Source of the DNA: Thalassobaculum sp. OXR-137
GTDB taxonomy: Bacteria; Pseudomonadota; Alphaproteobacteria; Thalassobaculales; Thalassobaculaceae
Length of the DNA stretch: 64,000 bases
Reading direction: 5' to 3'
Assembly: GCF_034377285.1 (NCBI RefSeq)
Contig: NZ_CP139715.1
Span: 3,952,001 to 4,016,000 of the forward strand
Shown: positions 1 to 64,000 of the stretch, one piece after another
Numbering within the stretch: position 1 is the stretch's first letter
Layout: every line of letters begins with the position of its first letter
The notes under the pieces: generated by a model
Told to the model about the DNA's origin: nothing
Database searches by the model: none
Seen by the model: the letters and a program-made list of their open reading frames with translations, nothing else
Position numbers and translations under genes: made by a program

Positions 1-351
1 CATGGTCTCGGGGCCGCTCTGTCGCTCGCGCGGGAAGCAGGGGGGACAATCGTTTTCCTGCCAGAGAAGCCCACCCCGTTGCTGACACGCCGGTTCGGGG
101 ACCAGGTCGCAACCTGGTTGGTCTCGACTTACGGCACCGGTCCGGTTGCCATACCGCTTGGCCCCTACGCCCGCGATCGCGTGCGTGCCGAGAAATTGCG
201 GCAGGCGATTATCAACGGAGAGGGCAGTGCGTCCGATCTCGCCCGGCGTTTCGGCATTGCCGCACGCACGGTGAAACGGCATCGTGCGAAAGCTCGAGAG
301 CAGGATGACGATCTTCCGCTTCTTGCCGGCCTCTCCCAAGATCAGGACTAG
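1..351 (+). CDS. Mor/C-family late transcription activator (5' end cut off)
   Basis: The reading frame is open at the window edge, so only about the last 116 residues are seen. They contain the GG-x5-P segment typical of the Mor/C beta strand (AREAGGTIVFLPEK, residues about 11-24 of the visible part) and a C-terminal helix-turn-helix (SDLARRFGIAARTVKRH). Mu Mor and C are dimeric activators of middle and late promoters. The position directly before the lysis genes is that of Mu C. A palindrome starts 8 bases after the stop codon and recurs before the protease gene, so this protein is the natural candidate to bind both. The family match is by pattern only. Confidence 0.75.
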   Translation, partial: HGLGAALSLAREAGGTIVFLPEKPTPLLTRRFGDQVATWLVSTYGTGPVAIPLGPYARDRVRAEKLRQAIINGEGSASDLARRFGIAARTVKRHRAKAREQDDDLPLLAGLSQDQD

Positions 352-358
352 AGAACGG

Positions 359-382
359 CCATGGTGACAGGTGTCACCATGG
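359..382. promoter_or_regulatory. Palindromic operator, candidate late promoter Plys
   Basis: Arms CCATGGTGACA and TGTCACCATGG flank a 2-base centre (GG). The core ATGGTGACAGGTGTCACCAT (361-380) is repeated exactly at 8166-8185 before the head protease gene. In Mu, C binds dyads at Plys, PI, PP and Pmom; these two sites match Plys and PI in location. By analogy, transcription would start about 40 bases downstream of the centre. Function is inferred. Confidence 0.7.
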
Positions 383-386
383 GTTT

Positions 387-448
387 GTGACCGAGCATCG
401 GTCACGCTTCGAACGTGAGCGGGGCATAGCCCCGCGCCCTACGTTCGA
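387..448 (+). promoter_or_regulatory. Structured leader of the lysis operon
   Basis: Two strong hairpins lie between the operator and the endolysin start. The first is GTGACCGA/TCGGTCAC with a 3-base loop (387-405). The second has outer arms TCGAACGT/ACGTTCGA (409-416, 441-448) around an inner stem GCGGGGC/GCCCCGC (419-435). The second ends at the AGGAA ribosome site of the endolysin (start 458), so it could limit ribosome access or protect the mRNA end. Confidence 0.5.
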
Positions 449-457
449 GGAACCGCG

Positions 458-889
458 ATGTCCTTAGCCCTGCCCGATCCGAAGTCGTCCGTCATCCCGG
501 ACTGGCAATGGAAGAACTTCACGCCCGACGAGTTGCGGTGCAAGTACACCGGTCTGCTGGTCGTGGTTCCGGACTTCATGGACAAGCTGCAGACGCTCCG
601 TGAGATCCTGGGCTTTCCGTTCATCATCAGCTCGGGCTACCGCCACCGCACGCATCCGGCCGAGCGCAACAAGGCGCAGCCGGGGACGCATGCCTACGGC
701 CGGGCCGTAGACATCCAGGTCTACGGCGTCCGGGCTCTGGCGATCGTCGAGCAGGCGCGCGCCTTCGGCTTCACCGGCATCGGCGTGTCCCAGCCCAATG
801 GCAGCGACGGACCGCGCTTCGTGCACCTCGACGACATGACCGCGGCCGAGGGCTACCACGCCCCGCGCCCGGCGCTCTGGACCTACTGA
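458..889 (+). CDS. Endolysin, peptidase M15 family
   Basis: The product (143 aa) is a small zinc carboxypeptidase/endopeptidase of the M15 (Peptidase_M15_3) type that would cut peptide cross-links of peptidoglycan at lysis. The family pattern is complete: SGYR at 59-62, zinc ligands His78 and Asp85 in GTHAYGRAVDI, and His123 in FVHLDD. There is no signal peptide, so export would depend on a holin. It is the first gene after the late-promoter-like palindrome, with AGGAA placed 6 bases before the ATG, and is followed 12 bases later by a membrane protein. Mu-like phages often carry such a peptidase in place of a lysozyme. Confidence 0.88.
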   Translation: MSLALPDPKSSVIPDWQWKNFTPDELRCKYTGLLVVVPDFMDKLQTLREILGFPFIISSGYRHRTHPAERNKAQPGTHAYGRAVDIQVYGVRALAIVEQARAFGFTGIGVSQPNGSDGPRFVHLDDMTAAEGYHAPRPALWTY

Positions 890-901
890 GGAGACCGAGC
901 A

Positions 902-1516
902 GTGAACGACGTGAAGAAGCACTGGATCCCGGAACGCAAGTTCCTCGCCGCCGGGCTGTCCGGCATCGCCACCTGGCTGCTGACGCTGGTCCTGGCCGCC
1001 GTCGGCGTGGATGTCCCCACCGAGATCCAGACGGCCGCGGTCGGCCTGGTCATGGGAGCGGTGCACTATTTCGTGCCGCCGGCCGCCCTGGACATCCTGC
1101 GGCGCATCGACAGCGACCTGAAGTCGACCTTCAAGGTACCCGGCGACGCGGTGACGAAGGTGGCGCTGATGTTCCTGCTGCTGGGCGGGCTCGCCTTCGG
1201 CGGACCGGTCGCCTGCGGCACCTACGCGGTCTACAAGGCCGAGGCCGCTACGCCCGCCCAGGCGGTCTACGCCGTCCAGTCGGACTACAACGCCGCCCTA
1301 TCCTCGGCGGCCGAGCTGATCGAGAGCGGGCTGATCAGCGAGGACCAGGTGCAGACCATCCGGCGCCTGGACAACGCGGCCTACGAGGCGCTGAAGCGCG
1401 CCCAGGTCGCGGTGCGCCGAGGGCACGATCCGACCGTGGAGGCGGCCGTGTCCCTCGCCCGCTCGGCCGTCGCCGAGCTTGCCGTCTATCTCGCACGCCA
1501 GGAGACGGGCCGATGA
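902..1516 (+). CDS. Phage membrane protein, candidate holin/lysis accessory protein
   Basis: The gene starts at GTG behind GAGGAG. The 204-aa product has three hydrophobic stretches at about 14-36, 43-60 and 86-108, followed by a helical soluble C-terminal half (about 115-204) rich in Ala, Glu and Arg. Position next to the endolysin and the multi-pass N-terminus suggest a holin with a large C-terminal tail. The GPVAC sequence near 101-105 is not a convincing lipobox, so a spanin lipoprotein is less likely. I do not recognise a named family. The stop overlaps the start of the next gene (ATGA). Confidence 0.72.
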   Translation: MNDVKKHWIPERKFLAAGLSGIATWLLTLVLAAVGVDVPTEIQTAAVGLVMGAVHYFVPPAALDILRRIDSDLKSTFKVPGDAVTKVALMFLLLGGLAFGGPVACGTYAVYKAEAATPAQAVYAVQSDYNAALSSAAELIESGLISEDQVQTIRRLDNAAYEALKRAQVAVRRGHDPTVEAAVSLARSAVAELAVYLARQETGR

Positions 1517-1710
1517 ACGCGTCCATGATCCTGATCGGGATCCAGATCGCCGACGCGATCGCCGCGGGCATCCCGAACGCGATCGCCGCGAAGCGGGCGA
1601 TCGAGCGCATGGTGGCCGAGAACCGCGACCCGACTGATGCCGAGTGGGCGGACATCAACGCTGTCACCGACGAGCTGCGGGCCAAGCTGCATGGGGACGG
1701 CAGTGCCTGA
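1513..1710 (+). CDS. Small phage protein of unknown function
   Basis: A 65-aa protein whose ATG overlaps the previous stop by four bases. The N-terminal 25 residues are hydrophobic and alanine/isoleucine-rich (MNASMILIGIQIADAIAAGI), the rest a charged helix. It could be a second lysis-related membrane peptide. Tight packing in the lysis block is the main support that it is real. Confidence 0.6.
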   Translation: MNASMILIGIQIADAIAAGIPNAIAAKRAIERMVAENRDPTDAEWADINAVTDELRAKLHGDGSA

Positions 1711-1909
1711 TTTCGCCGACCAGGCCAGCGAGTACGAAGAGGCTGCGCGCGCTTCCGCTGTGAGGCGCGCGCTCTCCGTGCCGAAAGGCGACGGTCGGAC
1801 CCACTGCATCGACTGCGGGGAGGAGATTCCGGAGGCACGTCGAGCGGCCGATCCGGGCGCGGTCACCTGTATCGATTGCCAACGTGACCGGGAGCGCGCG
1901 ACACGATGA
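1703..1909 (+). CDS. TraR/DksA-type C4 zinc-finger protein
   Basis: The product (68 aa from the GTG at 1703) ends with a four-cysteine zinc finger, CIDC at 35-38 and CIDC at 56-59, spaced as in TraR/DksA proteins that enter the RNA polymerase secondary channel. Small TraR-like proteins are common in the Mu late region between lysis genes and gp25. GTG 1703 is preceded by GGGGA; an ATG at 1691 in the same frame is the alternative start. The stop overlaps the next start. Confidence 0.75.
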   Translation: MPDFADQASEYEEAARASAVRRALSVPKGDGRTHCIDCGEEIPEARRAADPGAVTCIDCQRDRERATR

Positions 1910-2310
1910 TCGAGCTGGTTAAAGAGCTTAACGCGTGGGCCGGCCTGCTGTCGGTCGTCGGGATCGCGATGGTTTCCATCGCGATGCTGTATCTGCGAAG
2001 CGTGTTCGCTCCGCGCTCCGACCTGGAACTGGAAGTCGCGGCCAGGGACGAAGCGGCCAAGAAGGTGGTCGACCGAGTGGAGAAGCTGGAGCGAGCAGTC
2101 GATCGGCTCGAGCAGCGGGCGGCCACCGCGCCGACACAGACCGATCTGCAGAACATCGTGATCTCGATCGAGTCGTTTCGAGGCGACGTCAAGGCCATGG
2201 CGTCGGAGGTGACCGGTCTCGATCGGGAGCTTCGCCAGATCGGCCGGAAGGTCGACATGCTTGTCGAGAACGAGATCAAGGGCGCACAGAGCCAGAGGGT
2301 CAGCACATGA
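1906..2310 (+). CDS. DUF2730 protein, Mu gp25-like
   Basis: A 134-aa protein with one transmembrane helix at about 11-31 and a long charged helical region at 40-125 that looks like a coiled coil. This architecture and its place before the gp26-gp27-gp28 genes match the DUF2730 family of Mu-like phages (Mu gp25), whose role is unknown but which resembles an inner-membrane spanin subunit. Overlaps neighbours by four bases on both sides. Confidence 0.75.
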   Translation: MIELVKELNAWAGLLSVVGIAMVSIAMLYLRSVFAPRSDLELEVAARDEAAKKVVDRVEKLERAVDRLEQRAATAPTQTDLQNIVISIESFRGDVKAMASEVTGLDRELRQIGRKVDMLVENEIKGAQSQRVST

Positions 2311-2612
2311 GCATCCAGGACATGCTGCGCGAGGAGCTGCGGCTGACGATCATCGTGACCCTCAACGAGGTACCTGGCCAGAGCGCCTACGAGGGCCTGC
2401 TGCAGGAAGCGATCGCGCGCTATCACAACCAGTTTCCGACCCGCGCCGAGCTTCAGGCAGAGCTGATCTGGCTTCGCGACGCCGGCCTGCTCACGATCGC
2501 CGAGCATCCGCAGCCGGGTCGTGTGAGCTACACGGCCACCCTGACGGCGCGTGGCGAAGCGACCGCCACCGGGCGGCTCAAGACCGCCGGCGTGCGTCGC
2601 CCGAACGCGTAG
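2307..2612 (+). CDS. Mu gp26-like (VpaChn25_0724-type) protein, winged-helix-like
   Basis: The 101-aa product has a helical N-terminus followed by a segment like a small winged helix: the TRAELQAELIWLRDAGLLTI helices and a beta hairpin ending in LTARGE. Such proteins sit directly upstream of the small terminase in Mu-like phages. A DNA-binding or packaging accessory role is inferred from fold pattern and location. The start at 2307 overlaps the previous stop; longer frames starting upstream overlap the previous gene and are not credible. Confidence 0.72.
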   Translation: MSIQDMLREELRLTIIVTLNEVPGQSAYEGLLQEAIARYHNQFPTRAELQAELIWLRDAGLLTIAEHPQPGRVSYTATLTARGEATATGRLKTAGVRRPNA

Positions 2613-2620
2613 CGCTCCAC

Positions 2621-3196
2621 ATGAGAAAGCGCGGCCCGAAGAGCAAGATCGAGAAGCTGGATCCGGCCATCAAAGCCGAGATCGACCGGCTTCTGCACGT
2701 CGAAGGGCGCACGATCGACGACGTCGTTGAGTTCCTCCAGACGCTCAAGCTGGATGACACACCGTCGCGCGGTTCGGTCGCGCGATACAGCGCCACGACA
2801 GCCAAGATGCGCGGCGACATGGACCGAATGCAGTCTGTGACGTCTCAGCTGGCTAAAGAGTTCGGCGACCAGGACAACGACGCCGCCCGCTTCCTTATGC
2901 AGATCGCGCAGACCATCGCCTTCAAGCTGATGGACAAACACGCCGGCGCCGACAACGTCCTCGAGGTCGAGGAGTTCATGCTCCTGATGAAGGGCATGAA
3001 GGACATGGCCTCCGCGCGCAAGACCACGCTCGATGCCGAGGAGAAGGTCCTCGCCAAGCTGAAGCGCGAGGCCGCCAAGCTGTTCGACCAGGCGCAGCGA
3101 GACGCCCAATCCGCGGGTGAAGGAAAGGGCCTGTCGGCCGAGCGCCTGGCGCAGCTCCGCCGCGACATTCTCGGCGTCCGGGTCCAGGCCACATGA
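2621..3196 (+). CDS. DUF3486 protein, Mu gp27-like terminase small subunit
   Basis: The 191-aa product has an N-terminal Arg/Lys-rich segment (MRKRGPKSKIEKL) and a helix-turn-helix-like region at about 14-55 (ID RLLHVEGRTIDDVVEFL, then PSRGSVARY), followed by long helices. This is the DUF3486 layout of Mu gp27, thought to be the DNA-recognising small terminase partner of gp28. The last four bases overlap the gp28 start, which fits a two-subunit packaging motor. Confidence 0.82.
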   Translation: MRKRGPKSKIEKLDPAIKAEIDRLLHVEGRTIDDVVEFLQTLKLDDTPSRGSVARYSATTAKMRGDMDRMQSVTSQLAKEFGDQDNDAARFLMQIAQTIAFKLMDKHAGADNVLEVEEFMLLMKGMKDMASARKTTLDAEEKVLAKLKREAAKLFDQAQRDAQSAGEGKGLSAERLAQLRRDILGVRVQAT

Positions 3197-4830
3197 GCGA
3201 GCAGCTCCCCACCGCGACCATGCCGCCACCGCGATCGCCGATCGACGATCTGCCCCTGGGAGTGCTGCCGCCAGACGATCTCGATCCTCTGGCGGACGGC
3301 ATTCTTATGGCCCACCAGGTGGAGTGGGTCTCCGACGAGTCCGACCTGAAGCTCGCCGAGAAGGGCCGCCGGACCGGCATCACCTTCGCCGAGGCCCTTG
3401 CGAGCACCTTGATCGGCGCGGCCAGCGCCTCGGCCGGAGGAGACAACACCTTCTACATCGGCGACACCAAGGAGAAGGGTCTGGAGTTCATCGGGACCTG
3501 CGCCAAGTTCGCGCGCAACGTCGCCGCCGAGTTGCTGTCCGTGGAGGACTTCCTGTTCGACGACGTCCAGGAGGACGGCAGCTCGAGGCAGATCCAGGCA
3601 TACCGGATCCGCTTCGCATCCGGTTTCCAGATCTGCGCTCTGTCGAGCCGGCCGGCCAACATCCGAGGCCTGCAGGGGCGCGTGATCATCGACGAGGCGG
3701 CGTTCCATCCGAACGTCCGCGGTGTGATCGACGCCTGCAACGCTCTGCTCATCTGGGGCGGCAAGATCCGGATCATCTCTACTCACAACGGCACGCTGAA
3801 CGCCTTCAACGAGCTGATCAAAGAGACCCGCGAGGGCCGGTACGACTACTCCATCCACCGCATTACGTTCGATGACGCGGTGGCCAACGGCCTCTACGAG
3901 CGGGTTTGTCTGCTGCGGAACTGGACGGCTTCGGCCGAGGGCAAGGCCGAGTGGTACCGCAAGGTCCGTCGGAGCTACGGCACGCGTGTCGATGCGATGC
4001 GGGAAGAACTGGACGCCGTTCCGCGGGAAGGCGACGGCGTGATGCTGCCCCTGGCTTGGATCGAGGCGTGCAGTATCGAGGACTATCGCGTCGCGCGCTG
4101 GGAGCCACCGGTTGAGGGGTTTGTTGACCTCCCCGAGGTTCAACGCCAGGCCGACATGCGCGCCTGGCTCGACGAGAACGTCGGCCCGCATCTAGAGGCT
4201 TTGAAGGATCTCCCGACGGCGATCGGTGAGGACTTCGCCATGCGCCAGGACCGGACCTGTATTGTCGTCGGCTACACAGCTCAGAACCTGGTGCGCCGAG
4301 CGCCGCTGGTGGTCGAGCTGCGGCAATGCCCCTACGACCAACAGAAGCAGGCGCTCTACTACATAGGGGCTCGGCTCAACCGGCTGCAGCGGATGGTCCT
4401 CGACGCCAATGGCAACGGCATGGTGCTGGCCCAGGAGGCTCGCCAGAAGTTCGGATCGAACCGGGTGACCGAGCTGATGGCCAACGACGCATGGTACCGA
4501 GAGAACACCCCGAAGTTCACGGCCGCTTTCCAAGATCGGACCATTTGGATCCCGGCCGATCGAGATGTCCGGGACGATCTGCGCCAGTTCCGAGTGGTCG
4601 GTGGTGTCGGCAAGATCCCGAGTGATATCCGCAACGAGGGCAGCGACGGTGGACGGCGGCACGGAGACGCCGGCCAGGCCCTGCTGCATTTCTATGTCGC
4701 GACGCTGACCGGGATCGTCGAGTTCGGATACGAGGCCGCGATCCCGATGCGTCGCCGGGTCGATGAATCACCCGCATATGGCACCGATGACGAAATGCCG
4801 GGCGCCCGGTTTGGACCAGGTGCCTGGTAG
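3193..4830 (+). CDS. Terminase large subunit, Mu gp28-like
   Basis: The 545-aa product is the ATP-driven DNA packaging motor and headful nuclease. Visible motifs: a deviant Walker A at about 57-65 (KGRRTGITF), Walker B VIIDEA at 164-169, and the coupling motif ISTHNG at 195-200. A C-terminal RNase H-like nuclease half follows, with acidic motifs around FAMRQDRTCIVVG and LDANGNG. Length agrees with Mu gp28. It works with the DUF3486 protein before it and the DUF935 portal after it. Confidence 0.9.
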   Translation: MSEQLPTATMPPPRSPIDDLPLGVLPPDDLDPLADGILMAHQVEWVSDESDLKLAEKGRRTGITFAEALASTLIGAASASAGGDNTFYIGDTKEKGLEFIGTCAKFARNVAAELLSVEDFLFDDVQEDGSSRQIQAYRIRFASGFQICALSSRPANIRGLQGRVIIDEAAFHPNVRGVIDACNALLIWGGKIRIISTHNGTLNAFNELIKETREGRYDYSIHRITFDDAVANGLYERVCLLRNWTASAEGKAEWYRKVRRSYGTRVDAMREELDAVPREGDGVMLPLAWIEACSIEDYRVARWEPPVEGFVDLPEVQRQADMRAWLDENVGPHLEALKDLPTAIGEDFAMRQDRTCIVVGYTAQNLVRRAPLVVELRQCPYDQQKQALYYIGARLNRLQRMVLDANGNGMVLAQEARQKFGSNRVTELMANDAWYRENTPKFTAAFQDRTIWIPADRDVRDDLRQFRVVGGVGKIPSDIRNEGSDGGRRHGDAGQALLHFYVATLTGIVEFGYEAAIPMRRRVDESPAYGTDDEMPGARFGPGAW

Positions 4831-4841
4831 GAGACGAGAGC

Positions 4842-6446
4842 ATGGCCAAGATCCCGACACTTGTTGGCCCGGACGGTGTGACGCCGCTACGCCGCGAGGT
4901 CCTTCTCGACGAGCTGGCCGGTCCGACCATGGCCGGTGTGCGCCGCCCGATCGGCGAGCACCCGTCGCGCGGCCTCACACCCGCCCGGCTCGGCACGATC
5001 CTGCGTGCCTCTGAGGAAGGCGACCCGGTCTCCTATCTCGAGCTGGCCGAGGACATCGAGGAGAAGGACCTCCACTACGTCGGCGTCCTTGGGGCGCGCA
5101 AGCGCGCCGTCGCCCAGCTCGAGATCACGGTGGAAGCGGCCGAGGACAAAGGCCCCTGGCAGGAGCACGCGGACTTCATTCGGGAATGGCTCCGCCGAGA
5201 CGAGCTGGAAGACGAGTTGTTCGACATGCTCGACGCGATCGGCAAGGGCTTCAGCGTTGTCGAGATCCTGTGGGAGACGAGCGAGAAACAGTGGTGGCCG
5301 AGGCGTCTGGAATGGCGGGATCCCCGGTGGTTCATGTTCGACCTGGTCGACCTTCGCACCATTCGGCTGCGCGACGACGCCGGTCAGCCTGTGCCTCTTG
5401 CGCCGTACAAGTTCATCACGTCGATCATCCAGGCCAAGTCCGGCCTGCCGATCCGCGGCGGTCTCGCCCGGCCGGTGTCGTGGGCCTGGCTGTTCAAAAA
5501 CTTCGGCCTGAAGGATTGGGTCTCGTTCCTGGAGACCTATGGTCAGCCGCTGCGGCTGGGCATGTATCCGAACGGATCCACGCCGGAAGACCGCCGGATG
5601 CTGCTGCGGGCCGTATCGCAGCTCGGTCACGACGCCGGCGGCATCATTCCCGACAGCATGAAGATCGACTTCGTTGAGTCGGCCTCGAAAGGCGACGGCG
5701 CCCTCTTCAGCAGCCTCGCGAACTTCCTGGATCAGCAGATCTCCAAGGCCGTGCTCGGTCAGGTGGGGACCACCGACGCGATCGCCGGCGGCTATGCGGT
5801 CGGCAAGGTTCACGACCAGGTGCGTCAGGATATCCAGCAGAGCGACGCCAAGCGCCTGGCGATCCCGATCAACCGGGACCTGGTCAAGCCGATGATCGAT
5901 CTGAATTTCGGCCCGCCGAAGGATGGCAAGTACCCTCGGGTCTTCATCGGCCTGCCCGACCAGACGGACATGGCCAAGCTGATGCCGCTGATCGAGAAGT
6001 ATGTCGACATGGGCGGCAAGGTCGGATCGTCCGTCGTCCGCGACAAGCTCGGCTTGCCGGATCCCGACAAGGACGAGGAGCTGCTGCAGCCCCGTCGGCG
6101 TGCCTCGCCGGGCGCACCGAACGAGAACCGAGATGGTGCGTCGGACCCGGAGCAGGACACGGCAACGGCCGCCGCCCAAGCGCGCGGCGATCGTGACGCC
6201 GTAACCGAGCTTGCCGACGAGGCGATTGACGACTGGCGCCCGATGGTCGAGCCGATCGTGGATCCGGTCCGCCAGCTGCTCGAGGACGTGACGAGCCTGG
6301 AGGAGCTGCGCGATCGCCTTCCGGAGCTGATCGAAGAGATGGAGCCCGACGAGGTCATCACCGTACTGGCCCAGGCCGGCTTTGCAGCACGACTGGCCGG
6401 TGAGGTCGACGCGCCGATCGACGACAGTTCCGACGCGGGTGCCTGA
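4842..6446 (+). CDS. Portal protein, DUF935 family (Mu gp29-like)
   Basis: The 534-aa product belongs to the DUF935 portal family: the N-terminal PTLVGPDG/LRREVL region, the central DWVSFLETYGQPLRLGMYP segment and the QISKAVLGQ block with its Q/G-rich follow-on are typical. It forms the dodecameric ring at the capsid vertex through which DNA enters. The last 120 residues are acidic and low in complexity, as often seen in this family. A clear GGAGACGAGAGC ribosome site precedes the ATG. Confidence 0.9.
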   Translation: MAKIPTLVGPDGVTPLRREVLLDELAGPTMAGVRRPIGEHPSRGLTPARLGTILRASEEGDPVSYLELAEDIEEKDLHYVGVLGARKRAVAQLEITVEAAEDKGPWQEHADFIREWLRRDELEDELFDMLDAIGKGFSVVEILWETSEKQWWPRRLEWRDPRWFMFDLVDLRTIRLRDDAGQPVPLAPYKFITSIIQAKSGLPIRGGLARPVSWAWLFKNFGLKDWVSFLETYGQPLRLGMYPNGSTPEDRRMLLRAVSQLGHDAGGIIPDSMKIDFVESASKGDGALFSSLANFLDQQISKAVLGQVGTTDAIAGGYAVGKVHDQVRQDIQQSDAKRLAIPINRDLVKPMIDLNFGPPKDGKYPRVFIGLPDQTDMAKLMPLIEKYVDMGGKVGSSVVRDKLGLPDPDKDEELLQPRRRASPGAPNENRDGASDPEQDTATAAAQARGDRDAVTELADEAIDDWRPMVEPIVDPVRQLLEDVTSLEELRDRLPELIEEMEPDEVITVLAQAGFAARLAGEVDAPIDDSSDAGA

Positions 6447-6449
6447 TCG

Positions 6450-7676
6450 ATGCCCGCGCTCGAATTGAAACCGCTTCCGCCGCGCGAGGCGGTCGACTAC
6501 TTCCGCTCGAAGGGCTTCAAGGTGGGCTTTGCCTGGCAGGACGTCTGGCAGAGCGAGCACGCCCGGTACTTCACCGTAGCCAAGGCGATGCAGCTAGACA
6601 TCCTTGAGGACATCCGCGGCGCCGTCGACCAGGCGCTTGCCGACGGCACCACCTTCGCTCAGTTCCGCGAGGGCCTGGAGCCACTGCTGCAGGCCAAGGG
6701 ATGGTGGGGCCGGCAGCGCGTAACCGACCCGGTCACTGGCGAGGAGCGCCTGGCGCAGCTCGGCAGCCCGCGACGGCTGAAGACGATCTTCGACGTGAAT
6801 CTCCGAACCTCATATGCGGCCGGCCGTTGGGAGCAGATCCAGCGCACCAAGCGGCTACGGCCCTATCTGCGGTACGTCGCCGTCGATGATGATCGCACCC
6901 GGCCGGAACATCAGGCCTGGCACGGTACCGTGCTCCCCGTCGACGACGCCTGGTGGTCGACCCACTACCCGCCCAACGGCTGGAACTGTCGTTGCACCGT
7001 GCGCCAGCTCTCGGCGAGAGAGGCCGAGCGGCTCGGCGGCGTGAGTGAAGCACCCGTCTTGAGGGAACGCCGGTGGGAAAACCAGCGGACCGGCGAGATC
7101 CAGAATGTGCCAGCCGGGATCGATCCGGGATGGAACTACCATGTCGGGCTCGCTGCCGACGCCGTCCGACGCGACGCGACCCTGGAGCAGGGCCTGTCGT
7201 CCGGCGCCACCCGCGCGCTGCTGGACAAGCTCGCCGGCGCCCGCCCGGATATCGCCCATGCGGCCCTGCGTGACGTTGTGCGATCGCCGGACTTCGCCCG
7301 CCAGCTGACGAAGCCGACCGTGCCCATGCCGGTCATGCGCCTGCCGCCGGCGGTAGCCGAAGAGATCGGCGCCAGGTCGCCGATCGCCGTTCTGTCGCCC
7401 GAGAGCTTGACGAAGAACCTCCGCCAGCATCCCGACCTGACCCCGGCTCAGTACCGGCAGCTGCCCGAGCTGGGCGCGGCGCCCTCCCTGATCGTCCAGG
7501 ATCGTGACGTGTCGGTGGTGATCGTCCGGCGGCAGGACGGCCCGCTTATGGCGGCGGTCAAGGCGACGGACACGGGAGCCGCGACCTATGTGACGTCGTT
7601 CCGGCGGACCAACTCGGCCGATATCCGCCGGCTGATCCAGCGAGGTCGCATTCTGTTTGGATCCTGGGAGGAGTAG
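6450..7676 (+). CDS. Minor head protein MuF (gp30, SPP1 gp7-like) with C-terminal PBECR-like domain
   Basis: Residues 1-190 form the phage head morphogenesis (MuF) domain; the signature DDDRTRPEHQAWHG and HYPPNGWNCRC lies at 146-182. After a linker, residues about 300-408 form a second domain (LSPESLTKNLRQHPDLT, then YVTSFRR). It resembles the BECR-fold nucleases (PBECR families) often fused to MuF or portal proteins. In such polymorphic MuF proteins the C-terminal domain is an effector packaged with the virion. Here the usual KH of that motif reads KN, so activity is uncertain. The MuF assignment is strong; the toxin-domain assignment is tentative. Confidence 0.88.
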   Translation: MPALELKPLPPREAVDYFRSKGFKVGFAWQDVWQSEHARYFTVAKAMQLDILEDIRGAVDQALADGTTFAQFREGLEPLLQAKGWWGRQRVTDPVTGEERLAQLGSPRRLKTIFDVNLRTSYAAGRWEQIQRTKRLRPYLRYVAVDDDRTRPEHQAWHGTVLPVDDAWWSTHYPPNGWNCRCTVRQLSAREAERLGGVSEAPVLRERRWENQRTGEIQNVPAGIDPGWNYHVGLAADAVRRDATLEQGLSSGATRALLDKLAGARPDIAHAALRDVVRSPDFARQLTKPTVPMPVMRLPPAVAEEIGARSPIAVLSPESLTKNLRQHPDLTPAQYRQLPELGAAPSLIVQDRDVSVVIVRRQDGPLMAAVKATDTGAATYVTSFRRTNSADIRRLIQRGRILFGSWEE

Positions 7677-8165
7677 ACGGCGCGCGGCGGGGCCTCCCAT
7701 GAACCCCGCATTGCGCTCCCGTCTTCGTTACCGAGGACGGTGCTACGGCCGGGAGAGTTTCACCGTGTCGCGCGCGCCGCTCCTATCAGGTAGGCTCGCC
7801 ATGAAATCCAGTCAAGCAATGGCTGAACGACACCACCGATCGGATCGAAGCGCGTTTAAGGTCGTTTAAATTCCAGTGATCGCTCCTCTGGAACAGACAG
7901 CCACCGCGCAAGGCGAGGCGCTAGGAAGCCCCAGGACGGCCGAGATCGCTCTGAGACCCCCGGTGATGCCCTGAAATCCCTTAAACGATTTTTAAACGGC
8001 CTGGAGCGCCTCCCAGGCCCATTCGGGAGTAGCTCGGCGGACTGTCTCTTGCCCGCGCACCCCGAAACCACCATGCTGGGGCCAGTTCGGGGGACTGATC
8101 CAGTCGACCGACCGGGCCTGAAGCCCCACCGAACCGCTTCCCGACCTTCCGTTTAATCGCTCCCC
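7677..8165. other. 490-bp gap without a convincing gene, with CGTTTAA clusters
   Basis: No frame here has both a plausible start site and a phage-like product. The gap holds direct repeats of CGTTTAA about one helical turn apart at 7853 and 7863, the reverse pair TTAAACG at 7981 and 7992, and one copy at 8150. A hairpin GGCCTGG/CCAGGCC (7998-8004, 8013-8019) could end the upstream transcript. It lies between gp30 and the protease gene, where Mu carries the PI promoter. Confidence 0.6.
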
Positions 8166-8186
8166 ATGGTGACAGGTGTCACCATG
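8164..8186. promoter_or_regulatory. Palindromic operator, candidate late promoter PI
   Basis: A second exact copy of the dyad at 361-380; identity extends to 23 bases (CCATGGTGACA, GG, TGTCACCATG). It lies about 35-55 bases before the protease start. In Mu the C-dependent promoter PI drives gene I onward, so the parallel is close. If spacing is as in Mu, transcription would begin near 8219, leaving almost no 5' leader for a start at 8221. Confidence 0.7.
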
Positions 8187-8220
8187 TTTTCGGGCTGGTG
8201 GCGGCTCCACCATGCTCTCC

Positions 8221-9300
8221 ATGAGCAAGAAGGTCACAGACCCCACGCGCCACGAAACCGGTATGGGCGCGGTTATTCAGCTTCCGGATCCGGTCGCCGG
8301 CGTTGCGCCCGAGTGGATCCAGCTGATGCCGCTCGGCCTCATTCAGCCGCGCGACGGACGCCCGCCGTATGAGCTAACCGACACCGCCTCGGTGATCGCG
8401 ACCTCGATCTCGGCGGCCCGTGGCCTGGATCTCCCGATCGACTACGACCACCAGATCGACCTGTCGGCCGTCAAAGGCGTCGGCGGCACGGCCCGCGCCG
8501 CGGGCTGGATCAAAGAGCTTGCCGAGCGGGCCGATGGCATCTGGGGACGCGTCGAGTGGACCGCTGCTGCGGCCCAGGCGATCGCGGCCAAAGAGTATCG
8601 CTTCATCTCCCCGGTCTTCGACTACACGAAGGAAGGCCGGCAGATCGTCCGGCTGCGCCATGCAGCGCTGACGAACAATCCCGCCTTCGTCATGACCGCC
8701 CTTTCCCACCAGCAGCAGCACAAGGAGGTCCAGGTGGACCCGTTCCTGAAAGCATTGCTTGAGGCGCTGGGCCTCAAGGAGGACACCGACCAGGCGACCG
8801 CCCTGGCGCATGTTCAGAAGCTCTCCAGCTCGACGGCGATCGTCACTGCGATGGCCAGCAAGCTCGGCGTGAAGGACACGACCGAGACGGCCCTCGCCGC
8901 TGCGATCGACGAGGCGCGGAAGTCGACCGCGCCCGACCCGTCCAAGTTCGTGCCGATCGAACAGGTCACCGAGCTGCAGACCTCCCTGGCTTCGATCCAG
9001 AAGGAGCTGTCGACCGACAAGGCGACCGCGGCCGTCGATGCGGCGGTGAAGGCCGGGAAGGTCTCGCCGGCGCTGAAGGAATGGGCGACCGCCTACGCCT
9101 CCCAGGATCTCGCCGGCTTCAAGGCCTGGTCGGAGAAGGCGCCGGTGGTTACCGGCACCTCGGGCCTCGCCGCTCAGCCCCAGAAGGGCGAGGACGGGCT
9201 CTCCGAGATCGACCGCGCGATCGCGTCCCAGATGGGCGTGCCGCTCGAGGACTTCAAAAAGACCCGCCAGGCAGAGCTTGGCGTGCAGGCGGAGGGCTGA
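8221..9300 (+). CDS. Head maturation protease with scaffold domain, Mu gpI/Z-like
   Basis: The 359-aa product matches the Mu I protease family: the N-terminal domain (about 15-165) carries the QLMPLGLIQPRDGRP and LPIDYDHQ motifs and the RFISPVFDY and AALTNNPAF blocks. The C-terminal half is an Ala/Glu/Lys-rich helical scaffold. A perfect AAGGAGGT at 8722-8729 stands 5 bases before an in-frame GTG at 8734 (residue 172), a likely separate start for the scaffold, as for Mu gpZ. Candidate N-termini are ATG 8212, 8221 and 8263; none has a strong ribosome site, so the exact start is uncertain. Confidence 0.88.
   Translation: MSKKVTDPTRHETGMGAVIQLPDPVAGVAPEWIQLMPLGLIQPRDGRPPYELTDTASVIATSISAARGLDLPIDYDHQIDLSAVKGVGGTARAAGWIKELAERADGIWGRVEWTAAAAQAIAAKEYRFISPVFDYTKEGRQIVRLRHAALTNNPAFVMTALSHQQQHKEVQVDPFLKALLEALGLKEDTDQATALAHVQKLSSSTAIVTAMASKLGVKDTTETALAAAIDEARKSTAPDPSKFVPIEQVTELQTSLASIQKELSTDKATAAVDAAVKAGKVSPALKEWATAYASQDLAGFKAWSEKAPVVTGTSGLAAQPQKGEDGLSEIDRAIASQMGVPLEDFKKTRQAELGVQAEG
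8734..9300 (+). CDS. Internally started scaffold protein (gpZ-like)
   Basis: A 188-aa product in the same frame as the protease, from GTG 8734 behind AAGGAGGT with 5-base spacing. This is the strongest Shine-Dalgarno near either end of the gene. Mu makes its scaffold Z from an internal start in gene I in the same way. The predicted protein is the helical C-terminal part only, suited to an internal capsid scaffold. Independent expression is inferred. Confidence 0.55.
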   Translation: MDPFLKALLEALGLKEDTDQATALAHVQKLSSSTAIVTAMASKLGVKDTTETALAAAIDEARKSTAPDPSKFVPIEQVTELQTSLASIQKELSTDKATAAVDAAVKAGKVSPALKEWATAYASQDLAGFKAWSEKAPVVTGTSGLAAQPQKGEDGLSEIDRAIASQMGVPLEDFKKTRQAELGVQAEG

Positions 9301-9303
9301 TCC

Positions 9304-10143
9304 ATGACGGCGCTGACCGGAGATCGCAACACGCCCGAGCGTTCGGGCGAACTGGTGGTGCTGCTGGTCGCGGCCGCCACCACCATCCATGCCGGCTCCC
9401 TGGTGGTCCTGAACGGCGGCTATGCCGAGCCGGGCTCGACCGCCACCGGGCTGATCGCCGTCGGCCGGGCCGAGGAGCAGGTCGACAACAGCCTCGGGGC
9501 CAACGGCGCGAAGTCGGTGAAGGTGAAGCGCGGCGTCTTCCAGTACGCCAACAGCGAAGGCGGCGACGCGATCACGGCCGCCAACATCCACAGTGCCTGC
9601 TACATCGTCGATGATCAGACGGTGGCCAAGACGTCGGACACCGGCGCCCGGTCGCGGGCTGGACGGATTATCGACGTCGATACCCGCGGGGTGTGGGTCC
9701 TGGTCGGCAACGGTCCGTTCGACAGCGATGCCGGCGCACTGCTCGACCAGAACAATCTGGACGACGTCGACGACGCGGCTACGGCGCGGGCGAACATCGG
9801 CGCCAACCAGGTGGTGCTCTCCGTCCCGGATGCCGCCGCTCTCGACGGCACCGACCCGATCCGGATCGTGAGCCCCGTCGCGGGGATGATCACCAGCATC
9901 CGTTCGGTGATCGACGGCGCCCTGACCACCGGCAACGCCACGCTGACGGCCGCCATCGGCGCGACGCCCGTCACCAACGGCGTGATCACGATCACTCAGG
10001 CGGGCTCCGCCGCCGGTGACGCGGACAGCGCCACGCCCTCGGCCGCCAACGTGGTGGCCGCCGGCGATGTCATCACCATCACGCCGGGTGGCACCAACGA
10101 CGCGGCGCGGACCGCGGCGGTCACCCTGCTGATCGAAACCTGA
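9304..10143 (+). CDS. Probable capsid decoration (cement) protein
   Basis: The 279-aa product lies between protease and major capsid genes, as decoration proteins do. Residues 1-130 are beta-rich with the pattern of head-decoration proteins: LIAVGRAEEQVDN, then VKVKRGVFQYAN. A second, Thr/Ala/Gly-rich beta domain from about 160 (DPIRIVSPVAGMITSI and onward) resembles an immunoglobulin-like or receptor-facing display domain. The family call rests on position and composition, not on a clear motif. Confidence 0.62.
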   Translation: MTALTGDRNTPERSGELVVLLVAAATTIHAGSLVVLNGGYAEPGSTATGLIAVGRAEEQVDNSLGANGAKSVKVKRGVFQYANSEGGDAITAANIHSACYIVDDQTVAKTSDTGARSRAGRIIDVDTRGVWVLVGNGPFDSDAGALLDQNNLDDVDDAATARANIGANQVVLSVPDAAALDGTDPIRIVSPVAGMITSIRSVIDGALTTGNATLTAAIGATPVTNGVITITQAGSAAGDADSATPSAANVVAAGDVITITPGGTNDAARTAAVTLLIET

Positions 10144-10158
10144 GCCCCGGAGGCACCC

Positions 10159-11055
10159 TTGGAAGTCAATCGCGCATCGCTGGCTGGGATCAACACCAGC
10201 TTCAACACGATCTTCAACGGCGCCCTGGGCGGCGTCGAGACGACCTGGAACAAGATCGCCATGGAAGTCCCCTCGACCACCCGCGAGAACGACTATCGCT
10301 GGCTCGCCAAGCTGCAGGGCATGCGGCGGTGGGTTGGCGACCGTGTCATCAACAACGTGGCCAAGGATGGCTACAAGGTCGAGAACGAAGCGTTCGAGAA
10401 CACGATCGGCGTAGATCGCGATGACATCGAGGACGATCAGATCGGGGTCTACAACCCGTTGGTCGCCGACCTGGGTCAGACGGCGGCCGAGCACCCGGAC
10501 TTTCTGGTCTGGAACCTGCTGAAGTCCGGCTTCACTGAGGCCTGCTACGACGGCCAGTATTTCTTCGACACAGACCACCCGGTGATCGGCGAGAACGGCG
10601 ACGAGCAGAGTGTTTCCAATTTCCAGGGCGGCGCCGGCACCGCCTGGTTCCTGTTGGACACCACGCGGGCGATCAAGCCGCTCATCTTCCAGATGCGCCG
10701 CCGGGCGCAGCTCACAGCGCTGATCAACAACACCGACCCGAACGTCTTCATGGCGAAGCAGTTCGTGTGGGGTGTGGACATGCGCTGCGCTGCCGGGTTC
10801 GGGCTCTGGCAGCTGGCCTATGCGTCGAAGCAGACGCTCAACTCCGAGAACTACTTCGCCGCCCGCGCCGCCATGATGTCCATGACCGGCGACCATGGCC
10901 GCCAGCTGCGGCTGCGCCCGAACCTGCTGGTCGTGCCGCCGAGCCTGGAGAAGAAGGCTCTGGAGGTCCTGAAGGCCGAGCGTGACGCGGCCGGTGCGAC
11001 CAACGTGGCCCAGGGCACGGCCATGCACCACGTCGAACAGTTGCTGGCGGCCTGA
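10159..11055 (+). CDS. Major capsid protein, Mu gpT-like
   Basis: The 298-aa product fits the Mu gpT major head subunit family. The conserved N-terminus (INTSFNTIFNGAL), the Y-x-W-L block (DYRWLAKLQGMRRWVGDR) and YDGQYFFDTDHPVI are all present, and length agrees with gpT (about 300 aa). The start is TTG at 10159 with GGAGG five bases upstream; no ATG is usable without losing the conserved N-terminus. The protein should have the HK97 fold and be assembled on the scaffold encoded upstream. Confidence 0.9.
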   Translation: MEVNRASLAGINTSFNTIFNGALGGVETTWNKIAMEVPSTTRENDYRWLAKLQGMRRWVGDRVINNVAKDGYKVENEAFENTIGVDRDDIEDDQIGVYNPLVADLGQTAAEHPDFLVWNLLKSGFTEACYDGQYFFDTDHPVIGENGDEQSVSNFQGGAGTAWFLLDTTRAIKPLIFQMRRRAQLTALINNTDPNVFMAKQFVWGVDMRCAAGFGLWQLAYASKQTLNSENYFAARAAMMSMTGDHGRQLRLRPNLLVVPPSLEKKALEVLKAERDAAGATNVAQGTAMHHVEQLLAA

Positions 11056-11057
11056 TC

Positions 11058-11423
11058 ATGGCGCGCCCCGGCATCCGGATCTCCGCCCAGCGCGACGGCT
11101 TCCGTCGCGCTGGCGTCCGCCACCCGAAGAAGCCGACCGATTATCCGGTCGACCGCTTCTCCGAGGACCAGCTCCGCCAGTTTCTGGCCGAGCCGATGCT
11201 CTCCGTCTCTCCGGTGGAACTGGAGGACGACGAGGACGACAAGGCCGCCGCCGACAAGGCTGCTGCCGACAAGGCCGCCGCTGACCGGGCCGCTGCCGAC
11301 AAGGCCGCTGCCGACAAGGCCGCTGCCGACAAGGCCGCTGCCGACAACGCCAACGCAGAGAAGGCCAACGCAGAGAAGGCCGACGCAGAGAAGCCTAAGA
11401 AGGGCAGCGGCAAGAGCGCATGA
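11058..11423 (+). CDS. FluMu_N-domain protein with pentapeptide repeats
   Basis: Residues 1-50 match the N-terminal domain of Mu-like prophage FluMu proteins (HI1506 type): GFRRAGVRH, then PVDRFSEDQLRQFLAEPMLSV. After an acidic hinge (ELEDDEDD), residues 62-111 are ten five-residue units, seven of them K/R-AAAD and the last three NANAE, KANAE, KADAE. The tail is Lys/Gly-rich. The repeat should form one long alanine-faced helix. In Mu the gene at this place (gp35) is a minor head gene of unknown role. Confidence 0.8.
   Translation: MARPGIRISAQRDGFRRAGVRHPKKPTDYPVDRFSEDQLRQFLAEPMLSVSPVELEDDEDDKAAADKAAADKAAADRAAADKAAADKAAADKAAADNANAEKANAEKADAEKPKKGSGKSA
11241..11390 (+). repeat. Ten tandem 15-bp units encoding (K/R)AAAD-type pentapeptides
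   Basis: The unit is AAGGCCGCTGCCGAC with small changes. Units differ mostly at third positions (GCC/GCT), and the last three have diverged to NANAE, KANAE and KADAE. Such an array can change copy number by slippage or recombination while keeping the frame, so helix length may vary between relatives. Confidence 0.9.
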
Positions 11424-11839
11424 CCTACGCCACGCAACAGGCCCTGGTCGATCGTTTCGGTGAGCTGGAGATCCTTCAGCTCACCGATCGCGATAACGTC
11501 GGCTCGATCGATGCGGAGGTGGTCGCCTCCGCCTTGGCCGATGCCGACGAGCTGATCGACAGCTACATCGCGGCGCGGGCGGCCCTGCCGCTCGCCACGG
11601 TCCCGGAGCGCCTGGTGCGTGTCGCCGGCGACATTGCCCGCTACTTCCTCCACGCCGATGCGCCGACCGAGCAGGTCCGCACCGCCTACAAAGACTCGCT
11701 CACCTGGCTGCGCGACGTGGCCGCCGGCAAGGCGACGCTCGGCGACGATGGAGTGACCGCCGCCGGGCCGGCGTCCGCGACCATCGAGTTCGTCGGCGAC
11801 GATCGCCTGATGTCCCGAACCGGCCTGAAGGACTTCTGA
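11420..11839 (+). CDS. DUF1320 protein, Mu gp36-like head-tail connector
   Basis: The 139-aa product has the DUF1320 pattern: N-terminal MTYATQQALVDRFGELEI, a helical core with ALADADELIDSYIAAR, and the conserved DIARYFLH segment. Mu gp36 is a head-completion/adaptor-type protein. The ATG overlaps the previous stop by four bases, and the gene for the gpG-like protein follows after two bases. Confidence 0.86.
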   Translation: MTYATQQALVDRFGELEILQLTDRDNVGSIDAEVVASALADADELIDSYIAARAALPLATVPERLVRVAGDIARYFLHADAPTEQVRTAYKDSLTWLRDVAAGKATLGDDGVTAAGPASATIEFVGDDRLMSRTGLKDF

Positions 11840-11841
11840 CC

Positions 11842-12378
11842 ATGGCCGGCTTCTCCGCTTCCCTGTCGATCGACGAGGTCCGCGCGGCGACCGTGCTGTC
11901 GCAGTGGGCGGACGGCGGGCAGGATCTGACGGAGCTGTTGGATCCCATCGGCGCCGCGTTGCGCGACAACGTGCTCGACCGGTTCGAGACGGGCAAGGGT
12001 CCGGACGGGACCGCCTGGCCGAAGAGCCGACGAGCTTCTCAGGAGGGTGGCCAGACGCTGGTTGACAGCGCTCGCCTCCGAAACTCCATGACCTACGAGG
12101 CCTCCGCCGGCGAGGTCATGGTGGGGACCAACGTGATCTATGCGGCCATCCACCAATTCGGTGGCGTGATCCGCGCTAAGACCGAAAAAGGCCTGTCCTT
12201 CACGGTGCCTGGCTTCGCCGCTGAAGGCGGCCAGGAGGGCTTCGTCAACGTCCAGAGCGTGACCATGCCGCCCCGCCCGTTCGTCGGCTTCGGTCCGGAG
12301 GACGAGGCGTCCGTGATCGACATGTTCGAGGCTTGGCTGTTCACCCCGATCGCCATGGCGGCCGGGGGTGCGGCATGA
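11842..12378 (+). CDS. Phage virion morphogenesis protein, Mu gpG-like
   Basis: The 178-aa product fits the phage virion morphogenesis (tail completion, PF05069-type) family: LLDPIGAALRDNVLDRF near the N-terminus, the GTAWPKSRR segment, and TNVIYAAIHQFGG followed by PPRPFVGF. In Mu gpG helps join tails to heads. Here it stands after the DUF1320 gene instead of before gene I, as in B3-type transposable siphophages. Confidence 0.86.
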   Translation: MAGFSASLSIDEVRAATVLSQWADGGQDLTELLDPIGAALRDNVLDRFETGKGPDGTAWPKSRRASQEGGQTLVDSARLRNSMTYEASAGEVMVGTNVIYAAIHQFGGVIRAKTEKGLSFTVPGFAAEGGQEGFVNVQSVTMPPRPFVGFGPEDEASVIDMFEAWLFTPIAMAAGGAA

Positions 12379-12806
12379 CGATCCTGTCGCAGACGATCGC
12401 ACGCCTCCAAGAGGGCAAAGAAGCCAGTGGCCTGGTGCTGATCGAAGGTGTCGCGGAGTTCGCGGCACTCACCGGCAACCCGCCGCGCCACCTGCAACCC
12501 GCTGGCTATGTGATCGCTACGACCGACAGAGCCGGCAAGTCCGAGCTGATCGGGAAGCACCGGCAGCTCGTGACCCGCGGCATCGCTGTCGTGCTGGCGT
12601 TGGGCAACCTGCGGGATCCGCGAGGCGCCGGCGCAAGTCTGGCCATCGAAGACCTGGAGGCGACCGTCACCGCACAGCTGGCGGGGTGGAAGCCGACCGG
12701 GGCCGAGGACTCCATGCAGTTTGCCGGGAGCCGCACCCTCGGCCTGCGCGACCAGGTCGTGTGGCGCCAGCTCGACTTCACCGTCCGAACCAAGCTGCAA
12801 CCGTAG
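12375..12806 (+). CDS. Probable tail terminator/completion protein
   Basis: The 143-aa product is an alpha/beta protein without a named motif. Its size, the position between the gpG-like gene and the tail tube gene, and the pattern of a helix at the start (MTILSQTIARLQEG) followed by alternating strands (GYVIATT, GIAVVLAL) suit the tail terminator that caps the tube. The start overlaps the previous stop by four bases. Confidence 0.62.
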   Translation: MTILSQTIARLQEGKEASGLVLIEGVAEFAALTGNPPRHLQPAGYVIATTDRAGKSELIGKHRQLVTRGIAVVLALGNLRDPRGAGASLAIEDLEATVTAQLAGWKPTGAEDSMQFAGSRTLGLRDQVVWRQLDFTVRTKLQP

Positions 12807-12817
12807 GGAGCCGTCCG

Positions 12818-13111
12818 ATGTCAGGAGGCCAATTCGTCATCGATCCGAAGACCGGCGAGCGCGTGCGCGTCGGCGAACCGCCGAAGTCTCTGAGCCGCGC
12901 CGAGCGTCGGGAGCTGGCGGCCCAGGCCGATAAGAAGGCCGAGCCGTCGGCCGAGAAGCCGGTCCAGGCGCTGCCCAAGCCGGCGGCCGAGCCGAAGTCC
13001 GACAAGCCGTCGCCGCGGCGATCGCCGACGAGCGACAGCAGCCCGCGCCCCCTGGGAACGAGCACCAGCTCGGCGAAGGCGGCGTCCGATTCCTCTAGCG
13101 GTAAGGAGTGA
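12818..13111 (+). CDS. Small low-complexity phage protein
   Basis: The 97-aa product begins with an ordered stretch (GGQFVIDPKTGERVRVGEPP) and becomes Lys/Pro/Ser/Ala-rich and disordered. A good AGGGAG ribosome site precedes the ATG by 7 bases. Similar short proteins sit before the tube gene in some Mu-like siphophages; no function is known to me. Confidence 0.6.
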   Translation: MSGGQFVIDPKTGERVRVGEPPKSLSRAERRELAAQADKKAEPSAEKPVQALPKPAAEPKSDKPSPRRSPTSDSSPRPLGTSTSSAKAASDSSSGKE

Positions 13112-13116
13112 CCGCA

Positions 13117-14379
13117 ATGGCCGACGAAATCTCCATGAACACGGCCGTGCTGTTCAACCAGCTCGAGGAGACATACAACGTCTCTCCGGGTGCGATGGCC
13201 GCCAGCAACGCGGTTCTGATCAAGTCCATGACCGCCGTGCCGCTGACCGGCAACCGGGTCGAGCGCGACATCGTCACGCCGTACTTCGGCGCCAACCCCG
13301 GCAAGCTGGCCGCCAAGCGCGGGACCATGCAGTTCACCGTTGAGGCGACCGGCGCGGGCGAGACGGCGCTCGATGCCGGCCAGGCACCCGCGTTCGGCCG
13401 ACTGCTGCGGCAGGCTGGCACGTCCGAGACTGTCCGTGCGCCGGCGGCGACGATCGCGGCGAGCCCGCCGACGGGCGTCGGCGGCCCCACCGGCACGTTC
13501 ACCTACGCGGCCGGCGACCCCTACGAGGGGATCGTCGATCGCCTGGTCACGCTCCTGTGCACCACCGGGGGTGGGTCTGGCGTTGCGGAGTTCACGGTGA
13601 GCGCGCCGGCCACCAAGCACCTGGCGGCCTACGAGGCGACCGCGCAGGTCATGACGGATGCCACGGACTTCGATCTTCTGCACGGTGCGACCATCACGCC
13701 GACGGTCGGTACCGCCTTCGAGGTCGGCGACAGCTACACGATCCAGCTGTCCCCGCCTGGCTCCTTCTATGCGCCGATCAGCGACACCTTCGAATCCGGT
13801 GAGAGCTTCTTCCAGTATGGCACCAACCGGCATCGCTTCGGCGGGCAGCGCGGCAACGTCACGATCAACGCGGCGGCCGACGGCTACTTCGACCTGCAGT
13901 TCGACTTCATGGGTCTGCCGGGGGTGCGCTCGAGCGAAGAGATCCCGGCCGTCGACTTCTCCGCCTTCCAGGATCCGCTGATCGTCGACGACGACAACTC
14001 GCCCTACGTGGCGCTCGGCGGCGTGGAGATCGTGCTGCGGAGCTTCAACCTCAACGTCGGTCAGAACACCGTCATGCGGTCCCTGGTCGGTCAGAAGAAG
14101 GTCCGCACGTCAGGCCGCGCCTCTTCCGGCACGATCGTGTTCGAGGCGCTGGATCTCGACGACGCCGACTTCTTCGACAACCTGGACGACGGGTCGACCC
14201 TCACCTTCGAGCTGATCCACGGCCTGGTGCGCGGCGAGATCGTCCACCTGACCTGCACGCGGCTGGAGATCACCGGTCTGCAGTACCAGGACGAGGAAGG
14301 CGTGGCGATGTTCTCGGCCAACGTCACCGCGCTCCCGTCCGACGCCGGCAACGACGAGCTGCTGCTGGCGATCAAGTAG
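13117..14379 (+). CDS. Major tail tube protein
   Basis: The 420-aa product has the size and layout of tail tube subunits of B3/RcapMu-like phages: a beta-rich body with FTVEATGAGE and GNVTINAAADGYFDLQFDFMG strands, and a C-terminal block (MRSLVGQKKVRTSGRASSG, GTIVFEALDLDDADFF). AAGGAG lies 8 bases before ATG 13117. It is followed by the chaperone pair and tape measure, the usual tube-G/GT-TMP order of siphoviruses. Confidence 0.78.
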   Translation: MADEISMNTAVLFNQLEETYNVSPGAMAASNAVLIKSMTAVPLTGNRVERDIVTPYFGANPGKLAAKRGTMQFTVEATGAGETALDAGQAPAFGRLLRQAGTSETVRAPAATIAASPPTGVGGPTGTFTYAAGDPYEGIVDRLVTLLCTTGGGSGVAEFTVSAPATKHLAAYEATAQVMTDATDFDLLHGATITPTVGTAFEVGDSYTIQLSPPGSFYAPISDTFESGESFFQYGTNRHRFGGQRGNVTINAAADGYFDLQFDFMGLPGVRSSEEIPAVDFSAFQDPLIVDDDNSPYVALGGVEIVLRSFNLNVGQNTVMRSLVGQKKVRTSGRASSGTIVFEALDLDDADFFDNLDDGSTLTFELIHGLVRGEIVHLTCTRLEITGLQYQDEEGVAMFSANVTALPSDAGNDELLLAIK

Positions 14380-14399
14380 ATCCCAAGCGAAACCGAGGA

Positions 14400-14439
14400 G
14401 GGCCTCGCCGCACCCGACACCCAATGGCCGGCGAGGCCC
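14400..14439 (+). terminator. Hairpin after the tail tube gene
   Basis: Perfect 10-base arms GGGCCTCGCC (14400-14409) and GGCGAGGCCC (14430-14439) enclose a 20-base loop. It lies 20 bases after the tube stop in one of the few real gaps of the late region. No T-run follows, so it may work as a partial terminator or as an mRNA 3' end that raises tube protein over downstream products. Confidence 0.5.
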
Positions 14440-14547
14440 GACGATCCGGGAGTAGGCCCGCAGCTGGGCGGACAGCTGCTGAACGCGGGAGCTATGGCGC
14501 GTGACAGCCGGGAGAGACCGGCAACCGTTGTCTCAGAGGAGAGCCGC

Positions 14548-15081
14548 ATGGCGCCCAGGAAACAGAAGCACGAGGACATCGACGCCTCGGACATTCCCCT
14601 CGATGCGTTCGAGGAAGGCGGCCTGTTCGTCTTCGATGCCCGCCCGGTGGTCCGCAACTGGCCGGCTCGGATCCGTGTGCCGATCGGCGATGGCCAGTTC
14701 CAGACGCACGAGATCCGGATCGACGTCGACTACCTGGACATGGACGCCTACATGCAGCTGCAGCAGGACATGACGGACTATGCGGCCAAGGGCGGCAAGC
14801 ACGGCGACGCCGCCGACCCGCTCTACAAGCACCTGAAGGGCTGGTCTGGGATCGCCGCCCAGGGCAAGGGCGCGCTCGGTTATTCCGATGCCGCGAAGAG
14901 TCAGCTACTGCGCGACCCGCGGATCCGCGGCGCCGTGATGGAAGCCACCGCCCGCATGGTCCTGGGGATCGAGGAAAAAAACTCCGAGACGCCGCCCGAA
15001 GATGGGCAACCGCAGGCCGGCGGGCCAAACCGCGCGGCACGTCGGGCGGCGGAGGCGAAGACCAGGAAGGCTACGGAATAG
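14548..15081 (+). CDS. Tail assembly chaperone (G-like product)
   Basis: The 177-aa product starts at ATG 14548 behind AGAGGAGAG; an upstream in-frame ATG at 14494 lacks a ribosome site. It is the shorter of the two tail chaperones that coat the tape measure during tail assembly, by position between tube and tape measure genes. Its frame carries the slippery heptamer A-AAA-AAC at 14976-14982, where a fraction of ribosomes would shift back one base and enter the next frame. The C-terminus after the site (SETPPEDGQPQAGG and onward) is low in complexity. Confidence 0.82.
   Translation: MAPRKQKHEDIDASDIPLDAFEEGGLFVFDARPVVRNWPARIRVPIGDGQFQTHEIRIDVDYLDMDAYMQLQQDMTDYAAKGGKHGDAADPLYKHLKGWSGIAAQGKGALGYSDAAKSQLLRDPRIRGAVMEATARMVLGIEEKNSETPPEDGQPQAGGPNRAARRAAEAKTRKATE
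14976..14982 (+). promoter_or_regulatory. Programmed -1 frameshift site A-AAA-AAC
   Basis: In the chaperone frame the codons read GAA AAA AAC, giving the classic X-XXY-YYZ heptamer. After a slip the -1 frame is open without a stop from 14982 to 15470. This is the conserved G/GT mechanism of siphovirus tail chaperones. Confidence 0.85.
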
Positions 15082-15473
15082 CCGATCAGTTGCGCGATGC
15101 CGGTCAGGACGTCGACGCCTTCCTCGACGCACAGCGCCGGCGACGCGCCCGTCAACGCCGGCGGGAGCGGGAGCTGCCGGCGACCAGGCCGGCCTATCCG
15201 ATCCTGCCGGCCAATACCGAGGCAGTGATGGTGTTTCAGCGGTGCCAGACCCAATGGACGTATGCCGGCGACCCGCCGGCCCATACGGGTCTGCGCGTCG
15301 AGGCCGTCACCGCAGTGATTGATGCGCTCGGCGTCCCGGCTGAGCGCCGGTCCGATCTGCTCGGCCGGATCCAGATCATCGAGATGAAGGCGCTCGAGGT
15401 GCTCAACCGGATCCGGATGGCGGACCTGGCCCGGATCCGCCGACAGCAACCCCGGCCGGCGAGGTCGCGATGA
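14982..15473 (+). CDS. Tail assembly chaperone T-domain, made by -1 frameshift
   Basis: This frame has no credible start of its own and would be read as the extension of the upstream product: 145 residues of G followed by 163 residues here, a 308-aa fusion. The T part is Arg-rich early (AQRRRRARQRRRERELP) and then helical, ending four bases into the tape measure start (ATGA). In lambda the GT product recruits tube subunits to the tape measure. The fusion is inferred from frame geometry and the heptamer. Confidence 0.75.
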   Translation, partial: LRDAARRWATAGRRAKPRGTSGGGGEDQEGYGIADQLRDAGQDVDAFLDAQRRRRARQRRRERELPATRPAYPILPANTEAVMVFQRCQTQWTYAGDPPAHTGLRVEAVTAVIDALGVPAERRSDLLGRIQIIEMKALEVLNRIRMADLARIRRQQPRPARSR

Positions 15474-18400
15474 CCGATATCGTCGTCGGCCTCACACTGC
15501 GTGCGGACGGCCGGGGCTTCGTCGGCGAGGTCCGCAACGCCCGATCGGAGCTGGCTGGGCTGCGCGACAGCGGTACCGGCGCCGGCCGCGCTCTCGAAGA
15601 TCTGCGGCTGCGCAGCTCATCCGCGCTCGCATCGCTTCGATCGCTGCAGACCGTCATCGCCGGACTTGGCCTGGCCATCGGCGTGCGCGATGCCGTGCAG
15701 GAGTTCGCCGCTTACGAGCGCGGGCTGGTCGGTGTCGCCAAAACCGCCGATCTGAGTGCAGACCAGATCCGAGAGATGGGTGCCGCCGTCACCGAGATGG
15801 CCAGGCGCATGCCGTTCGCGCGCACCGAGCTGCTCGGCATCGCCCAGGCCGGCGGTCAGCTGGGCGTCAAGGGCGTGAAGGACCTGACGCTCTTCACCGA
15901 GACCGTAGCGAAGCTCGGCACCGCGTCCGACCTCGCCGGTGAGGAAGCGGCGACCAGCCTCACACGGATCCTCAACGTCACCGGCGAGGCGATCGACAGC
16001 ATCGATACCCTGGCTTCGGTTATCGTGGCGCTGGGCAACAATGCGGCGGCCAGTGAGTCCGAGATCGCCCGTGTCGCCACACAGGTCGCCCAGGCCACCG
16101 CGATCTTCGGCGTCTCCGCCGGCGAGGCTGCGGGCTTCGGCGCGGCGCTCCGGTCGGTCGGTGTCCAGGCCGAGCTGGGCGGGTCCGCCGTCGGCCGGAC
16201 GTTCCGGGCGATCGAAGAGTCCATCCGTGGCGGCGGTCAGCGCTTCCGTGAGCTGGCCGAGATCACCGGCATCGCCGGCGACCAGCTCCGCCAGACGTTC
16301 GAGCAGGACGCCACCTCGGTTTTCGTATCGTTCGTCGAAGGTGTGGGGGCGGCGGTCGAGAGTGGAGAGAGCGCGGCCGAGGTCCTGGAACGCTTCGGCC
16401 TGCAGGGCGAGGAACTGCTAAAAGTCCTTCCGACCCTGGCCGTCAACAGCGATCAGCTTAGCCGTTTCCTGGGAATCGTCGCCGACGAGACGCGCAATAC
16501 GACCGCGCTGAACGAAGAGTATCTCCGGTCGGCGCAGACCTTGTCTTCGCAGCTGGCTCTGACCGGCAATGCACTGGACGAGATCGCCGCGTCCCTGGGT
16601 TCCGCACTCGCGCCGGCGATTGTTGAGGCGACCGATGATCTGCGGTCGTTCGTCCAGGAGGCGGTGGATTCCGGCGACGTCGCGGCGACCTTCGACGCGG
16701 TTGCCTATGCGGTCGGCGCCCTCTCGAGCAACTTGGACATACTCGCCGCCACCGTGGGTGTCGGAATCTTCGCCCGTATGCGGCCGGGGATCGTCGGTGT
16801 GCTGCAGTCGATCAATGCGCTGGTTCCGGCAGTCGCCTCGAGCACGGCCAGCTGGGTGACATTGAACGCCGCCGTCGCGACCGGAAGTGCCGTCGACCTT
16901 AACAGCGCTCGAGCAACCGAGCTGAAGGCGGCCGCCCAGGTCGCAGCAGCCCGCGCCAGTGTCGAGGCAACCGCGTCCACCCTGGCCCAGGTCAAGGCTG
17001 AGCGCGCGCGTGCCGTGGTGGTTGCAGGCTCCGCGGAGGCCGACCTGGCCCGCATTGCCGTCGGGCGCCAGGTGCTCGCAATCGAAGCCCAGCTACTGGC
17101 CCAGAAGAACGCGTTGGCCGCCGCCGAGGCCCGGCACCTGGCTGCCCTGCAAGCCACTACGGTCGGCGCCCGCACGGCGACCATCGCCATGCGGGGCCTG
17201 TCCGGGGCGATGAACCTGATCGGCGGCCCGGCCGGTGCTGCGCTACTTGCCGCCGGCGGGATCTACTACCTGGCGACCAGGCAGTCGGAGGCGTCGCAGG
17301 CCGCAGAGCTGCATGCGCGCGCGATCGAGGGCGTTAACCGCCAGCTCGGCCTGGGCGCCGGCCTCAGCCAGGACGCAGCGCAGCGCGCCCGTGAGGAGGC
17401 CGAGGCGAGCCTGGCGCTGACCGAGGCACTGATTGCCGAAACACAGGTCCGCGCGACCCGAGGCGGCCAGATGCGACGGGCCGCCCAGGAGGACCTGGCC
17501 GAATACAAGCGGCAGGCCCAGGAACTGCGCGAAGGGCTGAAGCTGCTCGATGTCCAGGGTGAGCTGCGCGCCCTCTTCGACGGCAACGAGGGTCTCTTCG
17601 GAGCCGGCGGTCTGTCGGGGATCCTGCCGACCAGTGGTCCAGGTGGCGGCGCCGATTTCGGGGGGCTGGCCACAGACGTCCAGTCGCTGGTGGACCAGCT
17701 CGATCCGATGGCGAAGGTCATGCGGGAGGCCAGCGACGCCGAAGAGCAGCTGCGGGCGTCGCATGAGAAGCTGACGGCCGCCGGCTACGACGTCGAAGCC
17801 CTGATCAAAGCGCTGAACCACGGCACCGACGCCTACGCCTTCGGGCTGGGCGCCGCCGCTCGAGCGGCCCGCGAGCAGGCCCAGGACACTACGCTGGCGC
17901 TACAGGTCCGCAAGCTCGAGGCCGAGGGCACCGAGCAGGCCCGCCAGGAGATCGTGCGGCTGACCGCTGCCCGCGAACTGGATCGCCTGGAGTCCCGTCG
18001 CCAGCAGGCCGTCATGGCGGCCGCACCTGGTCAGATCGGGGAGATCAACGCGGCCTACGCCGAGCTGCGCGCCGCGGTGCTGGCCACCCGCGACGCCGAG
18101 CTGGAATGGTCATCCGGCCAGGACGAGGCGCTGAAGGCACTGCGCGCGCGTCTGGATCCGATCGCCGAGAAGTATCGCGACGTCGACCAGCAGGCCCAGC
18201 TGCTGATGCGGGGCTTCGAGGCGGGCAAGCTCACCTACGAGCAGTACCTGGATCTGATCGCCCGCCTGGGCGACCAGGTGGAGGCATGGGCGGCCGCGCA
18301 GAACCAGGCGGCCGATGCCATGGTCCGCTCGGCCGAGGACCTAGAGTTCCAGAACGAGATCCGACGCCTGGAGCTGGAGAACACCGACGAGGCCCGCCGG

Positions 18401-21232
18401 CGGATCGTCGCGCTGACCACGGCGCGGAAGCTCGAGCAGCTGGAGCTGGAGCGGTCGCGCGCCCTGCTCGAGGCCCTGCCAGAACAGATCGACGCGGTGA
18501 ACGCGGCCTACGATCGGATGCGCAAGGCGATCATGGACGAGGGCCAGGTGCGCGAGCTGGAGCGCATCAAGGATCAGGCCAACCCGCTGGCCGAGGCCTT
18601 CAAGACGGCGGCGGAGGGGATCCAGCGCGGCTTCAGCGACGCGATCACCAATGTCGTGCGCAACGGCAAGCTGCAGTTCAAGGATCTGGCTGGCAGTGCG
18701 AAGGACATCTTCGCGCGCATGTTCGGGGAGATCGCCACTCTGGCGATCGCCAAGCCGATCATCGTCCCGATCGTCGGCGCTCTCGGCCAGGCGGTCGGTC
18801 TGTCCCCGTCGGCGATCGCCAGCATCACCGGCCAGTTCGGAGGCGGTGCCGGCGGACTGACCGGCGCCCTGCCGGCCTTCTCAGGCGGCGGTGGCGGGCT
18901 GATCGGTGGCATCGGCGCCGGCATGGGGCTGATCAACCTGCTGCGCGGGGGCTCGCTGACCACGGGCTCGGCCACGATCGGCAACCTCTTCGCGTCGCTG
19001 GGCTCCAGGCTCGGCGGTGCTGAGCTGGGCGCCACGTTCGGCAATGCCGGCCTTGCCTTCGGATCTCCGCTCGGCTCCATCGGCTCCTTCGCCACCAACC
19101 TGCTGCTCGACCAGCTCCTGGGCGACCGAGGGATCGGCTCGACGATCGGCTCGACGATCGGCGCCGTCGCCGGTTCCTTCTTCGGTCCCTTCGGCACCAT
19201 TGCTGGCTCGGCCCTGGGCAATGTCGTCGGCGGCCTCTTCGGTGGCGGTCAGACGCCTTCGGTCGGGCCGACCGGGGTGGCACGGATACCCAATGTCATC
19301 GGCACCAGCGAGATCCAGCTCTCCGCCGACAACGACGGCGACCCCACGGCGGCCGGCGAGGTTGCCCGGCGCATCCGGGAGATAGCCACCGAGGCCAGCG
19401 ATCGCTACGGGGCGACCGGCTCTCGCGCATACGGGCTCGATGTCGGCGCCTTCTCCAATCCGGAGGGTGGTTCGGGTCAGTCGGCCGGCTTCAACCTGAA
19501 GGAAATCATCAACGGCCAGCTGGCAGATAAGGACCTGTTTCGAGGCCTGTCGGCCGACGAGGCGGTTACGGAAGGCGTGCGGCTCACGCTGCAGAAGGCC
19601 TTCGACGGTTTCGACACGGACCGCGTTTCGACAGCCCTCCAGAATTCGTCGGCCAAGACGATCGAAGAGCTGCTCTCGGACTTGGACTTCGCCGCCGGCC
19701 TGGACGAGTTGTTCCTGCCGGACCTCGATATCGCCGGACCGCTGAAGACGCAGCTGGATGCGCTGAAGGACGCTTTCGAAGAGGCCAAGGAACGCGCCAA
19801 GGAACTTGGCCTGGCGACCGAGAATTTGGCCGACAACTACGCGACCGCGGTCACCCAGGTGCAGCAGGGCTTCCGCACCAGCCTCGAGGCGGAGGCGGCC
19901 GGTGTAGGCGGCCAGTACAACCAGCTCCTCTCCCTTGCGGCACAGCTCAAACAGCTCTCTACCGATGCCGAAGTGGCCGGCGTGAGCGCCGATACCCTGG
20001 CGCAGGTGATCGACGGCCGCTTCCGACCCGTCATCGAGGGCCTCGGAGCCGGAGAGCTGCAGGCTCTGATCGATGCATTCAGCGGGGTGGCCGATCAGGT
20101 CCAGGGCGCGGACATCATTCTGCGAGAGCTTACCGAGACCCTAAATTCACAGGTGGTGGACTCCCTTACCCAGACTGCCGCAACCACTGCGGAGATCGCC
20201 GAGCAGCAAGAGCAAGCCCGCAATACCCTGATCGAAGCTTACAAGCGCGAGAGCGCCGAACTGCAGACCCTTCGCGACCGCATGATGGGGTTCGCAAACT
20301 CGATCCGTGAAACCCGGCGCGGCCTGGAAGTCAGCGACCTGGCCAAGGGCGGTCCCACCGATCGGCTGGATGCCGCGAAGGGTATCTTCGACGACGTGTT
20401 CGAGCGCGCCCAGGCGGGCAACGAGGACGCGATCGCCGGCATCGAGCAGGCGGCCCAGAACTATCTCCAGATCGCCCGCGAGGTCCTGGTGGGTGCGGAC
20501 TATAACGCCGCCTTCGACATGACGGCGGACCGCCTGTCGCGTGTCGAGTCCGTTGCAAAGCAACAAGCCCAGATCGCCGATCAGCAGCTGGCGCAAATGC
20601 AGATGCAGGTCAGCCAACTCGTTTCGATCAACGACAACGTCATCTCCGTCGCCGACGCGATCCGCGATCTGGAAGCCGTGCTTGCAGCCGCCCCCAACGC
20701 TGCAACGCCCAGCGGCGGGTCTGCAGGAGATATCAGCGACCAGTACACGCGAGAGGAGCGGTATCTGGCGCGAAATTCGGACGTTGCGGCGTGGGCACAG
20801 GCGACGGCCGCGGCGGAGGGCGTTACCGACCCGGATCAACTACGCGTCCGCCTGAACCAGCTCGCATATCAACACGCTCACGAGTATGGCATCGCGGAAG
20901 GGCGAGAGTACGAAAAGGGCGGCTGGCATCCCGGCGGTCCGGCGATCGTGCACCCCGGCGAGCTGCTCTACACCGGCGGGCCGATGCACGTCTTCAACGC
21001 CCAGCAGTCGCTGGCGCTGATGTCCCGGCCGGCGAACACCAACACCATGGACATGACGCCGCTGGTCGGCGCGATCGGCCGGACCACCTCGGCGATCTAC
21101 TCGGCCGGCGATCGCCAGGCCATGGCCACGGCAGATCTGGCCGGCCAGGTGGAGCGCATGGGGATGACCATCGCCGACCAGGGTCGCCAGATCCGCGATC
21201 TCTCCATGCAGCTGTCGAAGAGGTCATCATGA
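15470..21232 (+). CDS. Tail tape measure protein
   Basis: The 1920-aa product sets tail length and passes into the host membrane at infection. Residues about 60-350 form the TP901-type tape measure core (ARRMPFARTELLGIAQAGGQLGV, then SESEIARVATQVAQATAIFGVS). Long coiled-coil stretches follow, with a hydrophobic helix near 580-603 and glycine-rich hydrophobic segments at about 1100-1260. Near the end, YLARNSDVAAW (about 1764) with AHEYGIAEGRE resembles a motif of secreted adhesins, followed by GGWHPGGPAIVHPGEL. At about 0.15 nm per residue the tail would be near 290 nm. Overlaps both neighbours by four bases. Confidence 0.92.
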   Translation: MTDIVVGLTLRADGRGFVGEVRNARSELAGLRDSGTGAGRALEDLRLRSSSALASLRSLQTVIAGLGLAIGVRDAVQEFAAYERGLVGVAKTADLSADQIREMGAAVTEMARRMPFARTELLGIAQAGGQLGVKGVKDLTLFTETVAKLGTASDLAGEEAATSLTRILNVTGEAIDSIDTLASVIVALGNNAAASESEIARVATQVAQATAIFGVSAGEAAGFGAALRSVGVQAELGGSAVGRTFRAIEESIRGGGQRFRELAEITGIAGDQLRQTFEQDATSVFVSFVEGVGAAVESGESAAEVLERFGLQGEELLKVLPTLAVNSDQLSRFLGIVADETRNTTALNEEYLRSAQTLSSQLALTGNALDEIAASLGSALAPAIVEATDDLRSFVQEAVDSGDVAATFDAVAYAVGALSSNLDILAATVGVGIFARMRPGIVGVLQSINALVPAVASSTASWVTLNAAVATGSAVDLNSARATELKAAAQVAAARASVEATASTLAQVKAERARAVVVAGSAEADLARIAVGRQVLAIEAQLLAQKNALAAAEARHLAALQATTVGARTATIAMRGLSGAMNLIGGPAGAALLAAGGIYYLATRQSEASQAAELHARAIEGVNRQLGLGAGLSQDAAQRAREEAEASLALTEALIAETQVRATRGGQMRRAAQEDLAEYKRQAQELREGLKLLDVQGELRALFDGNEGLFGAGGLSGILPTSGPGGGADFGGLATDVQSLVDQLDPMAKVMREASDAEEQLRASHEKLTAAGYDVEALIKALNHGTDAYAFGLGAAARAAREQAQDTTLALQVRKLEAEGTEQARQEIVRLTAARELDRLESRRQQAVMAAAPGQIGEINAAYAELRAAVLATRDAELEWSSGQDEALKALRARLDPIAEKYRDVDQQAQLLMRGFEAGKLTYEQYLDLIARLGDQVEAWAAAQNQAADAMVRSAEDLEFQNEIRRLELENTDEARRRIVALTTARKLEQLELERSRALLEALPEQIDAVNAAYDRMRKAIMDEGQVRELERIKDQANPLAEAFKTAAEGIQRGFSDAITNVVRNGKLQFKDLAGSAKDIFARMFGEIATLAIAKPIIVPIVGALGQAVGLSPSAIASITGQFGGGAGGLTGALPAFSGGGGGLIGGIGAGMGLINLLRGGSLTTGSATIGNLFASLGSRLGGAELGATFGNAGLAFGSPLGSIGSFATNLLLDQLLGDRGIGSTIGSTIGAVAGSFFGPFGTIAGSALGNVVGGLFGGGQTPSVGPTGVARIPNVIGTSEIQLSADNDGDPTAAGEVARRIREIATEASDRYGATGSRAYGLDVGAFSNPEGGSGQSAGFNLKEIINGQLADKDLFRGLSADEAVTEGVRLTLQKAFDGFDTDRVSTALQNSSAKTIEELLSDLDFAAGLDELFLPDLDIAGPLKTQLDALKDAFEEAKERAKELGLATENLADNYATAVTQVQQGFRTSLEAEAAGVGGQYNQLLSLAAQLKQLSTDAEVAGVSADTLAQVIDGRFRPVIEGLGAGELQALIDAFSGVADQVQGADIILRELTETLNSQVVDSLTQTAATTAEIAEQQEQARNTLIEAYKRESAELQTLRDRMMGFANSIRETRRGLEVSDLAKGGPTDRLDAAKGIFDDVFERAQAGNEDAIAGIEQAAQNYLQIAREVLVGADYNAAFDMTADRLSRVESVAKQQAQIADQQLAQMQMQVSQLVSINDNVISVADAIRDLEAVLAAAPNAATPSGGSAGDISDQYTREERYLARNSDVAAWAQATAAAEGVTDPDQLRVRLNQLAYQHAHEYGIAEGREYEKGGWHPGGPAIVHPGELLYTGGPMHVFNAQQSLALMSRPANTNTMDMTPLVGAIGRTTSAIYSAGDRQAMATADLAGQVERMGMTIADQGRQIRDLSMQLSKRSS

Positions 21233-22845
21233 GCCGCGGGCGCATCATGGCCTACCTTGCCGAGGTCGACCTGACCGCGGCCGACGGCACGTCGCCGACG
21301 ACGCTCTATCTCAGCGACCTGCCGATGCGCCCTTGGCCTTCGACGGATGCCAATCGCCCGAACCAGTCCTATGACAGCCGGATTCTGGAGGCCCCGTCGA
21401 TCGGGCTCGAGGTCTTCGCCGACGCCTCCCGGCTCACCGGAGCGCTCGGCACGGGTGCTCTGGTGCTCTCCAATGCCGATGGCGCCCTCAACCAGTACCG
21501 CGGCTCCATCTTCACGGCCGTGCGCGTCTGGTGGGGCGAGATCAAGACGGACGAAGAGGAGGAACGCTCCTTTGCGGCCGACTTCCGCAAGATCGTCGAC
21601 GCGCGACCGGAGGCGCCGGCCTGGGACGTCACCGGCAGTCGGCCGAGCCGACTGGAGATCCCGATCTACGATCGCCGGGCGGACCTGGAGAACGACATCC
21701 AGGAAGAGACCTTCGACGGATCCAACAGCGGAGCTACCGGCTACGAGGGCACCGCCGACGATCTCAAGGACAGCGTCAAGCCGCTGGCACTTGGCGACCT
21801 GGTTACCGCCAACATCCCGCTGATATGGGTCAACGCGACCGCCCAGGTCGCCCAGGCCCACGCCGGCGAGATGGAGGAGTATTCGGCGATCTACGATCGC
21901 GGGGCCGCCACCGGCCTGACCGACGACGGGGACGTGTCCGGATCTGCCTTCGACAGCGCTAGTCCGTCTGCGGGCCATCGGGTCACCGACCTCGGCCGAG
22001 GGCTGCTGAAGGTCAACCAGTCCTTCGGCGGAGTGGTCACCGCCGGCGTGAAGGGTGCGGTCGATCTGGTCGCCGGTGTGGGCTACCTCGACACCGCTCC
22101 GGAGCTGATCGCCGCGCTGATCGAGAGACAGGATCCGGCGGCCACGATAGGCCCCACCTTCGCGGCGATCTCCGAGACGGCGAAGGTCGGGCTCTACATC
22201 GCCGAGCGAACGTCGACCGCGCGCGTCATCGAGGCCTTGGCCCGGTCGATCGCCTGCTGGGTCCTGCCGGATCCGCTGGGCGTGTGGCAGATCGGCAAGC
22301 TGCACCTGCCGACCGGCTCGCCGGATCGCACGATCGATGACGTCGACATCATCTCCATTCGGCCGGGCGATCCCGAGGTCAGCCGGCCAGTATGGTCCGT
22401 CACGGTACGCGGCGGCCGGCTCTACCAGACCCATTCGCGCAGCAACCTGGCCGGCAGCATATGGGGCACTGACGCCGAGGAGCGCCTGCGTCGGGAGTGG
22501 CGGACCGGCATCAAGAAGGACACCGCGCTGCGCGACCTCTGGTGGCCCAATGTCCGCTCGATCGACCTGGAGACCGCGCTACGCGATCCGGCGGACCTGA
22601 CCGACGTCGCCGAGCTGCTCTTCGACTGCATGTCGGTGCGCGAGGACGGCACGCCGTTCGCGGAGTGGGTGGTCACCGTGGAGCAGGATGAAGAGTGGCT
22701 CGACCTGTTGGCCGATCCTGGCATCGGCAAGGCGGAGGTCCGGCTCCGGTACAGCGCCGACGATATCGACCGGGTGATGATCGTCATGGCTGCCCAGCCC
22801 GGCCGGCCGACCGGCGGTCAGCTCACCTTGAGACTGTGGGGCTGA
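21229..22845 (+). CDS. Phage tail tip/baseplate protein
   Basis: The 538-aa product follows the tape measure with a four-base overlap and is of the size of distal tail or hub proteins of B3-like phages. It is largely beta in pattern, with the N-terminal MAYLAEVDLTAADGTSPTTLYLSDLP and RILEAPSIGLEVF strands, and a conserved-looking C-terminus (RVMIVMAAQPGRPTGGQLTLRLWG in part). I do not recognise a named domain; the call rests on position. Confidence 0.7.
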   Translation: MSRGRIMAYLAEVDLTAADGTSPTTLYLSDLPMRPWPSTDANRPNQSYDSRILEAPSIGLEVFADASRLTGALGTGALVLSNADGALNQYRGSIFTAVRVWWGEIKTDEEEERSFAADFRKIVDARPEAPAWDVTGSRPSRLEIPIYDRRADLENDIQEETFDGSNSGATGYEGTADDLKDSVKPLALGDLVTANIPLIWVNATAQVAQAHAGEMEEYSAIYDRGAATGLTDDGDVSGSAFDSASPSAGHRVTDLGRGLLKVNQSFGGVVTAGVKGAVDLVAGVGYLDTAPELIAALIERQDPAATIGPTFAAISETAKVGLYIAERTSTARVIEALARSIACWVLPDPLGVWQIGKLHLPTGSPDRTIDDVDIISIRPGDPEVSRPVWSVTVRGGRLYQTHSRSNLAGSIWGTDAEERLRREWRTGIKKDTALRDLWWPNVRSIDLETALRDPADLTDVAELLFDCMSVREDGTPFAEWVVTVEQDEEWLDLLADPGIGKAEVRLRYSADDIDRVMIVMAAQPGRPTGGQLTLRLWG

Positions 22846-22846
22846 G

Positions 22847-23701
22847 ATGACGACAGGTCGTATCCTCCTCGACAACCTGGCGCTCGACGCCACCCTGTCC
22901 GGCGGCAGCTGGGGCGGCACGCTCGACAACGTCCTGGATCCCCGGATTGTCAGCAAACCGGCACGGTGCGCCGATCCGTCCGACCTCGAGGCGAGCCAGT
23001 TCCTGATCACCTTCGACCGCAAGGTGTATCTGACCGATCTCCTGATCGGCGGTCACACAGCACTGCTCGACAGTCGCTACAGAGTCACCTGCTACGAGGG
23101 GGAGACCACGCTGCAGCAGATCGGATGGCACGACATCTTCGGGCGCATCTACCCGACGTCGTCGCTGCCCTTCGAACAAAGCAATTGGTACACGGGAAAG
23201 CCGCGCCTCAAGGACATCCAGGGCTATGCCCGCCATAAACCGATCCGGTTTCCGCTCTCCTGCTCGCCGGACAGTATTCTGGTCGAGCTGGACGTCCGCG
23301 ATGTCGCCGAAGCTGGCAAGGACTTCGACATCGGATACCTAGCAGCGACCGCCGCGTTGACACCTGGCTGGACCTACGATTGGGGCCGAGAGCTGGCCAT
23401 CGGCCGGCGCACTCAGGAAGAAGTCACCACCGGCGGCCGGGTGATCAAGTCACGCCGTACCAACGCCCGCGTGCACACGGTCAGCTTCTCGTCTCTGACC
23501 AAGGTCGAGGCCATGGCGATCTACGACCGCGCCCTGCTCGATGACGAGCACCCGATCGTCTTTGACCCGGATCGAACCGACTTGGTGCACGAGTTTCGGG
23601 AGGTTTTCCCCGCCGTCATGACCGTGGTGAGCCCGCCGCGCCAGGTCGACGAAACCGGCGACTGGTCGGTCACGCTCCGCTTTGAAGAAATGCAGGGATA
23701 G
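22847..23701 (+). CDS. Phage tail protein, tip complex
   Basis: The 284-aa product begins one base after the previous stop. It has a discoidin-like beginning (ILLDNLALDATLSGGSWGGTLDNVLDPRIVSKPARC) and an RFPLSCSPDSILVELDVRD segment, suggesting a jelly-roll surface domain. The second half is a tail-structural region ending DWSVTLRFEEMQG. It probably belongs to the tip or fibre attachment complex. Function is not established from sequence. Confidence 0.65.
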   Translation: MTTGRILLDNLALDATLSGGSWGGTLDNVLDPRIVSKPARCADPSDLEASQFLITFDRKVYLTDLLIGGHTALLDSRYRVTCYEGETTLQQIGWHDIFGRIYPTSSLPFEQSNWYTGKPRLKDIQGYARHKPIRFPLSCSPDSILVELDVRDVAEAGKDFDIGYLAATAALTPGWTYDWGRELAIGRRTQEEVTTGGRVIKSRRTNARVHTVSFSSLTKVEAMAIYDRALLDDEHPIVFDPDRTDLVHEFREVFPAVMTVVSPPRQVDETGDWSVTLRFEEMQG

Positions 23702-23710
23702 GAGATCAGC

Positions 23711-24274
23711 ATGGCTATCGACTTTGCGACAGCGATCAGCCGGCTCCTGGCCGGATATTGGAACTCTGGGTCCAAGACCGACGCCAACCCCGGTGGTTTC
23801 GGCAACGACGGACACACCGAGAACCTGCCGGCCCTGGCCGAGGCGCTCGGCGTCGTCGGAAGCGAGGTCGCGACGAAGGCGACGGCTGCCAGCGGCGATG
23901 CTTCTGACGCATCGGACGCCGCCGACGCGGCCGGCCTCTCGGCAATAGCCGCTGCCGGCGCTGCGAGTGCAGCGGGTACGGCCCGCGACAAAGCTGAGCA
24001 GTGGGCGGACGCCGACGAAGACACTGAGGTCGAAGCGGGACGCTACTCGGCCAAGCACCACGCGGCCAAGGCCGAGCAGTCGGCGACCGATGCGGCGGCG
24101 GCCGTGAACGGCGTGAGAGTGTCCGCCAATGACGACACACCGAAGCACCTGGAGGAGGCGCTCCTACCTGGCGCCGGCATCGACATGGCCACTCAAAACG
24201 AAGGCGGCAACGAGACGCGCACCATCTCGGTCAATCTCGGTCTGATCGCCGGCATCGCCTACGCACTTAGCTGA
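23711..24274 (+). CDS. Tail fibre-type protein
   Basis: The 187-aa product has the fibre signature EQWADADEDTEVEAGRYSAKHHAAKAE at about 96-122, embedded in Ala/Ser/Asp-rich repeats that form trimeric coiled coil or beta helix in phage fibres. The first 50 residues would attach it to the tail. It is short for a whole fibre; the next three genes may complete the receptor-binding apparatus. Confidence 0.75.
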   Translation: MAIDFATAISRLLAGYWNSGSKTDANPGGFGNDGHTENLPALAEALGVVGSEVATKATAASGDASDASDAADAAGLSAIAAAGAASAAGTARDKAEQWADADEDTEVEAGRYSAKHHAAKAEQSATDAAAAVNGVRVSANDDTPKHLEEALLPGAGIDMATQNEGGNETRTISVNLGLIAGIAYALS

Positions 24275-24290
24275 GAGAGGAGATAACATC

Positions 24291-24713
24291 ATGGCACTGA
24301 CCAACACGCCCGCCTGGCCGCAGGTCCCGAAGATCGAGACGGCGGCAATCACCTCGGCCAACACCGCGACGGATGGCACTGGCGCGATTACGACCGTTGC
24401 CACGGCTGGAGCGAACGGCCGGCGCATTTCCGGCCTCTACGCCGGGGCGCGGGCCACGGTGACGGCGACGGCGGTTCGGTTCTTTCTGTCGACCGACGAG
24501 GGATCAACGTGGACCTATCTTCCGCGCCTCGATGCCCTCATCCCGGCGTACACTGTCGCCAACACAACGGCTAATGCCGGGCGGGTTACCGTTATCGATC
24601 CGGAGGATCAGTACACGTTCCTGGATCTGCCGGCAGACGCGGTGCTCGGCGCTACCATCGCCGTCGCGCTCGGCGGCGGCGTCGTGATCGTGGCCGAGGG
24701 GCACGACTTCTGA
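24291..24713 (+). CDS. Small structural protein of the fibre region
   Basis: The 140-aa product is Thr/Ala-rich and beta in pattern (ATVTATAVRFFLSTDEGSTWTYLP; RVTVIDPEDQYTFLDLP) with no named motif. AGAGAGGAG precedes its start. Its location between fibre and glycine-rich adhesin genes suggests a connector or fibre-head domain. It ends with the stop/start overlap TGATG. Confidence 0.62.
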   Translation: MALTNTPAWPQVPKIETAAITSANTATDGTGAITTVATAGANGRRISGLYAGARATVTATAVRFFLSTDEGSTWTYLPRLDALIPAYTVANTTANAGRVTVIDPEDQYTFLDLPADAVLGATIAVALGGGVVIVAEGHDF

Positions 24714-25558
24714 TGGCGCACCCGATGCAGCCAGCCGGGGGAAGGCCGTCCGGGACGCCGCCAGGTTACTCAAAGGCGGTGCGTGGTGCTGCGCTGGCAA
24801 CGATTGCTGCGCTGCTCCTTGTTGGCGGCGGCGGCGGAGGAGGAGGAGGGTCTGTTGATGTAGGCGCCATCGGCGCTGGAGGCGGCGGTGGTGAGTTTCT
24901 TGAAATCACTACGCCATTCACCATTCAAAAAGGCGTCGATTACCCAATCAGGCCGGGTCTGGGCGGACGGGGCGGTGCCACGACTTCCGCTGCCGGCAAT
25001 GTGGCGCAACGCGGCGAGAGCGGAGAGGCAACGTTCGCCTTTCGTTGGGCCGTTAACGGCGGCGGTGGTGGTGGCGCTCCGTATACGCCGGGTGCGTCGG
25101 GAACAGGAAACGGCAGCGGCTTTGACGGCGGTTCGGGTGGCGGCTGTATCACCGGATCATCGTCATCGGTCAAATTCAACTCTGCAAGCTACGGCTTTGG
25201 TTCAACTGGCCCAGGCGGGGCTGGCGCAGGCGGTACAAACGGGGGCGGAACCGCTGCCGGGCCGGGGCGAAGCTCATCCATCACAGGATCACCTGTAACC
25301 TACGCCGCTGGCGGACAGGCTGGCGTGACGAATGGGGGCACGTCATATCCCGGCGCCACCAATAACTCAGGTAATGGCGGTTTGGGTGGCGGCTCAACAG
25401 GCTACGACGACGGCCAAACCGGTGGTTCCGGTGTTGTCATCGTTCGCTTCCTGGCATCGGAAGGAACGCTTGTCGCTACTGGAAGTTTTTCGGTGGCAAA
25501 TGACGGCTTGTACAAGATCGTCACGTTCACCGGCGCTGGCTCCTTTAAACTGATCTGA
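24713..25558 (+). CDS. Glycine-rich receptor-binding/adhesin-like protein
   Basis: The 281-aa product carries many glycine blocks: a run of about nine Gly near 39-47, GAGGGGG, NGGGGGG and NGGLGGGSTG. A C-terminal module follows (GVVIVRFLASEGTLVATG, then LYKIVTFTGAGSFKLI). This pattern fits the glycine-rich domain of tail-fibre tips and adhesins such as T-even gp38, in which poly-Gly II helices pack into a sandwich and the loops bind the receptor. Codon usage is visibly less GC-biased than in the tape measure gene, a common sign of exchange at host-range genes. Confidence 0.72.
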   Translation: MAHPMQPAGGRPSGTPPGYSKAVRGAALATIAALLLVGGGGGGGGGSVDVGAIGAGGGGGEFLEITTPFTIQKGVDYPIRPGLGGRGGATTSAAGNVAQRGESGEATFAFRWAVNGGGGGGAPYTPGASGTGNGSGFDGGSGGGCITGSSSSVKFNSASYGFGSTGPGGAGAGGTNGGGTAAGPGRSSSITGSPVTYAAGGQAGVTNGGTSYPGATNNSGNGGLGGGSTGYDDGQTGGSGVVIVRFLASEGTLVATGSFSVANDGLYKIVTFTGAGSFKLI

Positions 25559-25565
25559 GGCTGAC

Positions 25566-26213
25566 ATGACCGACTGGCAAAGAGTGGAGCTGTCCGGGCC
25601 TACAAGCGTTGGGGAAGTTGGCGCATTGCCCGACTTCCTTGTCGGTCTAGCTCTCGACACGTTGACGGACCTTAGCTTGTTCGCGAGTACCTATCCGGAC
25701 CTAGACGGTGTCGGTTACTGGCCAGTGGTAGATCTCCCGCCTCCAACACCGGGCCTTGGCCAAACCCTCGGACAGACGCCGGAAATGTCGATCGACGCTG
25801 AGCTGAAGCATGTCGGCCGCTCCTATCACTTGGAGTTTCTGCCGTTGGCCGAGCGGAAGGCAGTGCTGAAAGAGGCGATCACCGAGGAGTTCCGTCGTCG
25901 GCGAAATGGCGGCACGACCGCGTCGATCGGTGGATTCGACGTCGAAGTCTCAACGACACACGAGGCAGCGGTCGAACTTGATCGGGCAATCGCCAAGATC
26001 ACCCGCACCAATTCGGCTGGCACCATCCCCGTCGTCACTCGCGGCAAGGCTCGGGTGACCCTGACGGCGGCGATCGCAACAGACATGCTTCGGGCGATCG
26101 AGGACCACGTTGCCGCCTGCCAAGAGAATGAGAACAGTCTCTATGGAGAGGTGGACGACGCCGAAACCCAGGCTGATCTGACCGCCATCGACATCATGGC
26201 AGGCTGGCCGTAA
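25566..26213 (+). CDS. DUF4376-containing tail fibre accessory protein
   Basis: The 215-aa product has in its C-terminal half the DUF4376 pattern (EEFRRRRNGGTTASIGGFDVEVST, then charged helices to IDIMAGW). This domain is found in phage tail-fibre assembly or tip proteins. The first 90 residues are proline-rich and may bind the adhesin before it. It is the last gene before the noncoding gap that precedes the methylase. Confidence 0.72.
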   Translation: MTDWQRVELSGPTSVGEVGALPDFLVGLALDTLTDLSLFASTYPDLDGVGYWPVVDLPPPTPGLGQTLGQTPEMSIDAELKHVGRSYHLEFLPLAERKAVLKEAITEEFRRRRNGGTTASIGGFDVEVSTTHEAAVELDRAIAKITRTNSAGTIPVVTRGKARVTLTAAIATDMLRAIEDHVAACQENENSLYGEVDDAETQADLTAIDIMAGWP

Positions 26214-26422
26214 CGGCCGCCGGAAGGCGTTTAAACGGTCCATCGACTGCATTTGAACGCCGTTTAAATACTGCCCCCGCTTCCGGGCGGGGGACGGGCT
26301 GCGCTAACAGCCCGAGCCGCGGGATGGACCCCCGCACCGGATACACCGGCCGCCATGGACAACCAGGTCGCCGGTCCCGCCCTCCCCGCGCGGGGGAACG
26401 GCGAGCGTAGGAAGGTACAGCG
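26214..26422. other. Noncoding gap with CGTTTAA sites and two hairpins
   Basis: The gap contains the palindrome CGTTTAAACG (26228-26237) and the pair TTTGAACGC/CGTTTAAAT (26252-26269). Two hairpins follow: CCCCCGC/GCGGGGG (26274-26280, 26287-26293) and CGGGCTG/CAGCCCG (26295-26301, 26308-26314). It probably ends the late transcript and holds control sites for the methylase. Confidence 0.55.
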
Positions 26423-27238
26423 ATGGAGTCGACTCCGAGATTGTTCCAAGACGAAGTGGACGTGCTTCAGGGCCTCGCGCCCTGGCTTGGCGGCAAGCGG
26501 GCGCTCGCCGGCCGCATCGTGAAAGAGATCCTGAGGATTCCGCACCGATGCTATGCCGAGCCCTTCATAGGCATGGGCGGCGTCTTCATGCGGCGGCCGA
26601 GACGGGCGGCGGCCGAGGTGATCAACGACGCGAGCGACGACGTCGTGAACCTGTTCCGCATCGCGCAGCGACACCCTGCAGCTCTGGCCGAGGAGCTGTC
26701 AGGCAAGCTGATGGGCAGGGCCGAGTTTGAGCGCCTGGCCCGACAGGATCCGGAGAGCCTCACGGACATCGAGCGGGCTGCCCGGTTCCTTTACCTCCAG
26801 TATGCGGGATTCGGAGGCAAGGCCACGTCCAGGACCTTCGGTGTCGACCCCGGTTCCCCTGCGCGCTTCCAGCCAAGCCGGGTCATGCGGCTGCTGAGGA
26901 GGGTCCACCAGCGCCTCGAAGGCGTGGTGATCGAGCGTCTCGACGCGGGAGCCTTCCTAGCCCGCTACGACCGGCCCTACACCCTGTTCTACTTGGACCC
27001 GCCCTACATCGGGTGCGAGGACGACTATGGAGCGGAGCTGTTCTCGGCCGTCGACCATCGCCGCATAGCCGACCACCTGGAAGGCCTGGCCGGGGCGTTC
27101 GTTCTCAGCATCAACGATTGCGACCAGGCGCGAGAGCTATTCGGCCGCCGGCGCTTGCTCGAGGTCGAGCTGTCCTACACGATCAACCCCGCAGCTGCCG
27201 ACGTCCGGAGGCGAGAGCTGATCGTGACGAACCGATGA
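26423..27238 (+). CDS. D12-class DNA adenine methylase (Dam-like)
   Basis: The 271-aa product is an N6-adenine methyltransferase of the D12 (alpha) class: the APWLGGKR start, AdoMet motif I AEPFIGMGG at about 47-55, and catalytic motif IV DPPY near 193-196. No restriction partner is present, so it is an orphan enzyme likely to protect phage DNA or tune promoters. It stands at the far right end, where Mu carries the DNA-modification gene mom. Its own gap and hairpins suggest separate control from the tail genes. Confidence 0.9.
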   Translation: MESTPRLFQDEVDVLQGLAPWLGGKRALAGRIVKEILRIPHRCYAEPFIGMGGVFMRRPRRAAAEVINDASDDVVNLFRIAQRHPAALAEELSGKLMGRAEFERLARQDPESLTDIERAARFLYLQYAGFGGKATSRTFGVDPGSPARFQPSRVMRLLRRVHQRLEGVVIERLDAGAFLARYDRPYTLFYLDPPYIGCEDDYGAELFSAVDHRRIADHLEGLAGAFVLSINDCDQARELFGRRRLLEVELSYTINPAAADVRRRELIVTNR

Positions 27239-27270
27239 AGTGCGAGCTACCGGCCGTGGAGAATGCATGT

Positions 27271-27318
27271 GCTACAAAACCTGCTGTCCCGGACTCCAAA
27301 ACCTGCGGTCCGGCTACA
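27271..27318 (-). repeat. Prophage right end with two tandem transposase-site-like repeats
   Basis: Read inward from 27318 on the minus strand, the end starts TGTAG and holds two units: TGTAGCCGGACCGCAGGTTT (27318-27299) and TGGAGTCCGGGACAGCAGGT then TT (27298-27277). They share CCGG, the GCAGGTTT block and the TG start. Mu-like ends begin with TG and carry repeated sites of about 22 bp for the transposase. Host sequence would resume at 27319, with CTGTG (27319-27323) as the expected 5-bp target duplication. The left end is not available to confirm it. Confidence 0.65.
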
Positions 27319-27320
27319 CT

Positions 27321-27818
27321 GTGAGCGGTCTTCCTCCCGTGGTACGCCCTTCCCTCGCCTCCCCGGCGGTGCTGATCGCCACCGGGCTCGGCACCGGCTA
27401 CCTGCCCAAGGCGCCGGGCACCTGGGGCTCGCTGCTGGCGGCGGTGCTGGCCTGGCCGCTGGCCCAGGCCGGCGGGTCTCTGGCCTTGCTGGGGGGCGCG
27501 GTCCTGGCGACCCTGGCGGGGACCTGGGCGACGCGGGTCTATATGGAGCGCACCGGGACCCAGGACCCGGGGGCCGTGGTGATCGACGAGGTCGCCGGCC
27601 AGTGGCTCGCCCTGGCGCTCTGCCCACCGCACCCGCTGTGGTGGGCGATCGCCTTCGTCGCCTTCCGGGTGGCCGACATCACCAAGCCGTTCCCGGCGAA
27701 CTGGATCGACCGCAACATGCACACGCCGTTCGGCGTGATCCTGGACGACCTGGTGGCCGGCGCCTATGCCGCCCTGGTGGTCTGGATCGCCGCCGCCTGG
27801 CTGTGGACCGCCCCCTGA
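27321..27818 (+). CDS. pgpA: Phosphatidylglycerophosphatase A
   Basis: PgpA removes phosphate from phosphatidylglycerophosphate in the inner membrane, the last step of phosphatidylglycerol synthesis. The 165-aa product has GTGYLPKAPGTWGSL at 24-38, DEVAGQW at 89-95 and RVADITKPFPANWID at 116-130 with several membrane helices. The GTG at 27321 lies three bases after the inferred phage end and has no host ribosome site. In the same frame the phage end offers ATG 27267 with GGAG five bases upstream, which would add 18 residues (183 aa). Which start is used is open. Confidence 0.9.
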   Translation: MSGLPPVVRPSLASPAVLIATGLGTGYLPKAPGTWGSLLAAVLAWPLAQAGGSLALLGGAVLATLAGTWATRVYMERTGTQDPGAVVIDEVAGQWLALALCPPHPLWWAIAFVAFRVADITKPFPANWIDRNMHTPFGVILDDLVAGAYAALVVWIAAAWLWTAP

Positions 27819-27838
27819 TCTTTGCCTCGGAGGCTCTC

Positions 27839-28324
27839 ATGCTCCCCGCCCCGCTTCTCGATCTCGCGACCCAGGTGCTCGACCGGGCCAAGGCGCGCGG
27901 CGTGATGATCGCCACCGCCGAATCCTGCACCGGCGGCCTGATCGCCGGGTGTCTCACCGAGATCGCCGGCTCCTCCGCCGTGGTCGAGCGCGGGTTCGTG
28001 ACCTATTCCAACGAGGCCAAGACCGAGATGCTGGGCGTGCCGGCCGAGACGATCGCCGCCATGGGCGCGGTCTCCGAGGAGGTGGCGCGCGCGATGGCCG
28101 AGGGCGCTCTGGCGCACTCGCGGGCGGGGCTGACGGTGGCGGTCACCGGCGTGGCGGGACCGGGCGGCGGCACGGCGGAGAAGCCGGTCGGGCTGGTGCA
28201 TTTCGGCTGCGCGATGGCGGGCGGCGAGACGGTTCACCGGCGCGAGATCTTCCCCGGCGACCGGTCCGCGGTGCGCGAAGCGACGGTCCGCACGGCGCTG
28301 GAGATGCTGCTGGCGCGGCTTTAG
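27839..28324 (+). CDS. pncC: CinA C-terminal domain protein, nicotinamide-nucleotide amidohydrolase
   Basis: The 161-aa product is the stand-alone CinA C-terminal domain: TAESCTGGLIAG at 26-37 (with the nucleophile Ser region), FVTYSNEAK, and GVAGPGGGTAEKPVGLV. It deamidates nicotinamide mononucleotide to nicotinate mononucleotide in NAD recycling. GGAGG lies 5 bases before ATG 27839. It follows pgpA by 20 bases, a common alphaproteobacterial pair, so any effect of the prophage on pgpA transcription should extend to it. Confidence 0.9.
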   Translation: MLPAPLLDLATQVLDRAKARGVMIATAESCTGGLIAGCLTEIAGSSAVVERGFVTYSNEAKTEMLGVPAETIAAMGAVSEEVARAMAEGALAHSRAGLTVAVTGVAGPGGGTAEKPVGLVHFGCAMAGGETVHRREIFPGDRSAVREATVRTALEMLLARL

Positions 28325-28329
28325 CGACG

Positions 28330-28550
28330 TTGGGTCCCGGCCGACCTCCGGGTCAAGCCCGGAGTTCGCCGGGATGACGTTTACATTTGTGAAGGTGTGA
28401 AGCCCGAGTTACGTCGTCATCCCGGACGCGCCCGGACCTGATCCGGGGGCGGGCCGAGACCCAGCATACCGGAAGCCTGTCAAAGGGCCACCCGTGCCCT
28501 TCATCCTGAGCAGCGCCGAGCCTTACTCGGGGCGTGTCGAAGGGCCGTAC
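28330..28550. repeat. REP-like intergenic repeats
   Basis: Two facing copies of a palindromic element lie here, the first ending CCGGGATGAC (up to 28378) and the second starting GTCATCCCGG (from 28412). Each has an internal CCGGGTC/GATCCGGG-type stem. A third, different element (CCCTTCATCCTGAGC to GTCGAAGGG, about 28497-28544) runs into the 3' end of the next gene. Such extragenic palindromes are common in alphaproteobacteria and often mark the end of convergent transcripts, as here. Confidence 0.7.
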
Positions 28551-28975
28551 AGCGCCTTCGCCCGGTCCTCGAAGGCCTGCACCATGCGGCGGACGGCCTC
28601 GTTGAAGAACAGGCCCATCACCCGCTGCAGCACCAGGTTCTTGAACTCGAAATCGACGTAGAAATCGATCAGGCAGCCGCCGTCGCCCTGCTCGATGAAG
28701 GCCCAGTGGTTGTTCAGGTAGCGGAACGGCCCGTCCGTATAGGTCACGTCGAGCCGGTGCTCCTCGGGATGCAGCTCGACCCGGGAGGTGAAGCGCTCGC
28801 GGATCAGCTTGTAGCCGATCATCAGGTCGGCGAAGAACACGTTGCCCTCGCGCTTCTTGATCCGCGCGCCGACGCACCACGGCAGGAAGTCCGGGTAGGT
28901 CTCCACGTCGGCGACAAGGGCGTACATCTGGTCCGGGGAATACGGAACGATGCGCTTTTCGGCGTGTGTCGGCAT
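28523..28975 (-). CDS. RatA/Coq10-type START-domain protein
   Basis: The 150-aa product is a single polyketide-cyclase/START fold: the N-terminal RIVPYSPDQMYALVADVETYPDFLPWC motif is diagnostic, and the C-terminal helix is FFNEAVRRMVQAFEDRAKALYG. Relatives are Coq10 (ubiquinone binding, needed for respiration) and E. coli RatA (first described as a toxin acting on ribosomes). Beside lipA in alphaproteobacteria the Coq10 role is more likely. The final residues are encoded in a REP-like repeat, so the C-terminus may be an add-on. Confidence 0.87.
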   Translation of the reverse strand: MPTHAEKRIVPYSPDQMYALVADVETYPDFLPWCVGARIKKREGNVFFADLMIGYKLIRERFTSRVELHPEEHRLDVTYTDGPFRYLNNHWAFIEQGDGGCLIDFYVDFEFKNLVLQRVMGLFFNEAVRRMVQAFEDRAKALYGPSTRPE

Positions 28976-28995
28976 TCCGGCAGCGATCGGGTCGG

Positions 28996-30036
28996 TTATT
29001 CGGCGGCGGGCGCGGCGGCGGCCGGCTCGATGGGGCTCGTCTCGGACAGGGCGATGGCGTCGGCCTCGCGCACCGGCTTGCCGGCCAGCCGCGCATCGCG
29101 GGCGGCGCGCAGCCGGGCGAAATCGTCGCCGGCGAAATAGGACGAGCGGGTCAGCGGCGAGGACGAGACCATGAGGAAGCCCTTGTTGAAGGCCCGGCTC
29201 TTGTAGGTGTCGAACTCCGCCGGTTCCACGAACCGGTCGACCGCGTGGTGCTTCGGCGTTGGCTGCAGGTACTGGCCGATGGTCATGAAATCCACCTCGG
29301 CCGAGCGCAGGTCGTCCATCACCTGATGGACCTCCTCAGGCCCCTCGCCCAGGCCGACCATGATGCCCGACTTGGTGAAGATCGACGGGTCCATCTCCTT
29401 CACCTGGTGCAGCAGGTGGAGCGACCCGAAATACCTCGCCCCCGGCCGCACGGTGCCGTAGAGCCGCGGCACGGTCTCCAGGTTGTGGTTGAACACGTCC
29501 GGCTTGGCCGCGACGACGATGGCCAGCGCGTCCTTCTTGCGCCGGAAATCGGGGGTCAGCACCTCCACGGTGGTGCCGGGCGAGTGCTTGCGGATCTGCA
29601 GGATGGTCTCGGCGAAATGCCCCGCCCCGCCGTCGGGCAGGTCGTCGCGGTCCACCGAGGTGATGACCACGTGGTTCAGGCCGAGCTTGGCGACCGACTT
29701 CGCCACGTTCTCCGGCTCATGCGGATCGAGCTGATCCGGCCGGCCGGTGGCGATGTTGCAGAAGGCACAGGCCCGGGTGCAGACCGAGCCCAGGATCATC
29801 ATCGTCGCATGCCGCTTGGACCAGCATTCGCCGATATTCGGACAGGCCGCTTCCTCGCACACGGTGTGGAGGTTGTGGTCGCGCATGATCTTGCGCGTCT
29901 CCTGGTAGGTCGCCGAGGTCGGCGCCTTCACCCGGATCCAGGCCGGCTTGCGCTTCTGCACCGGGTTGTCCGGCTTATGCGCCTTCTCGGGATGGCGGAC
30001 CCGCGCCTTGTCGGCAGATGTGGTCGCCTCTGTCAT
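28996..30036 (-). CDS. lipA: Lipoyl synthase
   Basis: LipA is a radical-SAM enzyme that inserts two sulfurs into protein-bound octanoyl groups to form lipoate. The 346-aa product has both cluster motifs: auxiliary cluster C60, C65, C71 and radical-SAM CTRACAFC with C86, C90, C93. The C-terminal SSPLTRSSY serine motif is present. The start at 30036 has AAAGGA upstream; an in-frame start 75 bases earlier lacks support. It lies next to the pyruvate dehydrogenase genes, whose E1-beta and E2 lipoyl domains are its substrates. Confidence 0.96.
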
Positions 30037-30079
30037 TGCTCGGTCCTTTGCAGGCTCGATCCGTGCGGAATTGCGAACC

Positions 30080-31492
30080 TCAGAAGTGGATGGCCCGGCC
30101 GTACGCGTCAAGGACGGACTCGTGCATCATCTCGCTGAGGGTCGGATGCGGGAAGACGGTGTGCATGAGCTCCGCCTCCGTGGTCTCCAGGGTCATGGCC
30201 ACGGTATAGCCCTGGATCAGCTCGGTCACCTCGGCGCCGATCATATGGGCGCCCAGAAGTTCGCCGGTCTTGGCGTCGAAGATGGTCTTCACCATGCCCT
30301 CGGGCTCGCCGAGCGCGATCGCCTTGCCGTTGCCGATGAACGGGAACTTGCCGACCTTCAGCTCGCGGCCCGTCTCCTTGGCTTCCGCCTCGGTCAGGCC
30401 GACGCTGGCAATCTGCGGACGGCAATAGGTGCAGCCCGGTACCCGGTCGATGTCGAGCGGATGCAGGCCCTTCACGCCGGCGATCTTCTCGACGCAGATC
30501 ACGCCCTCGTGGCTGGCCTTGTGGGCGAGCCAGGGCGGGCCGGTGAGGTCGCCGATGGCGTAGACGCCCGGCTCGCCGGTCTCCATCCACTCGTTGGTCA
30601 CCACGTGGGTCTTCTCGACATTCACCTTGGTGCCGTCGAGGCCGATATCCTCCACGTTGCCGACGATGCCGACGGCGAGGATGACCCGGTCGACCTCCAG
30701 GGTCTCCTTCTTGCCCTTCACCTCGATCTCGGCCTTAGCCCCCTTGTCGGAGCCCTCCAGCTTGTGGACCTTGGCGCCGGTGTGGATCTTCATGCCCTGC
30801 TTGGTGAACTGCTTCAGGGCGAAGGCGGAGATCTCCGCATCCTCTGCCGGCAGGATCCGGTCGACCACTTCCACGACGGTCACTTCGGCGCCCATGTCGT
30901 GGTGGAAGCTGGCGAACTCCATGCCGATGGCGCCGGAGCCGATGACCAGCAGCTTCTTCGGCATGGTCTCGGGCACCATCGCTTCCTTGTAGGTCACGAT
31001 GGTCTTGCCGTTCGGCTCCATGCCAGGCAGCGTGCGGGCGCGGGCACCGGTGGCCAGGATGATGTTCTTGGCGGTGTAGGTGCCGGCCGACTTGCCGTCC
31101 TTGGTCACCTCCAGTTTGCGCAGCTTGCCGTCGGTGCCGGCGAGCTTGCCCTGGCCGTCGATGACGGTGACCTTGTTCTTCTTCAGCAGGTGGCCGACGC
31201 CGCCGGAAAGCTGCTTCGCGACATCGCGCGACCGCTTAACCACCTTCTTAAGATCGTACGATATGTCCTTGGCGGAAAAGCCGTAAGCGTCGAGGTTGTG
31301 CAGGATGTGCCCGACCTCGGAGGAGCGCAGCAGCGCCTTGGTCGGGATACAACCCCAGTTCAGGCAGATGCCGCCAAGATGCTCGCGCTCGACCACCGCC
31401 GCCTTCATCCCGAGCTGGGCGGCGCGGATCGCGGCGACGTAGCCGCCGGGCCCGCCGCCGACCACGATGACGTCGAATTGGGTATCGGCCAT
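30080..31492 (-). CDS. lpdA: Dihydrolipoyl dehydrogenase (E3)
   Basis: E3 reoxidises dihydrolipoamide and passes electrons to NAD+ in the pyruvate dehydrogenase complex. The 470-aa product has the FAD site [11 protein letters not shown] at 11-21, the redox disulfide CLNWGC at 43-48, a second Rossmann motif ([11 protein letters not shown]) and the C-terminal catalytic HPTLSE near 449. Length is typical. It is 13 bases after pdhC and reads with the other complex genes. Confidence 0.96.
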
Positions 31493-31505
31493 AACGCGCC
31501 TCCCC

Positions 31506-32837
31506 TTACAGCAACATGGTGAGCGGATCTTCGATCAGCTTCTTGAAGGCCGCCAGGAACTCGGCCCCGACAGCACCGTCCACCACCCGGTGGTCGACCG
31601 ACAGGGTGCAGCTCATCACAGTGGCGACGGCCAGCGCGCCGTCCTTGACCACCGGACGCTGCTCGCCGGCACCGACCGCCAGGATCGCGCCCTGGGGCGG
31701 GTTGATGACGGCGGCGAAGTCCTTGATGCCGAACATGCCCAGGTTGGAGATCGAGAAGGTGCCGCCCTGGTAGTCTTCCGGCGATAGCTTGCCTTCGCGC
31801 GCCCGGCCGGCGAGGTCCTTCATCGCCGCCGAGATCTCGACCAGCCCCTTGGAGCCGGCATCGCGGATCACCGGGGTGATCAGACCGCCCTCGATCGCCA
31901 CGGCGACGGAGATGTCGACCTGGTCGTAGATCCGGATCGCCTTCTCGGTCCAGGTGGCGTTGGCCGCCGGCACCTGCTTCAGCGCGATGGCCGAGGCGCG
32001 GATCACCAGATCGTTGACCGACAGCTTGTACTTGTCGGACTTGGCGTTCAGGTCCTTGCGGACCTTCAGCAGCTCGTCGATCTCGCAGTCGACGGTCAGG
32101 TAGAAATGCGGGGCGAACTGCTTGGATTCCGTCAGGCGCTTGGCGATGACCTTGCGCATGTTGGTGTTCGGAATCTCCTTGTAGCTCGGCAGGCCCGGCA
32201 CGTCGGGCGACGGCGCCTGGGCGGCCGGAGCCGCAGCAGCCGGCGCCGCGGCGGGAGCCGCACCCTGGGACGCGGCCGCCTTCTTCGGCGCGCCGCCTTC
32301 CATCACCTTCTCTATATCCGCCTTCACGATGCGGCCGTTCGGCCCGGAGCCGGAGACGTCGTTCAGGTCGAGACCGGCCTGCTCGGCCATGCGCTTGGCC
32401 AGCGGGCTGGCGAACACGCGCCCGCCGCTGCCGGCGCTCTTGGCCGGGGCCGGCGCCGACTTCTCCTGCTGGGCCGGCTTGGCCTCCTGCTTGGGGGCTT
32501 CCTGCTTCGGCTCCTCCTTGGGAGCCTCTTCCTTCTTCGGCGCCGGCGCGGCCGCCGCCTCGCCGCCATCGGCGGGAATGTCGTCGGCGCTCTCGCCCTC
32601 TTCGAGCAGATAGGCGATGACCGCGTTCACGGCGACACCCTCGGTGCCGTCGGCGACGACAATCTTGCCGATCTTACCCTCGTCGACGGCTTCCACTTCC
32701 ATGGTCGCCTTGTCGGTCTCGATCTCGGCGATCACGTCGCCCGGAGAGACGGTATCGCCCTCCTTGACCATCCACTTGGCGAGGTTGCCCTCGGTCATGG
32801 TCGGCGACAGGGCCGGCATCAGAATGGGAGTAGGCAT
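31506..32837 (-). CDS. pdhC: Dihydrolipoamide acetyltransferase (E2) of pyruvate dehydrogenase
   Basis: The 443-aa core subunit has one lipoyl domain (1-76, lipoate on Lys43 in ETDKA), a Pro/Ala/Lys/Glu-rich linker, the E3-binding domain (FASPLAKRMAEQAGLDL, then GSGPNGRIVKADIEKV) and the acetyltransferase domain ending VDHRVVDGAVGAEFL with the catalytic His. The start at 32837 is set by the conserved [17 protein letters not shown]; sequence further upstream is not E2-like. Its lipoyl domain is nearly the same as that of the E1-beta subunit next door. Confidence 0.96.
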   Translation of the reverse strand: MPTPILMPALSPTMTEGNLAKWMVKEGDTVSPGDVIAEIETDKATMEVEAVDEGKIGKIVVADGTEGVAVNAVIAYLLEEGESADDIPADGGEAAAAPAPKKEEAPKEEPKQEAPKQEAKPAQQEKSAPAPAKSAGSGGRVFASPLAKRMAEQAGLDLNDVSGSGPNGRIVKADIEKVMEGGAPKKAAASQGAAPAAAPAAAAPAAQAPSPDVPGLPSYKEIPNTNMRKVIAKRLTESKQFAPHFYLTVDCEIDELLKVRKDLNAKSDKYKLSVNDLVIRASAIALKQVPAANATWTEKAIRIYDQVDISVAVAIEGGLITPVIRDAGSKGLVEISAAMKDLAGRAREGKLSPEDYQGGTFSISNLGMFGIKDFAAVINPPQGAILAVGAGEQRPVVKDGALAVATVMSCTLSVDHRVVDGAVGAEFLAAFKKLIEDPLTMLL

Positions 32838-32850
32838 CGCTCGGTCCCCC

Positions 32851-34302
<1,452 letters not shown>

Positions 34303-34392
34303 TCGGTGTCCCCCCTCTCGGGTGCAGCGGCCGGATCGCCCTCCGGGGCAGGACCGCGCGTTCTGTTTCGCTCGCGACGGTGGCGGGCGCGC

Positions 34393-35472
34393 TCAGCGCG
34401 CCTCGACCAGCACGTCGGTCCACAATTCCTCGACATCCGGCTCCGGACTCTGCTGCGAGAAGTCGGCGGCGTCGGTGATCAGATCCTTCACCTCGCGGTC
34501 GACCTTCTTCAGCGTGTCCTCGTCCACGCCCTGCTCCAGCACCAGGCGGCGCAGGGTGTCGATCGGATCGTGCTCCTGGCGCATCTTGTTGACCTCCTCC
34601 TTGGTCCGGTACTTGGCCGGATCGGACATAGAGTGGCCGCGATAGCGGTAGGTCTTCATTTCCAGGATGTACGGGCCCTTGCCCTCGCGGCAGTGCTTGA
34701 CCGCCTTCTCGCCGGCGGCCTTGACCGCCAGAACGTCCATCCCGTCGACCTCTTCGCCGGGGATGCCGTAGGCGTGACCGCGCTGCGCCAGGGACGGACC
34801 GGCCGCCGCGCGCTGCTGCGAGGTGCCCATGGCGTACTTGTTGTTCTCGATGATGAAGATCACCGGAAGCTTCCACAGCGCCGCCATGTTGAAGCTCTCG
34901 TAGACCTGGCCCTGGTTCACCGCCCCGTCGCCGAGATAGGTGAGCGAGACCCGGTCGGTCTTGCGGTAGCGGTGGTTGAAGCCGAGGCCGGTGCCGATCG
35001 GCACCTGGGCGCCGACGATGCCGTGGCCGCCGAAGAAGTTCTTCTCGCGGCTGAACATGTGCATCGAGCCGCCCTTGCCCTTGGAGTAGCCGCCGATGCG
35101 TCCGGTCAGCTCCGCCATCACGCCGCGGGCTTCCATCCCGCAGGCGAGCATGTGGCCGTGATCGCGGTAGGAGGTGACGACCGTGTCGCCGTCCTCGATC
35201 GCCGCCTGCATGCCGACGACGACCGCTTCCTGGCCGATATAGAGGTGGCAGAAGCCGCCGATCAGGCCCATGCCGTAGAGCTGACCCGCCTTCTCCTCGA
35301 AGCGTCGGATCACCAGCATGTCGCGATAGTAGCCGACGAGCTCGTCCTTGGACGGCATCTCCGGTTTCGCGGACGCGGATTTGGTGGATCGGGACGTGCG
35401 TTTGGTGGCGGCGGGCTTCTTCGCGGCACCCGAGGAATTCGAGGCCGATTTCGTCGTGGCTGCACGGGCCAT
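34393..35472 (-). CDS. pdhA: Pyruvate dehydrogenase E1 alpha
   Basis: The 359-aa subunit binds thiamine diphosphate: the motif starts GDGAVNQGQVYESFNMA and ends IIENN. The phosphorylation-loop region (YRYRGHSMSDP) is also present. An N-terminal stretch of about 40 residues is Lys/Ser/Thr/Ala-rich, as often in alphaproteobacteria. The start at 35472 has GGGGAGA upstream; a start 57 bases earlier would add a poorly supported peptide. It is the first gene of the complex, and the AT-rich gap before it probably holds the promoter. Confidence 0.95.
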   Translation of the reverse strand: MARAATTKSASNSSGAAKKPAATKRTSRSTKSASAKPEMPSKDELVGYYRDMLVIRRFEEKAGQLYGMGLIGGFCHLYIGQEAVVVGMQAAIEDGDTVVTSYRDHGHMLACGMEARGVMAELTGRIGGYSKGKGGSMHMFSREKNFFGGHGIVGAQVPIGTGLGFNHRYRKTDRVSLTYLGDGAVNQGQVYESFNMAALWKLPVIFIIENNKYAMGTSQQRAAAGPSLAQRGHAYGIPGEEVDGMDVLAVKAAGEKAVKHCREGKGPYILEMKTYRYRGHSMSDPAKYRTKEEVNKMRQEHDPIDTLRRLVLEQGVDEDTLKKVDREVKDLITDAADFSQQSPEPDVEELWTDVLVEAR

Positions 35473-35540
35473 GGGTCTCCCCCTGTACGTGTCCGGGGCG
35501 CGTTCAGTCCGCACCAACTCGGTACCCACACAACTAAGGG

Positions 35541-35630
35541 AAACACGTCACATTTTCAAGATGCCTAACATCTTGTGTTGCAACGCAAAAACGTCACTTA
35601 ACTTGATTTTGGTTAAGCCGTCGAAATCAC
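35541..35630 (-). promoter_or_regulatory. AT-rich upstream region of pdhA with two dyads
   Basis: The gap between ftsB and pdhA is much richer in A/T than its surroundings. It has two inverted repeats: CAAGATG/CATCTTG with a 5-base loop (35557-35575) and CTTAAC/GTTAAG with a 9-base loop (35597-35617). Neither is followed by a T-run on the minus strand, so operators for a pdh regulator are more likely than a terminator. Confidence 0.5.
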
Positions 35631-35984
35631 TCAGCGAACCGCCACGTTCAGCACCAGTCCGTCCTTCGGAACGAGGCCGTTGCCGATGACCACGGAATTC
35701 GACGGGATATATCCGAGCACCAGACGGGCCCGCTCCTCGAGCATGTCGGTGTCCAGGTTGGCGGGGTTCAGACGGGCGACCTTGTTCTCTAGGGCCTCGC
35801 GCTCGGCCGAAACCTCCGCGAGCACGTCGCTCGCCTCGGCGATCTCGATGTCGAGCCGCTGCCACGCGCGCAGACCGCGATCGCCCTCGACCGCGTGATA
35901 GGCGAAATACGCCATCAGCAGCGACGCCATCAGCGGGCCGAGTACCTTGGGAACGCGTCGCTTCAGTTCAGCGGACAGGGACAC
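35631..35984 (-). CDS. ftsB: Cell division protein FtsB (septum formation initiator)
   Basis: The 117-aa product has a short cytoplasmic N-terminus, one membrane helix (LMASLLMAYFAYHA) and a periplasmic coiled coil (IAEASDVLAEVSAEREALENKVARL), the FtsB/DivIC layout, followed by the ERARLVLGYIPSNSVVI end. FtsB joins FtsL and FtsQ in the divisome. GTG 35984 is chosen because GGAGG stands 5 bases before it and homologues begin near SLSAELKRR; in-frame ATGs at 36014 and 36041 are alternatives. Location next to eno and pdhA is typical. Confidence 0.88.
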   Translation of the reverse strand: MSLSAELKRRVPKVLGPLMASLLMAYFAYHAVEGDRGLRAWQRLDIEIAEASDVLAEVSAEREALENKVARLNPANLDTDMLEERARLVLGYIPSNSVVIGNGLVPKDGLVLNVAVR

Positions 35985-36105
35985 CGAACCCTCCAATCTG
36001 CGAATACGACGCATTGAATCATGAAGCCGATTAACGGTCACCGTGAACAGAACGCGAATCGAAACCCGCCAAAGGGCGAATCCGGCACGGTGTTGCAGAA
36101 ATGAC

Positions 36106-36648
36106 TCAGGCTTTGCGGGCGTGTTTGAGCGCGCGGCTCCGCCAGGCGTTCAGCACGTCGGCGATGATGATGGCATCGCCGGAGCCGTCCTCGAAGACCA
36201 GCCCCACGGGCAGGATCTGGCTCTTGCCGGTCAGGAAGCGGTTCATCGCCCGGCCCATGCCGGTGCCCCGGTCCGCATCGAACACCACATAGGCCAGCTT
36301 CGCGCCCCGGGCATTGCCGCGGCCGGAGACGGTGAATTCCGACACCTCGTCCCAGCGGTAGCGGCGCACGGTCCAGAGCTTGGCGACGGTCAGGCCCTCG
36401 CGGTCCAGATGCACCTGCAGGCGGTTCCAGGCGTTGGTCGCCAGCAGGAACAGGGAGCCGGCGACCATGCCGATGCCGACCATCGCCGCCCCGGTCTCCA
36501 GGCGCGGCTCCTCGCCGGACATCAGCCCGAACCCCGAGGCGACCACCACGGCGCAGGCGAACGGGAACACCCCGCGGCGCCATCCCGGCAGCTTCAGCGT
36601 GGCGCTGTCGCCGAGCCGGGACGGATGGGTACGCGGTTTCTCGGCCAC
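36106..36648 (-). CDS. Membrane protein with PH-like domain, unknown function
   Basis: The 180-aa product has two hydrophobic segments at about 27-45 and 53-72, then a soluble beta-rich part (RLQVHLDREGLTVAKLWTVRRYRWDEVSEFTV) that resembles bacterial PH domains. It lies 24 bases after enolase in the same direction. I recognise no specific role; a membrane-anchored sensor or scaffold is possible. Confidence 0.7.
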   Translation of the reverse strand: MAEKPRTHPSRLGDSATLKLPGWRRGVFPFACAVVVASGFGLMSGEEPRLETGAAMVGIGMVAGSLFLLATNAWNRLQVHLDREGLTVAKLWTVRRYRWDEVSEFTVSGRGNARGAKLAYVVFDADRGTGMGRAMNRFLTGKSQILPVGLVFEDGSGDAIIIADVLNAWRSRALKHARKA

Positions 36649-36672
36649 GGGATGGCCTTTCCGGTCGGGCCT

Positions 36673-37968
<1,296 letters not shown>

Positions 37969-38202
37969 CTACACAGAAGGGGTGGGCAGGATGGGTGGCG
38001 GCGCGTGCGGTCGGCGTCGGTGCGTTCGGCGCGCTCTCAATAGCCTTGCTCCCGGCAGCATTCAACACGCCAAGTTCAACAGGTCGTGACCGGCCGGCGG
38101 GTTTCCAGGTGCGCGGCGGATTTGTATTTCCGCCGCAGAAGGACTAAATTCTCCGGTGTCTCCCGGCTGGCATGTCGGGAAGCGACGATTTAGGAGTGCG
38201 AC

Positions 38203-38640
38203 ATGGCCATCGCCGGCGTCGATACCCAGGGCAGCTCGCAGCTTAGCGCCCTTCGCAACACTCAGCAGCCGAGCCGCGCTGAGGAAAACCGAGCCCAGGA
38301 GTCCCAGGACGCCCGGTTCGGAACGTCCGACACCTCGCAGGTCGAGGCCCGTGAGGAGCGGTTCGGCGATGCCGCCTCCCCGCTTCCGGGACAGGGCAGC
38401 AGCGTTCCGAGCACGTCGCTGGCGAGCGAGTCCCTGAGCGCGCTGATCCAGGCGACCCAAGAACAGGACACCGGCCCGGCCCAGACCGGTACCGGCCAGA
38501 CCGACAGCGCCCAGGCCGCCAGCGAGGACGAGGAGCGGCAGGAAGAGGCCGCAGCGCCGAACAGCACGAACTCGCTGCTTCCGGGCGCCAGCGACCGCAG
38601 CGGCACCGGTGCGACGGGCGGCGTTTCCGTCTTCGTCTGA
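38203..38640 (+). CDS. Disordered acidic protein of unknown function
   Basis: The 145-aa product is rich in Ser, Gln, Glu, Ala and Thr, has no hydrophobic core or cysteine, and should be intrinsically disordered throughout. TAGGAG stands 6 bases before the ATG, and the gene is followed by three terminator hairpins, so it looks well expressed. It is divergent from eno. I recognise no family. Confidence 0.72.
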   Translation: MAIAGVDTQGSSQLSALRNTQQPSRAEENRAQESQDARFGTSDTSQVEAREERFGDAASPLPGQGSSVPSTSLASESLSALIQATQEQDTGPAQTGTGQTDSAQAASEDEERQEEAAAPNSTNSLLPGASDRSGTGATGGVSVFV

Positions 38641-38664
38641 CCGCGTTTCCGACCCAGGATCCCC

Positions 38665-38755
38665 GGCGGCCTTCGGGCCGCCGTTTTTGTTTCCCCCAGC
38701 GGGCCTTCGGCCCGCCGTTCTTGTTTCCCCTGGCGGCCTTCGGGCCGCCGTTTTT
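38665..38755 (+). terminator. Three stacked terminator hairpins
   Basis: Hairpin 1: GGCGGCC-TTCG-GGCCGCC (38665-38682) with five Ts. Hairpin 2: GCGGGCC-TTC-GGCCCGC (38699-38715), weaker T-run. Hairpin 3: same stem and loop as hairpin 1 (38732-38749) with five Ts. All follow the gene ending at 38640. The repeated unit is about 34 bp, so the set arose by tandem duplication. Confidence 0.88.
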
Positions 38756-38811
38756 CATTTCAGTCCGTCGCGATAGACTGGGGGCAGCGCTCCCTCCGCA
38801 ACGGATGACCG

Positions 38812-39303
38812 ATGACGGATAACCCCACCACGCCCACCTACGCCGCCCTTTCGGTTCCGCCGGAAACCGGCAACGGCTATCCGGACGCCTATGCCAGATC
38901 TTCGGCGGCCCGGATCAAGCGCAAGCTCGGCAATCACGGCGGCATCGGCAATTTCGGCGTCAACCACGTCACCCTGCCCGCCGGGTGCCAGTCGGCGCTG
39001 CGCCACTGGCACACCCGGCAGGACGAGTTCGTCATGGTGCTGACCGGCGAGCTGGTGCTGCAGACCGATGCGGGCGAGCGCGTGCTGCGCGCGGGCGACT
39101 GTGCCGCCTTCCCCAAGGGTACCGGCGACGGCCATGCCCTGCAGAACCGCTCGGATGCGGAAGCGACCTATCTGGAGATCGGCGACCGCACCGAGGGCGA
39201 CGAGGTCGACTATTCGGACATCGACATGGCGGTGCGCTGGATCGATGGCGCGGAATACTTCGTGCGCCGCAGCGACGGCTCGGTGATCCAGAAGGCGGAG
39301 TGA
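38812..39303 (+). CDS. Cupin-domain protein
   Basis: The 163-aa product is a small cupin barrel: motif 1 ALRHWHTRQDEFVMVLTGE at about 62-80 (His64, His66, Glu71 as metal ligands), motif 2 LRAGDCAAFPKGTGDGHALQN at about 91-111 (His107). Such proteins bind a metal and act on small molecules or sense sugars. The context gives no substrate. It is separated from the upstream terminators by 56 bases and seems to be transcribed alone. Confidence 0.85.
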   Translation: MTDNPTTPTYAALSVPPETGNGYPDAYARSSAARIKRKLGNHGGIGNFGVNHVTLPAGCQSALRHWHTRQDEFVMVLTGELVLQTDAGERVLRAGDCAAFPKGTGDGHALQNRSDAEATYLEIGDRTEGDEVDYSDIDMAVRWIDGAEYFVRRSDGSVIQKAE

Positions 39304-39374
39304 CCGGCCGTCACTGTCAAACGCCCGCCACGCCGAAACGACCGTGATGTCTGTGGCCCAGAAGGCCAGGCCAG

Positions 39375-39710
39375 CTATTTTTGCTGAATCTCGAACCACC
39401 CATTCCACTTGCCGGGAGTTTGATAGCAGACATGATATTTGTTGTCGGTTGTCGACGCGACCACATGGATCTGCCCATCGGCATCCGTCGTTGCCTCGAC
39501 ACGGTGCGCGCCCGTTAGGGAAGCGTTCGACCCTCCACCCGAAGAATTCGTCCCGTATAGCGGCTCGGGACTTGACCACGAAGCAGGATTATCCGGCTCC
39601 AGCTGCCATGTATGCATGACCGTTGCCGTCTCGGTGTCGATGTAGAATGCCTCAATACGGTTGTCTGAATTTGACGCCACCACGAAGTCTTCAAGCAATG
39701 TGGTATGCAT
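39375..39710 (-). CDS. Small beta-propeller/lectin-like protein
   Basis: The 111-aa product shows two imperfect blade-like repeats: VVASNSDNRIEAFYID followed by MHTWQ and WSSPEPL, then HVVASTTDNKYHVCYQ and KWNGWFEI. The pattern resembles the blades of PLL/tectonin-type lectins, but only two blades are present where propellers have five to seven. AAGGAG stands 6 bases before the ATG. Base composition is less GC-rich than its neighbours. It may be a complete small lectin that oligomerises or a remnant of a larger gene; transfer is likely. Confidence 0.6.
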   Translation of the reverse strand: MHTTLLEDFVVASNSDNRIEAFYIDTETATVMHTWQLEPDNPASWSSPEPLYGTNSSGGGSNASLTGAHRVEATTDADGQIHVVASTTDNKYHVCYQTPGKWNGWFEIQQK

Positions 39711-39950
39711 ACTGTTCTCCTTTGCGCGTATTCTCAGCGGGGGTCGTCGTGACCTTCGCCATCGGCTCTGAACGACCGGACGAATGAGACGCCGAAGCCG
39801 TCTCCTGACTCGGAAACGAGGCCGTCCTCGCCTTCAGGAACGGCTGGGTCGTCAGCGCGGTTCCATACTGATTGGGTCGGCAAGCCCGGGGCGGCCTGGG
39901 AGGCGGCGACCGGACTCCTTGCCCGTTACCCTTCACCGACTTCCGCACTC

Positions 39951-40097
39951 ACCGACTTCCCCCTCCCCGATTTCCTGGACGAGCTCCGACCCTGGCGCCC
40001 AGCCGGGGCGGAGGTCGATCCAGGACCCTGGTCTCGACGCCAGAGGCACGGTCCTGGATCGCCCCCTGCATCGCGCCGGGAGCGTCCAGGAAGTCGG
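39951..40097. repeat. Palindromic element, copy 1
   Basis: A 147-bp element with outer arms TTCCTGGACG (39972-39981) and CGTCCAGGAA (40083-40092) and inner arms GATCCAGGACC and GGTCCTGGATC. It matches copy 2 at 40195-40340 over its whole length with scattered changes, in the same orientation. No ORF or transposase is inside. Confidence 0.8.
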
Positions 40098-40194
40098 AAA
40101 GGTTGCAGGTCAGGACGACTGACGCGGGCGGGAGCCCTCCTTGTGGCCGGGAACGCAGGGTTCAGCGCCTCCCCCCATCTCCCCCTTCCCCCCC

Positions 40195-40340
40195 ACCGAC
40201 TTCCCCCTCACCGACTTCCTGGACGACCTCCACCCCTGCGCCCAGCCGGGACGGAGGTCGATCCAGGACCCTGGCATCGACGCGGGGGACACGGTCCTGG
40301 ATCGCCCCCGGCTTTGCGCCGGGAACGTCCAGGAAGTCGG
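40195..40340. repeat. Palindromic element, copy 2
   Basis: A 146-bp element with perfect 15-base outer arms CCGACTTCCTGGACG (40211-40225) and CGTCCAGGAAGTCGG (40326-40340), and inner arms GATCCAGGACC (40260-40270) and GGTCCTGGATC (40293-40303). Folded, it gives a long two-tier hairpin. It begins 244 bp after the start of copy 1. Confidence 0.82.
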
Positions 40341-40405
40341 AAGAGGATGCACCGGTGACCTTCAGCGGCGGCGCCTAGTTGCTCCCGCCCCAGGCCGGGA
40401 TCGGC

Positions 40406-41134
40406 TCAGAGCTTGCGCCACACCGATACGTGTTTGCCGCTCAGACGGTCGAAGGGTGAGCGATTCCAATCGGCCCACCGAAACTCCAGCGTCATACCGG
40501 CGAGCTCTGCCATCAGATCGAGTTCGGACGGCCACGCATAGCGGAAGGGGATCGAAAGGTGCGTGTGGCGGTCGCCGTCCATCCAGACGTGGTTCGACCG
40601 GTAGCTCTGCGTCGCAACATCGAACACATCGACACCGAAATGTCGGGGATCGCTCGCGAAGGCCAGCCTGGTCTCGCCGAACGCCAACTTCTGGAGGGGC
40701 GGGACCTGCGTCTCGACGAGAAACCGCCCTCCTGGCCGCAGATGCACCGCAGCGTTCTTGAAACAGGCAACCTGCGCCTGCTGTGTCGTCAGATTGTCGA
40801 TGGTGTTGAAAACAAGGAAGACGAGCGAAAAACTCCCGGCAACCCGCACCGAGGTCATGTCGCCGATCGCGACCTCCATGGGTGCCGCGGTTTCCTTCGC
40901 CCGCAGCTTTTCGACCATGGCCCGCGAAAGCTCGATCCCCTTCACGACCGCGCCTCGCTCGGCCAGGGGGATGGCTATCCGGCCCGTGCCGACGGCGAAT
41001 TCGAGGATCTCCCCGCCCTCGGACAAGTCGATCAGACACTCGACGGTCTGCCGGATTAAGTCAGGGTCGGTGCCGCCATGGTCCCGATCGTAGGTTTCCG
41101 CGATCCCCTCGTCGAAAAATCCGTCCCGGCTCAC
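40406..41134 (-). CDS. Class I SAM-dependent methyltransferase
   Basis: The 242-aa product has AdoMet motif I ILEFAVGTGRIAIPLA at about 43-58, an acidic motif II region (VKGIELS), GDMTSV at about 91-96 and the NTIDNL and LRPGGRFLVE blocks. The substrate is not predictable. GTG 41134 has GAGGAG 9 bases upstream; extending further would run into the 3' end of the next gene in another frame. It follows the TPR gene by 49 bases in the same direction. Confidence 0.85.
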   Translation of the reverse strand: MSRDGFFDEGIAETYDRDHGGTDPDLIRQTVECLIDLSEGGEILEFAVGTGRIAIPLAERGAVVKGIELSRAMVEKLRAKETAAPMEVAIGDMTSVRVAGSFSLVFLVFNTIDNLTTQQAQVACFKNAAVHLRPGGRFLVETQVPPLQKLAFGETRLAFASDPRHFGVDVFDVATQSYRSNHVWMDGDRHTHLSIPFRYAWPSELDLMAELAGMTLEFRWADWNRSPFDRLSGKHVSVWRKL

Positions 41135-41183
41135 GAGATCGATCTCCTCGCCGCGGTTAGGCGCGCACCTATGAGACCGCGCC

Positions 41184-42584
41184 CTAGCCCGACGCTGCCG
41201 ACACCAAGGCCGCAGCCCGCGCCTTCGCCAGATCGGCGGCTTGGTCGCGGCCAGTGGCCTTGAGCGCGGTGGCGTAGTTCTGCCAGCTCCAGGCCGAGTT
41301 CGGCTTCGCCGCCGTGCGCTCAGCCAGCAGGGCCCGGGCCAGCATCGGATCGGCCTCCACCGCGGCGGTGACCAGCATCTCCTCGAACACGTCGCGCTGG
41401 GCGTGGCTGCCGCCCATGCAGTACAGGTCGTAGCGCACCGGATAGAGCGCCTCCACGACCGTGGCCGCATCGCCGGCGGCCAGGGCCGCCATGGCCTCCG
41501 CCGTGGCGGTCCCGACCCGGGCGGCGACCCGGCCTTGCGTTGTCGCGGCGTTGGCGTAGCTCTCCAGATGCCCAGCGAGCGTGGCCGCAGCCTGCGGCTC
41601 CCCACCCTTGATCAGCGCCATCAGATAATGCAGCGACACGAAGATCAGCTCGTGGTCCTCGGCATGGCGCAGGGAGACCCGCGCCAGGTCCTTCCAGCGA
41701 TCGCCCACATCGACGCCGTACATCTCCAGCCGCCACAGCAGCGACGCACCATTGCAGACGTCGAGATACATGTCGGCGTCGAGATCGGAGGCGATCTGCC
41801 GGTCATAGAGCGCCAGCACCGCGCCGAACTCGTGGCGCTCCAGGTGGAACAGCGCCTGGTGCCAGTAGAGATGGAAGCGGAAGTTGTTGGTGGCCGACCA
41901 GGACGGCTCCAGACCCGAGACCCAGTCCACGCCCTCGCGGTGGCGACCCTGCATCTCCATGATATGGGCGACCGCATGCACGGCCCAGGCATCGGCCGGG
42001 TTCTGCTCCACCGCCATGCGGCCGAACGGCTCGGCCGCGGCGTAGTCGCCGGCCTCCTCCAGCCCGAAGGCATGCATGCCGAGCAGGAACCCGTAATCCG
42101 GGTCGTCTTTGCTCCAGTCCGGCAGCACCCGGGCGGTGCTGTCGCGCATCATCCGGCCCTCGCCGGCGTAGAAATGGTTGAAATGGGCCAGCCGCAGGGC
42201 GAGCGCGTCCTTGGGGTATTCGAGAACCGCCCGCTCCCAGCAGGCGGTGGTGCGGTCGATATCCTCGGCACACCAGGCGTCCAGGGCGGCCAGGTGCAGC
42301 GCCTCGCGCTCGGTCACGCCCTGGGTTTCCGCCCGGGTCTTGGCCTCGGCCAGCGCCTTCTTCGCGCGCTCAGCCATGGCGCCGCTGCCGAACAGCTTGA
42401 ACAGATACCCCTTGGCCACGTGGGCCATCGGCATGTCCGGATCGGCGGAGAACACCTGCTTCAGCCGGTCGCCGATATCCCTGCCGAAGCCGAGATAGGA
42501 GGTCACCATGCCGTCGAAGGCCTCCACAGCCTCCGGGCGCGCGCTGGTGTAGGTCAGGCCGTAGCGGCCTTCCTGGAGTGCCAT
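41184..42584 (-). CDS. TPR protein of the TTC38 family
   Basis: The 466-aa product is made of helical repeats and resembles eukaryotic TTC38 and its bacterial relatives: AVEAFDGMVTSYLGFGRDIG near the start, HLAALDAWCAEDIDRTTACWERAVLEYPKDALALRLAH, GMHAFGLEEAGDYAAAEPFGRMA, and VHAVAHIMEMQGRHREGVDW (each quoted in part). No catalytic motif or signal peptide is seen. Its cellular role is unknown. It lies between kdsA and a methyltransferase gene on the same strand. Confidence 0.85.
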   Translation of the reverse strand: MALQEGRYGLTYTSARPEAVEAFDGMVTSYLGFGRDIGDRLKQVFSADPDMPMAHVAKGYLFKLFGSGAMAERAKKALAEAKTRAETQGVTEREALHLAALDAWCAEDIDRTTACWERAVLEYPKDALALRLAHFNHFYAGEGRMMRDSTARVLPDWSKDDPDYGFLLGMHAFGLEEAGDYAAAEPFGRMAVEQNPADAWAVHAVAHIMEMQGRHREGVDWVSGLEPSWSATNNFRFHLYWHQALFHLERHEFGAVLALYDRQIASDLDADMYLDVCNGASLLWRLEMYGVDVGDRWKDLARVSLRHAEDHELIFVSLHYLMALIKGGEPQAAATLAGHLESYANAATTQGRVAARVGTATAEAMAALAAGDAATVVEALYPVRYDLYCMGGSHAQRDVFEEMLVTAAVEADPMLARALLAERTAAKPNSAWSWQNYATALKATGRDQAADLAKARAAALVSAASG

Positions 42585-42602
42585 GAAGCTCCTTGTCCGC
42601 CC

Positions 42603-43448
42603 TCAGTCGAGCGTGATCGGGTTCGCTTTGGCTATGCTATCGAAGGCTTTGAAGGTCGCCAACAGGCCGCCGACCTGATCGAGCGGCACCATGTTCGGGC
42701 CATCGGACGGGGCGCTGTCCGGCTCCGGGTGGCATTCCATGAACACGGCGGCCACGCCGACGGCCAGGGCCGCGCGGGCGATGACCGGGACGAATTCGCG
42801 CTGGCCGCCCGACGAGCCGCCCTTGCCGCCCGGCTGCTGCACCGAATGGGTTGCGTCGATCACCACCGGATAGCCGTCGCGGGCCATTTCCGGCAGACCG
42901 CGCATGTCGGAGACCAGGGTGTTGTAGCCGAAGCTGGTGCCCCGGTCGGTCAGCAGGATGTTCTGGTTGCCGGTGGCGACCACCTTGGCTGCGATGTTGG
43001 CCACGTCCCAGGGGGCCAGGAACTGGCCCTTCTTGATGTTCACGGTCTTGCCGGTCTCGCCGGCGGCGACCACGAGGTCGGTCTGGCGGCACAGGAAGGC
43101 CGGGATCTGCAGCACGTCCACCGCCTGCGCCGCGATGGCGCATTGCGCCGGCTCATGCACGTCGGTCAGCACCGGGCAGCCGAACTTCTCGCGCACCTCG
43201 ACCAGGATCGCCAGACCCTGGTCGATGCCGACGCCGCGGCCGGCATTCAGGCTGGTCCGGTTCGCCTTGTCGTAGGACGACTTGAAGATCAGCGGGACCT
43301 CGGCCGCCGCGCAGACCTTCACCAGTTCCTCGGCGATCTCCAGCGCGTGCTCCCGGCTCTCGATCTGGCACGGACCGGCGATCAGGGTGAACGGGCGGTC
43401 GTTGGCGACGGCGAGGTCGCCGATGCGGACGGTGCGGGAGGCAACCAT
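42603..43448 (-). CDS. kdsA: 3-deoxy-8-phosphooctulonate synthase
   Basis: KdsA condenses phosphoenolpyruvate with arabinose 5-phosphate to give KDO-8-phosphate for lipopolysaccharide. The 281-aa product has LIAGPCQIESREHAL, FKSSYDKANRTS, PVLTDVHEPAQ and the IDATHSVQQPGG block with FMECHPEPD. The start at 43448 is conserved; longer frames add an unrelated peptide. It lies 20 bases after pyrG. PEP from the enolase reaction is its substrate. Confidence 0.95.
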   Translation of the reverse strand: MVASRTVRIGDLAVANDRPFTLIAGPCQIESREHALEIAEELVKVCAAAEVPLIFKSSYDKANRTSLNAGRGVGIDQGLAILVEVREKFGCPVLTDVHEPAQCAIAAQAVDVLQIPAFLCRQTDLVVAAGETGKTVNIKKGQFLAPWDVANIAAKVVATGNQNILLTDRGTSFGYNTLVSDMRGLPEMARDGYPVVIDATHSVQQPGGKGGSSGGQREFVPVIARAALAVGVAAVFMECHPEPDSAPSDGPNMVPLDQVGGLLATFKAFDSIAKANPITLD

Positions 43449-43468
43449 GGGATCAGCCCTTTGCTGGA

Positions 43469-45103
<1,635 letters not shown>

Positions 45104-45215
45104 GGGCGTTCCTTATACATCATCGAGTGCGATCCAAGCACGCGTTGTGACCATCCGGCGCCACGAATGCGATGCCGGTCGAGAACGGGCGGGAATTTCC
45201 CGCCGAATCAATGTG

Positions 45216-45539
45216 TTACTGCGAGAGAGGCGCGGCGGGAGCCGTCGGCTCGGCCGGCGTCGAGACCGCCGGAACCTGATCGACGATGGACGCCTTCTTG
45301 GTCTGGGAGGCGAGAATCGCCAATGTCAGGCTGGTCGCCATGAAGCAGGCGGCCAGAATCGCCGTGGTCCGGGTCAGCAGGTTTGCGGTGCCGCGCGCCG
45401 ACATGAAGGACCCGAGGCCGCCGCCACCGCCGCCGCCACCGCCGATGCCCAGGCCGCCGCCCTCGCTGCGCTGAAGCAGCACGGTGACGATCAGCGCCAG
45501 CGCGATCATGAGATGTACGGTGAGAATGATCAGTTGCAT
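45216..45539 (-). CDS. secG: Preprotein translocase subunit SecG
   Basis: The 107-aa product has two membrane helices (about 5-22 and 53-75) separated by RSEGGGLGIGGGGGGGGGLG and the conserved LTRTTAILAACFMATSL segment, which defines SecG of the SecYEG channel. The C-terminal 25 residues are Pro/Ala-rich. The glycine loop is longer than usual. It lies between tpiA and pyrG on the same strand. Confidence 0.92.
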   Translation of the reverse strand: MQLIILTVHLMIALALIVTVLLQRSEGGGLGIGGGGGGGGGLGSFMSARGTANLLTRTTAILAACFMATSLTLAILASQTKKASIVDQVPAVSTPAEPTAPAAPLSQ

Positions 45540-45626
45540 GTCGAACCCCGGTCTTCGGTCGGCGCGGGTTGTAACGTTTCCAGCGCCGGTTGGCCAGTCT
45601 GTCGTGCGTCTATCTCAGACACGCGG

Positions 45627-46370
45627 TCACGGGGTCGCCTGGGCGATGCCGAGGAAGTCCTCCGCTTTGAGCGACGCGCCGCCGACCAGGGCGCCGTTCA
45701 CGTTGGCCACCGACATCAGTTCCTTGGCGTTCCCCGGCTTCACCGAGCCGCCATAGAGCAGCCGGACGTTGGCCGCGTCGCCGCAGATATCGTCCAGCAC
45801 CTTGCGGATATGCGCATGGACGGCGGCGACGTCCTCGGCGGTCGGCGTGCGGCCGGTGCCGATCGCCCAGACCGGCTCGTAGGCCACGACCAGCGTCTCG
45901 CCGGTCAGCCCCTCGGGCACCGAGCCGCGGACCTGACTCTCGACCACCTCAAGCGCCTTGCCGGCATCGCGCTCGGCCTCGGTCTCGCCGACGCAGACGA
46001 TGGGCACCAGGCCGGCCCGGCGGGCCGCCTCGGCCTTGGCGCGGACCTCCGCATCGGTCTCGCCGTGATCGGCGCGGCGCTCGGAATGGCCGACGATGAC
46101 ATAGGTGCAGCCGAGATCGGCCAGCATCTCCGGGGAGACGTCGCCTGTATGGGCGCCGCTCTCCGCGGTGTGGCAGTCCTGGCCGCCCAGGGCGACGCCG
46201 CTGGAACCGAGCATGACGCTGACCGGCGACAGATAGACCGACGGCGGGCAGACCACGAGTTCCACCGCCACCTTGCCGACGTTGCGGGCCAGCGCCTCGG
46301 CCAGAACCTCGCTGGAGACGCGGTCCATGTTCATCTTCCAATTGCCGGCAATCAGCGCGCGTGGAGCCAC
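45627..46370 (-). CDS. tpiA: Triosephosphate isomerase
   Basis: The 247-aa product interconverts glyceraldehyde 3-phosphate and dihydroxyacetone phosphate. Visible are GNWKMN near residue 10, the catalytic His in VGHSERR, the catalytic Glu in [11 protein letters not shown], and the phosphate-binding YGGSV. GTG 46370 is chosen because AAGGAGG lies 8 bases upstream and the protein then begins just before [10 protein letters not shown] as in the family. The upstream gap separates it from the divergent ppiD-like gene. Confidence 0.95.
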
Positions 46371-46589
46371 GGCGAAACCCTCCTTGGTCGTCACTGGATG
46401 CTTTGAAACGTGGGGACGCTCTAGCACGGGGCAAGGGTGCCCGCCACCCGCCGATCCCCCGTCCGATCCCTCGCCCGATCCCCGGCCCGATCCCCCGCCC
46501 TGCCCGAAGCCTTGCGTTCTAAGGGGGACGGAGCCTACAACCCTGATCCGAACGACCATTCGCGACCCGCTGCATCAGGCCGCCGTATC

Positions 46590-48482
46590 ATGCTCCAGTT
46601 TATTCGTTCCAAGGTCTCCTCGATCTTCGTCAAGATTCTGTTCGTCCTGCTGATCGCGAGCTTCGCGATCTGGGGCATCGGCGACACGATCTTCGGCAGC
46701 CCCGCCGGCCGCGCCGCGGTCGAGGTCGACGGCGACGTGCGGGTCACCGCGGTCGAGGCGGCGGAGGAGTTCGACCGGTCGCGCCGGCGTCTGGGCATTC
46801 CGCTGACCGTGGATCAGGCGATCCAGCTCGGCCTGCTCGACCAGACCCTGCAGAACCTGACGGTGCAGAGCCTGATGGTCGTGGCGACCAACCGGCTCGG
46901 CCTGTCCGCGAGCGACGAGCAGATCGTCCAGCTCATCCACCGGCAGTTCCGCGACAGCCTGGGTCAGTTCGATCGCACCGCCTACCAGACCTTCCTGGCC
47001 TCGAACGGCTGGAGCGAGTCGGAGTTCGTCTCCCGCGCCCGCCGCGACCTGGCCCGCAACCAGCTCATCGGCGCCGTGGCCGCCGGCAGCGAGAAGACCG
47101 TGCCTGACGCGATCGTTAAGACGCTGCACGACTATCGCGAGGAGCGCCGGATCGCGGCGGCGGTGCGCATCGACGCCTCCGCCCTGCCCGCCCCCGAGCA
47201 GCCGGACGAGGCGGCGCTGAGCGCCTATTACGAAGAGCGCAAGAAGGACTACGAGACGCCGGAATACCGCGGCGTGAGCTGGCTGGCGGTCTCGCCCCAG
47301 TCGATCGCCCAGTCCATGGAGATCCCCGAGGACGAGCTGCGGGAGCTGTTCGAGGAGCGCAAGGCGAGCTTCGACACCCGGGGAACGCGCACGGTCGACC
47401 AGGCCCTGTTCGCCGACCAGGACGCGGCCGGCGCCGCCTATGACCGGATCCAGGCGGGCGAGGATTTCGCCGCGGTGGCCGAAGAGGTCACCGGCATGTC
47501 CGCCGCCGAACTCGATTTCGGTCAGGTGACCCGCAGCGACCTGCCCGAAGGCACCGCCGAGGCGGTCTTCGCCCTCACCGAGCCGGGCTCGGTGACGGAG
47601 CCGGTGGAAAGCCCGTTCGGCTGGCACCTGTTCCGCATCCGCGAGGCCGAGGTCGGCGCGCCGGCAAGCTTCGAGGACGTGCGCGACGACCTGAGGCGCG
47701 AAGTCGCCCTGGAACGGGCCTATGACGAGGTCTTCGAGCGCTCCAACGCCGTGGAGGACGCGCTCGCCGCCGGGTCCACCCTGGAGGAAGCGGCCCGGTC
47801 GCTGAACATCCCGCTGAACCAGATCCCCTTCGTCGCCCGCGACGGCAGTCAGCCGGCCGGCGGCATCGTCACCACCCTGCCCGGCGAGCCGTTCCTGCGG
47901 ACCGCCTTCGAGACCGAGACGGGCACCCAGAGCACGCTGACCGAAACCCGCGACGGCACCTATTTCATCCTGCGCGTCGATGGCGTCGAGCCGCCGCGGA
48001 TTCCCGAACTCGGGCAGGTCCGCCCGGCGGTGCTCGCCGATTGGGACACGGAACAGCGTCTGGAGCGGGCGGAGGACATCGCCGACGAGATCGTCGCCGC
48101 CGTGAAGGCCGGCACGCCGCTCGCCGAGGCCGCCGCCGAGCACGACCTGACGGTCGAGCGTCTGCCGGCGATCACCCGCCAGGGCCAGGGCCTGACCCCC
48201 GGCTGGCCGCCGGCCGTCGCGGGCGCCCTGTTCGAGCAGAAGGCCGGCGGCGCCAGCGCCGTCAGCAGCGACCAGGGCGCCGCCGTGGTCACCCTGGTCG
48301 AGGTCATCGAGGGCGGCGGCTCCATGGCGGGGCCGCAGGACCAGGTCCGGGCCGAGATTGCCGGCGCCGTCTCCAACGACCTGATCGAGCTGCTGCTCGC
48401 CGATCTGGAAAGCCGCCACGAGGTCACCGTCAATCCGGGTGCCGTGCGTCAGCTCTTCACCGTGAACGAAGGCGCGCAATGA
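46590..48482 (+). CDS. PpiD/SurA-type peptidyl-prolyl isomerase, membrane-anchored
   Basis: The 630-aa product has one N-terminal membrane anchor (VKILFVLLIASFAIWGIGDTIFG at about 13-35), a SurA_N-like chaperone region (about 40-230) and a parvulin-type PPIC domain (about 260-380, with DFGQVTRSDLPEGTAEAVFAL and FGWHLFRI). A second, degenerate parvulin-like region follows. It would help fold outer-membrane and periplasmic proteins at the Sec exit, fitting nearby secG. Start 46590 begins the conserved MLQFIRSKVSS; it overlaps trpE by four bases. Confidence 0.9.
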   Translation: MLQFIRSKVSSIFVKILFVLLIASFAIWGIGDTIFGSPAGRAAVEVDGDVRVTAVEAAEEFDRSRRRLGIPLTVDQAIQLGLLDQTLQNLTVQSLMVVATNRLGLSASDEQIVQLIHRQFRDSLGQFDRTAYQTFLASNGWSESEFVSRARRDLARNQLIGAVAAGSEKTVPDAIVKTLHDYREERRIAAAVRIDASALPAPEQPDEAALSAYYEERKKDYETPEYRGVSWLAVSPQSIAQSMEIPEDELRELFEERKASFDTRGTRTVDQALFADQDAAGAAYDRIQAGEDFAAVAEEVTGMSAAELDFGQVTRSDLPEGTAEAVFALTEPGSVTEPVESPFGWHLFRIREAEVGAPASFEDVRDDLRREVALERAYDEVFERSNAVEDALAAGSTLEEAARSLNIPLNQIPFVARDGSQPAGGIVTTLPGEPFLRTAFETETGTQSTLTETRDGTYFILRVDGVEPPRIPELGQVRPAVLADWDTEQRLERAEDIADEIVAAVKAGTPLAEAAAEHDLTVERLPAITRQGQGLTPGWPPAVAGALFEQKAGGASAVSSDQGAAVVTLVEVIEGGGSMAGPQDQVRAEIAGAVSNDLIELLLADLESRHEVTVNPGAVRQLFTVNEGAQ

Positions 48483-49984
48483 CCACCAGTCCCGATTTCG
48501 ACGCGTTCCGAGAGGCCTACGACGCAGGACGGGCGCAGGTGGTCTGGACCACCCTGGTCGCCGATCTGGAGACGCCGGTCTCCGCCATGATGAAGCTGGC
48601 GGACGGCCGGGCGAACGCCTTCCTGCTGGAATCCGTCGAGGGCGGCGCGGTGCGCGGCCGCTACTCGATCATCGGCCTGAAGCCGGACCTGATCTGGCGG
48701 TTCTACAAGGACAAGGCGGAGATCAACCGGCAGGCCCGGGTCGACACCGACGCCTTCGAGCCGCTGTCGGAGCCGCCGCTGGCCTCCCTGCGGGCGCTGA
48801 TCGCCGAGAGCCGCATCGACCTGCCGGCCGAGGTGCCGCCGATGGCGGCCGGCCTGTTCGGCTATATGGGCTACGACGCCATCCGCCTGTTCGAGGACAT
48901 TCCGGACAACAACCCGGACACCCTCGGCATCCAGGACGGCATCATGCTGCGGCCGACCATCGTCTGCGTGTTCGACAACATCGACGACATGGTCACCATC
49001 ATCACCCCGGTCTATCCGGACGCCGAGATGGGCGCGCGGGCGGCCTATGCGGCGGCGGCGGAGCGGCTGGCCGACGTGGTCTCCGATTTCGAGCGCTCCC
49101 TGCCCTACCGCCGCGAGCGGCCGGGGGCGGTCGACGCCCTGCCGGAGCCGGTCTCCAATACCGGACGCGAGCAGTATCACGAGATGGTCCGCCGGACCGT
49201 CGAGTACATCAACGCCGGCGACGCCTTCCAGGTGGTGCCGTCGCACCGGATGTCGGTGCCGTTCACCCTGCCGCCCTTCGCGCTGTACCGCTCGCTGCGG
49301 CGGCTGAATCCCTCGCCCTTCCTGTTCTTCTTCGATTTCGGCGCCTATTCGATCGTCGGCTCCAGCCCGGAGATCCTGGTGCGGCTGCGCGACGGGGTGG
49401 TGACGATCCGCCCGCTCGCCGGCACCCGCAAGCGCGGCGAGACCCCGGAAGAGGACAAGGCCCTGGCCGAGGAGCTGCTGGCTGATCCGAAGGAACGGGC
49501 CGAGCATCTCATGCTGCTCGATCTGGGCCGCAACGACGTGGGCCGGGTGGCCAAGATCGGCACGGTGGAGGTGAAGGACCAGTTCACCATCGAGCGCTAC
49601 AGCCACGTCATGCACATCGCCAGCCACGTGGACGGCGAGCTGGCCGAGGACAAGGACGTGCTGGAAGCCCTGTTCGCCGGCTTCCCGGCGGGCACGGTGT
49701 CCGGCGCGCCCAAGGTCCGGGCGATGGAGATCATCGACGAGCTGGAAGTGTCGCGCCGCGGCGTCTATGCGGGGGCCGTGGGCTATCTCTCGGCCAACGC
49801 CATGGACACCTGCATCGCCCTGCGCACCGCCCTGGTGAAGGACGGCACCATGTACGTCCAGGCCGGCGGCGGCGTGGTCGCCGACAGCGACCCCGAGGCC
49901 GAATGGCAGGAAACCCAGAACAAGGCCCGCGCCCTCATCCGCGCGGCCCAGGAAGCGGTGCGCTTCGCGGCAAGGCGGAGCTGA
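48479..49984 (+). CDS. trpE: Anthranilate synthase component I
   Basis: TrpE makes anthranilate from chorismate, with ammonia from TrpG. The 501-aa product has the N-terminal domain (AFLLESVEGGAVRGRYSIIG in part, including the LLES feedback-type motif) and the chorismate-binding domain: PLAGTRKRGETPEED, DLGRNDVGRVAKIGTV and FPAGTVSGAPKVRAMEII. The start overlaps the ppiD-like stop (ATGA), so the two are translated together. No leader peptide or attenuator is seen, and trpG is not in the window. Confidence 0.96.
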   Translation: MTTSPDFDAFREAYDAGRAQVVWTTLVADLETPVSAMMKLADGRANAFLLESVEGGAVRGRYSIIGLKPDLIWRFYKDKAEINRQARVDTDAFEPLSEPPLASLRALIAESRIDLPAEVPPMAAGLFGYMGYDAIRLFEDIPDNNPDTLGIQDGIMLRPTIVCVFDNIDDMVTIITPVYPDAEMGARAAYAAAAERLADVVSDFERSLPYRRERPGAVDALPEPVSNTGREQYHEMVRRTVEYINAGDAFQVVPSHRMSVPFTLPPFALYRSLRRLNPSPFLFFFDFGAYSIVGSSPEILVRLRDGVVTIRPLAGTRKRGETPEEDKALAEELLADPKERAEHLMLLDLGRNDVGRVAKIGTVEVKDQFTIERYSHVMHIASHVDGELAEDKDVLEALFAGFPAGTVSGAPKVRAMEIIDELEVSRRGVYAGAVGYLSANAMDTCIALRTALVKDGTMYVQAGGGVVADSDPEAEWQETQNKARALIRAAQEAVRFAARRS

Positions 49985-50006
49985 CCCGCCTAATCTCTAA
50001 ACATGT

Positions 50007-50079
50007 GTCATCCCGAACTCGTTTCGGGACCTCACGTGCGTCGATGCCGTTGGAGGTCCCGAAACAAGTTCGGGATGAC
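50007..50079. repeat. Large intergenic palindrome
   Basis: Arms of 27 bases (50007-50033 and 50053-50079) match with one difference around a 19-base loop. They start GTCATCCCGAACTCGTTTCG and end CAAGTTCGGGATGAC. It lies between the converging ends of trpE and the MFS gene and could terminate both. The TCATCCCG start recalls the elements at 28330-28465. Confidence 0.8.
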
Positions 50080-50105
50080 GGTTAAAACGGATGAGTGGGT
50101 AGCCC

Positions 50106-51338
50106 CTACTCCGCCGGCTGGGCCACCGGCTCGGTGCGCCGCCCCGCCGGCAGCAGCAGCCCCGCAACAGCGCCACCCGCCGCGAACAGGGCCAGCAGCA
50201 CTAGCAGCGGCTCGAAATCGCCGGCCATGTCGTAAAGCTGGCCCACCAGCGGCACGCTGATCGCCGACACGCCCAGCGACACCAGGAACTTCACCCCGAA
50301 GGCGGTGCCGCGCCAGGCCGGCGGCGAGTAGCGGGCGAACAGGCTGTTCTCGGCCGGCACGAAGGCGGTGTTGGTCAGCACCATCATCGCCGCCACCGGC
50401 AGCAGCAGCGGCCCGGCCAGGGTCGCGGCCACCGCCAGGAACGGGATCTGCAGCGCCCAGCAGGTGATGTAGACCCGCTTCAGGTCGAACCGGTCGGCCA
50501 TCCAGCCGCCCAGCACCTGCGCCAGCGCCGACACCGCGTAGATCAGCGAGACCAGCACGCCGACCCCGGCGGTGGTCTCGACCATGCCGACCAGCCGCTG
50601 GTCGAACAGCTTGGGCATGGCGAAGGAGGTCGACTGGTAGATCAGACCGGACAGGGCGATCGTCACCATCAGCACCAGGGCGCCGCGCAGCATGTCGCCA
50701 CGGCTGGCCTCCCTGGCGGCTGCGTGATGGACCGCCCGGTTGTCCTCCACCAGACCGAACAGGATCGAGACGACCAAGCCGACGCCGACCAGCACGCAGA
50801 TCGCCCCGGGCACGAAGAACGCCCACTGCCAGCCGAAGGCGGCGGCGAGCGTGCCGGCGACCACGGCCCCGCCGGCGGTCCCCAGCGAGCCGAACACGCC
50901 GTTGATGCCGAGCGCGCGGCCCCGGGTCGCCGGGTCGCGGGTGACCCAGGCGATGCCGACCGGGTGGTAGATCGAGGCGAACAGCCCGATGCCGCCCAGG
51001 CCGACCGCCATGGCGAACGGCCCGTCGGCGAAGCCGGTGGCGACGCACATGCCGCCGGTGCCCAGGAAGAACAACGCCATCATCCCCGGCGCGCTCCACC
51101 GGTCGGCCAGCCAGCCGGCGGGGACCGCGGCGGCGCCGAACAGGATCTGGCTGACCAGCATCAGCGCGATCAGGTCGCCGAACCGCATGTCCCAGGCGCT
51201 CTCCAGCGACAGGACGACCGTCGGATAGAGCAGCATCAGCAGATGCGAGAAGGTATGGCCGACACAGGAGAAGCCGAGCGCAAACCGGGACGAGACCGGC
51301 ATGGACGAAACGGGCACGGGCGAGACGGGGCTGGACAT
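50106..51338 (-). CDS. MFS transporter
   Basis: The 410-aa product has about twelve membrane helices and the MFS loop motif in both halves: GWLADRWSAPG after helix 2 and GGWMADRFDLKRV after helix 8. The IGLFASIYHPVGIAW segment recalls the fosmidomycin-resistance-like (Fsr) group. The substrate is not known. AGAGGA stands upstream of the ATG. No regulator is adjacent. Confidence 0.88.
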   Translation of the reverse strand: MSSPVSPVPVSSMPVSSRFALGFSCVGHTFSHLLMLLYPTVVLSLESAWDMRFGDLIALMLVSQILFGAAAVPAGWLADRWSAPGMMALFFLGTGGMCVATGFADGPFAMAVGLGGIGLFASIYHPVGIAWVTRDPATRGRALGINGVFGSLGTAGGAVVAGTLAAAFGWQWAFFVPGAICVLVGVGLVVSILFGLVEDNRAVHHAAAREASRGDMLRGALVLMVTIALSGLIYQSTSFAMPKLFDQRLVGMVETTAGVGVLVSLIYAVSALAQVLGGWMADRFDLKRVYITCWALQIPFLAVAATLAGPLLLPVAAMMVLTNTAFVPAENSLFARYSPPAWRGTAFGVKFLVSLGVSAISVPLVGQLYDMAGDFEPLLVLLALFAAGGAVAGLLLPAGRRTEPVAQPAE

Positions 51339-51439
51339 GGGCGCTTCCTCTTTCGTCCGTTATCCCACGCAACGCAAAGTGGCGACAAGACGCCGCCATG
51401 CGCTTGCGGTGGGCCATCGGGCTTTCTAGAGTCGGATCC

Positions 51440-51736
51440 ATGGCGGGATCGGGGACATCGAGCGGAAAGGCGGCGGCAAAGAAACCGGCTGGTAAAGGCT
51501 CGGCGGCCACGCCCGGGCCGACGGCCGCCCAGCGGGCCTGGCTCGCCCGCGGCCTCGACCAGCCCGGCGGCAAGCTGCCGCTCTTCGACCGAAACGGCCA
51601 GCGGGTGAACGCCCGGATGGTGCGGGCCTGCCTCGACCGGGGATGGGCGGAGCCCTGGTTCGAGAACCCGCTCAAACCCGACTGGCTGGTCTGCAAACTG
51701 ACCCGGAATGGTCGCAGGATCGTCGGCGGTCAGTAA
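51440..51736 (+). CDS. Small basic protein, winged-helix-like
   Basis: From ATG 51440 the product is 98 aa (an ATG at 51398 would add 14). The first 25 residues are Lys/Ala/Gly-rich; the rest (ARMVRACLDRGWAEPW, then DWLVCKLTRNGRRIV) has the helix-strand pattern of a small winged helix. Neither start has a clear ribosome site. It may bind nucleic acid. I do not recognise a family. Confidence 0.55.
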   Translation: MAGSGTSSGKAAAKKPAGKGSAATPGPTAAQRAWLARGLDQPGGKLPLFDRNGQRVNARMVRACLDRGWAEPWFENPLKPDWLVCKLTRNGRRIVGGQ

Positions 51737-51818
51737 CTTACGGCACTTCACCCGCTGGACAGGCTCCCTTCCCCCGGCCACTATCCCTCGGCCTTAGGGG
51801 GGCCGCACGGGGGACCGC

Positions 51819-52316
51819 ATGACGCTCGACGACTACCTGACCGTGATCGCCGCCAGCAAGCCGGACGACTGGCGCGCCACGGTGCTGCCGACCTTCATGT
51901 TCCGGGTCGTGCCGATCCGAGCCTCCGGCGGCGGCACCGTCGATTTCGAGCTGCAGGAGCACACCACCACCCTCACCTTCCTGCGCGACGTGCGCTTCGG
52001 CATGGCCTGGGGGCTGGTCGGCGACAAGAACTACAAGGAGGAATGGGTCGACAAGCTGCCCAACAAGCGGGCCCAGGGCGTGCTGATCGATTTCCTGTTC
52101 AACGGCGCCATGGTCTACCGCGACATGCTGGTGGCGGTCGACGGCTGGCGCTGCATCCTGCCCCAGCCGGTCAACGAGACCGGCCCGGTCTTCAAGGTGC
52201 CGCAGCGCCGCGTGACCATCGCCAAGCTGGTGCACCAGCTCGTCGGGCCGGAGACCAATTTCGACTCCTACTTCAAGCGCGTAGGCATGCAGGTCGACAG
52301 CCAGCCCTGGCCTTGA
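51819..52316 (+). CDS. Conserved-looking protein of unknown function
   Basis: The 165-aa product is a compact globular protein without membrane helices. It has an even composition and good codon use (MTLDDYLTVIAASKPDDWRA; FRVVPIRASGGGTVDFELQ; TNFDSYFKRVGMQVDSQ). I cannot assign a domain. It stands alone between a small basic protein and a convergent aldolase. Confidence 0.72.
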   Translation: MTLDDYLTVIAASKPDDWRATVLPTFMFRVVPIRASGGGTVDFELQEHTTTLTFLRDVRFGMAWGLVGDKNYKEEWVDKLPNKRAQGVLIDFLFNGAMVYRDMLVAVDGWRCILPQPVNETGPVFKVPQRRVTIAKLVHQLVGPETNFDSYFKRVGMQVDSQPWP

Positions 52317-52403
52317 GTCGTTTAAATTCAGTGAGATAAACGAACGCATTCATCCGATCTCTCAGATGAAGGCGTTGTCGTTCCGACCTGTCCGGCGGCC
52401 GGA

Positions 52404-53171
52404 TCAGTCCTTGTAGTCGGGCTCGTCCCGGTCCAGCAGCCGCATCAGCGCGGCGAAATGCCGGTGCGCCTGGGCCCGCTCGGAATTGGACGACATCTGG
52501 TCGGCGGTCATCCGGGCCACGTCCTGAGGCACCCGGCGCAGCGGCGCATGGGTCGACATGGCGATGACCTGCGCCTGAGCGGCACGCTCCAGGTAATAGA
52601 GATCGTCGAAGGCCTCGGCGATGTTGCGGCCGGTCACCACCACGCCGTGATTGGCCAGGAACGCCACCCGCTTGCCGCCCTGCAGGGACGCGGCGATGCG
52701 CTCGCCCTCGGAATCGTCCAACGCCAACCCGTTGTACAGGTCGTCATAGGCGATCTGGTCGTAGAACTTCAGCGAGGTCTGCAGCACCGGCTCCAGCCGC
52801 CCCGCCTCCAGCATGGTGATCGCCGTGGCGTAGGGCATGTGGGTGTGCAGCACGACCTTGGCGTCCGGCACCAGCCGGTGGATGTGATAGTGGATGAAGA
52901 AGGCGGTCGGCTCCGGCGGCTCCTTGCCGTCGACGGCATTGCCCTCGGCGTCGACTTCCACCAGATCGCTCGCCCGCACCTCCGACCAGTGATAGCCGTG
53001 CGGGTTCAGCAGGAAGCGGTCGTCCTCGCCCGGGATCACCGCGGAGAAGTGATTGCAGATCCCCTCGTGCATGCCCATGCGCACGGCCCAGCGCAGGGCG
53101 GCCGCCAGCTCGATGCGGGTCTTGGCGCGGGCGTCGAGGCCCTCGGACTCGGGAACGGCGGCAAGCGACAT
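52404..53171 (-). CDS. Class II aldolase/adducin family protein
   Basis: The 255-aa product is of the L-fuculose-phosphate aldolase/adducin fold: NHFSAVIPGEDDRFLLNPHGYHWSEVRASDLVEVD near the start, then the zinc ligands HTHMP with the upstream HYHIH, and the third His in NHGVVVTG. Its length and final part (VARMTADQM) fit the short bacterial class often annotated only by family. The substrate is unknown. The start at 53171 begins the conserved region; a longer frame would run into the tRNA gene. Confidence 0.87.
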   Translation of the reverse strand: MSLAAVPESEGLDARAKTRIELAAALRWAVRMGMHEGICNHFSAVIPGEDDRFLLNPHGYHWSEVRASDLVEVDAEGNAVDGKEPPEPTAFFIHYHIHRLVPDAKVVLHTHMPYATAITMLEAGRLEPVLQTSLKFYDQIAYDDLYNGLALDDSEGERIAASLQGGKRVAFLANHGVVVTGRNIAEAFDDLYYLERAAQAQVIAMSTHAPLRRVPQDVARMTADQMSSNSERAQAHRHFAALMRLLDRDEPDYKD

Positions 53172-53266
53172 GGGTCTCTCCAACGATATCCGGCCCGACA
53201 ATGACCGGGCGTGAAACAGCTCGGAACAAGGTATCGGGGGAGGATGGGGGCGTCGAGAGATCAAGA

Positions 53267-53343
53267 TGGTCGGAGCGGCGGGATTCGAACCCACGACCCC
53301 CACACCCCCAGTGTGGTGCGCTACCAGGCTGCGCTACGCTCCG
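53267..53343 (-). tRNA. tRNA-Pro (GGG)
   Basis: On the minus strand the gene folds as a 77-nt cloverleaf. Acceptor arms are CGGAGCG (53343-53337) and CGCTCCG (53277-53271). The D arm is GCGCAGCCTGGTAGCGC. The anticodon stem CCACA/TGTGG holds the loop CTGGGGG, giving anticodon GGG. The T arm contains GGTTCGAATCC. The ACCA 3' end (53270-53267) is encoded. Confidence 0.96.
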
Positions 53344-53484
53344 ACGCGGCGGACTATAGGCGATCCGCCATGGGGCCACAACACGAAGCGGCCCAGAATT
53401 TCAGCTCTTTTTGATGATTTGTCCGACGGGTGAAACGGGGTCCGGAACAGCACGGCAGGCGCCGATCCCGCCGGACGCGTCGTC

Positions 53485-54000
53485 TCAGCTGCGCGCGGCC
53501 GCCAGCAGCTTTTTCAGGGCGGTCAGTTCGTCCAGCACGGCCTTGATCGCGCTGCGGTCCACGGTCGCCGGCACATCCGCTTCCTCGCCGGCCGCCGCGG
53601 CCGGCTCGGCATCACCCTCATGGCCGTTACCATTACCGTTGCCGTTGCTCGGCGCCGGAGCCATCTCGGCATCGCCGGACTGCACAGCCCGGGCGGTCTC
53701 GCCGGCGGTCGGCATCCGCACCGCGCCTTCGCGCAGAAGCTTCTGCACGCCCTTGATGGTGTAGCCCTCGCGGTACAGCAGCTCCCGGATCCGGCGCAGC
53801 AGCGCGATATCCTCGGGGCGGTAATAGCGCCGCCCGCCGCCGCGCTTCAGCGGCCGGACCTGATTGAACTTGGTTTCCCAGAACCGCAGCACATGCGGCG
53901 GGACATCCAGATCGTCGGCGACTTCGCTGATCGTGCGGAAAGCCGCCGCCGACTTGCCGTTGCGGCGAGGCGCAGAGGAGGTTGCTTGCGTGTCGGCCAT
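53485..54000 (-). CDS. MerR-family transcriptional regulator
   Basis: The 171-aa product has an N-terminal MerR winged helix at about 20-95: [20 protein letters not shown], then [15 protein letters not shown] and [15 protein letters not shown] Gly/Asn/Glu-rich linker and a short C-terminal coil follow, with no metal-binding cysteines. A regulator of this type beside ihfA is a constant feature in alphaproteobacteria. It follows ihfA by 20 bases and its target is unknown. Confidence 0.92.
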
Positions 54001-54020
54001 TGCGCCCTACCCCCCCGGGG

Positions 54021-54323
54021 TCAGTCCTCCGACTCTCGGTTGATCCGGTTCTTCAGGACATGGGACGGACGGAACACCAGGACACGGCGCGGCAGGATCG
54101 GAACCTCCTCGCCCGTCTTGGGATTACGGCCGATCCGCTCGCCCTTCTGGCGGACCGAGAAGCTGCCGAACGACGAGATCTTGACCATCTCCCCGCGAAC
54201 CAGCGCTTCAATCATTTCATCAAGAACCGACTCGACGAGATCCGCCGATTCGTTTCGGGACAGGCCGACTTCCTGGTAGACGGCCTCGCTCAAATGAGCG
54301 CGGGTGATCGTTTCGCCGGTCAT
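54021..54323 (-). CDS. ihfA: Integration host factor alpha subunit
   Basis: IHF bends DNA in recombination, transcription and phage transposition. The 100-aa product has the family features: [18 protein letters not shown] at the start, [14 protein letters not shown] in the core and the DNA-minor-groove arm [14 protein letters not shown]. The ATG at 54323 is chosen; a GTG two codons upstream is possible. It stands between fabH and the merR-type gene. IHF is also a host factor for Mu early transcription and transposition. Confidence 0.94.
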
Positions 54324-54389
54324 GCGCACCCCCGTTGTGGAACAGAACGGTACCCCGAACGAATCGAACCGTCAATTAATTAGGTGATT

Positions 54390-55424
54390 TCAGGCGATTG
54401 GCGCGACTTCCTCGCGTGCCGTCTCGGTCCCGGACCTCTCCATGCGCGCCGGAATGCCGAAACGGACCAGCCCGGCGCCCCAGGCGAGCCCGCCGCCGAT
54501 GGCCTCCAGCAGCAGCAGATCGCCCGGCCGGACCCGGCCGTCGCGCACCGCTTCGTCCAGCGCCAGCGGCACGGACGCGGCCGAGGTATTGGCGTGGCGC
54601 TCGATCGAAACCACCACCTTCTCGGCCGGCAGCTTCATCCGGTTGGCCATCGCGTCGATGATCCGGCGGTTGGCCTGATGCGGGATCAGCCAGTCCACGT
54701 CGGCGGCCGACAGGCCGTTGGCGTCGAGGGATTCGTCGATCACGCCGGACAGCTTGGAGACGGCGTGGCGGAACACTTCCTTGCCGTTCATGCGCACATG
54801 GCCGACGGTCCCGGTGGCGGACGGACCGCCGTCCACATAGAGGATGTCGCGCTCGCGGCCGTCGGAATGCAGATGGGTGGAGAGCACGCCCCAGCCGTCG
54901 CCGGCCGCATCGGTGGCGCGCAGCAGCACCGCGCCCGCCCCGTCGCCGAACAGCACGCAGGTGGTGCGGTCCTCCCAGTCGAGCAGCCGGGAGAAGGTCT
55001 CGGCGCCGATCACCAGGGCGGTGCGGGCCTGGCCCGCCTTCAGGAAGTTGTCCGCCACCGCGAGCGCATAGACGAAGCCGGCGCAGACCGCCTGGACGTC
55101 GAACGCGGCACCGTTGAAAGCGCCCAGCGCCTTCTGGACCTTGGTCGCCGTCGCCGGGAAGGTGTCGTCCGGCGTGGTGGTGGCGACGACGATCAGGTCG
55201 ATGTCCTCGCCTTCCAGCCCCGCCATGTCGAGGGCGTTGCGCGCCGCCTTGATCGCCAGGTCGCTGGTCAGTTCGCCCTCGGCGGCGAGATGGCGTTGCC
55301 GGATCCCGGTGCGCTGGCGGATCCAGTCGTCCGAGGTATCGACCCAGGTCGACAGCTCCTCATTGCTGACCACGCGCTCGGGGAGATAGGACCCGGTCGC
55401 GATCATCAGGGACCGTTTCATCAT
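54390..55424 (-). CDS. fabH: 3-oxoacyl-ACP synthase III
   Basis: FabH starts fatty-acid synthesis by joining acetyl-CoA and malonyl-ACP. The 344-aa product has the catalytic triad: Cys114 in AVCAGF, His in [10 protein letters not shown] and Asn in [13 protein letters not shown]. Its start overlaps the plsX stop, the typical plsX-fabH pair linking phospholipid and fatty-acid synthesis. An acidic/basic tail of about 12 residues extends beyond the usual end. Confidence 0.96.
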
Positions 55425-56482
55425 GCCGTTGCCACCGCTGTTGGTTGCTCGTCCGGCCGATCGAGGCGGCCGTTGGTCAATTCTTCGCGGACTTTCTCAA
55501 GGAATCCATAACGCTTCATGTCCGCCGCGACGCCGATCGCGTTGGCGAAGCCGAGCGCGTCGGTACCGCCATGGCTCTTCACCGCGATGCCGTTGAGGCC
55601 GAGGAACATCGCGCCGTTGTAGCGCCGCGGGTCCATGCGCTGCCGGAGCTGGCCGACCGCGCCGCGGGCGAACAGGTAGCCGAGCTTGGACAGCAGCGAA
55701 TTGCGGAACGCGTCGCGCAGAAACTGGCCGATGAGCCGCGAGGTGCCTTCCGCCGTCTTCAGCGCGATGTTGCCGGAGAAACCGTCGGTCACGACCACGT
55801 CGACCGTGCCGGCCGGAATGTCGTCGCCCTCGACGAATCCGTGGAACTCGAAGGGCATGTCCGTCATGCCGCGCAGGATGGTCGCCGCCTCGCGGACCGA
55901 GTCGTTGCCCTTCTGCTCCTCGATGCCGACGTTGAGGATGCCGACCACCGGCCGCTCCAGCCCCAGCACCGTGCGCACGAAAATCTGGCCCATGATGGCG
56001 AACTGCACGAGGTTGGTCGCGTCGCAGGTGATGTTGGCGCCCAGGTCCAGCATGGCGCTTTCGCCGCGCCGGGTCGGGAAGAACCCGGCGATCGCCGGCC
56101 GGTCGATCCCCGGCATCGGCCGCAGCACGAGCTTGGCGATGGCCATCAGCGCACCCGTGTTGCCGGCGGAGACCACGCCGTCGGCCTTGCCCTGGCCGAC
56201 CAGGTCGATGGCCAGGCGCATGCTCGAGCCCTTGCCCTGGCGCAGCGCCACGGACGGCTTGTCCTCGTCGGCAATGACCTTGTCCGTATGGATGATCTCC
56301 GGCGACTGCGCCTTCAGCCGCTTGGTCTTGTCCACCAGCGGTCGCAGGCGTGCCTCGTCGCCCACCAGGATGATCTTGAGATCGGGGCTCCGCTCCAGAG
56401 CGATTTCGGCACCTTGGACGACCATGTCCGGTGCCTTATCCCCACCCATAGCGTCCAGTGCGATCGTCAGACCGTCCGACAC
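55421..56482 (-). CDS. plsX: Phosphate acyltransferase PlsX
   Basis: PlsX makes acyl-phosphate from acyl-ACP for phospholipid synthesis. The 353-aa product has [12 protein letters not shown] at the start, the [10 protein letters not shown] segment, DLGAN and [14 protein letters not shown]. Length is standard. In many bacteria rpmF stands between the DUF177 gene and plsX; here the 185-bp gap (56483-56667) contains no L32-like ORF. Confidence 0.96.
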
Positions 56483-56667
56483 TCGTCGACCCTCATCGTC
56501 GCTTCTCCAACGGTCCCCAGTCCCCCCAGACCGGTTGAATCGATCGTGCGGACTCTAGCCTTCCAGCCGCCGCGCGTCGACCGCTGCCGGAAAAACTCCC
56601 CGGCCCGCCCGGCTCTCGCGAACCGGGCGCGTCTTGTACGCCACATCTGCCCCACCGGACAACCACG

Positions 56668-57243
56668 TTACCGTTTCTTGACATCCCTGTCCTTCAGCGC
56701 GGCCAGGGCGGCGAAGGGAGACGCCGGGGCCTCGTCCTCGGCCGCCTCCCCGGCCCCGTCCTCTGCTCCATCCTCCGCCAACGGCTCGCCCACCGGGGGC
56801 ACGCCGGGTGCGCGGGGATAGGGATCGAGGGCCAGGGACAGGATCTGGGCAATCACCTCGCCCACGTCCAGCACCTCGCCCTCCAGCGGTTCGGGATCCT
56901 CGGCGACCGGGTCGAGCTCGACCTCGAATCCGTCGACCTCCCGGCTGTCGTCGAACAGTTCGTCGATCTCCTCCTCGACCTCCGCCGGAACCGGCTCGAG
57001 GGTGACGACGCATTCCTGCACCACGCTGGCCTTCAGCCTGCCCTTCAGCTCGATCCAGCCGGTATCGCGGCGGCGGCGCAGGGTGGCCTCGGCGCTGAAG
57101 GCGGTCAGCTCGATCAGCCCGAAGCGCCGCGCCAGCACGGCCCGGTCTTCGGGGCCGGCCTCGAAACGGATGGTCTTGGCGGGCTGGCCGATCCGGGTGA
57201 CCGGAATCGGCTCCACCAGGGTAACGGCGGTCGGCTCGGTCAT
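56668..57243 (-). CDS. DUF177 (YceD) family protein
   Basis: The 191-aa product has the YceD/DUF177 features: a beta-rich N-terminal part, the VVQECVVTLEPV strand (with the single conserved Cys) and an acidic middle (VEEEIDELFDDSREVDGFEVELDPVAED in part) followed by LSLALDPYPRAPG. YceD is linked to 23S rRNA maturation in bacteria and plants. The start overlaps the stop of the cytochrome c chaperone gene, so the two are co-translated. Confidence 0.88.
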   Translation of the reverse strand: MTEPTAVTLVEPIPVTRIGQPAKTIRFEAGPEDRAVLARRFGLIELTAFSAEATLRRRRDTGWIELKGRLKASVVQECVVTLEPVPAEVEEEIDELFDDSREVDGFEVELDPVAEDPEPLEGEVLDVGEVIAQILSLALDPYPRAPGVPPVGEPLAEDGAEDGAGEAAEDEAPASPFAALAALKDRDVKKR

Positions 57244-57806
57244 CGCTTTTCCTCAGCAGGGGCCGCAGCATGGTCGTCGGCGGACGGCGCCGGAAACGAC
57301 ACGGCCCCGCGCTTCAGGGCGTCGAGCGGCAGGGCGTCGATCCCGTCGCGGGCCCGGAGCACGTAGGCGGCCAGGGCGGGCGCCTGCGGCGCGTGCTGGG
57401 CGCCCTCGTACACGTTGCGCCGGATCGCCTCGGCCAGATCCCCCTCGCCCGTCAGCGCCTCCTCATAGGCGGCGCACCGGCCGTAATAGGCCCGCACCAT
57501 GTCTTTCACCTTCTTGCCGACGCTCATGTCGCCGACGCCCATGGCCCGCAGCGTGCGGTCCATGTCGTGGAAGAAGGTGTCGAACAGGGCCTGGGCGATC
57601 TTGCGCGCGGCCGGATCGTCGGTGGCGGACAGCCGGCGGATGACCAGGTGAAGATGCAGCACCAGGAGATCGAAACGGCCCTCCAACTGGTCGGCGACCT
57701 CGAAGTCGGCATAGAAAGCGGGCACGCGCGCCTGGTCGACGATCGCGTCATACAGACGGTCGACCGCAAGGCGGGTCTCGTCCCTCTTGAAAAACCGTGC
57801 GAAAAT
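57240..57806 (-). CDS. Ubiquinol-cytochrome c chaperone (CBP3 family), apparent ATT start
   Basis: Relatives of yeast Cbp3 help assemble the cytochrome bc1 complex. The family-type N-terminus, LYDAIVDQAR followed by VPAFYADFEV and GRFDLLVLHLHL, begins upstream of the first standard start (GTG 57725). The frame stays open back to a TAA just before GGAGAACAAAG, and the only codon correctly spaced from GGAGA is ATT at 57806, giving MIFARFFKRDETRLAV and a 188-aa protein. Without the extension (161 aa) the first helix of the domain is lost. ATT as a start is rare (infC). Family assignment is firm; the start is inferred. Confidence 0.85.
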   Translation of the reverse strand: MFARFFKRDETRLAVDRLYDAIVDQARVPAFYADFEVADQLEGRFDLLVLHLHLVIRRLSATDDPAARKIAQALFDTFFHDMDRTLRAMGVGDMSVGKKVKDMVRAYYGRCAAYEEALTGEGDLAEAIRRNVYEGAQHAPQAPALAAYVLRARDGIDALPLDALKRGAVSFPAPSADDHAAAPAEEKR

Positions 57807-57883
57807 CTTTGTTCTCCGTTACTCCGAAAGCGACCATACCGTCGCCCCGTTCCTTGCGGGATACCCAGATACCAGGATCCGCG

Positions 57884-58339
57884 ATGCGCCCGCCTGTCAC
57901 GTCCTCAGTTTTCCGCTCCGCCCTGGCCGGCGTGGCCCTGGCGGTCACGGTCGCCGCCTGCAGCCCGCAGATCGCGACACACGGCAACATGGTGGATGTG
58001 GACGCCCTCGCCAAGATCGAACCGGGCAGAACGCCTCAATCCGAGGTTCTGGCCCTGCTCGGATCGCCGTCCAGTCAGGCGAATTTCGGCGAGCCGACAT
58101 GGTACTACATCGGGCAGCTCACCGAACGCCAGGCGTTCTATCGTCCGGAGACGATCGAGCGCCGGGTCGTCTATGTCGATTTCGAGCCCGCCGGCACCGT
58201 GAAGTCGATCGGCACGCTGGATCTCGAGGACGGCAAGAAGATCGCGATCGTCGACCGCGAGACGCCGACCGCCGGCCAGCGCATCACCCTTCTGAAGCAG
58301 CTGATCGGCAACGTCGGCCGGTTCTCCCCGACCGACTGA
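57884..58339 (+). CDS. bamE: Outer membrane assembly lipoprotein BamE (OmlA/SmpA)
   Basis: The 151-aa product has a lipoprotein signal (ALAGVALAVTVAAC, Cys26) and the SmpA/OmlA domain: LAKIEPGRTPQSEVLALLGSP and TWYYIGQ, then VVYVDFEPAGTVKSI. BamE stabilises the BAM complex that inserts outer-membrane barrels. It is divergent from the cytochrome chaperone gene; the 77 bases between the two starts must hold both promoters. A perfect terminator follows. Confidence 0.9.
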   Translation: MRPPVTSSVFRSALAGVALAVTVAACSPQIATHGNMVDVDALAKIEPGRTPQSEVLALLGSPSSQANFGEPTWYYIGQLTERQAFYRPETIERRVVYVDFEPAGTVKSIGTLDLEDGKKIAIVDRETPTAGQRITLLKQLIGNVGRFSPTD

Positions 58340-58383
58340 GCCTCCGAGCTCTCCTCCGCTGCCGATGCAGACGGCTCAAAGAC

Positions 58384-58412
58384 GAAGGCCCCGGATCGTC
58401 TCCGGGGCCTTC
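58384..58412. terminator. Bidirectional terminator between bamE and hppA
   Basis: Perfect 12-base arms GAAGGCCCCGGA and TCCGGGGCCTTC flank a 5-base loop. It lies between convergent genes; the plus side continues GCCGTTCTT and the minus side GTCTTT. Confidence 0.85.
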
Positions 58413-58447
58413 GCCGTTCTTGGGTCCGTTGCGGACGGCCGGGCGGA

Positions 58448-60541
<2,094 letters not shown>

Positions 60542-60668
60542 CTTTGGAAGCCCTTCCATCCCTCTAAGGAGATCCCGGTGCCGATCTTTTGCGACGGCTT
60601 GGCGAGACCTCTCATGACAACAGCCGGAGGGTAGTATTCGCGGGCCTCTGCCCCCGGTTCAGAAGCCC

Positions 60669-60698
60669 AATGGACAATAGCAAATAATATTGTCCATT
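60669..60698. promoter_or_regulatory. 30-bp palindrome upstream of hppA
   Basis: Perfect 11-base arms AATGGACAATA and TATTGTCCATT flank an 8-base A/T-rich centre. It lies 128 bases before hppA and 28 bases after the MFS stop. No T-run follows on the minus strand, and the A/T-rich arms suit a regulator-binding site better than a terminator. The cognate regulator is unknown. Confidence 0.6.
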
Positions 60699-60725
60699 CA
60701 ACTATCCCCGGTTTTTCTAGGGCTT

Positions 60726-61913
60726 TCAGACAGCCGCGGCGCGGCGGCGGCTCCCGTACCACAGAAGGGCGACGCCGACGGCCACGGCGAGCGGCAGGAT
60801 GCCGAGATTCACCGCCTGCCATCCGAAGTTGTGGTTGATGTAACCGGAGGAGAAAGCGGCCACGGTGGAGGCCGAGAAGACGAGGAAATCGCCGAAGCCC
60901 TGAACCTTCGCGCGCTCGGCCGGCCGGTACGACTCGGTCAGCAGCGTGGTGCCGCCGATGAACAGGAAGTTCCAGCCGATGCCGAGCAGAACCAGGGCGG
61001 AGAAGAACTGCAGGATCTCGATGCCGGAGAAGTTGATGGCGATGCAGAGCAGGTAGGCCAGCACGCCGGTCAGCATCACCCGGATCACCCCGAACCGGTT
61101 GATCAGCGACCCGGTGAAGAAGGACGGCAGGAACATCCCGACCGCATGCCATTGGATGACGAAGGCGGAATCCTGAAACGCGAAGCCGCAATCCTCCATC
61201 GCCAGCGGCGTCGCCGTCATCACGAAGGTCATGCTGCCGTAGCCGACCATCGCGCCCATGACGGCCACCAGGAAGGTCGGCTGGCGCACGATCTCCATCA
61301 GCGGCCGGCCGCTCTCGGCGCGGCTTTCGGCGGTCGGGCGCGGGATCTGCACGAAGGCCAGGAACAGCAGGCTGAGGGACTGCACGACGGCGATGGCGAC
61401 GAAGCTGCCGGCGAACATGACCGGCGCGAACCAGTCGTAGGACGCCTTGGCCAGCTCCGGCCCCAGCAGCGCCGCGACCACGCCGCCGGCGAGCACCAGC
61501 GAGATCGCCCGCGGCCGGAACGTGTCCGACGCGGTATCCGCCGCCGCGTAGCGGTAGAGCACCGCAAAGCCCTGGAACGATCCGATCAGCATCGACGCGA
61601 GGCAGAACAGGATGAAGTTGCCCGAGAAGATCGCCGAGACGCCGATGAACGCCCCCGTCACACCGATCAGCACCCCGGTCATGAACCCGAGACGGCGGCC
61701 CACATGGCGCATGAACAGCGCGGCCGGCATCGTCGTCAGCATGGTCGCCGTGAACTGGAAGGCCAGCGGCAGCGTCGCATAGGCCGGATCCGGCGCCAGC
61801 GTCTCGCCGGCGAGCGCCGTGACCGTCATGTTCATGATCATGCCGGACATCGACAGAGCCTGGCAGATCGCCAGAAGCACGACGTTTTTGACCGAGGGGT
61901 CGCGGAAAGACAT
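60726..61913 (-). CDS. MFS transporter
   Basis: The 395-aa product has about twelve membrane helices with MFS loops such as FMRHVGRRLGFMTG after helix 2 and FTGSLINRFGVIRV in the second half. The NFLFIGGTTLLTESYRPAERAKVQGFGDF stretch (quoted in part) is typical of a family of small-molecule exporters. The substrate is unknown. The C-terminus is basic. Confidence 0.87.
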   Translation of the reverse strand: MSFRDPSVKNVVLLAICQALSMSGMIMNMTVTALAGETLAPDPAYATLPLAFQFTATMLTTMPAALFMRHVGRRLGFMTGVLIGVTGAFIGVSAIFSGNFILFCLASMLIGSFQGFAVLYRYAAADTASDTFRPRAISLVLAGGVVAALLGPELAKASYDWFAPVMFAGSFVAIAVVQSLSLLFLAFVQIPRPTAESRAESGRPLMEIVRQPTFLVAVMGAMVGYGSMTFVMTATPLAMEDCGFAFQDSAFVIQWHAVGMFLPSFFTGSLINRFGVIRVMLTGVLAYLLCIAINFSGIEILQFFSALVLLGIGWNFLFIGGTTLLTESYRPAERAKVQGFGDFLVFSASTVAAFSSGYINHNFGWQAVNLGILPLAVAVGVALLWYGSRRRAAAV

Positions 61914-62225
61914 GAATCAGGCTCCAGGAAGAGCGGAGGTCCGCGACACTCGGGCGGATACCGGAAGAGGGAAGGATCAGTCCCCTACTCCCCGCAGCCC
62001 ATGGCGTCCAGCCCCGAACTGGCGCCGGTCACAATCTGACGCAGCGGCCGGATCGCCTGGATTCCTCCTCGATTCAACCGGTTGGAGCGCATTCCGTTCG
62101 GCGGTTTCGACCCGGCCCGATCGGGCCCGCCGGGACACCGCGGGTAGCGCCTCACCCGGTAATCACGTTATTAGACATTTTCAGGTAACTAAAAATGTTG
62201 CAACGAGCCCGGATCAGGTTCCGCC
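61914..62225. promoter_or_regulatory. Divergent gap between MFS and PAS genes, with an A/T-rich dyad
   Basis: About 310 bp without a gene. The only clear structure is the inverted repeat ACATTTT/AAAATGT (62175-62181 and 62192-62198, 10-base spacer) in a short A/T-rich patch just before the PAS gene, which probably marks its promoter or operator. Confidence 0.45.
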
Positions 62226-62921
62226 ATGCCGCACACTGACGAGCCCGATGCGGTCCGGTCCGGAGAGGCCTTTCTGGCACTCTGCCGCCGGCGGCTGCGC
62301 TTCAAGCCGACGCTGGCGCTGGCGGAGCACTGGGCCGCCTCCTTCCTTCGGATGCCGCCGGGCGAGTTGCCGGGCTTCGATCCGATGGATGCAGCCCCCC
62401 TGCTGCCGCACGTCTATATTCTCGAGCGCGACGGCGACGCGCTGCGCTATCGGGTGTCGGGCGAGTCGGTCAACGACCTTTTCTTCTCCAGCCATATCGG
62501 CAAGACCCTGAGCCAGGTCGTGCCTCCCGCCATCTACAGTCTGGTGGCGCCGTATTTCTTCGACGTGTTCGACCTCAAGGCCTGCATCTTCAAGGGCTAC
62601 GTGATCCATACGGGTCTGAGGGCGGCCGAGTTCGAGCGCCTGCTGCTCCCGGTCCGCCGCAACGGCACGCTCCAGCTTCTCGGGCTCCTGTCGCTGAGCA
62701 CGACCAGCGCGGTGCGGACCGACGAGGCCGCGCCGTCAGCCGTCGAGGACGGCTTCCATTTCACCCAGATCGCGTTGACCGACGGCACCATCACCGAGTC
62801 CCACATCCCGCTGCACGACCTGCCGGTGGACGATCTGCCGTTCAAGGAGCATGTGCGCCAGCACGGCCCCTATGACCTCACCCCAGAGGTCGCTCGAAAA
62901 GGTTCTGAAACAGAATGTTAA
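62226..62921 (+). CDS. PAS-domain protein (PAS_5-like)
   Basis: The 231-aa product has a single PAS-like fold over about 20-165: LALAEHWAASFLRMPPGELPGFDPMDAAPLLPHVYILE, then LRYRVSGESVNDLF and LLLPVRRNGTLQLLGLLSL (each in part). Such stand-alone PAS proteins are abundant in Rhodospirillales and lack an output domain. The ligand is unknown. Its last 44 bases overlap the 3' end of the opposite FliL-like gene. Confidence 0.8.
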   Translation: MPHTDEPDAVRSGEAFLALCRRRLRFKPTLALAEHWAASFLRMPPGELPGFDPMDAAPLLPHVYILERDGDALRYRVSGESVNDLFFSSHIGKTLSQVVPPAIYSLVAPYFFDVFDLKACIFKGYVIHTGLRAAEFERLLLPVRRNGTLQLLGLLSLSTTSAVRTDEAAPSAVEDGFHFTQIALTDGTITESHIPLHDLPVDDLPFKEHVRQHGPYDLTPEVARKGSETEC

Positions 62922-63357
62922 GGACATAGTCCTTACCTATTACCTCATCCAGTTTCGCCAGCAGACGCTCCTTGAGAAACTGTCGGTCGGCGATGCCCGG
63001 CTCGATGTCCAAGGCAGCCAGCGCGTGGACATGGGTGAGGATCGTGTCGATGATCCGCGGCATCTGCTGGGTGACGTAGGCCTGCTTGGGACCGGCCTCG
63101 ACCTCGAGCAGGATGTCCATCACGAGGAACCGGTTCACGTCGCCGTCCTCGAAGATCGGGATGGTCAGCGCCTCGACGTCGATCAGCGCGGTGTTCTCCG
63201 GCTTCTTCTCCTCCACCGGCTCGGTCGGTTCCGGCACCTCGATCCCCATCAGGGTCTGCAGTTGCGGCGGCAGGAGCTGGGGCGCGAAGGATGCCACGCC
63301 GAACAGCCCGCCGCCGACAAGCGCGAGCAGGACGACGAGGATGATCACGATCTTCAT
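62878..63357 (-). CDS. FliL-like flagellar basal-body protein
   Basis: The 159-aa product has an N-terminal membrane helix (IVIILVVLLALVGGGLFGVA), a Pro/Glu linker and a periplasmic domain with the FliL pattern: ALTIPIFEDGDVNRFLVMDILLEVE, then VTQQMPRIIDTILTHVHAL and the C-terminal VLNILFQNLFERPLG. FliL surrounds flagellar stators. No other flagellar gene is visible; it follows thiL by 14 bases on the same strand and may be a paralogue with another role. Confidence 0.82.
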   Translation of the reverse strand: MKIVIILVVLLALVGGGLFGVASFAPQLLPPQLQTLMGIEVPEPTEPVEEKKPENTALIDVEALTIPIFEDGDVNRFLVMDILLEVEAGPKQAYVTQQMPRIIDTILTHVHALAALDIEPGIADRQFLKERLLAKLDEVIGKDYVLNILFQNLFERPLG

Positions 63358-63371
63358 CGTTCAGCGCTCCG

Positions 63372-64000
63372 TCAGAAGTGGCGCCAACCCCGTGCCGTCA
63401 GGCCGTCCAGGGGGTGACCGCGATGGTCGAGGACCTCGACACCGGTGCCGGACTCTACCCGACCGATGCGGGTGACGGATACGCCCGCCTCGCGGCCCGC
63501 TGCCTCGACGGCCGACGCCGCGTCCGCCGGGGCGGTGAACAGCAGTTCGTAGTCGTCCCCGCCCGACAGCGCCAGGGCGAAGAGGTCCGGATCGTCGCTG
63601 ATCAACTCGGCCGCCGAAGCGGACAGCGGCACGCGCGGCCCGTCGATGACCAGCCGGCAGCCGGAATGGGTCGCCAGGTGTCCGGCGTCCTGCAGCAGCC
63701 CGTCGGACACGTCCATGGCCGCGCCGGCGGCGTCGACCAGCCGGCTGCCCAGGCCCACCCGCGGTTGCGGCAGGCGGTAGCGGTCGGCCAAATCGGAGAA
63801 CCGGCCGGGGAACCGCCCCTGGGCGACCAGCAGCCCGAGGGCGCCGTCGCCGATGGTGCCGCTGACCCACAGGTCGTCGCCCGGGCGCGCGCCGCTCCGC
63901 CGCAGCGCCTTGCCGCGCACGCCCAGGCCGAAGGCGGTGATCGAGAGAGTGATCGGGCCCGGCGTCGACACGCTGTCGCCGCCGAGCAGATGGATGCCGA
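63372..64000 (-). CDS. thiL: Thiamine-monophosphate kinase (5' part outside window)
   Basis: About 209 C-terminal residues are visible and the frame stays open to the window end. ThiL phosphorylates thiamine phosphate to thiamine diphosphate, the cofactor of pyruvate dehydrogenase E1. Features: LLGGDSVSTPGPITLSITAFG at the cut end, GDDLWVSGTIGDGALGL, MDVSDGLLQDAGHLA and LSGGDDYELLFTAP. The C-terminus GLTARGWRHF is a normal ending. Confidence 0.93.
   Translation of the reverse strand, partial: GIHLLGGDSVSTPGPITLSITAFGLGVRGKALRRSGARPGDDLWVSGTIGDGALGLLVAQGRFPGRFSDLADRYRLPQPRVGLGSRLVDAAGAAMDVSDGLLQDAGHLATHSGCRLVIDGPRVPLSASAAELISDDPDLFALALSGGDDYELLFTAPADAASAVEAAGREAGVSVTRIGRVESGTGVEVLDHRGHPLDGLTARGWRHF

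Follow-up and report, generated by a model that had tools for sequence, protein, structure and literature searches.

Paired identical dyads beside a Mor/C-type gene and before the head operon of a Mu-like prophage as candidate operators of one late activator

Why does a prophage carry the same long inverted repeat, base for base, at two distant places among its late genes? The question is raised by the first kilobases of a 64,000-nucleotide stretch of DNA from Thalassobaculum sp. OXR-137 (hereafter the window), in which the exact 20-mer ATGGTGACAGGTGTCACCAT lies at 361-380 and 8166-8185. A first-pass annotation had reported these two places and no other, with an identity running to 23 bases, and both statements hold. 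There is no third place in the window, allowing up to 3 mismatches adds only the opposite-strand matches at these two positions, and the two copies agree over 23 bp (359-381 and 8164-8186). A chance origin of the pair is ruled out by 100 dinucleotide-preserving shuffles, in which the 20-mer had 0 matches. The symmetry of the first site is 11-2-11, CCATGGTGACA GG TGTCACCATGG, and that of the second is 10-2-10. The features referred to below are as follows.

1-351, + strand: 3' part of the Mor/C-type late activator gene (PHROG 836, Pfam Mor; full protein 134 aa)
359-381, no strand assigned: site 1 dyad (centre 370.5), candidate operator for activation of the lysis/packaging operon
403-408, + strand: predicted -10 of site 1, CACGCT (start near 415, placed by taking the last T as -7)
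458-889, + strand: endolysin (Peptidase M15)
902-1516, + strand: holin-like protein (PHROG 9284, E 3e-6)
2621-3196, + strand: gp27-like terminase small subunit
3193-4830, + strand: terminase large subunit
4842-6446, + strand: portal protein
6450-7676, + strand: gpF-like minor head protein, the gene that precedes site 2
8164-8186, no strand assigned: site 2 dyad (centre 8175.5), identical to site 1, candidate operator for activation of the head operon
8208-8213, + strand: predicted -10 of site 2, CACCAT (start near 8220, placed by taking the last T as -7)
8221-9300, + strand: head maturation protease gpI, ATG at predicted +2 (alternative in-frame ATG at 8263)
10159-11055, + strand: major head protein gpT, downstream in the head operon

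The search of the full prophage that the annotation had proposed was extended to the whole genome (5,646,840 bases, up to 3 mismatches). The 20-mer occurs at 4 places, two in each of two prophages, with a spacing of 7,805 bp between the dyads in both and no third dyad in either. The inner 16 bp, GGTGACANNTGTCACC, mark the same 4 genome places and no further place at 1 mismatch. Many copies in host intergenic DNA, against which the annotation had staked its reading, were sought across the 5.65 Mb genome with up to 3 mismatches, and none was found in host DNA; a general host motif is ruled out, as all 4 copies lie inside two near-identical prophages. The second prophage lies on the same chromosome (genome C1, about 367508-405000), inverted relative to the window prophage, and the two are 99.7% identical over 33.85 kb and 98.7% identical over a further 3.1 kb. 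A second near-identical copy in one chromosome is expected of a transposing phage. We note that the early region of the second prophage departs from that of the window prophage in a few stretches. In a search of 35 further genomes from the same order, the exact dyad was not found.

The gene in front of site 1 starts 54 bases before the window, and its stop codon ends at 351, 7 bases before the 23-mer and 9 before the 20-mer. The annotation had called it Mor/C-type, which stands, and had put it 8 bases before the first copy, which does not. The part inside the window matches PHROG 836, "late transcriptional activator", with E 5e-11, and the genome contains two matches to this family, one per prophage. 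The full protein passes the Pfam Mor model (PF08765) narrowly, with 26.4 bits against a cut-off of 24.9, and a genome-wide search with PF08765 returned 0 matches at E 0.01. For a profile built from 12 such activators, the best sequence match among solved structures is Mu Mor (1rr7, E 3.6e-4). Judged by its sequence, the gene ending at 351 is a member of the Mor family. The predicted model of the 116-residue window part ends in two helices, 77-84 and 88-102 (pLDDT 85, pTM 0.52). Foldseek gives a weak comparison with this model: no match has E below 0.3, and Mu Mor 1rr7 ranks 19 with E 0.73. The helix-turn-helix of the model superposes on that of the serine recombinase 2r0q over 39 columns at 0.9 Å, but with E 0.83. 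With the window activator as query, no relatives were found in IMG/VR or in phage records.

Site 1 lies between the Mor/C-type gene and the endolysin gene that begins at 458, and site 2 lies between the genes for gpF and protease gpI. The gene order of Mu has the endolysin gene behind C, and gene I behind F and G; the places of the two sites therefore match those of Plys and PI, as the annotation had claimed. About 490 bp between gpF and site 2 (7677-8163) hold no clear gene or Rfam match, and there is no Rfam match anywhere in window 1-9600. Behind site 1, window 387-435 contains two more inverted repeats, GTGACCGA/TCGGTCAC and GCGGGGC/GCCCCGC, which overlap the predicted -10 and leader and are partly kept in G417, a contig described below. 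A structured RNA leader before the endolysin gene is unsupported (z -0.9).

The related-phage search that had also been proposed shows that the exact dyad recurs outside the window's genome and that the same layout occurs elsewhere with other dyads. A scan of IMG/VR for ATGGTGACANNTGTCACCAT gave three contigs (G417, L010 and L012). In G417, an activator 55% identical to the window's is followed, after 7 bases, by GTGGTGACATGTGTCACCAC, which differs from the window dyad by one change per arm with the arms still complementary, and the exact window dyad lies 7.2 kb beyond this first site. The lysis and terminase genes of G417 are close relatives of those of the window prophage, and no homologues of the window portal, gpF, gpI or gpT were found in the G417 stretches examined (E 1e-3). 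Here the mark has persisted through a change of genes. In L010, a 35% identical activator, which scores below the Pfam Mor cut-off (22.1 bits), has the dyad 55 bases behind it. The exact dyad in L012 is tentatively taken as chance; the listed frames of this contig include no recognisable Mu-like late genes, and it seems unrelated.

PHROG 836 has matches in 40 of 385 genomes of the window's class, probably Alphaproteobacteria to judge from the named relatives, and the stretches behind the activators were fetched from these genomes, from IMG/VR and from GenBank phages. A script then looked for a dyad at most 300 bp behind the activator stop that recurs 2-14 kb further on. Of 37 stretches, 18 gave accepted pairs, all of which scored higher than the best of 10 mononucleotide shuffles, and in 17 of these the second copy lies 6.6-8.7 kb on. 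Four more stretches (L057, L067, L068 and L079) also beat 10 shuffles and were left out, their dyads being judged wrong, weak or gene-overlapping. In a second batch, 10 of 32 stretches were flagged, including the phages RcapMu, POA1180 and RR1-B, and in L127 and L129 the second copy is found at 11.6-11.8 kb. When a single threshold is applied throughout, 21 of 57 activator anchors pass the pair test, compared with 3 of 305 random anchors in the same stretches, two of which fall in the window's own stretch; this test omitted L010, L059, L068, L072, L073, L074, L119 and 5 more with less than 9.5 kb behind the activator. The dyads vary from phage to phage and match within one phage: that of L051 and L052 is CCCGACANNTGTCGGG, that of L049 GACCCTGACAATTGTCAGGGTC, that of L054 ATGCGGAACTGGTTCCGCAT, that of L056 CCCCTGAACTTGTTCAGGGG and that of RcapMu CCCCCGGACCTGTGTCCGGGGG. 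The pair search found no dyad pair in Mu or in four stretches from other classes (L141-L144), and no common dyad was seen behind the gene in 30 loci from other classes, which are too short to display a recurrence. The one accepted pair with a different spacing, L050, has dyads at 686 and 3119, about 2.4-2.5 kb apart, and an activator with Glu at the helix position called x3 below; its stretch has few matches to the window prophage's proteins and looks like another layout of the same switch.

What follows the dyads is also shared. For 38 sites, made up of the 18 accepted pairs with a single site from each of L010 and L067, an alignment anchored where the right core arm ends (TGTC in the window) has two conspicuous columns behind that arm: A at +29 in 35 of 38 sites and T at +33 in 34 of 38. 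With only one phage per activator cluster, both bases are present in 23 of 26 sites, while the next best offset reaches 3. We read nAnnnT at +28 to +33 as a probable -10 hexamer. With its last T taken as -7, the dyad centre falls at about -44.5, and transcripts are predicted to start at 415 and 8220; their distance of 35 bases downstream of the 20-mers is the lower limit of the 35-50 that the annotation had foreseen. In the later-fetched phages, the -10 rule holds exactly in 13 of 25 sites, where about 1 is expected; these sites come from 12 of the 32 second-batch sequences, namely the 10 flagged, L126 (below the flag) and L121 (hand-placed). Sites of the RcapMu type (L116, L117, L118 and L129, with L117 and L118 near-duplicates) mostly miss the rule by at least 1 base, and in RcapMu and POA1180, whose third site was placed by hand, the -10 is shifted by about 1 bp at some sites. 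A promoter scan found no sigma-70 type promoter at either window site, as would be expected were an activator required. A dyad at about -43.5, a -10 and no good -35, by which a late promoter of this kind is recognised, are all found from the sequence alone. At three head-operon sites (window 8208-8223, L113 5448-5463 and the second site of L067), the last T of the predicted -10 is followed by the ATG at a distance of exactly 8 bases, and the head transcript there may be leaderless. In POA1180, the annotated protease start (5452) would fall within its predicted -10.

The operator and the protein vary together. The motif R-x-V opens the last helix of the helix-turn-helix (residues 89-91, within helix 88-102 of the predicted model), and we call the two residues directly behind it x3 and x4 (R-x-V-x3-x4). 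They were compared with the half-site bases in 29 phages forming 19 clusters, which with L010 make 20; the half-site register came from a pattern built on the assumption of a TGTC- or GTTC-like core, and L122 fits this pattern badly. Of the 15 clusters whose half-site has G at base 2, 14 carry Arg at x4, and the sole exception is the poorly registered L122; the 5 clusters without that G all carry a residue other than Arg there. At x3, Glu goes with G at base 5 (4/4), Arg with C (6/8) or A (2/8), and Lys, Tyr, His or Phe with A (7/7); L122 has Ile with T. Over the 20 clusters, 0 of 100,000 permutations were as good for x3 and base 5, and p is 4e-4 for x4 and base 2, values that are too good because the clusters still share ancestry. 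In a scan over 36 columns, x3 and x4 ranked first. In the Hin recombinase, an arginine occupies the position equivalent to x4 and contacts a guanine.

The rule was then applied to activators outside its training set. The 49 proteins considered included 9 that already belonged to the code set, 11 that could not be parsed, 8 for which the rule gave no prediction, and L010, which had been used before. For the 20 that remain, a dyad of the predicted type lies behind 10 (L027, L072-L074, L079, L119-L121, L125 and L151), and the other 10 lack a dyad of whatever type. Among the ten with a dyad, L079 is related to L076/L081, and the RcapMu-like L119-L121, L125 and L151 matched a looser pattern; within its gene, L125 has one extra match of another type. 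The rule tells what a site looks like where there is one; it does not state that every activator is followed by a site.

Dyads that sit between operons could also serve to end the transcripts of the activator and gpF genes, as intrinsic terminators or RNA hairpins. The window sites would form stable RNA hairpins (z -2.6 and -2.8), and T-runs follow some dyads (RcapMu, L049, L053 and L056), but 4 or more T within the 8 bases behind the arm occur at only 12 of 38 sites. A terminator scan found none at either window site, where a hairpin with its T-run is absent, and its one match is on the opposite strand (7916-7901). This explanation also leaves the A and T at +29 and +33 and the helix covariation unaccounted for, and we regard it as improbable, while some sites could be both operator and terminator. 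Slightly less probable again is binding of the dyads by another regulator, of the phage or the host, for example a repressor of the late operons. A dyad by itself does not name its protein, but the first copy sits close behind the activator gene in phage after phage, the operator covaries with the recognition helix of that very activator, with x3 and x4 ahead of all other columns, and the -10 spacing is that of an activator upstream of a promoter. Linkers or recombination joints copied between module borders, where the dyads do lie and where the gene content of G417 has changed between operon 1 and the second dyad, are hardly credible, as the flanks of the two copies differ in most pairs except for the -10 bases and the G417 site has matching changes in both arms.

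Our results suggest that the dyad is the docking site of the phage's own late-gene activator, with a sequence that may be partly readable from the protein. The new activator-operator pair with both halves in view, which the annotation had proposed, gains support as a prediction from the recurring layout, the -10 distance and the helix covariation. Very probably, the dyads are operators of a single Mor/C-type late activator, a one-activator variant of the Mor/C switch of Mu with a long operator. Against this account count the later-fetched sites that miss the -10 rule, the 10 of 20 activators without a dyad, the missing pair in Mu and in L141-L144, the 3 random anchors that pass the pair test, the weak fold comparison and the silent genome-wide PF08765 search. 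Pairing within each phage, the fixed -10 distance and covariation with the activator were computed; binding, the dimer, activation and the starts are what we infer. The activator would be made in lytic growth and bind both dyads as a dimer, each helix-turn-helix reading one half-site, TGTCACCAT, read outward. The bound protein would replace the -35 element, the host RNA polymerase would use the weak -10 (CACGCT or CACCAT), and transcripts would start about 44 bp behind the dyad centre, from site 1 into the lysis/packaging operon and from site 2 into the head operon. Related phages would use other dyads, bases 2 and 5 following x4 and x3 of the recognition helix.

On balance, we also favour, with less assurance because half of the new activators to which the rule could be applied show no dyad, a wider reading in which a clade of Mu-like phages uses one Mor-type activator for its late genes, with the operator beside the activator's own gene and before the head operon and a specificity readable from two helix residues. 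If this is true, late regulons would have diverged into a large number of insulated activator-operator pairs, each predictable from sequence. Having many activators with operators at known places makes specificity, promoter geometry and the divergence of late regulons directly testable, and the layout offers a means of locating late promoters in phages whose transcripts have not been mapped. Mor and C are classic activators whose natural operators are known mainly from Mu; among open-licence papers, we found no description of the operators reported here.

Three named phages share the layout with dyads other than the window's: in RcapMu (Rhodobacter), POA1180 (Ochrobactrum) and RR1-B (Rhizobium), one copy of the dyad closely follows the annotated late activator and another precedes the gene for the head protease. 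A third copy in POA1180 (L113 19466), some 90 bp in front of the tail sheath gene, may mark a third late promoter. Mu itself, with C acting at Plys and PI, resembles the window in having a Mor-family protein whose gene stands directly before the endolysin gene, and its second late promoter precedes protease gene I, as site 2 does. According to PMC4461284, the late promoters of Mu have the activator site upstream of the -35 region, as is proposed for the window, and Mu has both Mor and C, with P and mom promoters besides, whereas in the window prophage one Mor-type gene was found, with two sites per prophage. At Pm, according to PMC4390567, Mor binds as a dimer to a dyad centred at -43.5, in a promoter with a -10 but no -35, which it replaces. 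The spacing from the dyad centre to the -10 at sites of the window type equals that at Pm within about 1 bp. The elements themselves differ: that of Mor consists of two 5-bp repeats around a 6-bp spacer and serves the middle operon, whereas the window type has arms of 10-11 bp around 2 bp and is placed before late operons.
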